NCBI GenBank assembly: GCA_018398585.1 | Contig: JAGTTD010000010.1 | Location: 17,916,005-17,980,004, forward strand | Origin: Simmondsia chinensis | Lineage: Eukaryota; Streptophyta; Magnoliopsida; Caryophyllales; Simmondsiaceae | Direction: 5' to 3' | DNA: 64,000 nt | Part shown: positions 1 through 64,000 of the stretch, piece by piece | How positions within the stretch are numbered: the first letter of the stretch is position 1 | Layout: the number at the start of each line of letters is the position of its first letter | Made by a program: the position numbers and the translations under genes | Notes under the pieces: model-generated | What the model saw: the letters and a program-made list of their open reading frames with translations, nothing else | Told to the model about the DNA's origin: nothing | Databases searched by the model: none

Positions 1-470
1 CTTATTTGTTGGATTTAGGCACCGTTGTGATTAAAGAAATGACACATGTATTGCATCAATAAGTGGATGGTTGTGGTTGGTAATGAGTCCCTTAACACAC
101 CCCCGTTTTGGTGTCAAGATGAATTTCATTTTGCTTTGCTAGAGCATCTTGTTAAAGGCTTTTGTTCTTTTTTCCATTCTTCTTGAAGCAAATTCTTGTG
201 TGATCTTTCTCCATCTTTAGGAGATAGTGACACTCATTTTTTTGGAAGATCAGTCTTTTTGCTCTTCTTCAAATCAACTTTGCCTGTCGTAAATCCTATA
301 ACTTGAGCATAATTATTGTATAATTTTTCTGCCTTTAATAGTGAGGTGAACACCATTGATATAACATCATTTTCGATTAGCTCATTAAAATTTTTGCCCA
401 TGTAAGACCATTCATTTTGCTCATGAGACCTGCAACCATAAATATCAGTTTATTTTACAAAATCAACATC
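1..470 (-). pseudogene. FAR1-type DNA-binding domain fragment
   Basis: Read on the minus strand, about 387-250 gives a FAR1-like start with the pattern MVFTSLLKAEKLYNNYAQV and GFTTGKVDLKKSKK, followed by a stop. After a frame change near 130, it continues with TRCSSKAK, MKFIL and a TNHNHPLIDA segment. The C...HNH spacing fits the WRKY-GCM1-type zinc finger of FAR1/FHY3 proteins, which derive from Mutator-like transposases. At least one stop and one frameshift break it, and the window edge cuts it. It may be a dead FRS gene or part of a Mutator-like element. The family assignment rests on motif recognition only. Confidence 0.6.
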
Positions 471-564
471 AGCCTCATAGTTGGACTGTATATCACCAAC
501 TTCTCATATTGCTTATAATTATCATCCACAATTTATAACAATTAAAAAGAAGTAATCAGTTACT

Positions 565-1380
565 TCTAATCACTATAGGATTTACTCGTGATCACCAGGG
601 AAATTATTTGTGATTAAGAATTACATGTGACTACCTCAGGAGTTACCTGTAATCACCATAAGCATTACCTGTGATCACTACGGAAATTACATGTGATCAC
701 CAAGAAAATTAAATGTGATCACCACGGAAATTACCCATGATTACTCTAAGAATTACTTGTATTCACCATAGGTCATTCACGAGGTGATTATTGGAAATTA
801 CTGTGGTGATTACTGTTAATTTGCATGGTGCTCATAGGTAATTCTCGTGGAGATCACAGGTAGTTCCCGTAGTGATCACAGGTAATTCTCATAGTGATCG
901 TAGATAATTCCAGTGGTGATTTTCTGTAATTACCTTGGTGTTGCAGGTGATTCCCCTGGTGATTATTGGAAATGCTTAGGGTGATCTTCATGTGATTTCT
1001 GTGGTGATCATAGAAAATTTTTAGGGGGATCAAAGGAAGTTCCTGTGGCGATCATAGGTACTTCTCGTAGTGATCCCATGTAATTCTCGTGGTGATCATA
1101 GGAAATTCTTAGGGGAATCAACGAAAATTTTTGTGGTGAACAAATGTAATTCTTATAGTGATCCTATATGATTCTTGTGGTGATCAAATGCTTTTCTATG
1201 GTAATCATGAGTACTTCTTATGTTAATCACATCTAATTCCCGTGGTAATCACTGATAATTCCTATGGTAATCACATTGATGACATGTAATACCAGCGGAG
1301 ATCACAAATAATTCTTTTTGTGATCTTATGTATTTCTTGTTGTGATCACATATAATTCTTGGAGTGATCATAGGCAAATC
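565..1380. repeat. GTGATCAC minisatellite with strand switch
   Basis: About 35 diverged units of 21-24 bp. Up to about 775 the units read ATTACCTGTGATCACCACGG. From about 780 they read as the reverse complement, GTGATCACAGGTAATTCTCG. Each unit contains the palindrome GTGATCAC or a variant. The array butts directly onto gypsy coding sequence near 1385, so it may have grown inside, or next to, that element. Confidence 0.85.
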
Positions 1381-1384
1381 ACAG

Positions 1385-1749
1385 TGGCTCATAGAAACAA
1401 TCAGAAACTTGCACCGAAATACTTTGGTCCATTCCAAATCCTTATTGCAGTTGGTAAGGTAGCTTACAAGATTGACCTCCCCATCTCAGCTCGCATTCAT
1501 GATGTGGTCCATGTGTCACAATTGAAGCCTCACTATGGTCCTTTACCTGATCAAAGATACGACATACCAGCTGACTTAGATGCAACACCTAAGAAGGAAC
1601 CGGAGCTGATTTTAGACAGGAAGATGGTTAATCGAAACAATCGAGTTGCCACCAAGGTGTTAGTCAAATGGAAGAAGATGCCACAAGAAGATGCCACATG
1701 GGAATTCATGTATGACCTTCAAATTCGATTTCCAAATTTTTACCCTTGA
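1385..1749 (+). pseudogene. Ty3/gypsy pol 3' end (integrase C-terminus, chromodomain)
   Basis: The plus-strand frame gives the integrase tail KLAPKYFGPFQILIAVGKVA, then HDVVHVSQLKPH and a chromodomain-like end (LILDRKMV...TKVLVKWKKMPQEDATWE) finishing at NFYP and a stop. This is the usual C-terminus of chromovirus-type Ty3/gypsy polyproteins. All upstream gag, protease, RT and integrase core is missing and is replaced by the minisatellite. The ATG at 1342 lies in minisatellite sequence and is not a real start. Confidence 0.85.
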
Positions 1750-1780
1750 GGACAAGGGTGAATTTTATGGGGGGAGTATG

Positions 1781-2175
1781 TGATACAAGACAATGTATCA
1801 ATTAAGTGGAAATTTAGCAAAATTCAGCAAAAAAGGTTCAAAAATCAGTTAAGGTGGTTCTGGCGGGAATTTGGCGGCAATTGGGCACGCGAGACGCACG
1901 TGATGAGCGGATTTTGGGCTCGTGTTCGGCATGTGCTAGTCTGGTAGTTATTCTCATTTTTTGTCATTACTTTCATTACTTAATTGCATTTCTTTTATTG
2001 TTTAATTTTTGAGTAATTAGGGTTTACTAGGGGTATTTAAGCTTAAGAATTGTATTCATTTGGGATAATCTAATATCAAATACAATCTCTCTTTTTCTCC
2101 CTTATCTGTCTCTCTTCTCCCTCGATTCTTCTTCTATCTTCTGTGTGGTTTGGAATATTGTATTGATTGTTATCA
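1781..2175 (+). repeat. 3' LTR of the left-edge gypsy element
   Basis: A polypurine tract (ATGGGGGGAG, about 1767-1776) lies just upstream. The repeat starts TGATACAAG and ends TTGTTATCA, giving TGATA/TATCA inverted ends and 395 bp. A CT-rich leader-like stretch occurs at 2085-2140. The matching 5' LTR is not in the window, so a target duplication cannot be tested. Confidence 0.75.
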
Positions 2176-4109
2176 GTAAGTTGAAGGAGATGAGAGTTAT
2201 ATATATATATAGGTGAAAATTGTCCCCCTTCCCCCCCCCCCTCGGCCCGCTATTTGCGTATGATTGGGCTAACAAACAAAAACATAATAATTATCAAAAC
2301 ATAAGATAGAGACGCTATAATAGATAATAAAAAATATTAAACAAATACTAAGATTATTATTGACAATAAAAAAAAATATTAAATAAAGTTTTTCACTCTT
2401 TTGCGTTACTCATTTAATGATGTACGTCTTTTTTTGTCAAAATTTTTTCTTTTTTTAAAATAGAATAATAATAATTACAAATTGTTAATTTTAAAGTAAA
2501 TTTAGTTAATTTTTAAGTAAGAAATATTATGTTAAAAATATGCTAAATATTTTCACTAGTTTTTATTAGTTATTTAATGATAATGTCTTGTCCTATCAAC
2601 ATTTTTACTTTTTTTAACAATAATAATATTCAGATAATATTAATTATAAAGCGTAATTATTCTAATTAAATAAAAAGCTAAAAATATATAACATTATGTG
2701 TAAATATATACACAATATACGTTGTTCTAATGTGTAATATTTACTTATTTTTTTTGTTTACACCTTTTATTTGTCATGGTCTAGTCAAATTAAGTCCCCT
2801 TTTTTTTATTTTATTTTATTTTTTGCAACTCTTTCAATATTATAAGAAATATGCATTAAACCGCGTAGCGACATGTCCTCCATCATTTTTCATTTTTATT
2901 TAATTCAAACATGTCTAGTATGCCCTTGCTTATCTATATCTATGCTAATTTATTATTCTCAAGTTTGAGACTCCACTACCCCAACCCTAATTTCATAATG
3001 ATTTACATGTATTTTATATAAAATATTTAATTATTTAAAGGAAAACAAAAATTCTAAACCACCAATCTATATCTATCCTTCTATATTTTTAACGCTAAGT
3101 GTGTCTCTCTCTAAATACAACATTACCCAAATCTAGCGCTGTCAGCAAAGGCAACAAAACTCTGTCGTTTTACGCCTTGGACAACCGCAACACCCATGAG
3201 TGAACTTGCAGATCACAAATTGGTGTAAATTAAAATGATATTAAATGAAATATATATAATTTGTGGTGTCAGTTTTTGTAACAATAAAAAAATTTAAATG
3301 TTTATTCAAAAATATATTAAATTAAAAAAAACAATATTAAATATACTCCAAAAAAATTGGTGTTTAACTCTTTAATAATAAAAGAAAAACATTAAACACA
3401 ATGTAGAAATTAATTTAGCATTGCCAATCAATATTGGAATTAATTTAAAATTGTACACCCATATCTTCTATATATTATTTTATTTCAAAGTTTCTTACTC
3501 TTCTCAAAAAGCAATGATCTCCTGATCCTTCAATTACCGGAATCCTACTAATTTTATTATTATATTATAAAAATAAAAAGGCCAAAAAGGAAGCCATTTC
3601 ACTAAAACTGCTGGGTTATGTTATTATTAAATAATAAAATGGGAAAAAAAAAACCTAACCACCCATATCCTGTAAAACTGCTTAGGTAGTTTCCATAAGC
3701 TCACACAAACAATTGGGGGCTAGAGTTGAAAAGAGTAGCAAAGGACATGTAGGTAGTCTCTACGTCTCTATGTAGATTTCAAACAAATGCATTTTATCAG
3801 GTATCATTCATCCTTGCATATTTTCAATACGCACAATATACTCTCTTATCAATTGCCTAAAATATTTTGTTATTCTTTGATTGAAATGTAGCGACCAAAA
3901 TATTTTAGATATAATACTAAATATAAACTATATTGCTAATTCATAACCAATTCTTATGCTATTTATTGTTTTCTTCTACATAATTGAGGTGAGTAATTTA
4001 TCAATCATGTAATTCATTGTCATACATAACTTATCAATAGAAAATTCCAACGAAAAAAAAAATATAATCTATAGAGCATATGATTGCTAAAATAAATTAA
4101 GGTTACAAT
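2176..4109. other. AT-rich non-coding stretch
   Basis: I see no coding sequence. It contains a short (AT)n run near 2200, a C-rich run at 2223-2241 and long A/T-rich tracts. It separates the gypsy LTR from the left end of the CACTA element. Confidence 0.6.
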
Positions 4110-4129
4110 TACTACAACATAAATGGCCT

Positions 4130-4570
4130 AACCCAACCGTCAAAAAGCGTTGCATATTTACAAATAACCGTTGCATTATGTCTAAGGGGACAATTGCATG
4201 ACCGTTGCATTAGGAAGCGTCTCCTATTCTATAGGCAACGCTTTTTCAACAATAGGCAACAATTTAAAAATTTTACCAAATAGGCAACGGTTCTATCAAA
4301 GGCAATGGTTTTAGGCTACAGTTCTAGGCAACAATTAGAAAACTGTTGCCTATATTTGGTAACACACAAAAACTGTTGCCTAAATTATGCATTACACAAA
4401 AATTGTTGCCTTCAATAGGCAACACATTACAAACCATTGTCTTTCTAAAGCAACGAATTATAAACTGTTGCCCATAACATATTAGGTAATGGCAACAAAC
4501 CATTGCCTTTCTTGTACAACAAAAACAAAGCATTGCCTATGTCGTATCAAACATAAGAATTGTTGCATAA
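4130..4570. repeat. CACTA left subterminal repeats
   Basis: A dense array of short repeats with core GGCAAC[AG]GTT or its reverse complement AACCGTTGCC, in both orientations, directly inside the left end. In En/Spm, subterminal repeats bind TnpA; that role here is inferred. Confidence 0.75.
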
Positions 4571-4794
4571 CAAAGAATCCAAACCACAAATACAACCAAT
4601 CAAATCTATATGAATTGCATAAACTAATTTTCACAAATAATCAACACTAGTTGGTAAGTGACAAAATACATGTCTCGTGTTCCAAAAAGTAACAACTTAG
4701 AAATGAAATATGAGCAATAACCATACTTGAATATTCAAAATACAAATGGTCTAGGAGACAAATTTCAAATTTAACATTGTTCTCAAAAGCTAAA

Positions 4795-4845
4795 TATCTT
4801 CATCATCTTCTTCTTCGTCCTCTTCTTCCATATATTGTATCCCCT
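4795..4845 (-). pseudogene. Possible acidic terminal exon of the TnpA-like gene
   Basis: On the minus strand an acceptor-like CTGTAG is followed by an open stretch encoding YMEEEDEEEDDEDI and a stop. It lies downstream of the TnpA/PTTA-like region, so it could be its last exon. Low confidence because of its length. Confidence 0.3.
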
Positions 4846-6500
4846 ACAGTATAACACATGTTTCAGAATAAACAGTTTTGAACATGTATTCAAAGGCATA
4901 ACATAATACCACAATCAATAATTATCATATAGTAGTCACAAGATTCATGATATCACTTCATTTAAAATGCGTATATATTTAAGTTACATGGAAGATTTCT
5001 ATGAGCTCTTTCAAAAAGATGAGCAATTTAAATTATTTTGCATTAACAACAGGATGTTAAGGTTTGGATGCAAGTCATAGTATTAGTAGAGCAATTGCTT
5101 GTCATGAATACTATATGTACTCAACTCATTAGTATTAGCTAAGATAGTTAGAATGTATTGGATTTGAATGCTACCTTTTGCCTCTAGAATATGAGTCCAT
5201 CTCAAACCTAAAGCCGGAAACGCAAACTCCCATAATCCTCGAAACACCTTTTACAATATACAAAATGTTTGCATCTTTTCTAAGCCCTTAAGGTACCAAA
5301 ATCACAAAGTCCTCTAAGCAGCTATACCTTCCAGAATCGCATCCTTTCCAATTTCTAACCACTTTTATGCAAAATAATTACCTTCTACCTCACACCCTAA
5401 AAGAAGGATAGACCAAGAGGTAACCTCTAATCTTCTTCACGATTTAGTAAATTCAAATTAATATCTTCTAATTCAGCCAGGAAGCAATTCCAACTGTTTC
5501 AATGGGGTCTGAAGCAAATCATATAAGAACTATCAATGATAGAAAGAAAAAAAAAAAAAAAAAATTGAAACTGATAAATCATGAGCAAGAAGCAGTGTTC
5601 TTTCAACAAGGAAAAAATACATATGCATCTCTTCAACAAGCAAAAGGATTCACATGGATCCCTTCCCTCCCACAGAGACTATATGTCTACACTTCCATCA
5701 TCCAAATTGACTCTACTTGACATCATCAGAAATTTAACTAGTGAGAGAAACAACTGTAAAGGCAAACATCAGAAGTCCAAATGTTGGCCTAATCCAACCT
5801 ATACAACCCTTCAGACAAGAAAAGGAATCCAAATTCAGCAAAGACACTTGTTGCTACAAGGATTCAAATTCAATTGCAAAAAGCAATTCCAATATTGGCT
5901 AGCCAGATCCTCTCTACTTCTCCCTATATTCTCTCTAATTCTCATCTGTTTCTCAATTCTTCCTCACCCCAAACTCTACTTCTTTCTAGTTCCTTAAGTC
6001 ATGATCTAAGATCCACCTCGGGTCATGACATTGCTATAATTTCAAACTCTAAAGTCTTGTGTATCATTTTCTATGATCTCAGTTATCAATTACAATTTTT
6101 CCCTCATAAGAAAATCAAGACTAAACAAGCAATTGCCACAATTCCAAACTCCAAACTCTAAAGCTGCAACATATGACTATAAAGACAACAAGTTTAATTA
6201 GATAGAGTTTCTATAGAACTTCTACTCCATACATACCACCAAAAGTGCTACGGACTAGGCACTAGTCCAGTATCTAGGTATTCTGATAGCAACTAAACTA
6301 AAAAAAGTAAGAGAAATCATGCAAGCAAATAGTTAGCAATGATGTATACGAAGATACCTCCAAAAGCAACACTTAAAGGGTCATTGTGACCTCCACCAAA
6401 AGTTTCTAGAGCACTTGCAAAAGCAACATCCTCATCATATGCATCAACAAGTTTTGAGTAACAAGATAAAAAGAAGTGATTTGGATTATTTAAAATAATA
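4846..6500. other. CACTA interior, no recognised gene
   Basis: AT-rich with an A-run near 5545-5563. Short open frames at 5502-6161 have no recognisable domains and look fortuitous. It could be intron of the TnpA-like gene. Confidence 0.45.
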
Positions 6501-6516
6501 CCTCACTTGCTCCTTG

Positions 6517-8790
6517 TCAAAGCAGAAATGGTTGATGTGCGATTGCAGAAGATTGCAAATGTACTGACTGCATTGCATTAGAAGCACTGGAACCATGAGC
6601 AATGGATCCTTGATCATTCAATAAATCACCAAAAACTGATACATCAAAGGTGACACTAAGGCAGGCTTGCTGAATCTGTCCTAAAATCATTTGTAATCCT
6701 TGTGCAATCATAGTTTTATTTTTTTCAGACTCTGCTACATATTTGGCTTCAATCGCATTTATTTCTTCTGTCCGAGTTTTTTCTAACTCTTATGCAATTG
6801 TCTTTTGCTTCAATATAGAACTAGTAACACCTCTGCCATAGAGACCTTTGCTACCGCGCTTTCTGTTGTTGTTACCCAAAAGTTTAGAAATTGCACTTTC
6901 TTTCTCACAACTCTCACCCTATTGATTTGGCAATTTTTGAAGGTCCACTTGTAATACAAGTTGAGAAATTAGAATGGAAGAGGTCCTTCATTTATAAGAA
7001 TTCAACCATAAATCAATTTCATAATGTAAAACAAAAAGTTAATCCTTACAATGATTTTATCTCGCTTATCTCCACCACTATGTTTCTTTATTTTTGGCTT
7101 GCGTGTCTCAATCCACATTTCTACTTCCGTGGGATCTTCACCAGTTTCCTTTTTTTTTTTTGTCTAGAAATCATAAGAAAATTAACAAAAGAATGACAGA
7201 TATTATCAATACACACCAAATATATACAAGTGATCTATTAACAAGTTACAACATACACATACCATTTCATCCCGTATCATAGCATAGTTATATGGGCCAG
7301 TCGTGTGCATTGTGTTGTTCTTCTTTGCCATGTCACGATTTTTTGAATTAGTCTCAGAAATTTCCTGAGAGGTTTAATATTTCGCTTGGTAATCATATAT
7401 TTGTATCATTCTTTGGTGTCAATTCATCCTATGAAATTATAAAAAGATCGATAAATAAACACATAATACCTGATCTTCCTTGGAGTTCCATTTCTTTAAT
7501 AATTCTTTAAATTATGAAATTGGTATCATCCTAGGCCGATGTTTCAACCTATCTGCATCTTTTTTGTATCTCTTGAAGTGAACATTCTTTATTCAACATT
7601 TGTATCTTCTCCATGATGCAGCTATAGTGCGCAAAACCCATTTCTTGGCGTGGTGAGGAATGACATAATTTTGCTACAAAATTCAATGTAAATGTACAAC
7701 ACATAAAGTTTGCAAGTAAATAATTAAATGTAAGAAAGGATAGAAAGTAATATAAGAACATATCTCCACAGCTCCTCCTTGATCTCAACCTTGAAAGCAT
7801 GCCAGCTCTTAACAGTCAATGGCAAAACCGTTGTATTGCGACCAAGTGATCCCAAAAAGTTGCTGAATTTGATCACTGATTCACGATCAGGACCCACAGG
7901 CTGGTTAAATTTATTTATTGTAATGTGTGTTCGATCTTGCAGCTGTCGTTCATGAATAGCATTGCACATCGTGGGCCCTCTTCTTCTTGTTTCTGAAGAA
8001 AAAAATGTTGAACAAATTCCAAAAAAAGGAAGTCGATGTGACATTGACTATCATATGAGATTAGAAATAAATGTAACTATAGTTTTATGAAAAAGGATCT
8101 TTGTAAAATATGAGATGCATTGACCTTGCTCTACACCTTCCGTTTTAGTTTCTTCGATTTGTTGTATGTGCACCTCACTTTCGTTTGAAATTCCAAGGCC
8201 CGCTTCTTGTTGTCGACTCTTAAAAGCCTTATTCATGGCTAAAGCACGATTTCTTCGTTCTTTACTTTTTTTTTTGGTAAGTCAGCGAAATAAATAGATG
8301 AAAAGAAAAATAGTACAAGCTACAAGGGGCATACCACAGGACACGGCGGAAGCCTACAAATATGAAACAATATCAAAAGATTCTTCGTTCGTTCGTTCTT
8401 TACTCACACACTTCTGTAACAAAAAGTAAGAAAAAATTGTCATTCAACATATAGGCATTCACCATAAAGTCTCACATATATAGAATCTTTTTTTATATGA
8501 TATGTACATACCTTTACACCTTCTATCAGTCCTTGGCCTTCCACATCACCTATTTGGACTGATTTCTTTTTCTTTTTCTCTCCAAAACTTTTTGATTTAC
8601 TCATAATTTTTTGCTGAAGGTTAAACATTTCAATAAATAAATCATATGTAAATAAATAGTTAGAAAATACAAATAAATAATAAAATATCAATGATAAATA
8701 AAAAGTTAGACTAATAAAGAAAATCAAATAAACATTGATCATGTGTACATTGTTAACAAATATGCATATGCACTTACAAGATTCTCCATT
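6517..8790 (-). pseudogene. CACTA TnpA/PTTA-like gene
   Basis: Several minus-strand blocks fit the plant transposase (Ptta/En/Spm) family. Around 8780 is MENL followed by a GTAAGT donor. A lysine-rich segment (MSKSKSFGEKKKKKSVQ) follows near 8600, then MNKAFKSRQQEAGLG at 8236. The family core THITINKFNQPVGPDRE with FSNFLGSLGRN is at 7830-7940. A GEDPTEVEMWIETRKPK-like block is near 7100-7150, and a glutamine-rich end (MIAQGLQMILGQIQQ) reaches a stop at 6517. TnpA-type proteins bind subterminal repeats. Reading frames shift between blocks, partly from introns and partly from decay. A LINE tail is inserted at 8267-8379. Confidence 0.65.
8267..8379 (-). mobile_element. 5'-truncated LINE 3' end
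   Basis: Read on the minus strand, a short sequence ends CGCTGACTTACC and then an A-tail (the T run at 8267-8275 on the plus strand), like plant L1 LINE 3' ends. It is flanked by copies of GATT(T)CTTCGTTC...TTTACT, a long target duplication. The right copy has gained extra GTTC repeats. Only about 110 bp of the element remains. Confidence 0.6.
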
Positions 8791-8811
8791 TCAAAATGCA
8801 AAGTGTTTGGT

Positions 8812-11800
8812 TCAAGAACTAGCATCCATATAATCCCAATCAGTATCATCTACAATCTCATCATCATCCGACTCATCTAGCTCCGGCTGTGAATTTAGAA
8901 TATGCAAAGGAATTTCAGTAGTCGAGGCAGGTAGGTCAGGCCTTGACCAATTCAATATATGATCATTTGTGGGGGCACCATAATTAGATCCAATATCAAC
9001 AGTCTCGCTCTAATACGACTCTCCAAAGGTTGCATCTGATTCTTCATTGACGTCAAATAAGTCTCTGGGATCAGCTTTCATCACATAATTCCAATTTTCA
9101 TCAATAGGATCTTGCACATAGAAAACTTGATTCACTTGGGAAGCCATCACAAACGGATCATTTGAGTAGCGTGTTCTACCAAAATTTACACGTGTCAAAC
9201 CATAGTCATCTTGCTGATCATCAAACCAGTCACACTGAAACAACATAACTTTAAATTGCCCAAAATAATCCAACTCATTGATATCCTTCACAACTCCATA
9301 GTAGCTAACATTTCCCATTATAAGATTTTTATCTCTAGAACTCGCAAAACTTCAAGTTAGTGCAGTCAAGGTGACTCCACTACATTGAGTTTTCAATTTA
9401 GAATTGCGTGCTGCTGTATGAAATCCGTAACCATTGATCAGATACCCAGTGAATCTTCTTGCGCTATAATTGGGGCCTCTTGACAATGCTTTAACTTGTG
9501 CAGATACATTCTCATTCTCTAGACGATGCCGAATCCAATAAATGAAACCTTCACTGTGATCTTGTGCCCTTGCAAATCTAGTTCTTTTACCTTGGTTATT
9601 GCTTAGATCTTGATGCTCACTGTTTGAGAAAAATAAGAGGTTATTAGACATTTAGCTTCGAATTTCAAGTGTAAATTGAGAAACATTCTAACATTAGATT
9701 ACTTACCGACCATATTCATCAATTTGATCGCAATTGAATAACACATATCGATGTGCTTGGGTCCAAGTGCGGTCATCCAAATTATATCTTTTTCCTCCAC
9801 TATGTTTCTTTCCACCAATAGGGCGACCTTGGGAAGGAAAAATAGATGACGAAGCAGATGAAGAACTACAATCAATAGCATGTCGATTTCTGGAAGGTTG
9901 ATCGCTCTTTGCCTGCACATCATAACGGAGATATCTTGTACAAAGTGTAAGGCATTCCTCTGCCAAGTACCCCTCTGCAATGGAACCCTCCGGCCTACAT
10001 TTATTTTTGACGTAGGACTTTCCTTTTCCCAGGTATCTCTCCCGAGAGAACATCCATCGATACTGCACAGGGCCTCCAAGCTATACTTCATTCACCAAGT
10101 GAATGGGCAAATGCACCATTATGTCAAGGAAACTTAGAACAAAAGTCTTCTCAATCATACACAATACATCTACAATTTCAGATTGTAAATGCTTGAGTTC
10201 TTGAGTGCTAATGACTTTGCTACATAACCCTTTAAAAAAGGCACTCAATCTAATCATCGTTAGAGCCACAGGCTTTGGCAATACTCTCCGGACTGCAACT
10301 GGAAGTAAATTATGAAGTAAGAAGTGAGCATCATGCTCTTATACCCAGAAATTTTCCTTTCTTCAGAGTTCACACGTCTAGAGATGTTCACTGCACAACC
10401 ATCTGGAAACTTAGCACTTTTTATGACATCACAAAACAAACTTTTCTCTTCACTTGAAAGTGAAAAGCATGCTCTTGGTAGAGCGACGCGTCTCTGATCA
10501 TCTTACCATTTTGGGTGAAGCTCTTTTCTAATGCCCATGGCTCGCAAATCAAAACGAGCATTTACGTGATCTTTTGCTTCCCTGGAATATCAAGAAGTAT
10601 TTCTAATATATTATCACATATATTCTTTTCTATATGCATTACACCAAGATTATGGCGCAAATTGTTATGCTTCCAATATGGCAATTGAAAGAATATGGAC
10701 TTCTTCTTCCATGGGCTATCTCTATTGCAATTTTTCTTTTGCTTCTTCCCAAACTTGTTCACAAAACCCTCCAAATTTTCCAAAACATCAACTCCAGACA
10801 TACTAGAAGATGCAGGCCTCAACTCTACATTACCATCAAAAGAACCTTTGTTATGACGCCAAGGATGTGTATTGTCTAGAAACCTTCGAGCCCCTGGATA
10901 ACAAGTCTTTCTACTGTATTTCAAATATCGAGAGCATGTATCATAATTACAACAAGGGCATGCCATCTTCCCCTTTGTGCTCCACCCAGACAACATGGCA
11001 TATGCAGGAAAATCATTAATTGTCCATAACAAAGCTGCACGCATATTAAAAGTCTCATCCATTGAAGCATCATAAGTATCTACGCCAACCTCCCATAGCT
11101 CATTCAACTCTTCAATCAAGGGTTGCAAATAAACATCAATGTCATGTCCAGGAGAATAAGGCCCGGGTATAAGCATGGATATCATAAGAAACTCAGCTTT
11201 ATTGCACAACCACGGTGGCAAGTTGTAGATTGATAACACAACTGGCCATATACTGTAAGCAACATTCATCGTCATATACTGTAAGCAACATTCATTGTCC
11301 TAAAAGGATTAAAGCCATCACTCATAAGTCCTAGCCTCACATTGCGTAGATCAGCTACAAAATCATGATGCAAAGAATCAAAGTCTTTCCATGCTTGTCC
11401 ATCAGCGGGATGACGCAACTTTCCATCTTTAGGGCGCTCTCTATCATGCCAGGTCATGGAACTTGCTGTTTGGGAAGACATGAACAATCTTTGGAGTAGA
11501 TCTTTCAAAGGAAAATATCTCAAAACCTTGGCAGGAATCTTATAGCCGGAAGCAATACTATGATTAGCTTGTAGATTATCACCCAAATTCCACCTGGAAG
11601 CACCACATATACAGCACGAAGTATCTTTTTCATGTTTTTTTCAAAAGAGCATGCAATCATTTGGGCATGCATCTATCCTTTTATAATCTAATCCTAGGTC
11701 TTTAATCATTTTTCTATCCTTGTTAAAAGTTTGGGGAAATTGTGCAAAAGGAAAAGCCTCCTTTATTGTCTCCAATATTCAGTACATGAAGAATTACTCC

Positions 11801-12338
11801 ACCCATGTTTGCACTTCACATGATAAAGTCGGATGGTGAAAGACAACACTGAAAAATTCTCACAGCCAGGATATAGCTTTTGTTGTGCATCTTCTACCAA
11901 TCTAAAGAATTTTTTAGTATTCGTATCAGGACCTTTTCTAGCTTCTCCTGCTTTGAAGCTAGTGGTTTCTTGTACCATCCCTCTAAAAATTTCATGTACC
12001 ATCTCATTCACAGAATCGCAATTATCTTGCATAATATCACGTCTGTGTTGTTGAGACCTAACAATTCTAGAAGATAATCCTTCACCATGAATATCCCAAA
12101 CTTTATAACCTTTCTTGAACCCCTTAATTATCAAGTGTTCAAATACCACAGTTCTGTAGTGAAAATAACGATTCAAAAATTTTACACAAGGACATAAGAT
12201 TTCTGGTTCATCTTCTTCCTCAGAGGTATGATTAACGTGTACTTTAGAAAATGCAAAATCAAGAAACTTTTCAAATCCATTAATATAAGTATCACTATTT
12301 CTTGGTGCATCCATCCAACTCTTCTCTATTTGTTCCAT
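8812..12338 (-). pseudogene. TNP2-like CACTA transposase, frameshifted
   Basis: All expected blocks are present in order on the minus strand. A transposase-associated domain starts at 12338 (CPCVKFLNRYFHY, KGYKVWDIHGEG). The Transposase_21 region at about 11680-10562 has DACPNDCMLF, PGHDIDVYLQPLIEELNELW, CPCCNYDTCSRYLKY and MHIEKNICDNI. DUF4218 at 10281-9700 has DIMVHLPIHL and RPEGSIAEGYLAEECL. DUF4216 at 9318-9010 has VMLFQCDWFDD. The acidic tail DDTDWDYMDASS ends at a stop at 8812-8814. The protein would cut and join the element ends. Stops and frameshifts between blocks, including a 26-bp tandem duplication at 11248-11299, make it a pseudogene. The start at 12338 is the first ATG before the associated domain. 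Confidence 0.88.
11248..11299. repeat. 26-bp tandem duplication inside TNP2
   Basis: Two adjacent 26-bp copies, differing at one base, sit in the conserved PFRTMNVAYSI region. As 26 is not a multiple of three, the duplication shifts the transposase frame. Confidence 0.9.
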
Positions 12339-12547
12339 AGCTTAAAACTATCTGAGTCATATTAAAAAATGATATTAGTATGTATAGTAATGTGAACTAC
12401 AATAAGCTTGAGAACTTTATATTATAAGGCAGTACATATAATGCAACACAAATTTTGGTTAGAATTACAACCAAAAGGAATAAATATAAAGTTAAATTAA
12501 TTCATATAAGATAGTAATGAACATGAAAAAAGCCAATGCATTAGTAC

Positions 12548-12937
12548 TTACATATACATAAAAATCATGAAAAGATAAAGAGGGACTACCTTCACACAGT
12601 GAGAATTCTCAGTTCTTCTGCTTTTAGAAATCTTGTTCCCAACTCTACTTGCATAATTTAAGTTCTCGTCTTCGACATCATCATTAGGTGTATAGTTCTT
12701 GTCTTGATCAACATTTGTCTTGGGATTTTCTAGCCTTATTTTTTTTCGTTTCTTCTCCACTCCATTTTTCAAGGCATTAGCCTTTTCAACAAGGCCTACT
12801 GATTTCATTTTTTCCATATTTTGTTCTATCCGTGTCATCCTTTGTTTTTCATACTCATTCATTCGGGTAGAAATTTCCACCTCTTGGGAATTTGAGCAGT
12901 TATCGGTTTGTATTGGAGTGCATTTCTTTTTTACCAT
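12548..12937 (-). CDS. CACTA-associated basic coiled-coil ORF
   Basis: An open frame of 129 codons with a charged helical core (RMNEYEKQRMTRIEQNMEKM, then SVGLVEKANALKN) and lysine-rich segment VEKKRKKIRLENPKTN. A YEKQR.xRIxxNxxxxxxLG pattern is common in proteins of plant CACTA elements and their relatives. It lies about 200 bp upstream of the TNP2 start on the same strand and could be a separate gene or a 5' exon. The last residues look like read-through into non-coding DNA. I infer DNA binding only from charge; no known domain is certain. Confidence 0.45.
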   Translation of the reverse strand: MVKKKCTPIQTDNCSNSQEVEISTRMNEYEKQRMTRIEQNMEKMKSVGLVEKANALKNGVEKKRKKIRLENPKTNVDQDKNYTPNDDVEDENLNYASRVGNKISKSRRTENSHCVKVVPLYLFMIFMYM

Positions 12938-13045
12938 AGTTTTCTACTATAGAAATACGATTAGCGGGTTAAACAAACTGTAATTTTGACAGAAAACAAT
13001 AAATTAAAATTCTTTTATTAACTAAGACATAATCAATCAAACTCA

Positions 13046-13850
13046 TCCACCAATTTAAGGGCTCTAATGTTCCAACCTCCGAACCAATTTAAGGGCTCTA
13101 ATGTTCCTAACAGAATCCATATTCATTCATGTATAAAAGACTATTCATGTCAACAAATGGATGCAGGGAATGGTACGCAAATTTGTGTTAGGCGCACTCA
13201 AGCAATGTGCACGTATGAAGCTCTTACTGTAGAATTGATGAATTCAGTGGGAAAACCACAAGTTGCTGTTGTAGTGTCATCAAATACTAATCGGAGTATG
13301 CTTAAGTTCACTTTTGGACTTGCAGTTTTGCTAATTCAGGACTAGAAGCATGAAACCAACATTACCTTGGATGCTCTGCAAGGCTTCTTGTGTTGGGTGA
13401 ATGATTACGAACTTAAATTAGTTGAAATGCACTGTCAGCCGGACGATCGGCAAGATCGGGATGATCTATTTCCTTTTTTGAGTGGAGTTTTGATTTACCC
13501 AAATATAAACATGGGTGTAAAACTTCCTCCTGATCCGGGAGAAGGAATTAGTAGACTTGAGCAAGCATTTGATGAGGCAACAACATCAGTCCACACTCAA
13601 GCATTGAACCTTTAAGTAATGGATGTTTGGTTCAAGAGCAATAGAGTCCCTTTCATGAAGCTATGCTATTGGGAGGTTATTTGTGAGTTGTTTACCATGT
13701 TATACTGCAGCAACAAGTCCTCTCTAGCTGCATTTTATAGTACCAACAACAACAATTTCTTGTTCAAAGACATTGGCCAATACATTCATCAGCTTCTAAA
13801 AATGGGAAGACCTATGCAAAATCTGATGATTAGGTTACTGCAGTGCTGAA
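13046..13850 (+). pseudogene. Internal region of a non-autonomous LTR element, copy 1
   Basis: Open stretches at 13067-13345, 13367-13615 and 13619-13849 lack any recognised retrotransposon or host domain. The segment MCTYEALTVELMNSVGKPQV resembles the stretch around 14690-14730 in the next element, so both probably derive from one family. A 24-bp repeat beginning CCAATTTAAGGG is present twice at about 13049-13105. Function unknown. Confidence 0.4.
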
Positions 13851-13889
13851 GAATGGGCTGTACAGAAAGCAAATTTTAGTATCTTGAAG

Positions 13890-14043
13890 CACTCTTCAGC
13901 TGTGGATTTCATCTAACTCTCTTTCTACTTCTCATCCCTATTTCTCTAATTTCTCATCTTAATTCACTTCTTTCTCATCTCATACTCTTAACCATCTTCA
14001 ATTTTACTTAGTTTATGCTTGTGATTGAATCACGAGCATAACA
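13890..14043 (+). repeat. LTR 3' portion with terminal hairpin (copy A)
   Basis: A CT-rich leader of repeated TTCTCATCT-type motifs leads to a 13-bp stem (14013-14025 with 14029-14041, one G:T pair) and ends in GAGCATAACA. The same design ends the LTRs at 14437 and 16198. No primer-binding site follows, so this is probably a 3' LTR remnant. Confidence 0.6.
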
Positions 14044-14437
14044 ATTTCCTTAAGCATAATTCCTTTGCTACATTGTATTAGTTGTTTGGTAGTTTTGTGT
14101 ATTAGTGTTGGCGCCATTAGCTGGTGTTAGTTGTTGAGATATTTTAGTATGATCTAGATATTTTAGTTGAGTCAGTTATTAGCTTTAGTCTTGGTTCAAT
14201 GTACTAGCTTGCTTGATAATTGCCTATAAGTAGTTTGATCAAGTGTAATAAGCATTCATTCAATCAAATTACAAAATATCTCTTTGAGATGAACATTCTC
14301 TCTCTCATCTAACTCTCTCTACTTCTCATTTATATTTCTCTAACTTCTCATCTAATTTCACTTCTTTCTCATCCCGTACTCTCATCTATCCTCAATTTAC
14401 TTAGCTTATGCTATCAAATTCCATCACGAGCATAACA
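14044..14437 (+). repeat. 5' LTR of non-autonomous element (copy B)
   Basis: Its last 190 bp (from GATCAAGTGTAATAAGC) match the 3' LTR at 15995-16198, and it ends CATAACA directly before a primer-binding site. The upstream (U3) half differs from that of the 3' LTR. The exact left edge is uncertain. Confidence 0.6.
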
Positions 14438-14439
14438 AT

Positions 14440-14451
14440 TGGTATCAAAGC
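14440..14451 (+). promoter_or_regulatory. Primer-binding site (initiator Met tRNA type)
   Basis: TGGTATCAAAGC differs by one base from the common plant TGGTATCAGAGC site and lies two bases after the LTR end. Confidence 0.75.
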
Positions 14452-15853
14452 CTTGTTTGGCTTCCAATCGAGCTCTTAATCAAGAAAAAAAAAATTTGCA
14501 GCAGAGAAGAGTGTTCATGTGCAGCAGAGTGAACATGTGAATCAACAATTAGCTTATGCAAGGGTTTGAGGAAAAGATAAATGAACATGTGAATCAACAA
14601 GTGGAATTTGCAGCAGAGAAGAGTGTTCATGTGCAGCGTACTCAAGTATTGACACCAGATTATGATGGAAACACTCAAGCCAAGTGCACGCATGAATCTT
14701 TTATTGCAAAACCGTAGAGTTTAGTGGAGAAATCACATGTTCAGCTGGAAAGTTTGCAAAATCTGATCACATGGCAGTTTAAGGAAGTTTTGGAACCTTC
14801 AAAAGTGCAAGATCAACTTCCCAAATTGAATGTACTAGCTTTAGTTCAAGACCTTGTTGCTGATTTGCAGCTTGGGCCACATAACTTGATACAAATGCAA
14901 GCAATAGAGTCATCTCAGTTTGGAGAGTTGCACAAACTGATCAAAGAGCAAGATCAAATGAGTGAGGCTGATGTTTATACGTTCAATTCTACAATAGGTT
15001 GAGTAGGGTTGAGACCCTTTGATCTGGGTAAAGATGGATTAAATGGGTGTGGGAAAGATAGACAACCAATGCAGTAGCAAATTGTGGAAACGCAAGACAA
15101 GAATGAAGTTGCATCAGTCCAAAGTTTTGTTATAGATTTTCATAAGGTTGAAGAAGAATCAATGTGTCATGAATTGATGACAGTTCACTGCCAAATTGTT
15201 ACTTTGCAAGATTAGGATTTGAAGGCGAGTTGTGGAAGAGCTAATGTTTGTGCAACAAAGAACACTACCAATAGGTCACTTGATCAAATAGAACTGGAGC
15301 TGGCTATTCAAATCAACAAAGAGGAATATAGCAAAGAATTGGACAAGCTGGGAGCTTGTATTGGTCTAGATAAGAGCAAGGGTCATTCTCCACAAGTGCA
15401 AGCAAATGTGAAACCACATCCTAATATTGGATTTAATGTTCAATTCGCTGGTCTATTAGGAGAATACAAGTGGTTGGGTGTCACAATTGATCAATTTGTA
15501 CTCAAGTATCAAGGTGTATTGTTTAAGTGGGAATGCGTAGAGCTGAATGCTTACTGTTGTAGCACAAAGAAAAAAAAAATGAAGGTCATAGTTTGGAATT
15601 CCACAGCATAGGGGATTCTATAGTGCAAAACTAGTTCACACTACAGCAGCAACTTGTGCTCTACTTCTTTTAGATCCTATTCGGGCTAACAACAAGCGTC
15701 AATTTTCTCTCATAATAGGTTCACACTTTGGCAGCAGCAAGCATTCGGTTCCAGCTACATTTTCAGAAGTCTGTCAGCCTCAATAAGTGTTCTTCAAAGC
15801 CTCAACTCTCTTCTTGATTGTTGAGAACAAGAATCTCTTAAGGGGGGGAGTAA
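14452..15853 (+). pseudogene. Non-autonomous LTR element interior with unknown ORF
   Basis: Between the primer-binding site and a polypurine tract (AAGGGGGGGAG, about 15840-15850) lie glutamine- and leucine-rich frames. Examples are 14724-15002 (LESLQNLITWQFKEVLE, LHKLIKEQDQM) and 15219-15611 (LDQIELELAIQINKEEYSKE, HPNIGFNVQFAGLLGEYKW). None matches gag, protease, RT or integrase that I know. Several stops interrupt it. It looks like a LARD-type element carrying its own or captured sequence. Confidence 0.5.
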
Positions 15854-16198
15854 TGGTATGATTCCTATAGATAGGGGCTTGTGAAGGATTGCAATTAGAA
15901 TGTAATAAGTAGCATAAGCTTTTGTTAAGTCTTGTAGTCTTGTAATAAGGTGTAAGTTGGTGTAGTTCGGTTATGGCTTGGCGCCCAAATGGCTTATGAT
16001 CAAGTGTAATAAGCATTCATTCAATCAAATTACAAAATATCTCTTTGAGATGAACATTCTCTCTCTCATCTAACTCTCTCTACTTCTCATCTATATTTCT
16101 CTAACTTCTCATCTAATTTCACTTCTTTCTCTTCTCATACTCTCATCTATCCTCAATTTACTTAGCTTATGCTTTGTGATTCAATCACGAGCATAATA
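15854..16198 (+). repeat. 3' LTR of non-autonomous element
   Basis: Starts TGGTATGATTCC after the polypurine tract and ends with a hairpin (TTATGCTTTGTGATT... ATCACGAGCATAA) and ATA, a decayed form of the ACA end. Its CT-rich R/U5 half is nearly the same as in the 5' LTR. Confidence 0.65.
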
Positions 16199-16949
16199 GA
16201 ATTTTGGGCTCCAATTCAAGTCTCAACCCCAACTCCAGCTTCCAACTACGTGCTAGTAACAAGACAACCCCTAGAGAATAGAAGTGCATTCCCATCCAAG
16301 GAATACAATGTGGGAGTACACCTCAATAAGGGGCAACTGACGCACAACACGACTAGTTGAATAGAGTGCATTTTCCGATCAACTCATCTAAATCAACCCT
16401 AAGATGCTAGACCTAGGTAGGTTGATTTTAAGGCTAGAAAAATGCTCAAAACAGATTGACTGTCAAGGCTGCTCTAGAACCTCAATATTGTCTTTAGAAA
16501 CCGAGTATTATTTTGAGCAAATTGTAAGTGAGACACACATACTATTCTTGCCCACTCTAATAGTGCAGAACGAGCAATGTGCCTACTTATGACAACATCT
16601 CACTCAAAACATTAAATACCAGGGTGAATAGAAACGTTTTAGGGGTGACCCTATTTCAATTGAATAAATAGTCACGCAGTTATTAATTTTTACAAACTTT
16701 TGAAAGTATCCAATGTACAGATATATTTATAATCCTTTGAGTAAATTAAATACAATATATATGCTTATGGTGATGGTACAGCAGTGTTGCAACATCCCTA
16801 TCAATAACTCAATAGATGAATCGAAATGTATTGCATTAGCGTTATCATGTATTTATTTAATTCCATCTAGATAGATTTAGAGATGTCAGCATAGAATACA
16901 CATTCTATATGGGAAAGAAGCGAACCTCTGGCATAATGGGGTTCCCCGC
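16199..16949. other. CACTA interior, unassigned
   Basis: No recognisable domains or repeats. Short frames at 16169-16592 look fortuitous. Confidence 0.4.
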
Positions 16950-17159
16950 AAGGTTCAGCTCTAGAATACAGCTAGTAAGAGCATCCATGTTTAGTCTATT
17001 TAACAGAACAACGTTCTATGTTCAAGCTGTATAAAGCTTTGCAATTTTCCAATATTTCTCATCTCAAATTCACTTCTCTTCTCATCTAACTCCCAAATTC
17101 CTCTTTTATCTTCTTTAAACCCTAGGTTTTGATTCAAGATTAGCTTGAATCATAACACA
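16950..17159 (+). repeat. LTR 3' fragment with hairpin end
   Basis: A CT-rich leader (CTCATCTCAAATTCAC type), an ACCCTAGGTTTTGATT segment and a GATTCAAG/CTTGAATC stem end in CATAACA at about 17159. It is like the gypsy LTR ends elsewhere in the window. The left edge is unclear and no partner LTR follows. Confidence 0.5.
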
Positions 17160-17359
17160 AACATGAACTAATAACGTAAAGCCCTCTAACCTCTAGAACT
17201 ATGTCAACAAAGCCCCCAAAGCTCTTTATCTGAAGACACATGGACTCAAGTATAATGTTAGGACACTTCAAATTAGAATAAAAATGATTAAAAGTCATAA
17301 ATGTATAAAAGGAAACCTCCAAACAGTAATCTAAATTAACATGTACTTGCAAACAAGAC

Positions 17360-17640
17360 CAAAGAATGCAGCCACCATTAACGCCGGCCACCCCCGCAAG
17401 GCCGAAACCTAAGATGTAATTGCGAAATAGAAAAAGAAGATGAAACACAGCATACCTAAACCGGAGGGAGAGGAGGAGGTGACGTGGACTTTTAGTAATA
17501 CTACAAAAGATTAGGGCAGGAAACATGGGCGGGAAGTATGGAGAAGAGAAGATGGAGAAGAGGAAGGCACTGCGTTTTTGGCTGAAGAAACACTGCGCGG
17601 GAAGTGTTCCCTCCACTTTCACTCTTATGGTACTTTTTCT
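17360..17640 (-). other. Possible captured gene fragment in the CACTA
   Basis: This block is more GC-rich than its surroundings. On the minus strand it reads like a 5' leader/first exon, ending CTCCGGTTTAG followed by GTATGC, a plausible splice donor. A 26-bp segment at 17484-17509 is identical to one at 18034-18059. CACTA elements often capture host exons, but I recognise no protein domain here. Confidence 0.3.
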
Positions 17641-18211
17641 TTTTGGGCAAGAAAACTAATATTAGTAGTATATAAATTATGAATTATTTACAATTTAGTA
17701 TCCTAGAGTTTTTGAAAATAATAAGGACTTTAACATTTTTGGATTATAAATTTTTTTTTAAGTTTTTATCGTATTAATAAAAAGTCACTCTCCTGCCCGA
17801 AGACATCATTTTCCATAGATAGAGTTGATTTAACAACTAATTTTTTTAATTAATATTATAGTAAAATGATAAAAGTACCCTTTAATACTCTTATTCTCAC
17901 CCTATAAGTAGAAAATTCGTTTATATATTGTCTTATGTAGAAACTATCTGCTTTATTATGTTGGAGAGTAGACAAAAAATGGCTAGTTGGCACTTTAATT
18001 TCTTAGACAAAAAAGGTGTTATTATGCCGAAGAGTGGACTTTTAGTAATACTACAAAAGTTTAGGGGCAATTTTATTAATATGACAAAAATTTTGGGGTC
18101 TTTATACTAATTCAAAAATATCAGGATCCGTTTTATAATTTCGAAAAAAATCGGGGTACTAAAATATAAGTAACCCGTAAATAGTAATTACAATTTAAAG
18201 TTTTGTCTCAT

Positions 18212-18438
18212 GATCAATACCTTCACCCTTAGTAGCTCGGATGCAATGATCAAGCCTCATTAGATGCCCTAGGGATGCAGGAACTATAAAATAGGGGCTA
18301 TATATGCTGCAGGATTTTGTTTGGTTCATGTTTTTAAATATGTTAGAATATGCTTTTGCATTTTGAAGATGCAAAACATTTTGTATGCATTCTCTGTTGA
18401 ATGAAAGTACCAATTATCAAAAAAAAAAAAAAAAAAAA
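18212..18438 (+). mobile_element. Poly(A)-tailed retroposed sequence
   Basis: A 227-bp sequence ends in about 20 As and is flanked by perfect copies of GTTTTGTCTCAT (18200-18211 and 18439-18450), extended by As. AATGAAAG sits before the tail as a possible polyadenylation signal. This is the structure of LINE-mediated insertion. It could be a truncated mRNA copy or a SINE: TAGTAGCTCGGATG resembles a tRNA A box, but I see no clear B box. Confidence 0.75.
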
Positions 18439-18599
18439 GTTTTGTCTCATACTTCTTAGATAAATTATATCATAGGAATTTGATATTTAAACATGATCGT
18501 TTGTTAGAGAAATTTAGAGGATTTTTTAGCATATGAAGTTAAGATCATACTGCAGAACTGCAAGTTGAAACGTAATTATACAATAATTGTTTCAAGTTT

Positions 18600-19230
18600 T
18601 TAATTAATCGACTTTGATCATTCTATATTCCCGGGCTTTGGTCAAATTGGATCATGTAGTATTCTAGTCATGTCCAGTTTTGAGTCAATTCGATATGGGT
18701 ATTAGTTGGTTAAACCATATGGTGCTGAAGTCATATCCGCTTTTGGGTTAATTAGATGGGTTCATTCTAAGATTTGGGTTAGGGTTGGGTTTGAATTTGG
18801 GTAGGGTGATTTACAACTCTAATCATCTTGGTTTCAGGTTAATAAGGTTGGATACTTCCTATTTGGTCAAGTCAATTAGATTGGACTGAATCGTGTCAAG
18901 TCATCTTAGTTACAATCATCTCAAGGTATACGATCATTTCGGTTGTATTATATCTGGTTTTGGAGTAATTTCATTGGGTCTCGTTTAAGTCAGACATGAA
19001 TCAGTTAGTGTAAGTTTATATTTAAATCATCTACAATTTTGCGTATATCAATTTGGGTACTTTCAATTTTGAGTTAGACCGAGTCTGGCTAAGGTCATTT
19101 CAGATCATTTTGGGTTCAAATACTCAAATACAATCATTTTGAGTTTTGAGTAAAGATTGGGTCAAGTGTTCATACTTCAAGTCATCTTGGGTTTCTATAT
19201 TTATAATTGAGTTGCAACATTCAGGGCTTC
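18600..19230. repeat. Degenerate GT-rich short repeats
   Basis: Loosely repeated phrases such as TTTTGGGTT, GGTCAAGTCA and AGTCATCTTGG in variable spacing. It looks like an old, diverged minisatellite inside the CACTA. Confidence 0.5.
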
Positions 19231-19609
19231 ATATCAGTAGAGTTAATAAAGAATTACAATTCGTAGTTAAGAACTTGGACTATATGCTTTTTAATTAAAA
19301 CCCAATTAACTGGAATTGGACAGTGGAATTGTAATTATAATTAATGAAGCCAACAAAAAAAATGGAATTATGGCCCTCAATTTTAACCTCACCCTTGGCC
19401 CAAATTCACATTCAAATTCCATACATCAAGTAGGATCCAATGAAATTTATATCACTGGGATACCTATCTAATTTTACCAATAAGTTAATTAATCAATTTA
19501 ATCAATAAAAAATATATAATGAACTCGTTGTCACATGATCCGAAATTAATTAATTACTTGCCATAATGGAAAATTGACTCGCGGTAAAAAGGAAACATTT
19601 AAAAGTTGA

Positions 19610-19887
19610 TGCTGTATAGCTAACAACAAAAGCAACAAGTCAGAAAGTGTTGCCTATTACTGCAACACTCAACTAACCGTTACCTTTAGTTGAGCAAATG
19701 CATTGGTTTCTCACTTCCGTTGCCTTCAACATCAAAGGCAATGATTTTGGAACCGTTGCCATGAGATTTATACATCAAATTTGAGGATGAAGGCAACAAC
19801 ATAGAAAGTGTTGCCTTTGACTAGTTTAGGCAACATTTTTTACTACCGTTGCAAATTTTCCGTTGCCTATGTATTTATGTTGTAGTG
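19610..19887. repeat. CACTA right subterminal repeats and terminus
   Basis: Repeats of AACCGTTGCC/GGCAACGGTT type resume and run to the terminal ATGTTGTAGTG. Same motif family as the left subterminal block, supporting a single element. Confidence 0.75.
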
Positions 19888-20189
19888 ACTAAATATTGTG
19901 GCTTAGAATTCACCTTTTCACACACACACACACACTCACATATATATATAAAATGAAATATGAACACTTATACATGTCAAAATAAAATATATTTATATTT
20001 GTACAGTTGAGAGAAATAAAATCAACTAACTATATTGGATTGGTGCATGTAAAAATGTGAATTGTTCTGAGTGAAAGGGAAGAAGGAAAGAAATAAAATA
20101 AAAAAGGTTTAAAAAATTCAGGGTTTAGAATTAGGAGTTATTAGGAAAACAAATGTTAGATGAGTTACTAGAAAGCAAAAATATTTGAG

Positions 20190-20600
20190 AAACTTTTTGT
20201 TTGTAAAACTATCCACGAGTGTAAGGAGCTTTTACCGACTAGCATAACAATTATAATATGAGATTAGTTTCAAAAATTATGGTTATTTTTCATGTTGGGA
20301 GTTAATAGAAATAAAAAGTTTGTAACAAATATGTGCATTTCATGAGATTTGAACCTTCAATCTAAGAAAGAAAAGAGACTTTTACCACTAGGCTAACTAA
20401 ACAATTACAATATAGGTTTTGTTTCAAAAACTTAACCTTACTTTAAAGTTAGAAGTTATATGGAAGCAAAAATGTTAAATAAAAATACTTGCTTATTATG
20501 AAGTTCAAACCCAGGACTGACATACAAGGGTAAGAAACTTTTATCACTAGGCTAACAAGCTAGCTTTGATGTGGGTTTACAAGTGACTACTTATAGAAGG
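20190..20600. repeat. Three diverged tandem copies of about 130 bp
   Basis: Each copy contains a version of AACTTTTACCACTAGGCTAAC followed by an AATTACAATATAGG-like stretch. The copies lie just outside the CACTA right end; no coding potential is visible. Confidence 0.55.
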
Positions 20601-20769
20601 TAATTATGAACTTTAAACCAACATATATATAGGCTTCATTTGAAATTAACAAAATATATATGAAGGAGAAAAATGTGAGGCAAAAACTTTAAGGGAAAGA
20701 AATAGGAAAATATGACTTAATTCTATTGTTGGGAAGTCAAAGGAAAATAAGGAAAAAGAATAACTTTTT

Positions 20770-21852
20770 GGCTCCATTTGTTTTGATGGAAAAGAAGAAT
20801 CTAGGAATTGAGTTTTCTTCGAAAAAAGTTTTCCAAGGAAATATAAATTTCAAGTTGAGTTTTCTGTTGTTTGTCAAAGGAAAACTTAATTTCCCATTGT
20901 GATGTCTTCGTGTATGTTTGAAAAAATATTTTTCACCAATTATTTTATATCTTTTTATAGGATAACATAAGTAATAATGCAACATATATGAAGTAAAAAG
21001 AAAAAAAGTTAACTATCAAAGGTGTATAAATTAGGCTAATTGTTTCTTAGGTATTTTGAAATTTGAGCATTTATTATCTAAATACTCTGTGATTTTATTA
21101 TATACAATGAGGTGTCAAGAGATAAGAAATTTTATCACTTGTGTATATACTGTGTTAAAATTTGGAAAATTTTTATTAAAATTTAGCTAATTTCAACTAA
21201 AAAAACCGATGTAGTATAAATATCATATTATCAAAAGGTTGTCCATATTCTAACAAAAATTACTTATATATTATCAAAAAATGTGTCATGTTAGCATTTT
21301 TGAACAAAAAAATTATTGTATTATGATATAGGATACGTATAGATTGTTGTTTTCATTTAAAATATACTAAGTTTTGGAAAAAGATACCTAATTCATGAGA
21401 AAGTTTTGAACTTCAGGGTACATCATTGTATATAAGTAAAATATCACAATACCTATATAATAAATGTTAAAATATTACTTTGATAATTTCCTTCTATAAT
21501 GTTATATAACAATTCAACTTGATTAAAGTTGTTATGTTGCAATAATAATAAAGTAATATCCAAAATGCTTTTAATTATTTAGTCTAATTCTTCTCTGATG
21601 TTGATGTTAAATGTCCACAGTGTAGTCTGGTTTACTTTGTTTCGATCTCGACTCGCATGATGATAACCGCGAAGGTTTTTGAGCCACGTAGAATCACGAC
21701 TTCCACCATTTTGAAAGGGAAGTCATTTTCCCTCATTTGAGGGAAAAGATTTTCTGTTGGAAAACCTTTTCCTTGAGCTAATGATGCGACAAACAAGGAA
21801 AAGAGGAAAACCGCTTCCTAGATTGTGGTTTTCCCTCGAAACAAATGGAGCC
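20770..21852. mobile_element. Non-autonomous element with inverted ends
   Basis: The left end GGCTCCATTTGTTTTGATGG and the right end, as reverse complement GGCTCCATTTGTTTCGAGGG, match over about 48 bp with several differences. Both continue through AATCTAGGAA and TTTTCC motifs. The interior is AT-rich and non-coding. The 8-bp flanks (AACTTTTT and TTTATGAT) do not match. The end design resembles hAT-like miniature elements, but the superfamily is uncertain. Confidence 0.6.
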
Positions 21853-21902
21853 TTTATGATCAAATTTTGTTTTTCTTTTCGTGGTTGGTAAAAAATGAAA
21901 TT

Positions 21903-22342
21903 TGTTATAAAACTAGGGATAAATTATACTCTATAGGAAGAGAATAAAAAGATGAACCCAAATATTTTTGGAGAAAAATAACAAATATTTTATATAATAA
22001 CTAAAAAAACAAGAGAAGGTTTTCTTCTATTCAAATAACACTCTCAATATTTTATTCAATAAAATATTCTTCTCAATCTCACTTTCAAATTCACTTTGCT
22101 TTAGTATTGCACTCAATTCACTGCTTTCTTTCAAATTTTGTGTGTGCGTTTCGCTGTGATTCTACTACTTTTTATACACAAATTAAGCGGTGGGGGTTTC
22201 TTCCCTAAAAAGAAACAATGGAGATATATATATATATACACGTATACAAAGGTCTTTTATATAATTTCTAATTTTTTATGATATTTAATAATATCCGAAC
22301 TCGACTATAAAAATTGTACCTAAAAAATATCTAATATTTACA
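21903..22342 (-). repeat. 3' LTR of copia 1
   Basis: Direct repeat of 26391-26849. It shares TCAATATTTTATT(C/T)AATAAAA, TAAGCGGTGGGGGTTTCTTCCC and an (AT)n tract. Confidence 0.85.
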
Positions 22343-22441
22343 ATGCTCCCCCTTTGGATATTTTTCTTTATAATATTGTGGGACATAACACTCTTGAAAG
22401 TATATGGTGTCCAAGTTATACACGCTTCCTAAACTGTCTCG

Positions 22442-25130
22442 TTAAAACCTTGCCAGGAAAAACCTAGTGGGAAAAATCATAACGAAGGGAAAAAGAGTAC
22501 ACTGCTTATTTAACTCCCCCTCATGGGTGCACATTAACAAGGGATGTCTTGAGGTTGGCGAATGCAGTCTTGTGTCGATTTCTCGAAAGTTTGTTACAGA
22601 TGCTTTCTCGAATAACTCCTCCAGGATCTTGGGTGAATTTGTTAACATTTACTTCATCCTTCTTCTAAAACCTTGAGAGTTGAAAGAACTTAGTTGAAAT
22701 GTGCTTGGTTCTGTCAACTTTCTTTACCTTGAACAATACAGACTTATCTTCATATAGTACCATTGGACTCTCCCCTAATTGTTGGAAGTTTACAGAATAT
22801 GTTGGATCAAGGGTCTTGATAATACCCATTCTTTACTTGCTCATAAAGCATAAATGTCTCTGTAGTAACTGCAATTGAAAGTAGATTGCTAAAACATAGC
22901 AATATAGTTATAGAACAAAATAGCATACTTGTCACATACCGGATGTCGGTCAACTAAATAACCAATACTTGCATACAAACTTAATTGCAAGATTGACATA
23001 ATATAATAATGTTATACTGGTTGATCCATGAGAATAAACATTTACCACATATACCTTCATATTGGTGCCATGGTCATTACTAGTGACAAGGTAATCAAAG
23101 AGGCTATATTTGGTTATGTGACAACTAAATTAATATGCCAAATATACCAAGGCATGGTATTTCTAAGACCAAGGATTCATTCGTTATCTCATTGAGGACC
23201 AACATAGCCTTTATTTATCAAGGAATCAAACAAAATTGAGGCACTAAACAACATATTGAAATACTCAAGTACCGTACTGGTATGAGTTGACCAATAGAGT
23301 AATACTCTACCATATTAGTGCTCGATCCATAAGTCGAGACAAAACTTAATCTTTTTCAAGATCTTCAATCTCAAATTCTTAGTTTAGGTGTGTAATAGCT
23401 TCTTCAAATTCTTCAGGAGTCATGATGATATTAACATATCTTTCTTTTAGTAGATATGTACTGCGGTTTTGAATTATATGCTTCTGGCATGTTTGGTCCT
23501 TCTGGGATTTTCATATAGATATCATCGATAGTAATAATAAGCTGTTATTATATATATATGACGCATATAGAGTCCATTAGATTAAGTGCATCCATTCCTT
23601 ATGTATGTCCCATCTATTTCTGGCCTCTAATGAACCTTAGGCTACAAATTGTACTTTTCACCACCTCATCACTTTTCCCACCAACATTCACATGAAGCCT
23701 ACGGGTTTTATTCTTTAAAAATTTGGACTACTGGTCCAAATATTACCAATGGCTAATTTAGCTTGAATTGCGTCTTTCTATTTTGGCCAATCATTTCTTT
23801 GTTGGCATTCATGAGCGAACTTTTGCTCAAGATTTTCAATTTCTTTGATCAGATCAGTAGCTATTGTATATACAGTCATTTGATCAATTTTCATAGAGAT
23901 CTCTTTATCATTATAATTTCAATAATTTTACTACTTTTAGTAGTTTCAGTAGTCTCAGGTATCTAATAATCTTGAGGAATTTCATTTACAAATATAATTA
24001 TCTCTGCGAAGTTTTCTCCTTAAGAGTTTTATAATAAGGGACCAATCTTTTCTGTTACTTCTTTTTCTTTCTCAGATTATATATTTGGAACTGATATGTC
24101 TGTCACGCTTCTAGTGTGCAATGGATGCATTTTTTAATATATTAGAATATTGCTCAATCAAGATATTAATTCGAACAGGAGCATCTACAGTGGGGACGTA
24201 TTATTTGGTCACCTTCTTTCATTAATGAATACATCTATGAATTGGCTTGTAATAATTTACAAGTGAACAATTCCTTTAACTTCTGGTTCAATCATGCATT
24301 CCATATAAATTCTCATTTTCCAACTTCCACTTTTCTCCCCCTGATTCTTAACACCTTGTTTCATCAAATTTACAATCATCAAATTATGCTATAAAATGTT
24401 TCCAGTTAATTTCTTCAGATATTTTATATTTGATGGGAATTCAAACCCGGTATAAATTGCAAGTCCCCATGTTGGATCCATCTTTCAGCATTGAGGTGGA
24501 GTAATTGGGACATACAATATATTACTAAAATTCGTAGATGGGAGATATATCTGGTTCTTGTCAGAGACAAGTTATACTGGGGAGATCCTTAATTACTGCT
24601 GTAACATGTATCATAACATGTATCCATGTAAAAGTTGGCTATAATAATGGTCTAGCCCTTTGCAGTAGGCGCTCTATCAGAAAAATCTGTAAGACAATTT
24701 TATGCCTGTACGTGGGCTATATGGCAATTCATCCCATACAATAATCATTAAATTCTTGGGATATAAATTCTCCTACATTATCATATAATCCACGACTTAA
24801 GCTCATAGTCGGATCATTTATACAAGGAGTTTCACAAATGCCACATCATAAGTGGATTATTCACAAACATGTGACCAACAGATAGAGGCCTCTATTAAGA
24901 TCATAACATACTAAATTGGTCCACGAGATAAAATAAATGGCCCATGTATGTCCCATTTGTATTCTTTCAAATATATGGGACTCAAACTCAGTTTCAGTTG
25001 AGTATATAGCAATCACTTTGCCTTAAGCAATACATGATGTTTAATCTGATATAAGAATCTTTAGATTCTTCAATGGGTGTGAAAATTTTCAACAATTCTC
25101 TTGATCATCTTTATACTCGAATAACTCTAA
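22442..25130 (-). pseudogene. Copia 1 pol remnant (integrase to RNase H)
   Basis: Recognisable pieces in the expected minus-strand order are an integrase start near 24890-25010 (FERIQMGHTW), an integrase core block DNVGEFISQEF-like near 24745-24790, and the RNase H end at 22690-22790 (SPMVLYEDKS, DRTKHIS). The C-terminal stretch is at 22442-22648 (NFREIDTRLHSPTSRHPLLM). Frameshifts and stops throughout; the RT catalytic motif is not visible. Confidence 0.65.
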
Positions 25131-25384
25131 TAGTCATGTCATAGAATAAAAGCCTTTGAATCTATTAACTTCTGGTTAACATCCCAAATAGGCATCTCGG
25201 AATTAAACATTGCTTCTTCAGGAAACATGATATGTACTCTTCTGGAGCCTTTAATTATGTTTAGAACACCCATTATTGTTATATTGTCTTCGAGACATGA
25301 ATTTCCACCATTCATATACAAATATAAAATACACATATAATTATTAAACAAAAACATAAGCATATAAATAACTGATGATAAATA

Positions 25385-25500
25385 GCCAGCATAGTCGTCC
25401 ATATGAATAACTAATAATAAGTAGGCGGCATAGCCGACCATATGAATGACTAGTAATAAGTAGGCAGCATAGTCGACCATATGAATGAATGAGTAATAAA
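25385..25500. repeat. 39-bp tandem repeat, three copies
   Basis: Three adjacent units of about 39 bp containing GCATAGTCGACCATATGAAT. The open frame across them (repeated YAAYLLLVIHM) is a by-product of the repeat, not a membrane protein. Confidence 0.8.
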
Positions 25501-25579
25501 AAATAGGCTGTTTAACCAGCCATGAATATGTAAAATAGAAAATGTAAAAACTAATGTTTCTCTTTTCTTTATCTCCTTG

Positions 25580-26265
25580 TTATTAGTGGACTTCTTAAAT
25601 TTTGGTCCATTCAGGGCACCATACTGCCAGTTATTATGATCCCGAATATAACGTCTTCCACGGCCCTGTCCATGTCTACGACCACATTTTTACGATCTCG
25701 ACCATGCCCATGATGGTCGTATGTCGAAGCATTCACTTCGAGGAATGGTTCAGACCTAGTTGGTCGTAACTGATAATTTTCATCAATAGTTTATTGTTTT
25801 GTTCAACAATGACGAGACATGATATTAACTTTGGGTATTTTTAAATCCTCGTTCTTGATATTGCTGCTGCAGGAGCATTTTCGAGACATGAAAAGTAGAG
25901 AATGTTTTCTCTAGCATATCCTCCCCAGTAATGTTTTCTCTACATAATTTTAATTGGGAGGTAATACTAAATACTACAAAGTTATACTCGCTTATAATTT
26001 TAAAATTTCGCAATCACAGGTGAATCCATTCATAGCGAGCTTTAGGAAGGATCATAAACTTTTGATGATCAAACCTCTCATTTAAATTAGACCAAAGGAC
26101 ATACGGGTTCTTTACAGTAATATACTCAGCTTTCAGTCCTTCAGGGATATGATGCTTGAGAAATATCTTTGCTTTAGCGCGATCCTGTTGGGATGCATTA
26201 TTTACCCTTTTAATTGTGTCTCCAAGATTCATAACATCAAGGGTCCAAGGCAAATAATTTTGCTA
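25580..26265 (-). pseudogene. Copia 1 gag
   Basis: 26253-26014 encodes LKHHIPEGLKAEYITVKNPY and RFDHQKFMILPKARYEWIHL. After a frame change, 26013-25825 gives ITSQLKLCRENITGEDMLEK and STFHVSKMLLQQQYQERGF. These are standard blocks of plant copia gag (UBN2 type), the capsid protein. An Arg/Gly-rich segment follows near 25640-25740. Full-length in outline but frameshifted. Confidence 0.85.
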
Positions 26266-26390
26266 AATATATCAAAGCAATAATTCAAGATTAGTAAAAT
26301 TAACTATTATAAATCACAAAGATTAGGGAATGAAAACTTACCTCGAGTATATAACAATCCTCAGCTGGCTAGAGACTCGTGCTTAGGACA

Positions 26391-26849
26391 TGTTATAAAA
26401 CTAGGGACAAATTATATGCTATAAGAAGAGAATAAAAAGACGAACCCAAATATGCTTTAAGAAAAATAACAAGTATTTTATATCAGAACTAAAGAACATG
26501 AGAAGTTTTCTTTTATTTAAATAATACTCTCAATATTTTATTTAATAAAATATTCTTCTCAATCTCACTTACAAATTCACTTTGCCTTTGTACTGCACTC
26601 AATTCACTGCTTTTCTTTCAAATTTTGTGTGTATGTTTCGCTGTGCTTCTACCGCTTTTTATACACAAGTTAAGCGGTGGGGGTTTCTTCCCTGAGAAGA
26701 AACCATGATATATATATATATATATATTATATGTATATATGTATATACGTATACAAAGATCCTTTACATAGTTTCTAATTTTCTAGGATATTTAATAATA
26801 TCCAAACACTACTATAAAAATTGTACCCGAAAAATATCCAATATTTACA
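26391..26849 (-). repeat. 5' LTR of copia 1
   Basis: Direct repeat of 21903-22342. Starts TGTTATAAAACTAGGG and ends ATATTTACA on the plus strand. An expanded (AT)n tract near 26710-26745 accounts for part of the extra length. Confidence 0.85.
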
Positions 26850-27334
26850 ATAAAATTGAAAAATTATCTATTGTTTAACATAGTAAGCTATAATTTTCTT
26901 GTATAATTTGCTTTGTAAGCTGTCTTGATATGTTTTGTTGGGAATTCATTATTCAAGCACCGTGAATTTAATCTTTTATCACCTAAGTAGCTGACTATAT
27001 ATATATATATATGGGACCTTGAAGTTTATAAATTTTATCATTCAGATAACTTGAAATTTAAATATTATATTAATCAGGTATACTCTCCCGAAATTCGATT
27101 AATTTACGTTGGAAAATATTAATGTAAAACATGATTTCGAGAATATAGTATCCTTCGTCAAAATCTGATGTTTTCCCCCCAAAATGCTGACATGACACAC
27201 GATTTCAAAAATACGTTGATAGCAACCATCAGAGTCGTAAATGTTTTCCATAATCCACTAAATTATTTCTAAAAACACTAATATGTGTTTGCTATATTTT
27301 TTATTATTAGATTATTTCTAAAAACACTAATATG
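26850..27334. other. AT-rich non-coding stretch
   Basis: No coding sequence or recognisable element, apart from the first 49-bp unit described next. The bases at 27330-27334 (ATATG) are the left target duplication of the Tat element. Confidence 0.55.
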
Positions 27335-27359
27335 TGTTTGCTATATTTGTTTATTATTA
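27262..27359. repeat. 49-bp tandem duplication across an LTR junction
   Basis: Two 49-bp copies that differ at about two positions. Each contains the last part of the target site (ending CACTAATATG) plus the first 25 bp of the Tat LTR. The duplication therefore happened after the insertion. Confidence 0.75.
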
Positions 27360-28705
27360 AGTGTGATGTTGTTGTCATAAATACAAATGTAAACAAATGT
27401 GCAAAAGGGACTCACCGTGACTTGGGAGTGAGACTAAATTCGGACTGCACGTCTTTGACCTCCACCACTCACCCATTTCAGAGAAAAGGTTGTGATATTT
27501 TGGTGTATCCAACTTCGGTTATTCCGTGGGTTCTACTTATGCTTCAATTAAGAAAACTTTTTTAGATTTTCTTTTTTGATTTTTTTAAATATTTTTTGAC
27601 AAAAAATTAAAGGGACACAAACCTAACTCAAGTGGAAGTTACAGTGACAGAGTAAGGCACACAGACACCTTTCCTCGTACACTTAAAAGTCAGGAACTGG
27701 AGTGGAGACAAACCCAAAAGCTCAGCAGTTCACTTACAAACCCAAGTCAATCAGGCCTTTAAGCTTGGCACCCTTAACTTATAATAACTCGAATGAGTTT
27801 AGATTTGGCAAGACTTAGATGGAGAAAAATGGATTCGGGTCACTGGATTAGGACTAACGCTATTAAGGTCATGCCTTGGCCGTCAAAGCCTTAAACTATG
27901 GCCCAAATCTAAGTTCACTTGACTTATCAAGCAGTGACAGTAGTGTTAAGACCAATGCATTCAATGTCAAGCCTTAAACTAAAGCCTCAATTGTTAACTC
28001 ATCAAATTTGAGAACATATTAAAACAGAGAGTTCATAGCTGAAGCCTGAAGCACTGTATTACTATAGAAGCAAGTGTAGCAAGATCTATGCTATGCTAGA
28101 TTAGTTTAAGTTACGCTATTCCTAGGTAAAAAGCACAAGTGTGTTGTAAAGAAAACTTGAAGAAGTTTTGTATGAGTGTATGTACTTATTTTGGACTACA
28201 ACAGAGTCGCTTATTTATAAAAAAAAAAAAAATAACGGCTAGTCTCTATTTCAGCAGCACTTTCTCCCCTCGTTAGGCCACCAAACTCCTTTAGCGCATG
28301 AATGATCAATGAACGTGCCCTTGGTTTGGTACTCGAGCGTATTTCACGAAGTGCACGTTCGCATTTTTTTGCAAAAGTCTGTTCTAAATGCTCCATGTTC
28401 TCTTGGATTAAGCTTGGTGTCTGAAATTGCGCTCCAAGTAACTGTTTTGAGCTTGGAAACCACTTGTCTTACAACCTTTCTTGCAGTCCCTTGAGCTTGA
28501 GCTTCTTTTACCCTTCAACTATCTCGAGCCTCGAGTGGCTGATACCCTTGTTGGGGTGATGAACTTTTCAAGATGCTGAGCTCAAGATGACGTTATCTCC
28601 GTGCCTAAAGGTTCGATTCTCCTCGAGGAGGACGTCATGTGATAAGCACATGAAATTTTGCCAAAACGGCGTCATTTGAGCTCTCTCGAAATTAGAGTGT
28701 AAATA
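27335..28705 (-). repeat. 3' LTR of the Tat element
   Basis: Direct repeat of 51162-52536, clearly diverged. Starts TGTTTGC and ends GTGTAAATA (ancestral ACA end) on the plus strand. Next to it, 28708-28723, read as minus strand AAAAGGAGGGC, is the polypurine tract. Confidence 0.85.
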
Positions 28706-29200
28706 GATGCCCTCCTTTTAGCCGCTGGTAAATTCAAATTTACAATGGGAAAAAATATGCTTGATTTGATCCTCAATGGCTACAAGGAGCTTGAGATAGC
28801 ACTATCTGACATTTGCTCTTCTTTCCCGCATATCTATAAGTATGAAAGTTAGGGCTTTGCATTGTAAATCTTTTTGCTCTTTGCTTTGTGCTCTGTCTTT
28901 ACTATAATTATGAGCTTCAAAAACACTTGCTGTCTGACTTTGAATGCCTAATTCTAGTTGCTTCAATCTGTTCCCTGTTCCTTTGCATTCCTTTGAACCA
29001 AGCAATGATGGATCAAATCTCTTACATCGTCTTTGTTCCCATTCCTCAAACTGACAGCCATATTGAATAGTTGGTGCGTCTAGTTCAATCAGAAAGTTCA
29101 ATGGTCTCTGATTGGCTTCAGAGCCCTATTGATCTTAACAGTCTTTGATTGGCTTCAGAGCCCTATTTATCTTAACAACATCAAGGAGGAGTTTTCTTGA
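28706..29200. other. Tat internal region between 3' LTR and antisense gene
   Basis: No clear domain. A 36-bp sequence with TGATTGGCTTCAGAGCCCTA is tandemly duplicated at about 29106-29177. Short frames on both strands look fortuitous. Confidence 0.45.
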
Positions 29201-29410
29201 ATGACAGAGAATGATCTTCATTTAACCTTCGCACCCTGTGCCCTAGGCCCCTTTTTTGATCCTGCTCATGAAGTCCCCAGTCTTGAGGGCATGTTCCCAG
29301 ATACCGACGAATCGCCTTTGCTTCATACAGATTTCGCAGGTCAATCTTAGGGAGAAAGACACATTTGCAAAGAAGAGGCTCCCTTCAAAGGATGGACGTT
29401 CCTGACTAAG
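29201..29410 (+). pseudogene. Plant mobile domain gene (Tat antisense ORF), part 1
   Basis: From ATG 29201 the frame reads MTENDLHLTFAPCALGPFFD. After an in-frame TAG at 29348 it continues to FKGWTFLTK at the insertion site of the gypsy element. The next residues of the domain resume at 35887. It is antisense to the Tat gag-pol, near the 3' LTR. Confidence 0.7.
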
Positions 29411-29722
29411 TGTTATGATCGTTAGTTAGCAATTTTATTGTTAGAAGTCTCATTGATGTTTAGGCGGGAAAAGGAAGTTAGTTGAAGTCTAGTTAGTTGT
29501 ATTAGTTGGTCAATTTGGGTGGCTGCTGCCTTAGTCGGTTATAGTTGGTTCTTTGCATCTATCTTGTATAAATAAGTAAGATTTAGCCTGTATTGATCAT
29601 TATTAAAGAAATTAAACTTCTTTTCTCTTCTCATCCCCAAATTCTCTCTATTAGTCATCTCCTTCACTTCCCTTTTCATCTTAACCCTAGTTATGGTTCA
29701 AGATTGTTCTTGAACCATAAAA
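29411..29722 (+). repeat. 5' LTR of nested gypsy
   Basis: 312 bp. Contains a TATA-like TATAAATAAG, CT-rich leader and a terminal hairpin with a perfect 12-bp stem (TTATGGTTCAAG at 29691-29702 with 29709-29720). Confidence 0.9.
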
Positions 29723-29724
29723 CT

Positions 29725-29736
29725 TGGTATCAGAGC
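29725..29736 (+). promoter_or_regulatory. Primer-binding site
   Basis: TGGTATCAGAGC, complementary to the 3' end of initiator methionine tRNA, two bases after the 5' LTR. Confidence 0.9.
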
Positions 29737-29960
29737 TTGATTAGCTCTAAATTGCATATAATTAAGCTGATTTAGTGTATGATCCTTGATTAAGTAGCTG
29801 AAATTTGTCTAGAGTTCTTCTTTTCCCTCGAATTGCTTGCTGCAGATTAAGCAAACTGTATTCTTCTTGATCATTGAGACTTGTTAGCCGCTGGTGCTTG
29901 TTAGGTTAATGATCGAATTTAGATTCTCGATCACAAGGCTGTTCGAACTGGAATTCAACT

Positions 29961-30178
29961 GATATGGCTTGTTCGATTGATCCTTGCTTAGGATCCATAG
30001 CGGATAAGTGCATTTACAAAACAATCAGCTATATTTCATAATTGATACAGCTTGTTCCATTGACCCTTGCTTAGGATCCATAGCAGATGAGTGCATTTAT
30101 ATAACAATCAGCTATATTTCATTTACAAGCTTGAACAACTGATCCTTAAACTAGGATCCACAAAAGCTGAGTGCAATA
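29961..30178 (+). repeat. 83-bp tandem repeats in the gypsy leader
   Basis: Units start at 29961 and 30044, with a partial third from about 30125. Each carries CTTGCTTAGGATCCATAGC or a variant and a GAGTGCATTTA segment. They lie between the primer-binding site and gag. Confidence 0.75.
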
Positions 30179-30269
30179 ACATAATAAATAAGCACTTCAT
30201 TCCAATACTGCACACGATCCATTGCTTGTTGTTTTTGCAGATACAATAGTGAGGTTATTGCTTCAAAAT

Positions 30270-32950
30270 CATACCTACTACCAGGTTTGGAGCTACTACA
30301 TATGCTACTGCAGTAGCTGGAAATGAAGCAGGAGCTGTTGGAAATGCTGCAACTACTGGACAAGCTGATACAATTGCCAATGTTGCTAGACAAGTAAACA
30401 ACATTGTATTGTGTCTTCAGCACAGCCGAGAGGCTACACATAGTCTTTCCACACAAGTTAGAGGAATGCAGCAACAATTGGATAGGCAAGGGTGATGCAT
30501 CTCATATTTACGCATATTTTAATTATTTTGCACCTATTTAATTATAATTCTACACTCATTTTGGCAATATTTATGTTTAGCAGGTTTGAAATTAAAGTTC
30601 CGAAAATTGTCAAATGTTAGTGCAAATAAGACAAATTCGATGCGTAAACAATTAAATAAAGTCAATCGAGATTCAGGACAAGAATGTATAAGCTCGACCC
30701 GCATCGACCCGAGCCAGCACTGTTCATCGCCTCCAACCCCAAGCTGCACCGCTACAGTAACCTCGGCCCACCACCAGTAGACCAAGGACAACTTTCGGCC
30801 CTGTTAAGCTCGCCTCCTGCGCCCTATTCCATCCCACGACCCCTGCCATCGACAGCCCAAACACCACCGAACCAACACAGTAGGCCCAACACCCACACCA
30901 GAACAACCTCAGCCGGACCAGCCCGATTCGACCACCCAAAGCACCGTCGTCTCCAGCCCATCACACCCCGGCCCAACTTCACGGACCCTAGCTCGGCCCA
31001 TCGACCACCGGCCGAACACGCAGCATCGCCTCACCTCAAAGGCCATCGACCTCCGGCCCGTCCACCACCAGCACCGGCTTAGGGTTTCATTAGCAGCGGC
31101 GTGGTTGATTTAAAAGGAAGGGAGGCACCGATTCTGGGTGTCGCCGGTTGGGTGATCCGCCCCTTCCCTTTCCCTCAGCTTTCTCTCTCTCTCTTCCAGA
31201 TTTTTTTATTTTTATTTTTCTTTCTTTTTTTTGTTAAAATTGGAACGAAAGCGAAATTAGCGTGGAGATCAACATGAGTTTGTTCAACCTCTTTTTCACC
31301 GGATCATCCTTGATGGAGAGCTGACTTGCTCTCTGGGATTAGATGAAGTCTTAGCCTTGACTTTTGCTTACTTTTAATTCGGGTTTATTTGATTGTTTAC
31401 ATGAATTGCTTGGTTGAGATAAATACTCTGAAGTATTATATTTTTATTGTTTATTCAATTGATATGATTATCGAGTTTGTAACCTTTAATTGTTGATATT
31501 GATATTTATAAATTAATTCTTTGTGCATGTAGCCTTAGGATTAATTAATCAAGCAATAGTATTATCCGAATTATTAATTAAAGCCTATCTTCCCTATGCT
31601 TTAGTTAGATAGGGTCAATACGTGATAATTAACAATACGTTAGGTAGAGCCTATTTTCCTTATGCTTTAGTTAGATAGGGTCAATACGTAATACTAACAA
31701 CATTATCTTAGTAGGTTGAAGCTTGTAGTCTAAACCATTACCCGTGTGACAATTAATAAGCCCAAGTTAAAAGTTAACGCAAAAGTAATTGGCTAACAAT
31801 GGATTTGAAACCCTAGGTTCCAATTTAATACACTTTTTCAATTAGAAGTAGATTACTTTAGTTTAATTGTTGTTTCCTTAGGTTAATTAATACAAAACCC
31901 TCTCAATTTTATTCAAATCAATTTAAGTCATAGAGTAAATTCACACACTCTTAGTCCCTATAGTTCGGCACCCTCTCGCCCTACACTTTAATTTAGGTGT
32001 GTTTAATAGATAGGGTTTTACATTAAATTTTGATAGACGTAGAAAAACACATCAAAGGGTTGGCCCTTGAAGAAACTCAAAACCTTCGCACTCAAGTCAC
32101 TCAAATTCAGCAGCAATTGGATAGACAAGGGACGTTTGCTAGAGTTTTGAGACCAGCCAGCCAGTTGCATTAACCTACTACTCAAACTACTTCTGAGGGA
32201 AGTGGAGATATAACAAATACAAATGTGACTCGAAGCAGTGGGTTCAAACAGCCATGCATTGATATGGAAATCTTTAATGGTGTACAACCACAGTCTTGGA
32301 TTAGAAGGTGTGAGCAATATTTCAACTTCTACCACATAACTGAGGTTGAAAAGGTGGATCTGGCAGCTTTATATTTGAAAGGAGATCACGAGACTTGGTA
32401 TTTTGGCCTAATGAGAGGCAGAGCACCCATCACTTGGGCTAAATTTGTGAAAGAAATCTGTGAACGTTATGGAGAGGAGGACCTTGGAGACATTGTTGAT
32501 AGTTTCAGCAATGTAATTCAGACAACCACAGTGAAGGAATACAAGACAAAGTTTGAGAACTTGAGAGCAAGAATGTTGATTGCTCATCCTAAAACCATTG
32601 AATCTTACTATGTTTTAAGCTTCATCAGTGGCTTGAAATTCAAGATTAAGAATTTGGTGAAGACTTTAGAGCCTACAACTCTTTCTCAGGCTTATTCCAA
32701 GGCACGGCTCTTTGAACATACAATCTTATCTACAACGGAGGGAGTTAAATCCAGAGGTGGACAGGGAAATTTAGCATCAACTTCCACGGGTTCATCTAGT
32801 GGCTCAAGAAACCAAAGCATGCATGAGAAAAAGGCTCAACGCTTGTGCTACAAATGTAATCAGAAGTACTTTTTTGGTCACAAGTGTAATCCTAAACTCC
32901 TAATGGCAGTCATTGGAGTAGAGTATGAGGAAGATTTGGAGGATTTTTAG
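30270..32950 (+). pseudogene. Gag of nested gypsy, split by a solo LTR
   Basis: The N-terminal part (30275-30492) encodes an Ala/Gly-rich segment and helical QVRGMQQQLDRQG. The frame continues after the solo LTR at about 32060 (ALEETQNLRTQVTQIQQQLD). The capsid domain (32225-32950) has FNGVQPQSWIRRCEQYF, WAKFVKEICERYGEED and SFISGLKFKIKNLV, then a CCHC-like knuckle CYKCNQKYFFGHKC. Removing the LTR and one copy of its duplication leaves the frame open. A stop at 32948 separates it from the protease. Confidence 0.85.
30493..32054 (+). mobile_element. Solo LTR (Athila-like design), 1,562 bp
   Basis: Begins TGATGCATCTC and ends CACATCA, so TGATG/CATCA are inverted ends. AAGGG lies on both sides (30488-30492 and 32055-32059). 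It contains a GC-rich block (30690-31090), a TATA-like TTAAAAGG at about 31111 and a CT-rich leader. No internal retrotransposon sequence or second LTR is present, so it is a recombination remnant. The proline-rich frame within it is not a gene. Confidence 0.85.
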
Positions 32951-33615
32951 GGAGTTGATGAAGAATCAGATGAGTTGGGAGCGCAAGAACATAATGAAAT
33001 TAAGGACTTGGATGAAGATGAACTCAAAATTTCGGTGCAAGTCTTAACTGGTAGAGGTTTTCATAACACCCTTAGAATCAGAGGAGAGGTTGGACATAGA
33101 CCAATATTGATCTTGGTGGACAGTGGTAGCACTCATAGCTTTGTAGATCCTAAGGTTGTGCGTGCAATTGGACATGACATGATCAAAACCAATCCTTTGA
33201 TAGTCACGGTGGCTGATGAAAATTCTATTTTAACACAGACCAAGTGTAAACAATTTTCGTGGCTGATGCAAAAGCACAGCTTCACTTATGACTTCGAGTG
33301 TTGAAACTTGAAGGATGCGATATGGTCTTAGGGGTTGATTGGATGAAGACCATAAGCCCAATTGTGTTTGATTTCGCTGAGTGCACTATCTCATTTGACA
33401 GAAATAGCCAAAAGATGTTGCTGCAGGGCATTAAAGAACAAGGGAGATTGCAGCTTATGACTAGTAAGGGTCTGGAAATTGTTATCAGGGAGAAGAATTA
33501 CCAGTGGATTAGGCATTTGTTCTCCATTGTATCAGCTGCAACTATACAAGATCAGTAACAACATCCTGAGTTAGTCAAGCTTCTTCCGGCTTATAGTGAC
33601 CTATTTGAACATCCT
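32951..33615 (+). pseudogene. Protease and linker of nested gypsy
   Basis: 33060-33200 encodes a retropepsin-like domain with active-site LVDSGSTHSFV. It continues, after a frameshift at about 33300, through GCDMVLGVDWMKTISPIVFD. A TAA at 33556 breaks the frame just before the segment KLLPAYSDLFEHP that normally leads into RT. Confidence 0.85.
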
Positions 33616-33639
33616 TCTGCTCCCCTCGCCTTCAGTGAT

Positions 33640-34143
33640 TTAACAAAAATCGCTTTTCAATAGCTTAAAGCAGCTATGTGTACAGCCTCGGCGCTAGCCA
33701 TGCCAGATTTCAAGCTTCCATTTGTATTGGAAAGAGATGCAAGCAGTCTTGGAGTGGGAGCTGTGCTTTCTCAAGAAGGAAAGCCAATTGGTTGCCTCAG
33801 TTAAACATTAGGTCCCAGGAATTTGAGATTGTCAATTTATGAGAAAGAGTATTTGGCAATTCTGCTTACAGTGCAAAAGTGGAGGCATTATCTTGAGGAC
33901 CACCACTTCATTATCAAAACTGGCCATCAAAATTTTAAGTACCTCCTCGAACAGAAAATCATTACAAGAGTTCAACGCAAGGGGCTCATGAAGATGTTGG
34001 GACTGGATTATTCGATTGAGTACAGATCAGGCAAAGAAATTGTAGTAGCAGATGCTTTATCACGTTGTCAAGAAAGGAGTGATCAGGTTAATTACAATGC
34101 CATCTCAGTGACTATTCCTTCCTGTGTTGAAGAGGTCTTGTAG
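33640..34143 (+). pseudogene. RNase H of nested gypsy
   Basis: Begins at [16 protein letters not shown], the usual end of RT/start of RNase H. It then has [39 protein letters not shown] and the IEYRSGKEIVVADALSR end. All of RT between SDLFEHP (about 33617) and here is missing; a neighbouring related element (43368-45104) shows it should be roughly 1 kb. Confidence 0.85.
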
Positions 34144-35540
34144 ACTTATGATGGGGATGTCTTTCCCCAAAATTGCATCCTTGCTGCTCGGATCAAGGCC
34201 TTTGCTAGCTCTGAATCAGGGATAACTATAAGCAATAGGTTGATTAGAATTAAAGGCAGGATCTATATTGGAACTCGCATTAGTTTAAGGAACCAAATAG
34301 TCTCAGCAGTTTATTCTTCTGCTTGGGGTGGACATGACGGTACTGAAGGAACCTATCAGCGGCTTAAGCAGTATTTTTACTAGGTTGGGATGAAGAAGGA
34401 TGTGGTGAAATGGGTACAGAATTGTGAAGTTTGCCAACAGACTAAAAGTGATCGAGTTCCCTACCAAGGATTGTTGCAATCATTACCTCTTCCAGAGAGA
34501 GCTTGGCAACACATAAGCATGGATTTCATTGAGGGATTACCTAAATCTGAGGGGAAGGAAGTAATTTGTGTTGTGTTAGATAGATTCACAAAGTTTGGAC
34601 ACTTCATTGGGCTCAATAACCCTATTACAGCAGCTAGACTTGCCAAGATGTTCCTGGACCACATATATCGCCTTCATGGGTTACCTAAGTCGATTACTTC
34701 TGATCGAGACAGGCTCTTCATCAGCCATTTCTGGACTAATTTGTTTGGATTGTTAGGCACCACACTTGCTTTAAGTTCTTCCTACCATCCTCAAACGGAT
34801 GACCAAACTGAACGAGTAAATTAATGTCTGGAGCAGTATTTGCGTAGCATGACCTTCATTCATCCTAAACACTAGTTTTGTTGGCTTGCTTTAGCAGAGT
34901 ATTAGTACAATATGCATGCACACTCAGCCATTAAGACTACTCCTTTCAAGGCATTATATGGCTATAATCCACTGGCCTTTAGGGAGTGGTGTCATCTGTC
35001 AAAGAAGTATTAGATTTACTAGAGCAAAGAAGGCAGCTTATGATTCAGCTTAAGGATAATCTGTAGTTGGCACAATCACGAATGAAATTTTTTGCAGATA
35101 AGCATAGAACTGACAAATCCTTTGATGTAGGTGACAAGGTTTACTTGAAGTTGCAGCCTTATAGGCAATCTTCAGTTGCTGTATGAAAGAATATGAAGCT
35201 GGGAGCACGCTATTTTGGACCCTTTAAGATATTGCAGCGACTAGGAGCAGTTGCTTACAAATTAGAGTTGCCACCTGATTGCTTGGTGCATCCAGTGTTT
35301 CATGTTTCTCTCTTGAAGAAGCAAGTACAAGAAGGGTTTAGCAGCTCTTTAACTCCTCCAGATATAGCCCGAGATGGAAGTATCTTGCAAACTCCTATGA
35401 TTATACTTGCTACCAGACCAAGTTTAACTTCACAGCAATTGCTGGAAGCTTTAGTTCAATGGGCTAATTTGGATGCTAAGTACAACACTTGGGAGTCCCT
35501 ACCTTTCCTTCGAAGTCAGTTTCCTCAATTGCATTCTTGA
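34144..35540 (+). pseudogene. Integrase and chromodomain end of nested gypsy
   Basis: The zinc-binding region ends VQNCEVCQQTK. The core carries MDFIEGLPKS, SDRDRLFISHFW and SSYHPQTDDQTERVN (D, D and E region). The GPY/F-type tail ARYFGPFKILQRLG begins at about 35205, followed by HPVFHVSLLKK and an end LVQWANLDAKYNTWESLPFL. Stops at 34823, near 34875 and elsewhere break it. Confidence 0.88.
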
Positions 35541-35569
35541 GGCTAAGAGTGTTTTGAAGGGGAGGGGGT

Positions 35570-35881
35570 TGTTATGATCATTAGTTAGCAATTCAATTGT
35601 TAGAAGTCTCATTGATGTTTAGGTGGGAAAAGGAAGTTAGTTGAAGTCAAGTTAGTTGTATTAGTTGGTCAATTTGGGCGGCTGCTACCTTAGTCAGTTA
35701 TAATTGGTTCTTTGCATCTATCTTGTATAAATAAGTAAGATTTAGCTTGTATCGATCATTGTTACAGAAATGAAACTTCTATTCTCTTCTCATCCGTAAA
35801 TTCTCTCTATTACTCATCTCCTTCACTTCTCTTCTCATCTTAACCCTAGTTATGATTCAAGATTGTTCTTGAACCATAACA
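35570..35881 (+). repeat. 3' LTR of nested gypsy
   Basis: 312 bp, direct repeat of 29411-29722, starting right after the polypurine tract. By hand I count about 22 differences. Confidence 0.9.
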
Positions 35882-35886
35882 CTAAC

Positions 35887-36418
35887 AGTATACCGAATGG
35901 GCAGACAGATTGATCCTTACCCATGGAGAGAAATGAAAGAACCTTCGCATCTACGAGGCCATCAGGCTCTCCAAGATTGCTCTCATGTGTGACTATCCCA
36001 TTGTAATGGAACTCACTTGCTGTTGGAACATCTATTATAATACTTTTTCTCTCCCTGAGGGGTTTCTTGATATCACTCTAGAAGACATGTCGACCTTAAC
36101 AGGCCTTTCCCTAGGAGGAGAGGAGCTACCTCTTGATTCTTTCATTTCTTCACAGGTTGAAGCCTTTGCCTATTCTTTCTCTGTGACCAACTTGCCCGGT
36201 GGTTATGAGTCCTTCGTCAAGATGTTGGTCACAAGAACACAAGACTTTGGGCAAGGGTCCAAGGAAGAAGTGGCATGCTTTTACTTGTTTTAGTTAAACA
36301 AGTTTTTCTTTGCAAACTCCTCTAATTCAGTCCTTAAGTCCATTAAGACCATGGCAATCAACTTGGCCTTTAGCACCGGTCCATTGGCTCTGGGACCATT
36401 GCTTTTGGCCCAAGTATG
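35887..36418 (+). pseudogene. Plant mobile domain gene, part 2
   Basis: The frame reads EWADRLILTHGEK, then IYEAIRLSKIALMCDYPIVM, ELTCCWNIYYNTFSLPEGF and DITLEDMSTLTGLSLGGEE. From about 36293 it continues NKFFFANSSNSVLKS to GPLALGPLLLAQV, where an LTR is inserted. This is the plant mobile domain (PMD, aminotransferase-like) seen in MAIN/MAIL proteins and in transposons. Stops fit single transitions (TGG to TGA or TAG). The cellular PMD proteins act in gene silencing and genome stability; the function of the transposon versions is unknown. Confidence 0.8.
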
Positions 36419-37756
36419 TGCTGAAATTAGTGTCCTAAAAACCCAATTACTTGGTTTTAAATATTAAATAAATAAAATTGTTTTATTTATTTATTATTGG
36501 AATATGTTTTATGAGTCGAATATGCATGTGATTGTTTTTCTCAAGCGTTCCATGAGATGGACTTTGTCCACGATAACGTGTCAGGTTTAGTTTAAGTGGT
36601 CAATGAGATTGAACCATAGATGGACTTATATCAAACTAATGATATGTTGTCGAAGTATATGTTTATAGTTAGTGATGAGTTTGGACAACTTGCCTGATAA
36701 GACTATAATATAATATTTTAGATGACTTGTCTTGGTCATGTGGATAGCGATCCAAAAGTAATATATTGCCGTTGTCTATAAGATTAGAACACTGAGTAGG
36801 ACCGCCTAAATTAGTTGTTCCTCTACTACTATGAAAAAAATTTAATTCTGTAAGATGATAGCTCTAAATCCAGGAAATAGTCTGAACTTGTGAATGGATT
36901 GTTGGTTATTTTAATATACCATTAGGATTAGTTATAGTTGGTTGGCTTAAATCTTATGTGCGTTGGGTAACGGCATGAAGTGTATCGGAAACAGTTGTTT
37001 TACATGGAATCTATAGTCTCTAATGAGATAAGGATGTCCCCTAGTTGATTCGTAAACATACAAACAAATTCGAGAAACTTTGATTAAAGTATTTCATATG
37101 TTTGATATTTGAAATTATTATAGAAATTATTTTCTATATTATTGAATTATTCGAGAAGGGGGAGTCGAGAACTATAGTTAAAGATGTCAAGAAATTAGCG
37201 ACATCATAGTGATGTCAGCGCTTGCTTTATTTGATTATAAATATGTCTTTCTGGCCTTGAGTTGTGATATGTAATTTTTTTTTTTTTTTTTTAGGTTTTG
37301 GATCCTAGTTATCTCTCACGATAAAAACCCAAAAATTGTTTTAGGGGATTTTCTAAATTTATGTTTAGCATAATTTTTCTTAAAAATTTTCCTTAGAAAG
37401 ATTAAAATGAAAAATTTTGTTCCGAAATTTTTCCTAAACTAAATATTTTGGGAGCCCACACTTCAGGTGTCCAGGGGTCATTGCTGAGAAGATCTAACGG
37501 TCTTGATGATTCCTCCAGGACGACAATTACTATCTACACTCTAGGTATTATTAACCTTTCTCTTAAAGCTTTCATATTTTTTTTGAAATTTTATTTATGC
37601 TTTCACTTCAATGTTTATTATGCTTAGATATTCCATATTCGTTATGTTTATATTAGAATAGAGGTTCTTTAGATTTAACATTAAAGAATTTTAAAGTTAT
37701 TTCAGCTATGTTTGATCGAAAAAATTTAGCTTTTGAAATTGAATTTTCCCAATATT
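36419..37756 (+). mobile_element. Inserted LTR, family shared with 55106-56918
   Basis: It starts TGCTGAAATTAGTGTCCT and ends near TTCCCAATATT. It aligns along its length with the solo LTR at 55106-56918, apart from a block of about 450 bp absent here. The flanks GTATG and ATATG match at four of five bases. It sits inside the antisense PMD gene. No internal sequence is present, so it is probably a solo LTR. The right edge is approximate. Confidence 0.7.
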
Positions 37757-39850
37757 ATATGGATGCCATAGGGACATTATATTCAAGAATTATGCTATTC
37801 ATATAGGAGGACCCTTATGCCTGGTCCAGCTTTGGGCCCAAGTCTATTTTTTTGAGCTCTGCCCCAGAGGCCTTTATGTCCCCACGGGTGAGGGGGTCTC
37901 TTTTTATCGAGAGCAATTTGCTTGTTATGAGGTCCTTTTACCCCCAGAATGATTCATTGGCCAATGCCTTGAGAGGCTCATGTCTCCCCGAGGTAGGAAA
38001 AGGGCTCAATAGACTCTTTTTAGGGAGAGAAATCTTGGCCCTTGTTTGTTCAGGAAGCTGATGTCTATGTGGACATGAACTCTTAGACCTAGTGGGCAAT
38101 CTTGTGCTCCGTAGGATCTCATCTTCTATCACCGGATTCATCCTAGTGTAGAGACTTACATGCATGGGTTGTTTGTTAGGTAGTTTGGAATGATCCAAGA
38201 CAACCTTTTTCTAAGTCTAAGGACCAAGAACCTTTGATGGGCTAAAAGAATCCCCCATCCAACTCTCCCAATGTCAAGAGCTTCATGGGTCTAACCAATG
38301 TTAAATGACTCTATGGGTACCCAATTGTTTGCAGGTACTCCCCATGTACCACACCCCCTTTTATAGCTTGATTCCAAGCTTATTGGTCCCCTTTGAAGGC
38401 CAGAGGCACCAAGCGACATTTTATCACTTAAGCTTGCAGGTCCTAACATAAGAGGAGGTCAACTACCCAATATCAGGCATACTTTACAAAAGGCATTATC
38501 AGGTAAATAGCCATCCCTGAAGAATACTTCAATTTTGTTTCTTGGATGGCTTGACCAAAGACTGATCCTTGTTCCTTTCGTAGTTGTAGCTTTTCAAGAA
38601 ACTCCTAAGAGTGCTAGGACTAGGAGTTTCACTAGGATGTTGCTAAAGGAGTCCACTCCAAGAACCTCTCCACCAACCCGTGAAGTAAGTGGCTCAAAGA
38701 AAAGGAAGGAAAGATTTTCCCTCTACTCTCGCAACCAGAGCCATGCAGGTAGTAGAGGAGGAAGAAGAAGATGATGAAGAAGTGCCCATCTTACAATTAG
38801 TGAGAAAGAGAAGAGCCAGACTCTCTGAACTAGAGGTATTAGCTTTTCTTTGTTAGTGTTTCTTTCATTCATCTTTTTGTCAAAACTGCTGCTGACTTTG
38901 GCTATGTACAAGCATAGGAGAAAACAGCTCAAGTTATCGCGGAGATCCTAGACTCTTCACCTCAAGAACCTGCGCTAGAGCTCCCTTAGGATACTGAATC
39001 ATTGAGCTCAAGCCTTGAAGAAGGAGGAGGCATGGCTACCTCGGTTATGGAGCCAATTATAATTGAACCACTTGAAGAAGCTTCAATCCTATTCCTTTCT
39101 GAACTAGGATCTTATGCAGGCTCCGTACCTCCTTCTAAGAGCACACTCCATAACCATTAAAGAGATCTTTGAAGGTATGATCCCATTTTTTGGCTTCTAA
39201 ATCCTTGATGTCCAAACCATTAGTTGGTTCTAACATACAAATGTCGCTTTTCAAAAACCCCATAGACCAAGTATCTCCAAGAGTCCATAGACTGCGAAAA
39301 ATTGTACACCTCCCTTTCCTTGCTCTGACCAAGAGAGCGACCTACCAAGAAGCAAATTTTTTGGTGAAGGCTTTAAAGGAAGATCCTAAGGTGGCTCCAG
39401 CCATTTCCAGAGACCTCGAGGCTCTGGAAAAGGTGTTTATGAAAGTGAAATAGGAGTTTCCACCACTCCTTCAGAAGAAACGGTGCTATCAAGATTCCAT
39501 TAGGGACTTGGAGTGTTCAGCTAGCCTAGGAGGCCTACAACTTTTGTTTAAAGAACTCTAAGCAGCCAAAAGAGTCTAGAGTCAACAAGCCCGGGACATC
39601 AGAGGCTTAGAAAATGAAATCCATCACTTGGAGGAGAGACTGAGTCTCTCAAGGGACAACTATCTTCTCTCAAGCAGCAGCATACCACTCAAGGCTTCGT
39701 AGTTGGAGAGCTCGAGCAGGTCGCCACAGAGGCTCAAAGGAGCAACCAAGTCCTTCATGACGAGGCATTCTCCTTGGACTAAAAGCTAAATAAAGCAACG
39801 AGCCAGCTGTCAGCTATAGAGGAATCCTTTGTTAGAATTAGGACTCAACT
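37757..39850 (+). pseudogene. Plant mobile domain gene, part 3 (C-terminal region)
   Basis: The domain resumes with GGPLCLVQLWAQVYF and FYREQFACYEVLLPPE (37795-37950). An acidic, then basic, segment follows (EEEEEDDEEVPILQLVRKRR at about 38755-38815). Further on are ALTKRATYQEANFLVKALKE and heptad-like LENEIHHLEERLSLSRDN at about 39605, suggesting a coiled coil. Several frame changes and stops. Together with parts 1 and 2 it forms the Tat antisense gene. Confidence 0.55.
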
Positions 39851-40059
39851 CTTCTTTTTTTTTTTTTTTGCGTACAAGTTACTTGCTTGCATTCTGTTAT
39901 GTAAGACAGGTACTTCTTAACAGTATTAATGCAATACAGATTTTCGTCAAATAAGTCTCAGAGTTGGGTATTTCCCTTTTTCTTTTATTTTTCTGCCTTA
40001 AGGATCATGGAGTTGATCCTTTAGACATTGATATTGAAACTGAGCCCATAATTTAGGGA

Positions 40060-41127
<1,068 letters not shown>

Positions 41128-41529
41128 TGTTAGCTTCCAATTCAGATTGAAAGGCTAACCTTGTAGAAGAAAGAGTTGAGATGAGAAGAGAAGTGAAAGG
41201 GGATGAGAAATAGAGAAGGAGATGAGAAAAGAGAGAGAAATTCCAAAGGAAAATCTGAATTTTATTGATTGAATGAAGAAATTACATGCTTAGAGCTTAT
41301 TTACACAAGATTAGAAACATTGAACCTAGCCAACTAACTCTAACAGACTCCAACAGCTTTTGGAGCCAAAATTACAGCAACGGCCAGGTTTGACCTGTGC
41401 TTGATTCCAACCAACCAGCCAAGGCGCCAAACCCACCTAACTAACATTTGAATACATGACCAACACCACAATGGAGACAATACCGAATTACAACCAAAAA
41501 TTACAACTAAAATCTAATGAATCATAACA
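41128..41529 (-). repeat. 3' LTR of young gypsy
   Basis: Starts TGTTAGCTTCC and ends ATCATAACA on the plus strand. The purine run next to it (GAGGGAGGGAA on the minus strand, about 41531-41543) is the polypurine tract. An imperfect hairpin lies at 41129-41159. Confidence 0.93.
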
Positions 41530-41562
41530 TTCCCTCCCTCTTGAGAAACTTCTTGTCCTCAA

Positions 41563-42815
41563 GGAGTAAAATTAGGGAATTGGATCTTCAAGAAGTTGTA
41601 ATCTTCCCAAGTCACAAAGCTCTTGTCCAAATTGCACCATTGCACCAATACTTCTCGCAACGCACCATGTTCCACCTGCATTGTTCTTCGTGCCTTGACA
41701 GCAGCGGCTTACAGCAACAGCATTCCATCAGACCCTGCTTCAGGTGGCTCCCGTGCAATCTCAATCCCCCTCTTGACCTAATTTTTAAGTAGAGAGACAT
41801 GAAAGACCGGGTGAATGTATGAATGTGAAGGTAAGTCAAGCTTGTATGCAACGTTGCCAATATTCTCCAAGCTTTTGTATGGGCTAAAGAAACGAGCACT
41901 TAGCTTGACATTTCTCCTAATAGCCAAAGAAGACTGTCTATATGGTTGTAATTTAAGGTAGACCATGTCTCCAACTTCATAGCTTTTGTCTACCCTCTTT
42001 TTGTCAGCATAAAATTTCATTCGTGCCCGAGCTTGTTGGAGATTATCTTTAAGTACTTGCAAGAACTGCTTCCTCTGCTGCACCAGATCACCTACTGCAG
42101 AATCAGTAGCTCCCGGCTGTTGAAGCATCATTAGAGAAGGAGGAGGATAGCCATACAAGGCTTGGAAAGGTGAAGTGCCAATGGATGCATGAAAGTGAGT
42201 GTTGAACCAATACTCCGCCAAAGAAAGCCAATGATTCCACTCCCTAGGCCGTAAGAAGACCATACTCCAGAGGTATTGCTCCACACATTGGTTGACACGT
42301 TCGGTTTGGCCATCCGTTTGAGGATGATAAGAGGAACTAAGTGCCAACGTTGTACCCATCAATTTGAATAACTCCCTCCAAAATGTGCTTGTGAAGATCT
42401 TATCCTGATCCGAAACAATGGATTGAGGCAATCCATGTAACTTGTAGATGTTGTCAAGAAAGATTCTTGCTAATTTTTCAGCGGTAACAGGTCGAGCAAG
42501 AGCAATGAAATGGCTATATTTGGTGAAACGGTCCACTACCACCCATATGACTTCCTTGCCTTCAGACCTTGGCAATCCCTCAATTAAATCCATGCTAATG
42601 TTGATCCACGCTCCATCCGGAATGGGAAGGGGTTGAAGAAGACCCTTGTAATGATGATCTCCCAATTTGGTTTGTTGACATACCTCACAAGCCTTAACAT
42701 ACTCACTCACTTCCTTTTTCAAGCTTGGCCAACTAAAGTAAGCTTTGACCCTTTGATAAGTGCCTTCTATACTAGCATGACCCCCCCAAGCTGCATCATG
42801 AGAGGCTTGTATAAT
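41563..42815 (-). pseudogene. Integrase and C-terminal end of young gypsy
   Basis: Minus frame: VKACEVCQQTK (zinc-binding region), MDLIEGLPRSEGK, SDQDKIFTSTFW and SSYHPQTDGQTERVN (catalytic core), RFFSPYKSLENIGNVAYKL and HPVFHVSLLKN. After stops at 41778 and about 41713 the same frame continues to LVQWCNLDKSFVTWEDYNFL and ends at 41563. A TAG at 42814-42816 separates it from RNase H. Confidence 0.9.
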
Positions 42816-45200
42816 CTAGTCCCTCAATCCAGTAGCAGATCCAACATACAACCTGCCATGAACTCTGATCAGACCTCTTTGTACTGATATATCAGCTGCA
42901 CTGTCATTCTTCTTTCCTGCATCCTTCACAAGGGCAGCAGCTACACACTCTTGGGCAAAAGAATCACCCTCATATGTCTTATAAATCTCTTCCATCCACG
43001 AAGGAACCACCACGGTTGTGGCACTACAGTACCCAACTTCAGCATCCTCAAATTTTCTGGACAAAGCATCGGTTGCAGCATTCTCCTTGCCCCTTCTATA
43101 CTCAATGTCATAATCAAGGCCAAGCATCTTCATTAGGCCCTTTTTTATTCTCGTCGCAATCTTTTGCTCAAGGAGATGCTTGAGGCTTTGGTGATCCATT
43201 CGAATGATGAACTTATGACCATCCAAGTAATGCCTCCATTTTTCAACGGCTAAAAGAATTGCTAGATATTCTTTCTCATATGTCGACATAGCTTGATGCT
43301 TAAGAGTAAGAGCTTGACTCAAATAAGTAATTGGCCTTCCATGTTGAGAAAGAACAGTCCCAATACCTCAACCGCTTGCATCTGTCTCCAACACAAAGCT
43401 CTCTTCAAAATTTGACATTGCCAACACAGGTGCAGCACACATAGCTGACTTAAGAGCTTCAAAAGAAGCTTGAGACTTCTCTGTCCATAAGAAAGCATCC
43501 TTTTTTAGGAGTTCTGTTAAAGGTTTGGCAAAAGAACCATAACTTTTAATGAATTTCCTATAACACCCGGTCAAACTGAAAAACCCTCTCAATTGCTTCA
43601 AGGTTATTGGAATTGGCCAATCTTGCATCGCTTGGACCTTATTAGGGTTGGTGGAAACTCCTTCTTGAGAGATGACATGGCCCAAATATTTGAGATTGGT
43701 CTGAGAAAAAGAACATTTGGACAACTTACCAAAGAACTTGTGTTGCCGCATCACCGCAAAGACTTGTCTAAGGTAAGCGAGATGATCTTCATAAGAGGAG
43801 CTATAAATTAGTATGTCATTGAAGAAAACAAGCACAGATCTTCTCAAGAAAGGCTTGAAAACATCATTCATTGCCGCTTGAAAAGTGGCCGGAGCATTTG
43901 TTAGGCTGAAAGGCATAACAACAAACTCGAAATGCCCATGATGAGTCTGAAAAGCAGTCTTGTATATGTCCGGCTCAAGAACTCTGATTTGATGATACCC
44001 CCGTCTCAAATCAAGCTTAGAGAAGAAGCATGCTCCATATAACTCGTCAAGAAAATCATCTATGACGGGAATGGGAAACTTATCCTTCACTGTCAAGGTG
44101 TTCAATTGTCGATAATCGATACGCATTCTAGCCGAACCATCTTTCTTCTTCACAAGGATCACGGGTGAAGCAAAAGGACTATGGCTTGGTCTAATGAACC
44201 TCATGCGAAGTAACTCCTCAACTTGTCTCTCAATTTCTGTCTTTTGGCCATGAGCATAGCGGTATGGCCTAATCTTGACCGGATCAGCATTTGCACGAAG
44301 AGGAATGGCATGGTCCACACTCCTTTGAGGAGGAAGGCTCTTTGGTTGCTCAAAAATGTCCTCAAACTCTTCAACCAAGGCCTGGACTTTTGGCTTGATG
44401 TCCTGCTGCAGCTCAACAGAGGAGATCACAAACAAATGCCCGAGCCATTGTACTGCTTTCTTCTTGATTCCTCCTTGTAGTCGTTTACCATCAATCAACT
44501 TGAGCTGAGCTTCCTCTGATATGCCTTGCAGAGAGACTTTAGTGCCATGAACCTCAAATGCCACGGTCATTTTATCAAAATCAAACACCACCGGATTGAA
44601 GGTTCTCATCCAATCCACACCTGGCACCATATCACAACCTCCCAAAGGAAGAACTCTAAAATCAAAGGTGAATTGATGATCTTGCATAGACCATGGAAAT
44701 GCTAGGCATGGGTTTTGAGTTGTTAGGGAATTGCCATCAGCCACCATAACCGCCAATGGGTGAGTCTTTGTCACTTCATGCCTCACTTTCTTAATCAACT
44801 TGGGAACAACAAAACTATGTGTGCTCCCACTATCAATAAGAACAATGATAGAGGTTTTACTAGCCTTGCCTCTGATTCTAATGGTATTATGAGCTCCACT
44901 CCCTATCAATGCCTTCACTGATATCTCAACTTCATCATTTAGCAGTTCATCTTGTGAAGAGGAGTCGAAACTGTCTTCCTCAGCCTCCGAATTTTCACTG
45001 CCAGAAACAACACCAGCACGGGACCCCCTTGCATACATTAATTCTTGAGATTTGCACCTATGACCAGGGTGATATGGTTGGTTACAATGAAAGCATAACC
45101 TCACTGAACTCTTGTCAACAGCACGCTTGAATCTGGAGCCTGATTGCTCCTTCTGCTGTGGTCTGGAATAATTGCCTTTGAACTTGTTCTTATCACTTGT
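42816..45200 (-). pseudogene. Gag end, protease, RT and RNase H of young gypsy
   Basis: In one frame from 45200: knuckle CFHCNQPYHPGHRC, protease active site LIDSGSTHSFV, GCDMVPGVDWMRTFNPVVFD, then RT (MRIDYRQLNTLTVKDKFPIP, FFSKLDLRRGYHQIRV). The catalytic motif reads VLVFFNDILIYS, where the first Asp of the family's DD pair is Asn (codon at 43818-43820). RNase H follows with ETDASG, a TGA at 43368-43370, and STYEKEYLAILLAVEKWRHY. It ends before the TAG at 42814. Confidence 0.92.
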
Positions 45201-46186
45201 TTAGACTAACGTAGCTTCAATAAATTTCGCCTTGTTGTAAGCACTAGACAATGTCTTAGGACCAATGGCTTTCACCATATTCTTGATCCTTGGATTCAAT
45301 CCACTCACAAAACAAGAGACGTAATAGGATTCTGCATCACCCGGTGCAATGGATAGGACTAACAACAAATTAGCTCGTAAATTCTCAAATCTGATCATAT
45401 ACTCCCTCACGGTTGAGGTTTGGGACAACTTGTTAAAGCTATCCACAACATCAGTTGACTCATCTTCTCCATAACGTTCACACATTTCTTCTACGAATTG
45501 ACCCCAAGAAAGATTAGGTTTGCTCTTCAACAAACTATAATACCATACCTCATGATTACCATGTAAATGTACTGCAGCTAGCTGAAGCTTTTCATCTTCA
45601 TGTATGTTATAATACTGAAAATACTGATCACATCTTCTTAACCAAGATTCCGGTTGTTTACCATCAAAAGGATCTATCTCCACCCTCGGCTGTCTGTAAG
45701 TACCACTCCTACCACCAGATGAATTGTCAATACTCACTGATCTATGCTAAAATTGTCGATCAGGAGGTCTATCTGGATGCTCGAGCTCATCGTCTGCAAT
45801 TCTGTGAAGCAAAACAGAATCGTGCTGCCTAGAATTGTAATCTGCATTCAAGCCATTCGATCTGGAATGAACTTGTCCCGAGGAACAATTCAGATCCTCT
45901 GCAGCAATTTTAGGCTGTGAAGGTCGATTCTCAGCTGATCTAATGTGAATTGAAGGCCCTGCATCAGATTGTAACATTGGAGATTTTCCTCGAGTCCTAA
46001 CCAGACCTTCAGATCTGTCAACATTATTTTGCTGCTGATCCACTTCAACCGGTTGAAAAATCTAACTAGCTGGCTTAAGGATAGCGTTAACTGAGGATTC
46101 TCCTTGCTTATTAACCTACACCTGCAATTGCACAAGTCTTCCTTATTCGCATCCTTTTCCAACAATAATGTCAAAATTCGATCCAT
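45201..46186 (-). pseudogene. Gag of young gypsy
   Basis: Starts MDRILTLLLEKDANKEDL at 46186. A frame change at about 46060-46110 moves to the frame of the rest of the element. There is a stop at 45747, then the capsid part IDPFDGKQPESWLRRCDQYF, WGQFVEEMCERYGEDES and SCFVSGLNPRIKNMV. A TAA at 45201-45203 separates it from the knuckle. Capsid protein of the virus-like particle. Confidence 0.88.
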
Positions 46187-46417
46187 TTTGTTGTTTAAGT
46201 CCTAAAGATGATCAGTAGTTAAGTACTAAGGTTGAGTTTTAGCATTTGCACCAGCTTCCTCAGCACGAATTGCATCAGGACCTGCAACTGCAGCAGCATA
46301 AGTCCCCTCCGGACCAGTTGCATTTGCTTCACCAGCTCCAGATCTAGTTCTTACACCATCGGTCACAATTTTCTTTGTTTTTTCCAGCCTCAATCAATCA
46401 ATTGATTGCTTGAACCA

Positions 46418-46429
46418 GCTCTGATACCA
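46418..46429 (-). promoter_or_regulatory. Primer-binding site of young gypsy
   Basis: Minus-strand TGGTATCAGAGC, two bases from the 5' LTR end. Confidence 0.9.
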
Positions 46430-46431
46430 AT

Positions 46432-46833
46432 TGTTAGCTTCCAATTCAGATTGAAAGGCTAACCTTGTAGAAGAAAGAGTTGAGATGAGAAGAGAAGTGA
46501 AAGGGGATGAGAAATAGAGAAGGAGATGAGAAAAGAGAGAGAAATTCCAAAGGAAAATCTGAATTTTATTGATTGAATGAAGAAATTACATGCTTAGAGC
46601 TTATTTATACAAGATTAGAAACATTGAACCTAGCCAACTAACTCTAACCGACTCCAACAGCTTTTGGGGCCAAAATTACAGCAGCCGCCAGGTTTGACTT
46701 GTGCTTGATTCCAACCGACCAGCCAAGGTGCCAAACCCACCTAACTAACATTTGAATACATGACCAACACCACAATGGAGACAATACCGAATTACAACCA
46801 AAAATTACAACTAAAATCTAATGAATCATAACA
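46432..46833 (-). repeat. 5' LTR of young gypsy
   Basis: 402 bp; the first 170 bp are identical to 41128-41297 and all eight differences I count lie further right. Confidence 0.93.
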
Positions 46834-47662
46834 GCAAACTGAGGAGTGGTCCTTTTGACAACAAATGGTCCCACACCATCTTCATAGAACTTTATCTCAA
46901 CATAATTAGAACAAACCATGAATGGCTTGTTATCTGCCATAACAATCTCATATTTGTCATGGTTTTAGAAGATTAACAATTGGTGAAGTGAACAAGGGAT
47001 ACAATAATTGGCATGTAACCAATCTCTCCCAAGCAAAGCAATGTAGCTCAAGGCAGTATCCACTACAAAGAAGGTTGTTAGCTTGCTTAACCTACCAATA
47101 GTTAACTCAATTGAGATGACCACTTTAGACTTAGTGGTGGCCCCAGAAAAGGCACAGATTGTAAAATCTGAAGTAATTAAGTCATCTCGAGATTTACCAA
47201 TGACTCCAAACATGTATGAGAGTAGGACGTTGATGGAAGCGCCATTACCCACTAATACTCTATTAACCAAAATGCCAACAAATTTAACCTTAGGCTTGAT
47301 GTGTTTATTGGCTATATTAGGGCCATCAAACATTATCTTCATTTTGCCAAGTGTATCATCAATTGTTTTAGATGTTGGGATAGTAATTTTGAAAGAAAAG
47401 GCTCGGGGTTACCTTTGGTAACTGCTACTTCTGCTACAAGGTCCACCAGGGGATCTTCATCTAATGCTATCAGATCCCCCTCAAGGCCTTCTTGAGCATT
47501 AGTTGCGATGAACTCCAAGGGAAGGAGTAGGATAGTTCTATCATCAACCTTCTTGGGGAGTATTCTATATTGTGTTTGGAACCCTTGGTCAGTTTCCTTC
47601 TTAGGACTACCATCCATTGGCACATCCTGATCTTGATTTTGAGAACTACCATGAGTAAGCAT
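46834..47662 (-). pseudogene. Tat protease region
   Basis: The minus frame from 47342 gives KPKVKFVGILVNRVLVGNGA, where the family's active site VDGGA reads VGNGA. It then gives VVISIELTIGRLSKLTTFFV and LLGRDWLHANYCIPCSLHQL. The linker ADNKPFMVCSNYVEIKFYED runs to the insertion point at 46838. 47662-47339 is a low-complexity gag-protease linker. The loss of the catalytic Asp adds to the evidence that it is dead. Confidence 0.82.
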
Positions 47663-50600
47663 GTCCTGATCTAGAGGTTGGTCCTTAGGCTTAACCCGTG
47701 GAGTTTAAGATTCCTCCATATGATGGGGAAAATCTTCTTCGTGGAAATCATTCTCTATGTCAGACCATGTAGGCTTAATATGGTCTAAAGGCTCCACTAG
47801 ATTGATGCTGAGGGGACTGTACTCCTCCTAATCATCTGATGGCCTTCGAGGTAACAATTTTTGGAAAGTTGATTCCACCAAGATTCTTTTCCTTCTGAAG
47901 ACGAGAGACTAGCCCATCTCTCAGGCTTCTTACGTGACACGCCTTTTCCAGCAGTGGTAAATGGTCTAGGTTTAGTTACTAGATCCTCAAGATCAATAGG
48001 CCTAGTTTGCTTGCCTTTGCGAACTCTGGCTTCCTCTTCAGAAAGCGTAGATAAGCAAGTATCAAGTACAGGTCTTCGTAGTGCCGCTTTCTTTCGCAAC
48101 TGCCTTCTCTTTTGAGTTTAAGGCTGGAGTGATTGGCATCCTTTTGCTTAAGGTGGTTCCTTCTATCGATGTTACCAAAATGGACCCCAAAAGGTTGGTC
48201 CCCTGATTGTCGTGGTCCCTAACAGGAGTCCACTTCAGGCAGGTGGTATTTTGGATTTCTTTTTTGGTGCCAAGTCCTTATGATGATCTGGCCCTTTGAA
48301 GGGGGATCTTCAATAGATTCATATCTATGGGACTTCTCATATGGCATCTTCAATTCCAAGAAAGGATTAGTAGAGGAAATGTATTGAGGAAGCAGCCTGA
48401 GTTTCCTCATTACCCCTTGTATTTTCCTACAATAATGGCGGCATGCCTTCTAGGATGCCTTCTCCAGATCTAGAGACCAATTTGTAAGGCCTAGAGTGGG
48501 CCTATGATCACTACTAATTTTCATGACTAACTCCTCAGCTGCTATTAGCGTAATGGAAGAATTGTTGCGGAGTTTGATCAGTAGATTCTTGAAAAGTGAA
48601 CGTTTGTTTATGGGACGGAGTTCAGTAATGTGCCAACAGCAAGTGCCATCATCCAACATACGCACAAGCATTCAAAACCTTAATATTCCCTCAATGATCA
48701 ACCGTTCGAATAGGCTATTTGTGACCCTTGCTTTGTGAGTGTCATTTAAAACCATATTTCTCTTGTAGAGGGCGAAAGGATTAGCCTGGACACTACAAAA
48801 ATCATTTCTATCAAAAGTGTGGATAACGTTGACTTGAAGAGGACTGTGGAAGGGGTCCTTGTCAACACCCATCCGTCCTTCTCCAGGGAAGATCAGTTCC
48901 CTTGCTTTGATGGCATCTTGAACCACGTTTCTTAAGATCTCATAGTTCTTCATTGAATTAGACAACGAATCATTTCCATTTATAGTATACCCTTGCCTTT
49001 GTTGAATTAGGGAAGATTTTCTATATTTGTCTCTAATCCTAAGTTTATTATTTGCCTCAAGCCAGTCAAATGTGACATCGGCTTATGAGAGGTCAAATGA
49101 GTATTTCCTCAAGTCTTTGGACTGATAAACCTTCCTGGCTTTAATATCCTTCTTGATCAAAGGATTGCAAACCATAGGAGGTCCTTTGACGTACTCAGCA
49201 ATGTTAATTTAATAAGGAGGATCGTTGTCCTCTTCAATTAAGTCATGTACATAGGTTCCATACACTCTATTTTTCTTGAGGTTTTCTTCTTTTAAGATAG
49301 CCTCGTATCTAGTGGCACATTCTTCCAGCTGTAGAAGCACCATGAAGTTTGAGCCTTCAAACTTTTTCGTAAACTCAGTATCCAAGCCATTTAAAGCTAG
49401 CTTGGCATATTCAACTTTAGGAAGGGCTACAGTGCATTTTAACCTAGCTCTCATGAACTGGTTAATGTAATCTTCCACTGATTCACCTGGACTTTGTCTT
49501 ATTCTAGCCAGGTTAGATATGGAATTCCGAGTTCCGTTCTTGGCAATTAGGCCTATAATTACCTGTCCATGTCATCCCAAACAATAAATGGAATTAGGTG
49601 GTGGGCTAACGTACCACTGAAAGGCAGTCCCCTTTAAAGAACTTAGGAACAACCTAAGTTCGAGATACTGATTGTCAGCCACTTCTCTACATTGGCAATT
49701 AAACCTTGCCAAATGCTCAAGGGCAGACACACTCCCTTCTCCTAAGAAAAGGGTAAACTCAGGGATTTTATATCCACAAGGAAAAATGTAATCCCGATCA
49801 ATATAATTAGGGTAAGATTTACTATACAAAGGTTTCTTAACCCTTGTGAGGCCTGGCCATACATCAGTTCGATAAGGGTGGCCAATTGGCCTTGACGGGG
49901 TACATCAAGCACATGGTTATGTGTCTGCCATGGCCCCCCAGTGGTTGAGGGTCTTGAGGGGGATCTGCACCTGAGCTCCCATTATAATCGGGTGTGGGAA
50001 CAATTGTTGCCCCCTATACCTGGTGTAACTCCCTTGATCACTTTGGCCATGCGTTTAATTGGCCAAGAAGCATGTTCCAGCAGACCCTGGGCTATATGGC
50101 ATGCCTGAGGGCACACCTAAATTAATAGGTTGTTGGTTCATCCTTGCTTGATCAATCCCCATGATATGATCTTGAGACGTGGGTGGTTTGCTTGCCCCCT
50201 AATGTGATAAGTATAAAAAGACTTAGAAGGACAGGCTTGGTCCCCAGAACTTGTTACTTCTCCTTGCACACCTATTTCAAGGCCTTAAGTGGGCCTCGAG
50301 GCAACCTCTCCAAATTAAGAAGGGTATGAATGGTTATACCCCCTGCCTCTAGGACAGGTGACATTGGCATGTTGACGTTGAATTCCCACAGTTCAATTTT
50401 GTCTTCTCTCGGGGATTAGGTAGCCAACCTGAGCAACTGGTAACCGTGAGCTCGAAGGTGGATCACATGGGTATCCAGTTGGAACTGATGGAGCAGGTAC
50501 AACCTGAGTTGCCTGATGTCCTCTCTAATAGCTTGGACCAAGCTATTATGAGCCTCAACTTGTCTAACTAAGATAGCCTCGACCGTAACTACTATCTATC

Positions 50601-51070
50601 TTGCCATGTCCTTAGCAATAAGGTAGTAGTAGAAGACAAGGTTGAGTTCATCTCAAATAAGAATCTGTCAGTTTCCTTATGAAGCCTTTCATTCACTGAG
50701 GTTCCAACATCATTTATCATGGCTCTCACGGCGGCAGAGTTTTCATGCTAGGCTGCTAAAGTGCATTTTGTTTCAGCACATTGTTTCTCAAAGGCCTCTT
50801 TCATGGATTGTTGAACCCTTTGATCCACGTTTTCTAAATGACGTTTGAGCATGGCCCTGAAACTCTCTCAAGAATGGCAATCGAGTCCAATGCGTTCATT
50901 TACTGGCATGTCATCACCACCACCGCTCTCATTGCCGCGGTTGTGATTGGTTCCCTTCCTTCGTTTTATAGAGCTTTGTTCAAGAGGATGCTCAAGTGGG
51001 GATGCAATCAAGGCTAAGCCTTTTGGTTCCTCATAATTAAGAGCTCTGGACCTCCTGGTTATGACCATCA
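47663..51070 (-). pseudogene. Tat gag
   Basis: The likely start is MVITRRSRALNYEEPKGLAL at about 51068. The capsid region at 49829-49209 has EHLARFNCQCREVADNQYLE, LRLFLSSLKGTAFQWYVSPP and, after a frame change, YINQFMRARLKCTVALPKVE and LALNGLDTEFTKKFEG. These are Ty3/gypsy retrotransposon-gag blocks as in Tat/Ogre/Athila elements. Downstream fragments (48965-47797) are charged linker. Stops and frame changes are frequent. Confidence 0.75.
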
Positions 51071-51139
51071 GCAAATGGTTTGAGATTACGCTCTGGTAAT
51101 CCACGATGAGTTGAAAACAATGAAGTCTTGCTTTAAGCC

Positions 51140-51161
51140 TCCCACTGTGGTTTCCAAAAGG
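51140..51161 (-). promoter_or_regulatory. Possible degenerate primer-binding site of Tat
   Basis: Directly inside the 5' LTR the minus strand reads CCTTTTGGAAACCACAGTGG. Tat elements usually have TTTTGGCGACTCCACTGGGG here, so this may be a decayed tRNA-Arg-type site. Confidence 0.35.
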
Positions 51162-52536
51162 TGTGCTTTCAATATTTTTTCTAATTAAGTGTGATGTGGT
51201 CACCATAAATATAAATGTGCCAAAGGGACTCACCGCGACTAGTGTGTGAGCTTAAATTCGGACCCCACGTCTTTGATCTAAACCACTCACCGTTGAAAAG
51301 GTTGTGATTTTTTGGTGTATCCAACTTCGGTAATTCCACGAGTTCTGTATATGCTTTAATTGAGAAGACTTTTTTAGATAATTTTTTGCGGCTTTTTATA
51401 TACTTTTTGACAGAAAATTAAAGGGATATGGATCTAACAGAAGTGGCAGTTATGGTGATGAAGCAAGGCTCACAGGCACCTTTCCTTGTACACTTAAAAG
51501 TCATAAATTAGGGTGGAGACAAACCCAAGAGCTCAGCAGTCCACTTACAAGCCCAAGTCAATCAGGTTTTTAAGCCTGGCACCCTTGACTTATAGGAACT
51601 CGAATGAGTTTAGGTCTGACAAGATTTAGATGAAGCAAACCGTATTTGGGTCACTAAATTAGGACTTACATAATCAACATCATGCCTTGGCCGTCGAAGC
51701 CCTAAATAATGGCGCAAACTAAGTTCACCCGATTTAGCAAGTAGTGAAAATAGTGTTAAGACCATCGCAATCAAGGTCAAGCCTTGGCCATCAAAGCCTT
51801 AAACTAAAGCCTCAATTTTTAACTCGTTGAATTTGGGAACAAATAAAAACAAAGAGTCCATACCTGAAGCTCAAAGCATTATATTACTAAAGAATCAAGT
51901 ACAACAAGATCTATGCTACGCTAGACTAAGTTAAGTTATGCTACTCCTAAGTAAAAAGCACAAGTGTGCTGTAAAGAAAACTTGAAGAAGTTTTGTGTGA
52001 GTATATGTACTTATTTTGGACTACACCAAAGTTTTTTATGTATAAAAAAACTGAATAATGGCTGCCCCCCATTTTTGTCGCACTTTCTCCCAATGTCAGG
52101 CCACCAAACTCCTTGAGTACCTGAATGATCAATGAATGTTCCCTTGATTTGGTACTTGAGTGTATTTCTTGAAGCTCACGTCTGCATTTTTAGTTAAAGT
52201 CTCTTCTAGATGCTCCGCGTTCTCTTGGATTAAGTTTAGTGACGACACATCTGAAATTATGCTCCAAGTAACTGTCTCGAGCTTGGAAACCACATGTCTT
52301 ATAGCCTTCTTAGCAATCCCTTGAGCTCTAGCTCCTTTTATCCTTCATCCATCTTGAGCCTTGAGTGCCCGATACCCTTGTTATGGTGATAAAATTCTCA
52401 AGATGCTGGGCTTGGGATACCATTATCTCCATACCTAAAGGTCTGATTCTCCTTAAGGAGGAGCTGACATGATAAGCGCATGCCACTTTGCCCAAAATGA
52501 TATCGTCCCAACTCCCTCGAAATTAGGATGTAAACA
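51162..52536 (-). repeat. 5' LTR of the Tat element
   Basis: Direct repeat of 27335-28705. Starts TGTGCTTTC or TGCTTTC and ends GATGTAAACA on the plus strand, with ATATG following. Confidence 0.85.
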
Positions 52537-54180
52537 ATATGGATAATTATATTGCTATAATTATGTCTCATACATTGAATATTGGTTGAATTCTTAAATA
52601 AATTTATCGGATTTTGGCATAGGGTGCATAGGTGATAAATATTCAATCTTTAGGATATTACATTTTATATATTGAAATGTCAAGATTAAACCCGTTAATT
52701 ATATTGCTATAATCATGTCTTGCAATTGAGCCCTAACATAGTAAAGACACATTAGATTTAATTGGAACAATATAGTAGACTAAGCTTGGAACCTTTCATA
52801 CCATTTGACTAATTGAATATATCTCCACACACAAGACTTACTCCCTACACACCTCATCTTCAAATCAACACATTTTAAACCTTGTGTCCTGTATCCTTTA
52901 TGAGTATTTTAGAGTCAAACTCATGTCATTAGAATACTCATTGAAGTGGAAAAACTTCACACTCACATAGGTAGACTTCATTGATCATGTCCCTACAACA
53001 TGAAATTCAATAATTTCCTCGAGTCCATTAAGAGTGTACACTTAACCTTCTTTTCCCTTTGTCACATGTTACTACTAGGTTGTGTCTTAATTATTTTGTC
53101 CAGATTTTGAACAAAGGTCTGTGGTGGATCGGAGAGATAGGGCCCATTTTTGGGGGGGGGGGGGGGGGGGGGGGGGGGCTTTTGGCCTGGGGGCTTCACC
53201 CCTTGTGGTACAGGCCTTTTGCATCGGGTCAGGATATTATACCCTCTTGCACTTCTTGGGCTTCTCTTGTTATGAGGGGCACTATATAACTCCCTCTTAG
53301 GGTTTTAGCTATTGGTGAGCCATTCAGACACATTTAAGAGAGAGAGAGTGAGAGAGTGAGAGAGCAAAGAGAGTTCTCTTCTCAATTCGATCTAATAAAA
53401 TTTCTCTACCAATACCTGTGGTTTTCCCCTCTCCTTGAGGGTTTTCCATGTAAATATTGTTATCTTTGTTGCTCTTTCTCCTTTACCTTATCATTTGATC
53501 CCTTTATTGACTCTGCAGCATTGATTTCACTATTATTAGTGAACAAGAAAGGAATAATTCTTTCATATTCATAGAGGTAGAGGACATAATTCACATGGAT
53601 ATAGTAAGTCTCGCTTGGGCTGCTTAAATGGTAGTTTCTACATTTTATCTTTCACTCATTAGATAGAGAGGGAGGGTTGGGCTTTTTTGTTTTTTCTTGT
53701 TGTCAAAGAGTTGAAAAATAGTTTTCTCGTGTTGTTAAAGAGTTGAACAAAGAAAATAGACGGCCCATGAGCAACAGGATGTTGAGGTTCAAAATTCAAA
53801 GTGAAATTTTTGATTTGTCTGTTCCTAGTCGTCGTGGGAAAAAAGGAAGAAAGTCAAGTTGTTGGCCTTATCTTGCAGGTGACAATGAAGTTGAGTAAGT
53901 AGCGGAGAAAGACTCGACATTCAGGCAAGCCGCCCATTGGTGTGGTTTGGTATCTAAATTGAACCTAGATCTTGGGTATTTTCATTTTATAGTTACCAAG
54001 CACTAATGGAATTGTATTTTAGTGCTTGTAATCACATAGATGATAACTTTTTTTTTTTGGGATAAATGCACTGATGATAACTCACTCATTGAATTGAAGA
54101 CTTGGTGATTTACCATGCATTGAGTTGAGGATCCGTCATGGGTGATTAAAATTAACTGGTTTAAGATCCATCCCTTTACT
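52537..54180. other. Non-coding stretch with LTR-like sequence and a G run
   Basis: 53100-53560 resembles the end of a plant copia LTR on the plus strand: TATA-like CTATATAACT, a GA-rich leader, and CCTCTCCTTGAGGGTTTTCC followed by GTAAAT, a phrase common in copia LTRs. No partner LTR was found. A run of 27 Gs lies at 53152-53178. The glycine-rich frame across it is an artefact. Confidence 0.45.
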
Positions 54181-54189
54181 TGTACTTAA

Positions 54190-55105
54190 GTCTAAGTCTC
54201 TAGTAGGGCCTTTTGTAAAGGATCCGCTAGATTTCAGCTTGGTTTCACGAAGTCCATAATGATAATCCCATCCTTGATGAGTTATCTTACACAACTATGT
54301 CTCACACCAATGTGCCTAGACATGCCATTATACACAGTATATGCTTTTGAAAACATAGCCTGACTATTGTAATCGATAGAAATAGGTGAGATTTGCTCAT
54401 GCCACAAAGGAATCTCATACAAGAAATACCTTAATCATTCTGCTTCTTTTGCAGCTGATGCCGGAGCAATGACCTCCGCAACCATAGTTGAATCAATAAT
54501 ACATGTCTGTTTCTTGGAACTCCAAGAAACAACACCCCCACCATGTAAGAAAATTCATCCACTTGTAAAAGCGTAATCCTCTATGTTGGAGATTCAACTG
54601 GAATTCGAATGTCTTTCTAGAGCAGGAGGATACTCACGAAAGAAATATTGTAATATATGATTTTCTTAAGATATTTCACTACTCTATATACTGCATGCTA
54701 ATGTAATTTACTTGGATTGCTAGTATGTCTACTTAGCTTTGCAACTAAAAAGGTTGTATTTGGCCTTGCAGTAGTCATAGCTTACAAGAGACAACCTATG
54801 ACTTTAGCATACTCAAGTTATGCCACTAGAGTACCATCATTTGATACAAGTTTTGTATTTGGATCCATCGATGTGGATGTTGGGGCACATTCATTGTAAT
54901 TAAATCTTTTCAGCACTTTTCAATATAGTGAGCCTGAGTCAAGGATATTGAATTACCATTTCTTATTATTCTCATACCAAGAATGACTTCAGCCTCACGC
55001 ATGTCTTCCACATCAATACCAACTATTAACATGTTATTCACATATAAACAAATAATGACTCCCTTATCATTATCAAACTTGTTATGTACACATTTGTCCG
55101 ATTCA
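54190..55105 (-). pseudogene. Copia 2: RT end and RNase H
   Basis: From 55105 the minus frame reads ESDKCVHNKFDNDKGVIICL, then YVNNMLIVG, where the catalytic YVDD has become YVNN, and LTQAHYIEKC. RNase H follows at 54230-54540 with SKKQTCIIDSTMVAEVIAPA, YNGMSRHIGVRHSCVRQLIK and DGIIIMDFVK. Frameshifts and stops interrupt. The other half of RT is at 56924-57640. Confidence 0.8.
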
Positions 55106-56918
55106 TGTTGGAATTGGAGTCCTGAAAAACCCAAGTAGTTAGTTTTAAATAATTAAATAAAAAAATTGTTTGATTATGTTTTACGAAGTCAAACATGCGT
55201 ATGATTGTTTTTCTAAAACATTCCATGAGATGGACGTTGTCCAAGATGACATGTTAGGTTTGGTTTAAGTGGTTAATGAGATTGAACCACATATAGACTT
55301 AGATCGAACAAAGTGATATGTTGTCTCGTAATACGTGATAAGTATGGACAACTTGTCTGATAAGACTATAATATATTACTTTTGATGACTTGTCTTGGTT
55401 ATGTGGATAGAGATCTAAGAGCATTATATTGGTGTTGCCAATAAGATTGGAACACTGAACAAGACCATCTGAATTATTTTTTTCTTAATTGCTATCAAAT
55501 ATAATAAATTCTGTAAAACGATAACTCTAAATCCAGAAGACAGTTTGAACTCATGCATAAATTGTTTGTTGCTTTGATGCGCAAAAAGGATTAGTCAAAG
55601 TGCGTTGACTTGAATCTTACGTACATTGCATAACAGCATGAAGTGTGGTGGGAACAATTGTTTTACGCGAAATCTGTAGTCTCTAACGAGATAAAAATGT
55701 CCCCTTAATTGATTAACAAATATATGAACAGATTCTAGAATATTTGGCCAGAGTATTCCATATGTTTAATATTTGGAATTAATACGAAAATTATTTCTGT
55801 ATTATTGAATTATTCATGAAGGGTGAATCAGGAACTACAACGAGAGATGTCACAAAAGTACTGTAGTAGTTAAAGTTATTTTTCCTCACGGATATCTACT
55901 AGAGGGGTTAATTGTCGTAATAAAAGTTATTTAGGAAGTTCTTGACTGAATATATTTAATTCTAGAGTGCAGTAAAACTAAGTTTTACTAAATGGTAATC
56001 AATTATTATTATGAGATGATAATTAGATTTGACTCATTTGGAGCTAGAATTAGATCGTCCCTGAGGTCCCTCCAAAGTTTCAACTTAAGCACTTTTTAAA
56101 AATATTTAAAAAATAAATTTATGAGTTGAATTATTTATTTACAAGACAAACAAATTTTCATGCTGAACAAATATTTATGAGATAAATATTTAATAGGATA
56201 AATCATATTATAGTTTAAACAAAATAAAAAAAAGTACGCACAGGGCCCAAATAAGAGTGGGTGAGGGGGCGCATGTAACACAACTAAAAAAAAAGGAGGA
56301 TAACATATTGCTGACATCAGCGACAGGGCTTATACGCGTAAATACGCGTTATTCATCTCTCTTTTTTTATTTATTTAAACGCGCACCCTGTGGAAAACTA
56401 TGTTTTTAGGTTTTGGAACCTGATTTTCTCCCATAACAAAAACTTTAAAATTATTTTAGTAGTTTTTTAAATTATAGTTTAGCATACTTTTTTGAAAATT
56501 TGATTTTTGGAAAGATTAAAGAAAAAATTTTGTTTCGAAATTTTTTCTAAAATAAATATTATTGCCCTCCCGGTGTTAGAAGAGGTCATTGCGAATAAGA
56601 CTTTGAGGTGTCAAGAATTCTTTCACCAATTTTGGATCTTCAAGTCAGAATCAGGATTCATACTTCAGGTATGTCTAAATTAAATATTTGATATCTAATT
56701 TGTTTTCTTTTGTTTCGTTTATTCTACATACCACATTTATACTTATTTTATTCGATGTTTGGTTTGTTATATTATGAATCAATTAGAGTAAAATCTAGAT
56801 ATAATTAAATAGTTATTTAAGTCAGGGCTTTAGATTTAAAATTAAGAATTTTGAATTGGTTTTCTGCTGCACTCGCTCAAGCCGTTTAGGGAAAAAATTT
56901 TGACATATATTCCCAATA
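55106..56918 (+). mobile_element. Solo LTR of about 1.8 kb inside copia 2 RT
   Basis: Starts TGTTGGAATTGGAGTCC and ends TTCCCAATA, with ATTCA on both sides (55101-55105 and 56919-56923). Removing it and one duplication copy joins the two RT halves in frame. It is the same family as 36419-37756. No internal retrotransposon genes. The strand is inferred from a TATA-like box and leader order and is uncertain. Confidence 0.82.
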
Positions 56919-56923
56919 ATTCA

Positions 56924-57640
56924 TTATTCATGAATCTATTGTTTAGAACAATTTGATCAAACTTTTATTGTTTAAGGGCTTGTTTTAGCCCGTATAGAGA
57001 TAGTATGAGTTTATATACTTTTTTCTCTTGACCCGGAACAATACCTCCATGTTGTTCCATATACACCTCTTCCTCCAATTCACCATTTAGGAATGTTGTT
57101 TTCACATCCATTTGGATTCTTTAAATTATAGATAGAGGCTAACTAGAGCAATTAATATTCTAATAGTTGACATCCTTACCCTTAGACGTATGTATCAAAG
57201 TAGTTTATCTCATATTTTGTGGTTAGTCTTTTGGCTACTAATTAGGCTTTGAACCCATCAAAAGTTCCATTGACTTTCATGTTCTTTGTGAAAATCCAGT
57301 TACACCCTATGGCCTTATTTTCAAGTGGGAGATCTACCAAAATCCTGGTATTATTACCTATGAAGGAGGCCATCTCATCATTTATTGTCTTTTTCCAAAA
57401 ATGGGCACATAAGACTTCATAGCCTCATCAAACATCATAGAATTTGACTCTATGACATAACAATTTGTAGTTTGATGATCCGTATTGTCTCTAATTGCTT
57501 CCACTAGAAATGTATAGAACTCTGGACAGAAATACTTCTCTTTCCTTGCTCTTTTACTTCTTCTAAGTTTTAGTGCATTATCAGGGATATCTTCCCTTAT
57601 ATCATGATCTATATCATATGACAAAGACAATGTTACTTTC
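56924..57640 (-). pseudogene. Copia 2: RT N-terminal half
   Basis: The minus strand shows LRRSKRARKEKYF at 57560, an ending like EMASFIGNNT near 57360, GCNWIFTKNMKVNGTFDGFK at about 57300, and the RT core segment [20 protein letters not shown] (57040-57110) leading to KFDQIVLNNRFM at the solo LTR. These are plant Ty1/copia RT blocks. Several stops. Integrase and gag are not seen further right. Confidence 0.75.
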
Positions 57641-57846
57641 TACCGAAATGAAATCTTTTGGTCTAGAAATTTAGCAAAAAAACCCATTTTCATCTTAATA
57701 TATTTTGCTTCACATTATCATAATGCAACATCATTTCATCAACATTAATGCAAGATTCAAACTCACTTTTGCATACTCATCCATATTTACGTTCATGAAC
57801 TTCTGTTTACCCATATTTAAATCATCACAAAATATCATATCATTTA
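57641..57846. other. AT-rich stretch left of the SINE
   Basis: No gene seen; its last 20 bp (57827-57846) are the left target duplication of the SINE. Confidence 0.5.
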
Positions 57847-58093
57847 CCTTAAAAGGGTACCAACATGCAAGCACCGGATCCCATTAGAACTTTCAAGTTA
57901 AGTGTGCTTAGGCAAGAGTAGTACCAAGATGGATAACCTTCTAGGAAGTCCTCGTGTTGCACCTCTCAAGTTGGGGGTTCTCGAAAACAGCCTCTCTTCA
58001 AGGTAGCACCCTGAATGGGGAAGGCTGCGTACATCAACCCCCCAGACCCTGCTTAGGCGGGAGCTATTAGGATACTGGGAATGTTGCTTTTTT
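57847..58093 (+). mobile_element. 5S rRNA-headed SINE with Au-SINE-like 3' end
   Basis: 57855-57966 is a nearly full 5S rRNA sequence (112 of about 120 bp), with box A AAGTTAAGTGTGCTTAGGC (57895-57913), an intermediate element (57928-57938) and box C GTCCTCGTGTTGCA (57948-57961). 57967-58087 resembles the 3' half of plant Au SINEs: GAAAACAGCCTCTCTTCAAG, GGCTGCGTACAT, CCCCAGACCC, GGCGGGAGC. A six-T tail follows. A 20-bp duplication, 18 of 20 matching, flanks the whole unit (57827-57846 and 58094-58113), so both parts moved as one. 5S boxes A and C can recruit TFIIIA/RNA polymerase III; activity of this copy is unknown. Confidence 0.85.
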
Positions 58094-58113
58094 ACAAAAT
58101 ATCTTGTCATTTA

Positions 58114-59024
58114 TTACATTAAAACTTATGGGTAATTAAAAATAAATCATTATAATTCAATATACTTATTTTCTCAAGCCTTGGTCACTGTAGTGACTAA
58201 CAAATTATTATAACAATAAATATAAAACCACGTAATAGGATTATTTTTCATGCGAAAATTATACATAATTGCGCTCAATTTATCCATGAAATGATATTAA
58301 GCATCAGCATAAAAAATAATAATCACATAGTATTTACCATTCGTGATCCACTATTTTTAAATTATGTCGAATTCACACCACTTTTGTTTTTATCAAGTAA
58401 ACAAAAAAATTTCATGTTTACAAAATGAAAACCGCAACAAATCATGGCGGCATTAACATGCATGAACAAATCAACTTTGTAAGTGCCTCAACACATATAC
58501 ATGCTTATACTGAAATTCTTTACATAATTATGAACATACATGCATTAAATCTCAATTTAATTATTCTCCATGCTACAAATTTGCAAGACAATAGATTTAC
58601 AGTATATGCATAAGACAAATTATATTCTATTTATATTCACCAATTATGTATACATATATTTTTGTATTAATAGCACAAAATTCAAAAGTAAAGCACGGTT
58701 AAACAATCCATGTACATTTTATATACTTCAATATCCTTCACATTCAATTCATAATAAAATATTTATCATCCATGTTATTTAAGATTGTAAGTGATAAATT
58801 CAGTTACTTGTGGTTTTCCTTATCTTATATGTTCCTTTTTTTTTTATTATATTAGTTTTATCATCGTCTTGGAGTCCGGTTTCAACAGCCATGTAAAATA
58901 AAAATTTTCCTTTTTGACATCACCTTGACATCTAATTTCAATAACCACCCAAAACAAGGTTTCGTATTCTTTTGGTTATTTATTTTTACACAACATAATA
59001 TATTCCTAAAGCAATACCATTATT
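58114..59024. other. AT-rich non-coding stretch
   Basis: No recognisable gene or element. It ends in TTATT (59020-59024), the left target duplication of copia 3. Confidence 0.55.
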
Positions 59025-59167
59025 TGTTAGAATATAATATATAAGTTGTTAATATTTGTATATTTGGCCATCTGGGCCTAGGGCTTATGTAAACTTCCAT
59101 TGTACTTCTCTCAAATAAATATATGAGAGGACTCCCATCATTCAGTGGGTTCCTCATTATTCTTTCA
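59025..59167 (+). repeat. 5' LTR of copia 3
   Basis: 143 bp. Contains TATA-like AATAAATATATGAG, as in many short copia LTRs. Confidence 0.92.
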
Positions 59168-59243
59168 TGGTATTAGAGCCAAAAGCTTAAAACGCTCTCT
59201 TATTCTTTCATGATATTAGAGCCTAAAGCTTAAAACGCTCTCT
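59158..59243 (+). repeat. 43-bp tandem duplication containing the primer-binding site
   Basis: Units 59158-59200 and 59201-59243 both carry the LTR end TATTCTTTCA, a primer-binding site (TGGTATTAGAGCC at 59168; TGATATTAGAGCC at 59211) and AAGCTTAAAACGCTCTCT. Only the left one abuts the complete LTR. Confidence 0.9.
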
Positions 59244-59733
59244 TTTTCCAAGGCAAACCCTAGCCACCCGACAGAAAAAAAACCCCCGATCAGCGCAAAC
59301 AATAGTGCCGACCACCCAAGCGCCACCACCACCCCTCGTTGCTATGCCCCCTCTCATCGCTGGTCTCCCTCATCGACACAAATCCTAGCCACCACAAAAT
59401 AAAACCCTAGCCCTCACATCTTCTCCAGCCGCCATCTCTCTCTTTGTGTCAGAGTCGCCGGTAAACTCTCACCGTCGAACACCGCCATACGCTAGAGCAC
59501 TGTCGTCCAGATGAACACCATCGTGATTTCTCTCTCTTGCCCTGTTGCACACCCGCACCGATCTTTCTCTCTAGCTCTCTATCAGAGTCGAATATATTTC
59601 TCTCTGACAAACTTAAAGATATCAGAAATGAAAATTTATTCCGCAACAAGTTTGTGATTCTGTCTGGTTAGCCATCGAATATATTGGTCGCTGTCGATTA
59701 TGCTCGCTCCGATGATGGATTCTGCTTCACAAC
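59244..59733 (+). other. Copia 3 leader; gag mostly missing
   Basis: C-rich in its first half. No open gag frame is visible where about 250 codons of capsid sequence are expected. Confidence 0.55.
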
Positions 59734-61344
59734 TTGTCCTGCCTTTCTTTGGTACTCCCATTTATGGTGAGAATGTGTGTTCATCCTAAAACTAATACTT
59801 ATGCCACTGGTTCTAATTTCTACTCAGGGCTTGCATTTCCTCAAAACCATTTTCAATCTGTCGCTACTCACCCAACTCCTATGATTGATTTTCCTTGGAT
59901 AATGGATAGTGGCGCCTCATCTCATATGACTAATAACCCTAATTTGGCTAAAATCTCTTAGTCCTTATAATGCTTGCAAAAAATATTAGTTGGCAATGGT
60001 GCCTGTTTATAAATTGCTGGGGTAGGATCTGGTTTTCTTAGTACACTTGTTGGTCTTTCAACATGCATAATGTCCTTTATATCCCTGGTCTCTCCACCAA
60101 TTTAATATTTGTCGGCCAATTCTGTAAAGATAATTGTTTCCCTTTAGAATTTGACTCGGGTCGTTTTTCCATTAAAAATGCTAAAATGATGTCTCTCGTA
60201 ATGTGCTAGCTCGGGGCCTCTTTTCTCCGTTCCTAAGTCATCCTCTACACATGTTTCATTAGTTGCTTCTAAAACTACACAGTCTCTCTAGTATCGTAGA
60301 CTTGGTCATCCCGGGCAGCCAATCTTATCCTCATTAGTTAAACACAAATTCATTTCCTTTTCAAGTTCTACCTTAGAGTCTAATCTTTGTCATGCTTGTC
60401 AATTGGGTAAACACAATCAATTACCCTTTCGGAAATCAGAGTTGAGTAGTTCTCAACCATTTGATATTGTTCATTCGAATGTATAGATATCTCCTATTTT
60501 CAGTTCCAGTGGTTATAAGTATTATTTGCTGCTTTTGGATGATTATTCTCACTATGTGTGGATTTACCCTATTCGTGCCAAATCTAAGGTGTTTGGTTTA
60601 TTTGTTCAGTTTCGTAATCTCATCTTAAATTAGTTTGGAGTTGAGATTAAGCACTTTTAGTGTGATAATGGAACTAAATACATTAATCACTATTTCAATG
60701 GCCTCTTTGCACAACAAGGCATTCTAAGTCAAGTTTCATGTCCACACACCTCACAACAGAATGGTAAAGCGAAGCGAATGCATAGACCAGTTGGAAATAT
60801 GATGAGATCTCTTCTATTGCTGACATGTATGCCTTTAGAGTACTGGGTTGAAGCTATGCTTGTTGTTACTTATATTATTAATCTCTTGCTCTCTACTTCC
60901 ATTAAGAGGAAGATCATGCTTCTGCACCTTTATAAAAATAAGGTTACATATGATCATCTTCGGGTTTTTGGATGTGCTTGTTATCCAAATTTAAGTGCTA
61001 TTGCACCGCATAAACTTGCTCCTTGATCCAGCTTGTGTGTTTTCTTGGGATATCCGCTTAATCATAAGGGCTATAAATGTCTTGATCTATTTACAAACAA
61101 AGTGATCATTTCTAGCCATGTCACCTTTGATGAAACAGATTTTCCAATTGCTAGGTTGGGAGCTACTTCACAGGTTACAATGTATCATCTTCAACAGATA
61201 TTCTCATTATCTCTTGCTTCATCTCTGTTTGTGGGGACGTCACCACCTGCCGTCCAACTAGACCCCGCTGCTACTGTCAACTGTGTGCCAACAACGATTG
61301 CCCCCCATCATGCACCTCACCGACGACATCTGATGCCACCATAA
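59734..61344 (+). pseudogene. Copia 3 protease and integrase
   Basis: The protease active site is in WIMDSGASSHMTNNPNLAK (about 59895). The GAG-pre-integrase zinc region at 60380-60430 has CHACQLGKHNQLPF. The integrase core follows: SSGYKYYLLLLDDYSHYVW, CDNGTKY, GILSQVSCPHTSQQNGKAKR (normally NGxAER). The tail is DHLRVFGCACYPNLSA and LCVFLGYPLNHKGYKCLD. At least four stops and several frame changes. Confidence 0.85.
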
Positions 61345-62989
61345 GTGATATCCCTACTCGTGAGCCATCTCCACCCCCGGCCGCCACCTGCACCCATTCC
61401 CTTAGTTCATCCTATGATCACTCGTTCTAAATTCGGTATAGTGAAGCCCCTTTTTAAACCCTTTATGTTTGCTGGTACTGTTATATCCAAAATTCCATAC
61501 TCTTATAAGCAGGCTCTTGAAGATGAAAATTGGAAAGCTACAATGCTTGATGAATATCAAGCTCTTTTACGCAACAATATTTGGACATTGGTACCTTGTC
61601 CTAATCATGCTAATGTCGTCGAGTCAAAATGGGTTTATCGGGTTAAGCAAACTCCAATAGGTCAGGTTGAACGCTACAAAGCTCGATTGGTAGCTCAGGG
61701 GTTCACACAATGTTACGGCATCGATTATGGTGAAACTTTCAGTTTTGTTATCAAGCCTGCTACAGTTCGTATTGTACTCACTATTGCCACTTCTCATAAG
61801 TGGCCCATTTATCAGCTTGACGTCAAAAATACTTTTCTGCATGGCACTTTGCATGAAGAGGTTTACATGAAGCAACCGCCTAGTTTTGTGGATTCTCAAT
61901 TTCTTGATTTTGTTTGCTAGTTGAACAAGTCTCTATATTGTCTTAAACAAGCACCTCGTGCATGGTATACTCAATTTGCTTCGTTTCTAGGGACTGATAT
62001 GGCCATCTTACTGGTGTATGTGGATGATATTGTTATCACTGCTTCTTAGATTCATTACTTCATGCATTACTTCACTCTCTTCGCTGTGAATTTGATATGA
62101 CAGATCTGGGACGTCTCAATTATTTTCTCAAAATTTCAGTATCGTATCTCTCTACAGGTCTATTTTTGTCTGAGTCAAAATATGCTCATGATCTTCTAGA
62201 TATGACTGATATGCTTTCATGCAAACCTGTTGCCACCCCTACTGATTCCAAATCCAAACTATCTTTGACTGATGGCGATCTTATGTCTGATCCTACTATG
62301 TACCGATCTGTTATAGGTGCCTTGCAATATTTTACCTTTACACGTCCTGATATTTCATATGTAGTACAAAAAGTGTTCCCTTTCATGCGCGTTCCTCACC
62401 TTCCACATTGGGTCACTGTAAAACGCATCCTTCGGTATATCAAGGGTACCTTAGATCATGGCTTGACTATATCTCCTTCCTCTTTAGATCAGCTTGTAGC
62501 TTATTCTAATGTTGATTGGGCATGCTATCTTGATACCGGCCACTCCACGTCTGGCTTTTGTTTTTTTTTTTTTTTTTTTTGGTTTGCAATACTATCTCCT
62601 GGCCTTCTAAACGTCAACTTACTATCTCTTGCTCTAGTGCAGAATCTGAGCATCGCACCATTGCCAATGTTGTTTCAGAATGTTGCTGGCTTCGCTCCTT
62701 ATTACATGAACTTGGTGTTTCTATTCCTTGAGCTACATTGGTTTATTGTGATAATCTTTCTGCTACATACTTGTCTACTAACCCCATGCAGCATGTTCGT
62801 ACTAAGCATATTGAAATTGGCATTCACTTTGTTTGGGAGTGTGGTCAGATGGGCCTTGTTCGAGTTCTTTACATTCCTTCTTCACAGCAGATTGCAAACA
62901 TGTTCACAAAAAGTCTTCCGCGTCACTTATTTCTTTTATTTAGAGACAATTTTTGCATTCGTTTATCTCCTACTTTGATTGAGGGGGGA
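61345..62989 (+). pseudogene. Copia 3 RT and RNase H
   Basis: RT: YSYKQALEDENWKATMLDEY, VESKWVYRVKQT, RYKARLVAQGFTQCYGIDYG, YQLDVKNTFLHGTLHEEVYM and the catalytic LLVYVDDIVITAS at 62010-62045. Before that motif, FASFLGTDM joins directly, so several tens of residues are deleted. RNase H: GALQYFTFTRPDISY, HSTSGFCFF interrupted by a T run at about 62561-62580, and KHIEIGIHFVWECG, ending near 62990. Stops at 61918 and 62048 and frame changes break it. Confidence 0.88.
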
Positions 62990-63132
62990 TGTTAGAATAT
63001 AATGTATAGGTTGTTAATATTTGTACATTGGGTCATCTGGGCCTAGGGCTTATGTAAACTTCCATTGTACTTTTCTTCTATAAATATATGAGAGGGCTCC
63101 TATCATTCAGTGGGTTCCTCATTATTCTTTCA
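62990..63132 (+). repeat. 3' LTR of copia 3
   Basis: 143-bp direct repeat of 59025-59167, immediately after the polypurine tract. Confidence 0.92.
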
Positions 63133-63558
63133 TTATTATTGCATTATATTACTTCATGAAAAATTTATGTATAGAAGAATTACATTACATTATTTATTTG
63201 TGTATTCATCATTTTGCAAGATTCAATGGGGGTTTCCATTATATACAAAATTCTAAATTCTCTACCCACGATTCTAAACCGTAATAATTCCGTAAAAATA
63301 AAACAATGGATTTATCATGAAGCAGTTTTCATGTTGTCAGACCATGAAATGGCAGCGAGATCAATGTAAACAATCTAATATAATTAAAGATTATCCATCT
63401 TGAATTGAATTTAATTCTGATGATTCAAGAGCTACCCATTTACAAATTTCATGACCTTGTAATAGACAAAGGGCCACGTAATTAAGAGATGGCGAATGAG
63501 GAGAATGCCTTATAGATAATTCATCATTTGATCAAATTTAAGTATAACTTAAAAACAC
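63133..63558. other. AT-rich non-coding stretch
   Basis: No gene or element recognised. Begins with the right TTATT duplication of copia 3. Confidence 0.55.
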
Positions 63559-63875
63559 TGTTATGATTCAAGTCTAAGCTTGAATCATAACCTAAGATAA
63601 TTCAAGAAATAGGATTGAGATGAGGAGAGAATTTGAGAAAAGAGATGAGAATAGAGAAATTAGGGTTGAGAAGAGAATAGAAGTTTCATTTCATTTCACA
63701 ATGCTTAATACAAGCTAAATCTTCCATATTTATACAAGATAGATACATACTTGGACAACTAAGGCTTAAGCCGCCAAAAAAGACCAACACAACTACTTGA
63801 GTTGAACACCCAACCTTTCCCGCCAAAACAACAAACGAAGACTAAAACCAAGAATCACTACTAACAATCATAACA
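63559..63875 (-). repeat. 3' LTR of right-edge gypsy element
   Basis: 317 bp from TGTTATGATTC to ATCATAACA on the plus strand. The LTR end carries a hairpin with a perfect 13-bp stem (63560-63572 with 63579-63591). A purine tract (GAAGGGGAGGGGA on the minus strand) lies beside it. Same design as the LTR at 29411. Confidence 0.85.
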
Positions 63876-63904
63876 ATCCCCTCCCCTTCAAAACATTCTT
63901 GGCC

Positions 63905-64000
63905 TCAAGAATGGAATTGAAGAAATTGACTACGATGGAAATGTAGAGGCTTCCAAGAATTGTGCTTATCATCCAAATTGGCCCACTGGACTAAGGCTTC
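63905..64000 (-). pseudogene. Gypsy pol C-terminal end, cut by the window edge
   Basis: The minus frame from the edge reads EALVQWANLDDKHNSWKPL and ends FLQFHS with a stop (about 63914). It matches the C-terminal end of the element at 29411-35881, so this is the 3' end of a related gypsy element whose body lies to the right. Open as far as visible. Confidence 0.8.

What the first reader, a model, noticed from the sequence alone, without database searches (positions are those of the whole stretch)
57827..58113. A SINE with a 5S rRNA head and an Au-SINE-like tail
Seen: a nearly complete 5S rRNA sequence with its internal promoter boxes runs into a sequence resembling the 3' half of plant Au SINEs, ending in Ts. 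One imperfect 20-bp target duplication encloses the whole composite, so the two parts were retroposed as a unit. Known: plant SINEs normally have tRNA heads; 5S heads are known from fish and mammal SINEs, and plant Cassandra elements carry 5S sequence in LTRs. Inference: a tRNA head was exchanged for a 5S head, giving a different pol III promoter.
Basis: partly seen in the sequence, partly recalled or inferred. Interest (0 to 1): 0.88.

Follow-up and report, generated by a model that had tools for sequence, protein, structure and literature searches.

The report
Plant retroposon joining 5S and Au
A plant DNA stretch holds one decayed insertion in which a 5S ribosomal RNA sequence is fused to the tail of a common plant jumping element, and it would be a new promoter type for plant SINEs if further copies are found.

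Summary
A near-complete 5S rRNA sequence (Rfam RF00001, 49.6 bits) runs into an Au/Angio-type SINE 3' half that ends in TTTTTT. One target-site duplication, 18 of 20 bases identical, encloses both parts (57827-57846 and 58094-58113). None of 20,000 random placements in the same flanks scored as well. The best repeat flanking the tail alone is 6 bases. So an Au SINE that landed beside a 5S gene or in a Cassandra LTR is disfavoured: the two parts were inserted together. The likely origin is template switching from an Au-type SINE RNA to 5S RNA during LINE-driven reverse transcription, as proposed for the insect SINE HaSE3 (PMC3272025). Whether it is one copy of a plant 5S-headed family or a one-off chimera could not be decided: the own-genome search did not complete in 16 of 16 attempts, and the other collections gave no usable relative. 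The 5' border is uncertain: 5S bases 1-11 do not match, and a longer gapped duplication is possible. In what I saw of the papers found, plant SINEs are called tRNA-derived and 5S heads are named in animals and a fungus. Novelty therefore rests on an incomplete library and an untested copy number.

The parts
57827..57846 (.). 5' copy of the target-site duplication (20 bp, 18 identical); a gapped reading would extend it to 57854
57847..57966 (+). 5S rRNA-derived head; 5S nt 12-120 recognisable, nt 1-11 (57847-57857) unmatched
   Evidence: (RF00001)
57896..57907 (+). box A-like promoter element AGTTAAGTGTGC, exact match to the published Cassandra motif RGTTAAGYRHGY
   Evidence: motif from PMC7215508 (passage), match
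57926..57938 (+). box C-like promoter element AAGATGGATAACC, 1 mismatch (A where the motif has G) to RRRATRGGTRACY, 18 nt after box A
57967..57984 (+). 18-nt linker between the 5S end and the Au-type core; possible but unproven remnant of a tRNA T-arm/B box (best B-box fit has 4 mismatches)
57985..58093 (+). Au/Angio-type SINE 3' half with AAACAGCC, AAGGCTGCGTAC, CCAGACCC and GCGGGAGC, ending in T6 at 58088-58093
   Evidence: comparison sequences recalled, not from a database
58094..58113 (.). 3' copy of the target-site duplication (to 58124 under the gapped reading)

Best explanation
This is an old, decayed copy of a plant short retroposon made of a 5S rRNA head and an Au/Angio-type SINE 3' half. 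Shown here: both parts lie in one insertion with one target-site duplication and a T-run at the 3' end. Inferred: its RNA was made by pol III from the type-1 (5S) internal promoter and ended at a T-run. A LINE protein recognised the Au 3' end and copied it into the chromosome by target-primed reverse transcription. The head was first acquired when reverse transcriptase switched from an Au-type SINE RNA to the 3' end of 5S RNA. I lean, without proof, to this being a copy of a small family (a plant analogue of SINE3/HaSE3) and not the founding event itself.
For: RF00001 hit. The 5S match runs without a gap to its very 3' end, which is where a reverse transcriptase would be expected to land after a template switch. 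The duplication abuts both outer borders, with 0 of 20,000 placements as good, and the best repeat flanking the tail alone is 6 bases. Box A is exact, box C has 1 mismatch, and the spacing is as published. Apart from C>T and G>A changes, the promoter span (5S nt 50-97) has 1 change in 48, against 12 of 49 in nt 1-49 (Fisher p 0.002) or 5 of 38 in nt 12-49 (p 0.08). That resembles the promoter-conserved, upstream-divergent pattern reported for 5S-headed elements (passage). Precedents: HaSE3 is a 5S head on the 3' region of a tRNA SINE, attributed by its authors to template switching; Ped-1 and Ped-2 have different heads with the same LINE tail.
Against: Only one copy is known. Conservation is not concentrated in the promoter when all changes are counted: 39 of 48 matches in nt 50-97, against 21 of 23 in nt 98-120. 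Without nt 1-11, which may be flank, the promoter contrast is not significant (p 0.08, or 0.13 against nt 12-49 plus 98-120); the test was chosen after seeing the changes. The 5' border is ambiguous, so the copy may be 5'-truncated. A 2013 review gives no partner LINE for Au-type SINEs. RNA folding is no better than shuffles (64 of 200 shuffles fold as well for the whole element; 78 of 200 for the tail).
Confidence: 0.5

Rival explanations
1. A one-off chimeric retropseudogene: during insertion of an ordinary Au-type SINE RNA the reverse transcriptase jumped to a 5S rRNA molecule, leaving this single copy, which was never itself a source of further copies.
For: One duplication, the intact 3' end of 5S at the junction and a missing 5S 5' end are all expected. 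Non-deamination differences from 5S (7 of 109) are compatible with neutral decay alone, given a duplication divergence of 2 of 20 (95% interval 1-32%). No relative was found in the collections scanned.
Against: The collections scanned hold little plant DNA, so the absence of relatives says little (one 29-base canonical 5S pattern gave 0 exact hits in viral contigs; genome contigs is bacterial and archaeal). The uneven spread of non-deamination changes hints at selection on the promoter before insertion.
Confidence: 0.37
2. The head came from a Cassandra retrotransposon transcript and not from cellular 5S rRNA; otherwise the event is as above.
For: Box motifs and spacing fit the Cassandra definition. 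The 3' end reads GCACC where my typed 5S reads GCATC. The T79C change lies between IE and box C, a stretch reported as variable in Cassandra.
Against: In 11 of the 13 translated 5S-bearing stretches the residue there (Gly; Val in P0012, Asp in P0014) also implies GC-any-CC, so that base is not diagnostic; whether those 13 are 5S genes, pseudogenes or Cassandra I cannot tell. The match ends at the 5S 3' end and does not run on into an identifiable LTR. At up to 2 mismatches, no Cassandra-type primer-binding site lies between 55001 and the copia LTR end at 59168.
Confidence: 0.1
3. An Au SINE landed next to a 5S pseudogene or inside a Cassandra LTR, and the outer repeat is coincidence.
For: None direct; both kinds of sequence are common in plants (recalled).
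Against: The outer repeat is far beyond chance (0 of 20,000). The best repeat flanking the tail alone is 6 bases. I recognised no 5S spacer or LTR sequence around the head, though I had no host 5S spacer or Cassandra sequence to compare with.
Confidence: 0.03

Closest known systems
HaSE3 (5S rRNA-derived SINE of Helicoverpa armigera) with its tRNA-headed partner HaSE1
   Same: 5S head joined to the 3' region of a tRNA-type SINE; template switching proposed as origin (PMC3272025, passages)
   Different: Insect; family status shown there by many copies; its tail is like that of an RTE LINE, not Au/Angio type
SINE3 class (5S-headed SINEs), springhare Ped-1 and the 5S-related SINEs of Aspergillus
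   Same: 5S-derived pol III promoter at the 5' end and, for Ped-1, a LINE tail (passages; Aspergillus from an abstract)
   Different: Animals and a fungus in what I saw; no plant member named there. The tail here is the plant Au type
Au SINE / Angio-domain SINE superfamily of higher plants
   Same: 3' half with shared motifs and a T-run; a 37-bp 3' Angio-domain is reported for many angiosperm SINEs (passage; the primary paper was not found in the library and not read)
   Different: Those are described as having tRNA heads; this one has a 5S head
Cassandra TRIM retrotransposons
   Same: 5S promoter taken over by a non-autonomous plant retroelement; box motifs and spacing match
   Different: Cassandra carries 5S inside LTRs, with a PBS; here there are no LTRs seen, the duplication is about 20 bp, and the tail is a SINE tail

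Membership tests
SINE3 (5S-headed SINE) | 5S rRNA-derived head with internal type-1 promoter boxes | tested here: met
   RF00001 hit; box A exact, box C 1 mismatch, spacing 18
SINE3 (5S-headed SINE) | Insertion as one unit with a target-site duplication and a LINE-type 3' tail | tested here: met
   Duplication 18 of 20, 0 of 20,000; tail similarity and T-run. No partner LINE was identified, so that the tail is LINE-derived is inferred
SINE3 (5S-headed SINE) | Multiple copies with the same junction and independent duplications | tested here: inconclusive
   The genome search unanswered in 16 of 16 attempts; the scanned collections gave no relative and hold little plant DNA
SINE3 (5S-headed SINE) | Transcription by RNA polymerase III | not testable with these tools
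   No expression data
Au / Angio-domain SINE | Conserved 3' half ending in a T-run | tested here: met
   Scores 54 and 81 against best shuffles of 39 and 38, with recalled references only; exact 37-bp Angio consensus not available
Au / Angio-domain SINE | tRNA-derived head with A and B boxes | tested here: not met
   No tRNA in the window. Best B-box fit near the junction has 4 mismatches of 9, a score shared by 1678 + strand positions of the window. One A-box-like fit with 1 mismatch lies at 57845, across the 5' border; its background was not computed
Cassandra | 5S sequence inside two LTRs, PBS next to the 5' LTR | tested here: not met
   No second copy of the head in the window; at up to 2 mismatches the only PBS matches in 55001-61000 are at 59168 and 59211, by the separate copia LTR

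The most novel reading that the evidence does not exclude
Flowering plants have a family of SINEs with a 5S rRNA head on the Au/Angio 3' domain: a plant SINE3. Such elements could also be the missing source of the 5S sequence in Cassandra LTRs, which has been guessed to come from a SINE3 insertion into an LTR.
Probability: 0.4. Interest if true: 0.75.

Novelty: new variant of a known kind. Interest (0 to 1): 0.57.

Why it matters
Plant SINEs are described as tRNA-derived (a 2022 review passage). A 5S head would show that the plant Au/Angio 3' domain can be driven by a different pol III promoter, and that head swapping by template switching happens in plants as proposed in insects. It also bears on an open question. 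Cassandra's 5S promoter has been guessed to come from a SINE3 insertion into an LTR (passage), while a 2024 study instead proposes pick-up from nearby 5S arrays (section 21 of PMC10853983). A plant SINE3 would make the first idea testable.

Tried and rejected
Rejected: an Au SINE landing beside a 5S gene or in a Cassandra LTR. Rejected: a tRNA head. Tried without result: junction and Au-tail patterns in viral contigs and genome contigs (0 matches in each of 4 scans). A positive control with one 29-base canonical plant 5S pattern in viral contigs also gave 0, so those nulls carry little weight; genome contigs had no such control. A degenerate junction pattern gave 5 loci and a tail pattern gave 1; I judge all 6 of 6 to be chance from their alignments. 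Antisense translations of the element were used as protein queries. One search found 1 protein (P0001, aligned over the 5S part only). One search found none. One search found 13 proteins; each covers at most 50% of the query, and by eye all carry the 5S part and none the Au part. Paper searches. Searching papers for ten letters of the tail gave 24 papers, none of whose 20 listed titles concerns SINEs. Whole-element and tail RNA folds are no better than shuffles. Dating by C>T and G>A decay gives no clear split between a one-off and a family.

Full report
What is there. At 57847-58093 on the + strand a 5S rRNA sequence is followed by a plant SINE 3' half. The covariance-model scan of the whole window found one Rfam family at gathering threshold, 5S rRNA, at 57853-57965 (49.6 bits against a gathering score of 38, E 2.5e-7). 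The published Cassandra box A motif is matched exactly at 57896-57907, box C with one mismatch at 57926-57938, and the 18-nt spacing is kept (motifs from PMC7215508, passage; match). No call names the organism; that it is a flowering plant is inferred from the 5S, the SINE tail and the retrotransposons around it.

The tail. From AAACAGCC at 57985 to the T-run at 58088-58093 the sequence resembles plant Au and TS-type SINE 3' halves. The comparison sequences were recalled, not fetched. They scored 54 and 81 against the element, while the best of 300 dinucleotide shuffles scored 39 and 38. Three of four short hallmark strings occur nowhere else on the + strand of the window; the fourth, AAACAGCC, occurs once more. 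A 2022 review passage describes a 37-bp 3' Angio-domain in many angiosperm SINEs (PMC9033089); I could not obtain its sequence, so membership in that domain is likely and not measured. Eighteen bases lie between the 5S end and AAACAGCC. They may include a worn tRNA T-arm (GTTGGGGGTTC), but the best B-box fit has 4 mismatches and is not above background.

One insertion. ACAAAATATCATATCATTTA before the head and ACAAAATATCTTGTCATTTA after the T-run match at 18 of 20 positions and abut both borders. Random placements in the two 500-bp flanks never reached that score (0 of 20,000; best 9 against 14). The best repeat flanking the tail alone is 6 bases. At up to 2 mismatches there is no Cassandra-type primer-binding site in 55001-61000 except at 59168 and 59211, beside the LTR of a separate copia element. 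So the two parts most likely entered together.

The 5' border. If a 3-nt gap is allowed, the duplication extends to 28 and 31 bases and the element starts at GGGTACC (57855). Extensions that good arise in about 5% of trials (992 of 20,000), so I leave both borders open. Under the 20-bp reading the element starts exactly where 5S nt 1 would be, but with 11 foreign bases. Under the longer reading the head is a slightly truncated 5S.

Age and history. Of the 21 differences from 5S in nt 12-120, 14 are C>T or G>A, as expected of methylated DNA. The other 7 are spread unevenly: 5 of 38 in nt 12-49, 1 of 48 in the promoter span and 1 of 23 after it. Counting nt 1-49 the contrast with the promoter span has p 0.002; without the doubtful first 11 bases it has p 0.08. 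That is a hint of past selection on the promoter, as in 5S-headed elements of animals (PMC10886601, passages), and no more than a hint. Counting all changes, the most intact part is 5S nt 98-120 (21 of 23), not the promoter (39 of 48).

How it most likely arose and works. Reverse transcription started at an Au-type 3' end and switched to the 3' end of a 5S RNA; the junction at the exact 5S end fits this. HaSE3 of a moth is the closest precedent, with template switching proposed by its authors (PMC3272025, passages). The springhare pair Ped-1 and Ped-2 shows 5S and tRNA heads on one LINE tail (PMC3747384, table passage). A partner LINE for Au-type SINEs was unknown in that 2013 review. Transcription by pol III is inferred from the boxes alone.

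Family or single event. This is the open point. The own-genome search did not answer in 16 of 16 attempts. Pattern scans of viral and prokaryote contigs found nothing real, and one canonical plant 5S pattern was absent from the viral collection too. Three protein-level searches found 1, 0 and 13 5S-bearing translated stretches. None carries the Au part: P0001 by alignment, the 13 by their coverage of at most 50% and by eye. I put the family reading at about one half.

What is known. In the papers I found (10 searches; I saw listings, abstracts, passages, and sections 14, 15, 16 and 21 of PMC10853983), 5S-headed SINEs are named in fish, mammals and insects and a fungus (abstract). Plant SINEs are called tRNA-derived. 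A 2010 paper says 5S-like SINE3 elements occur also in plants, but its citation is the Cassandra paper (PMC3095306, passages). The key plant SINE survey (Seibt 2020, seen only as a citation) and Repbase were not available, so I cannot claim that no plant 5S SINE is in print.

Noticed in passing
59025-59175 and 62990-63138: LTR pair (91% identical) of a Ty1-copia element with a primer-binding-site-like TGGTATTAGAGC at 59168 and an RVT_2 reverse transcriptase ORF at 61345-61920.
   Followed up: partly
56965-57639 (- strand): A broken Ty1-copia piece (RVT_2 hit, 56965-57120); the adjoining frames up to 57639 look copia-like by eye but have no Pfam hit. They end about 190 bp before the 5S-Au insertion.
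   Followed up: partly
P0003, P0004, P0006, P0010-P0014: Eight of 13 translated 5S-antisense stretches share one conserved non-5S block with a run of Asn codons (possibly GTT or ATT repeats in the DNA), which looks like a repeated 5S-adjacent sequence in unnamed JGI contigs; it may be a 5S spacer or another 5S-bearing element.
   Followed up: no
770-1271: Degenerate tandem repeat with a period of mostly 22 bp, 15 listed copies, overlapping a 149-nt imperfect inverted repeat (arms 619-767 and 783-931).
   Followed up: no
36419-37197 and 55106-55860: Two stretches 77% identical over about 780 bp, apparently dispersed copies of one repeat.
   Followed up: no
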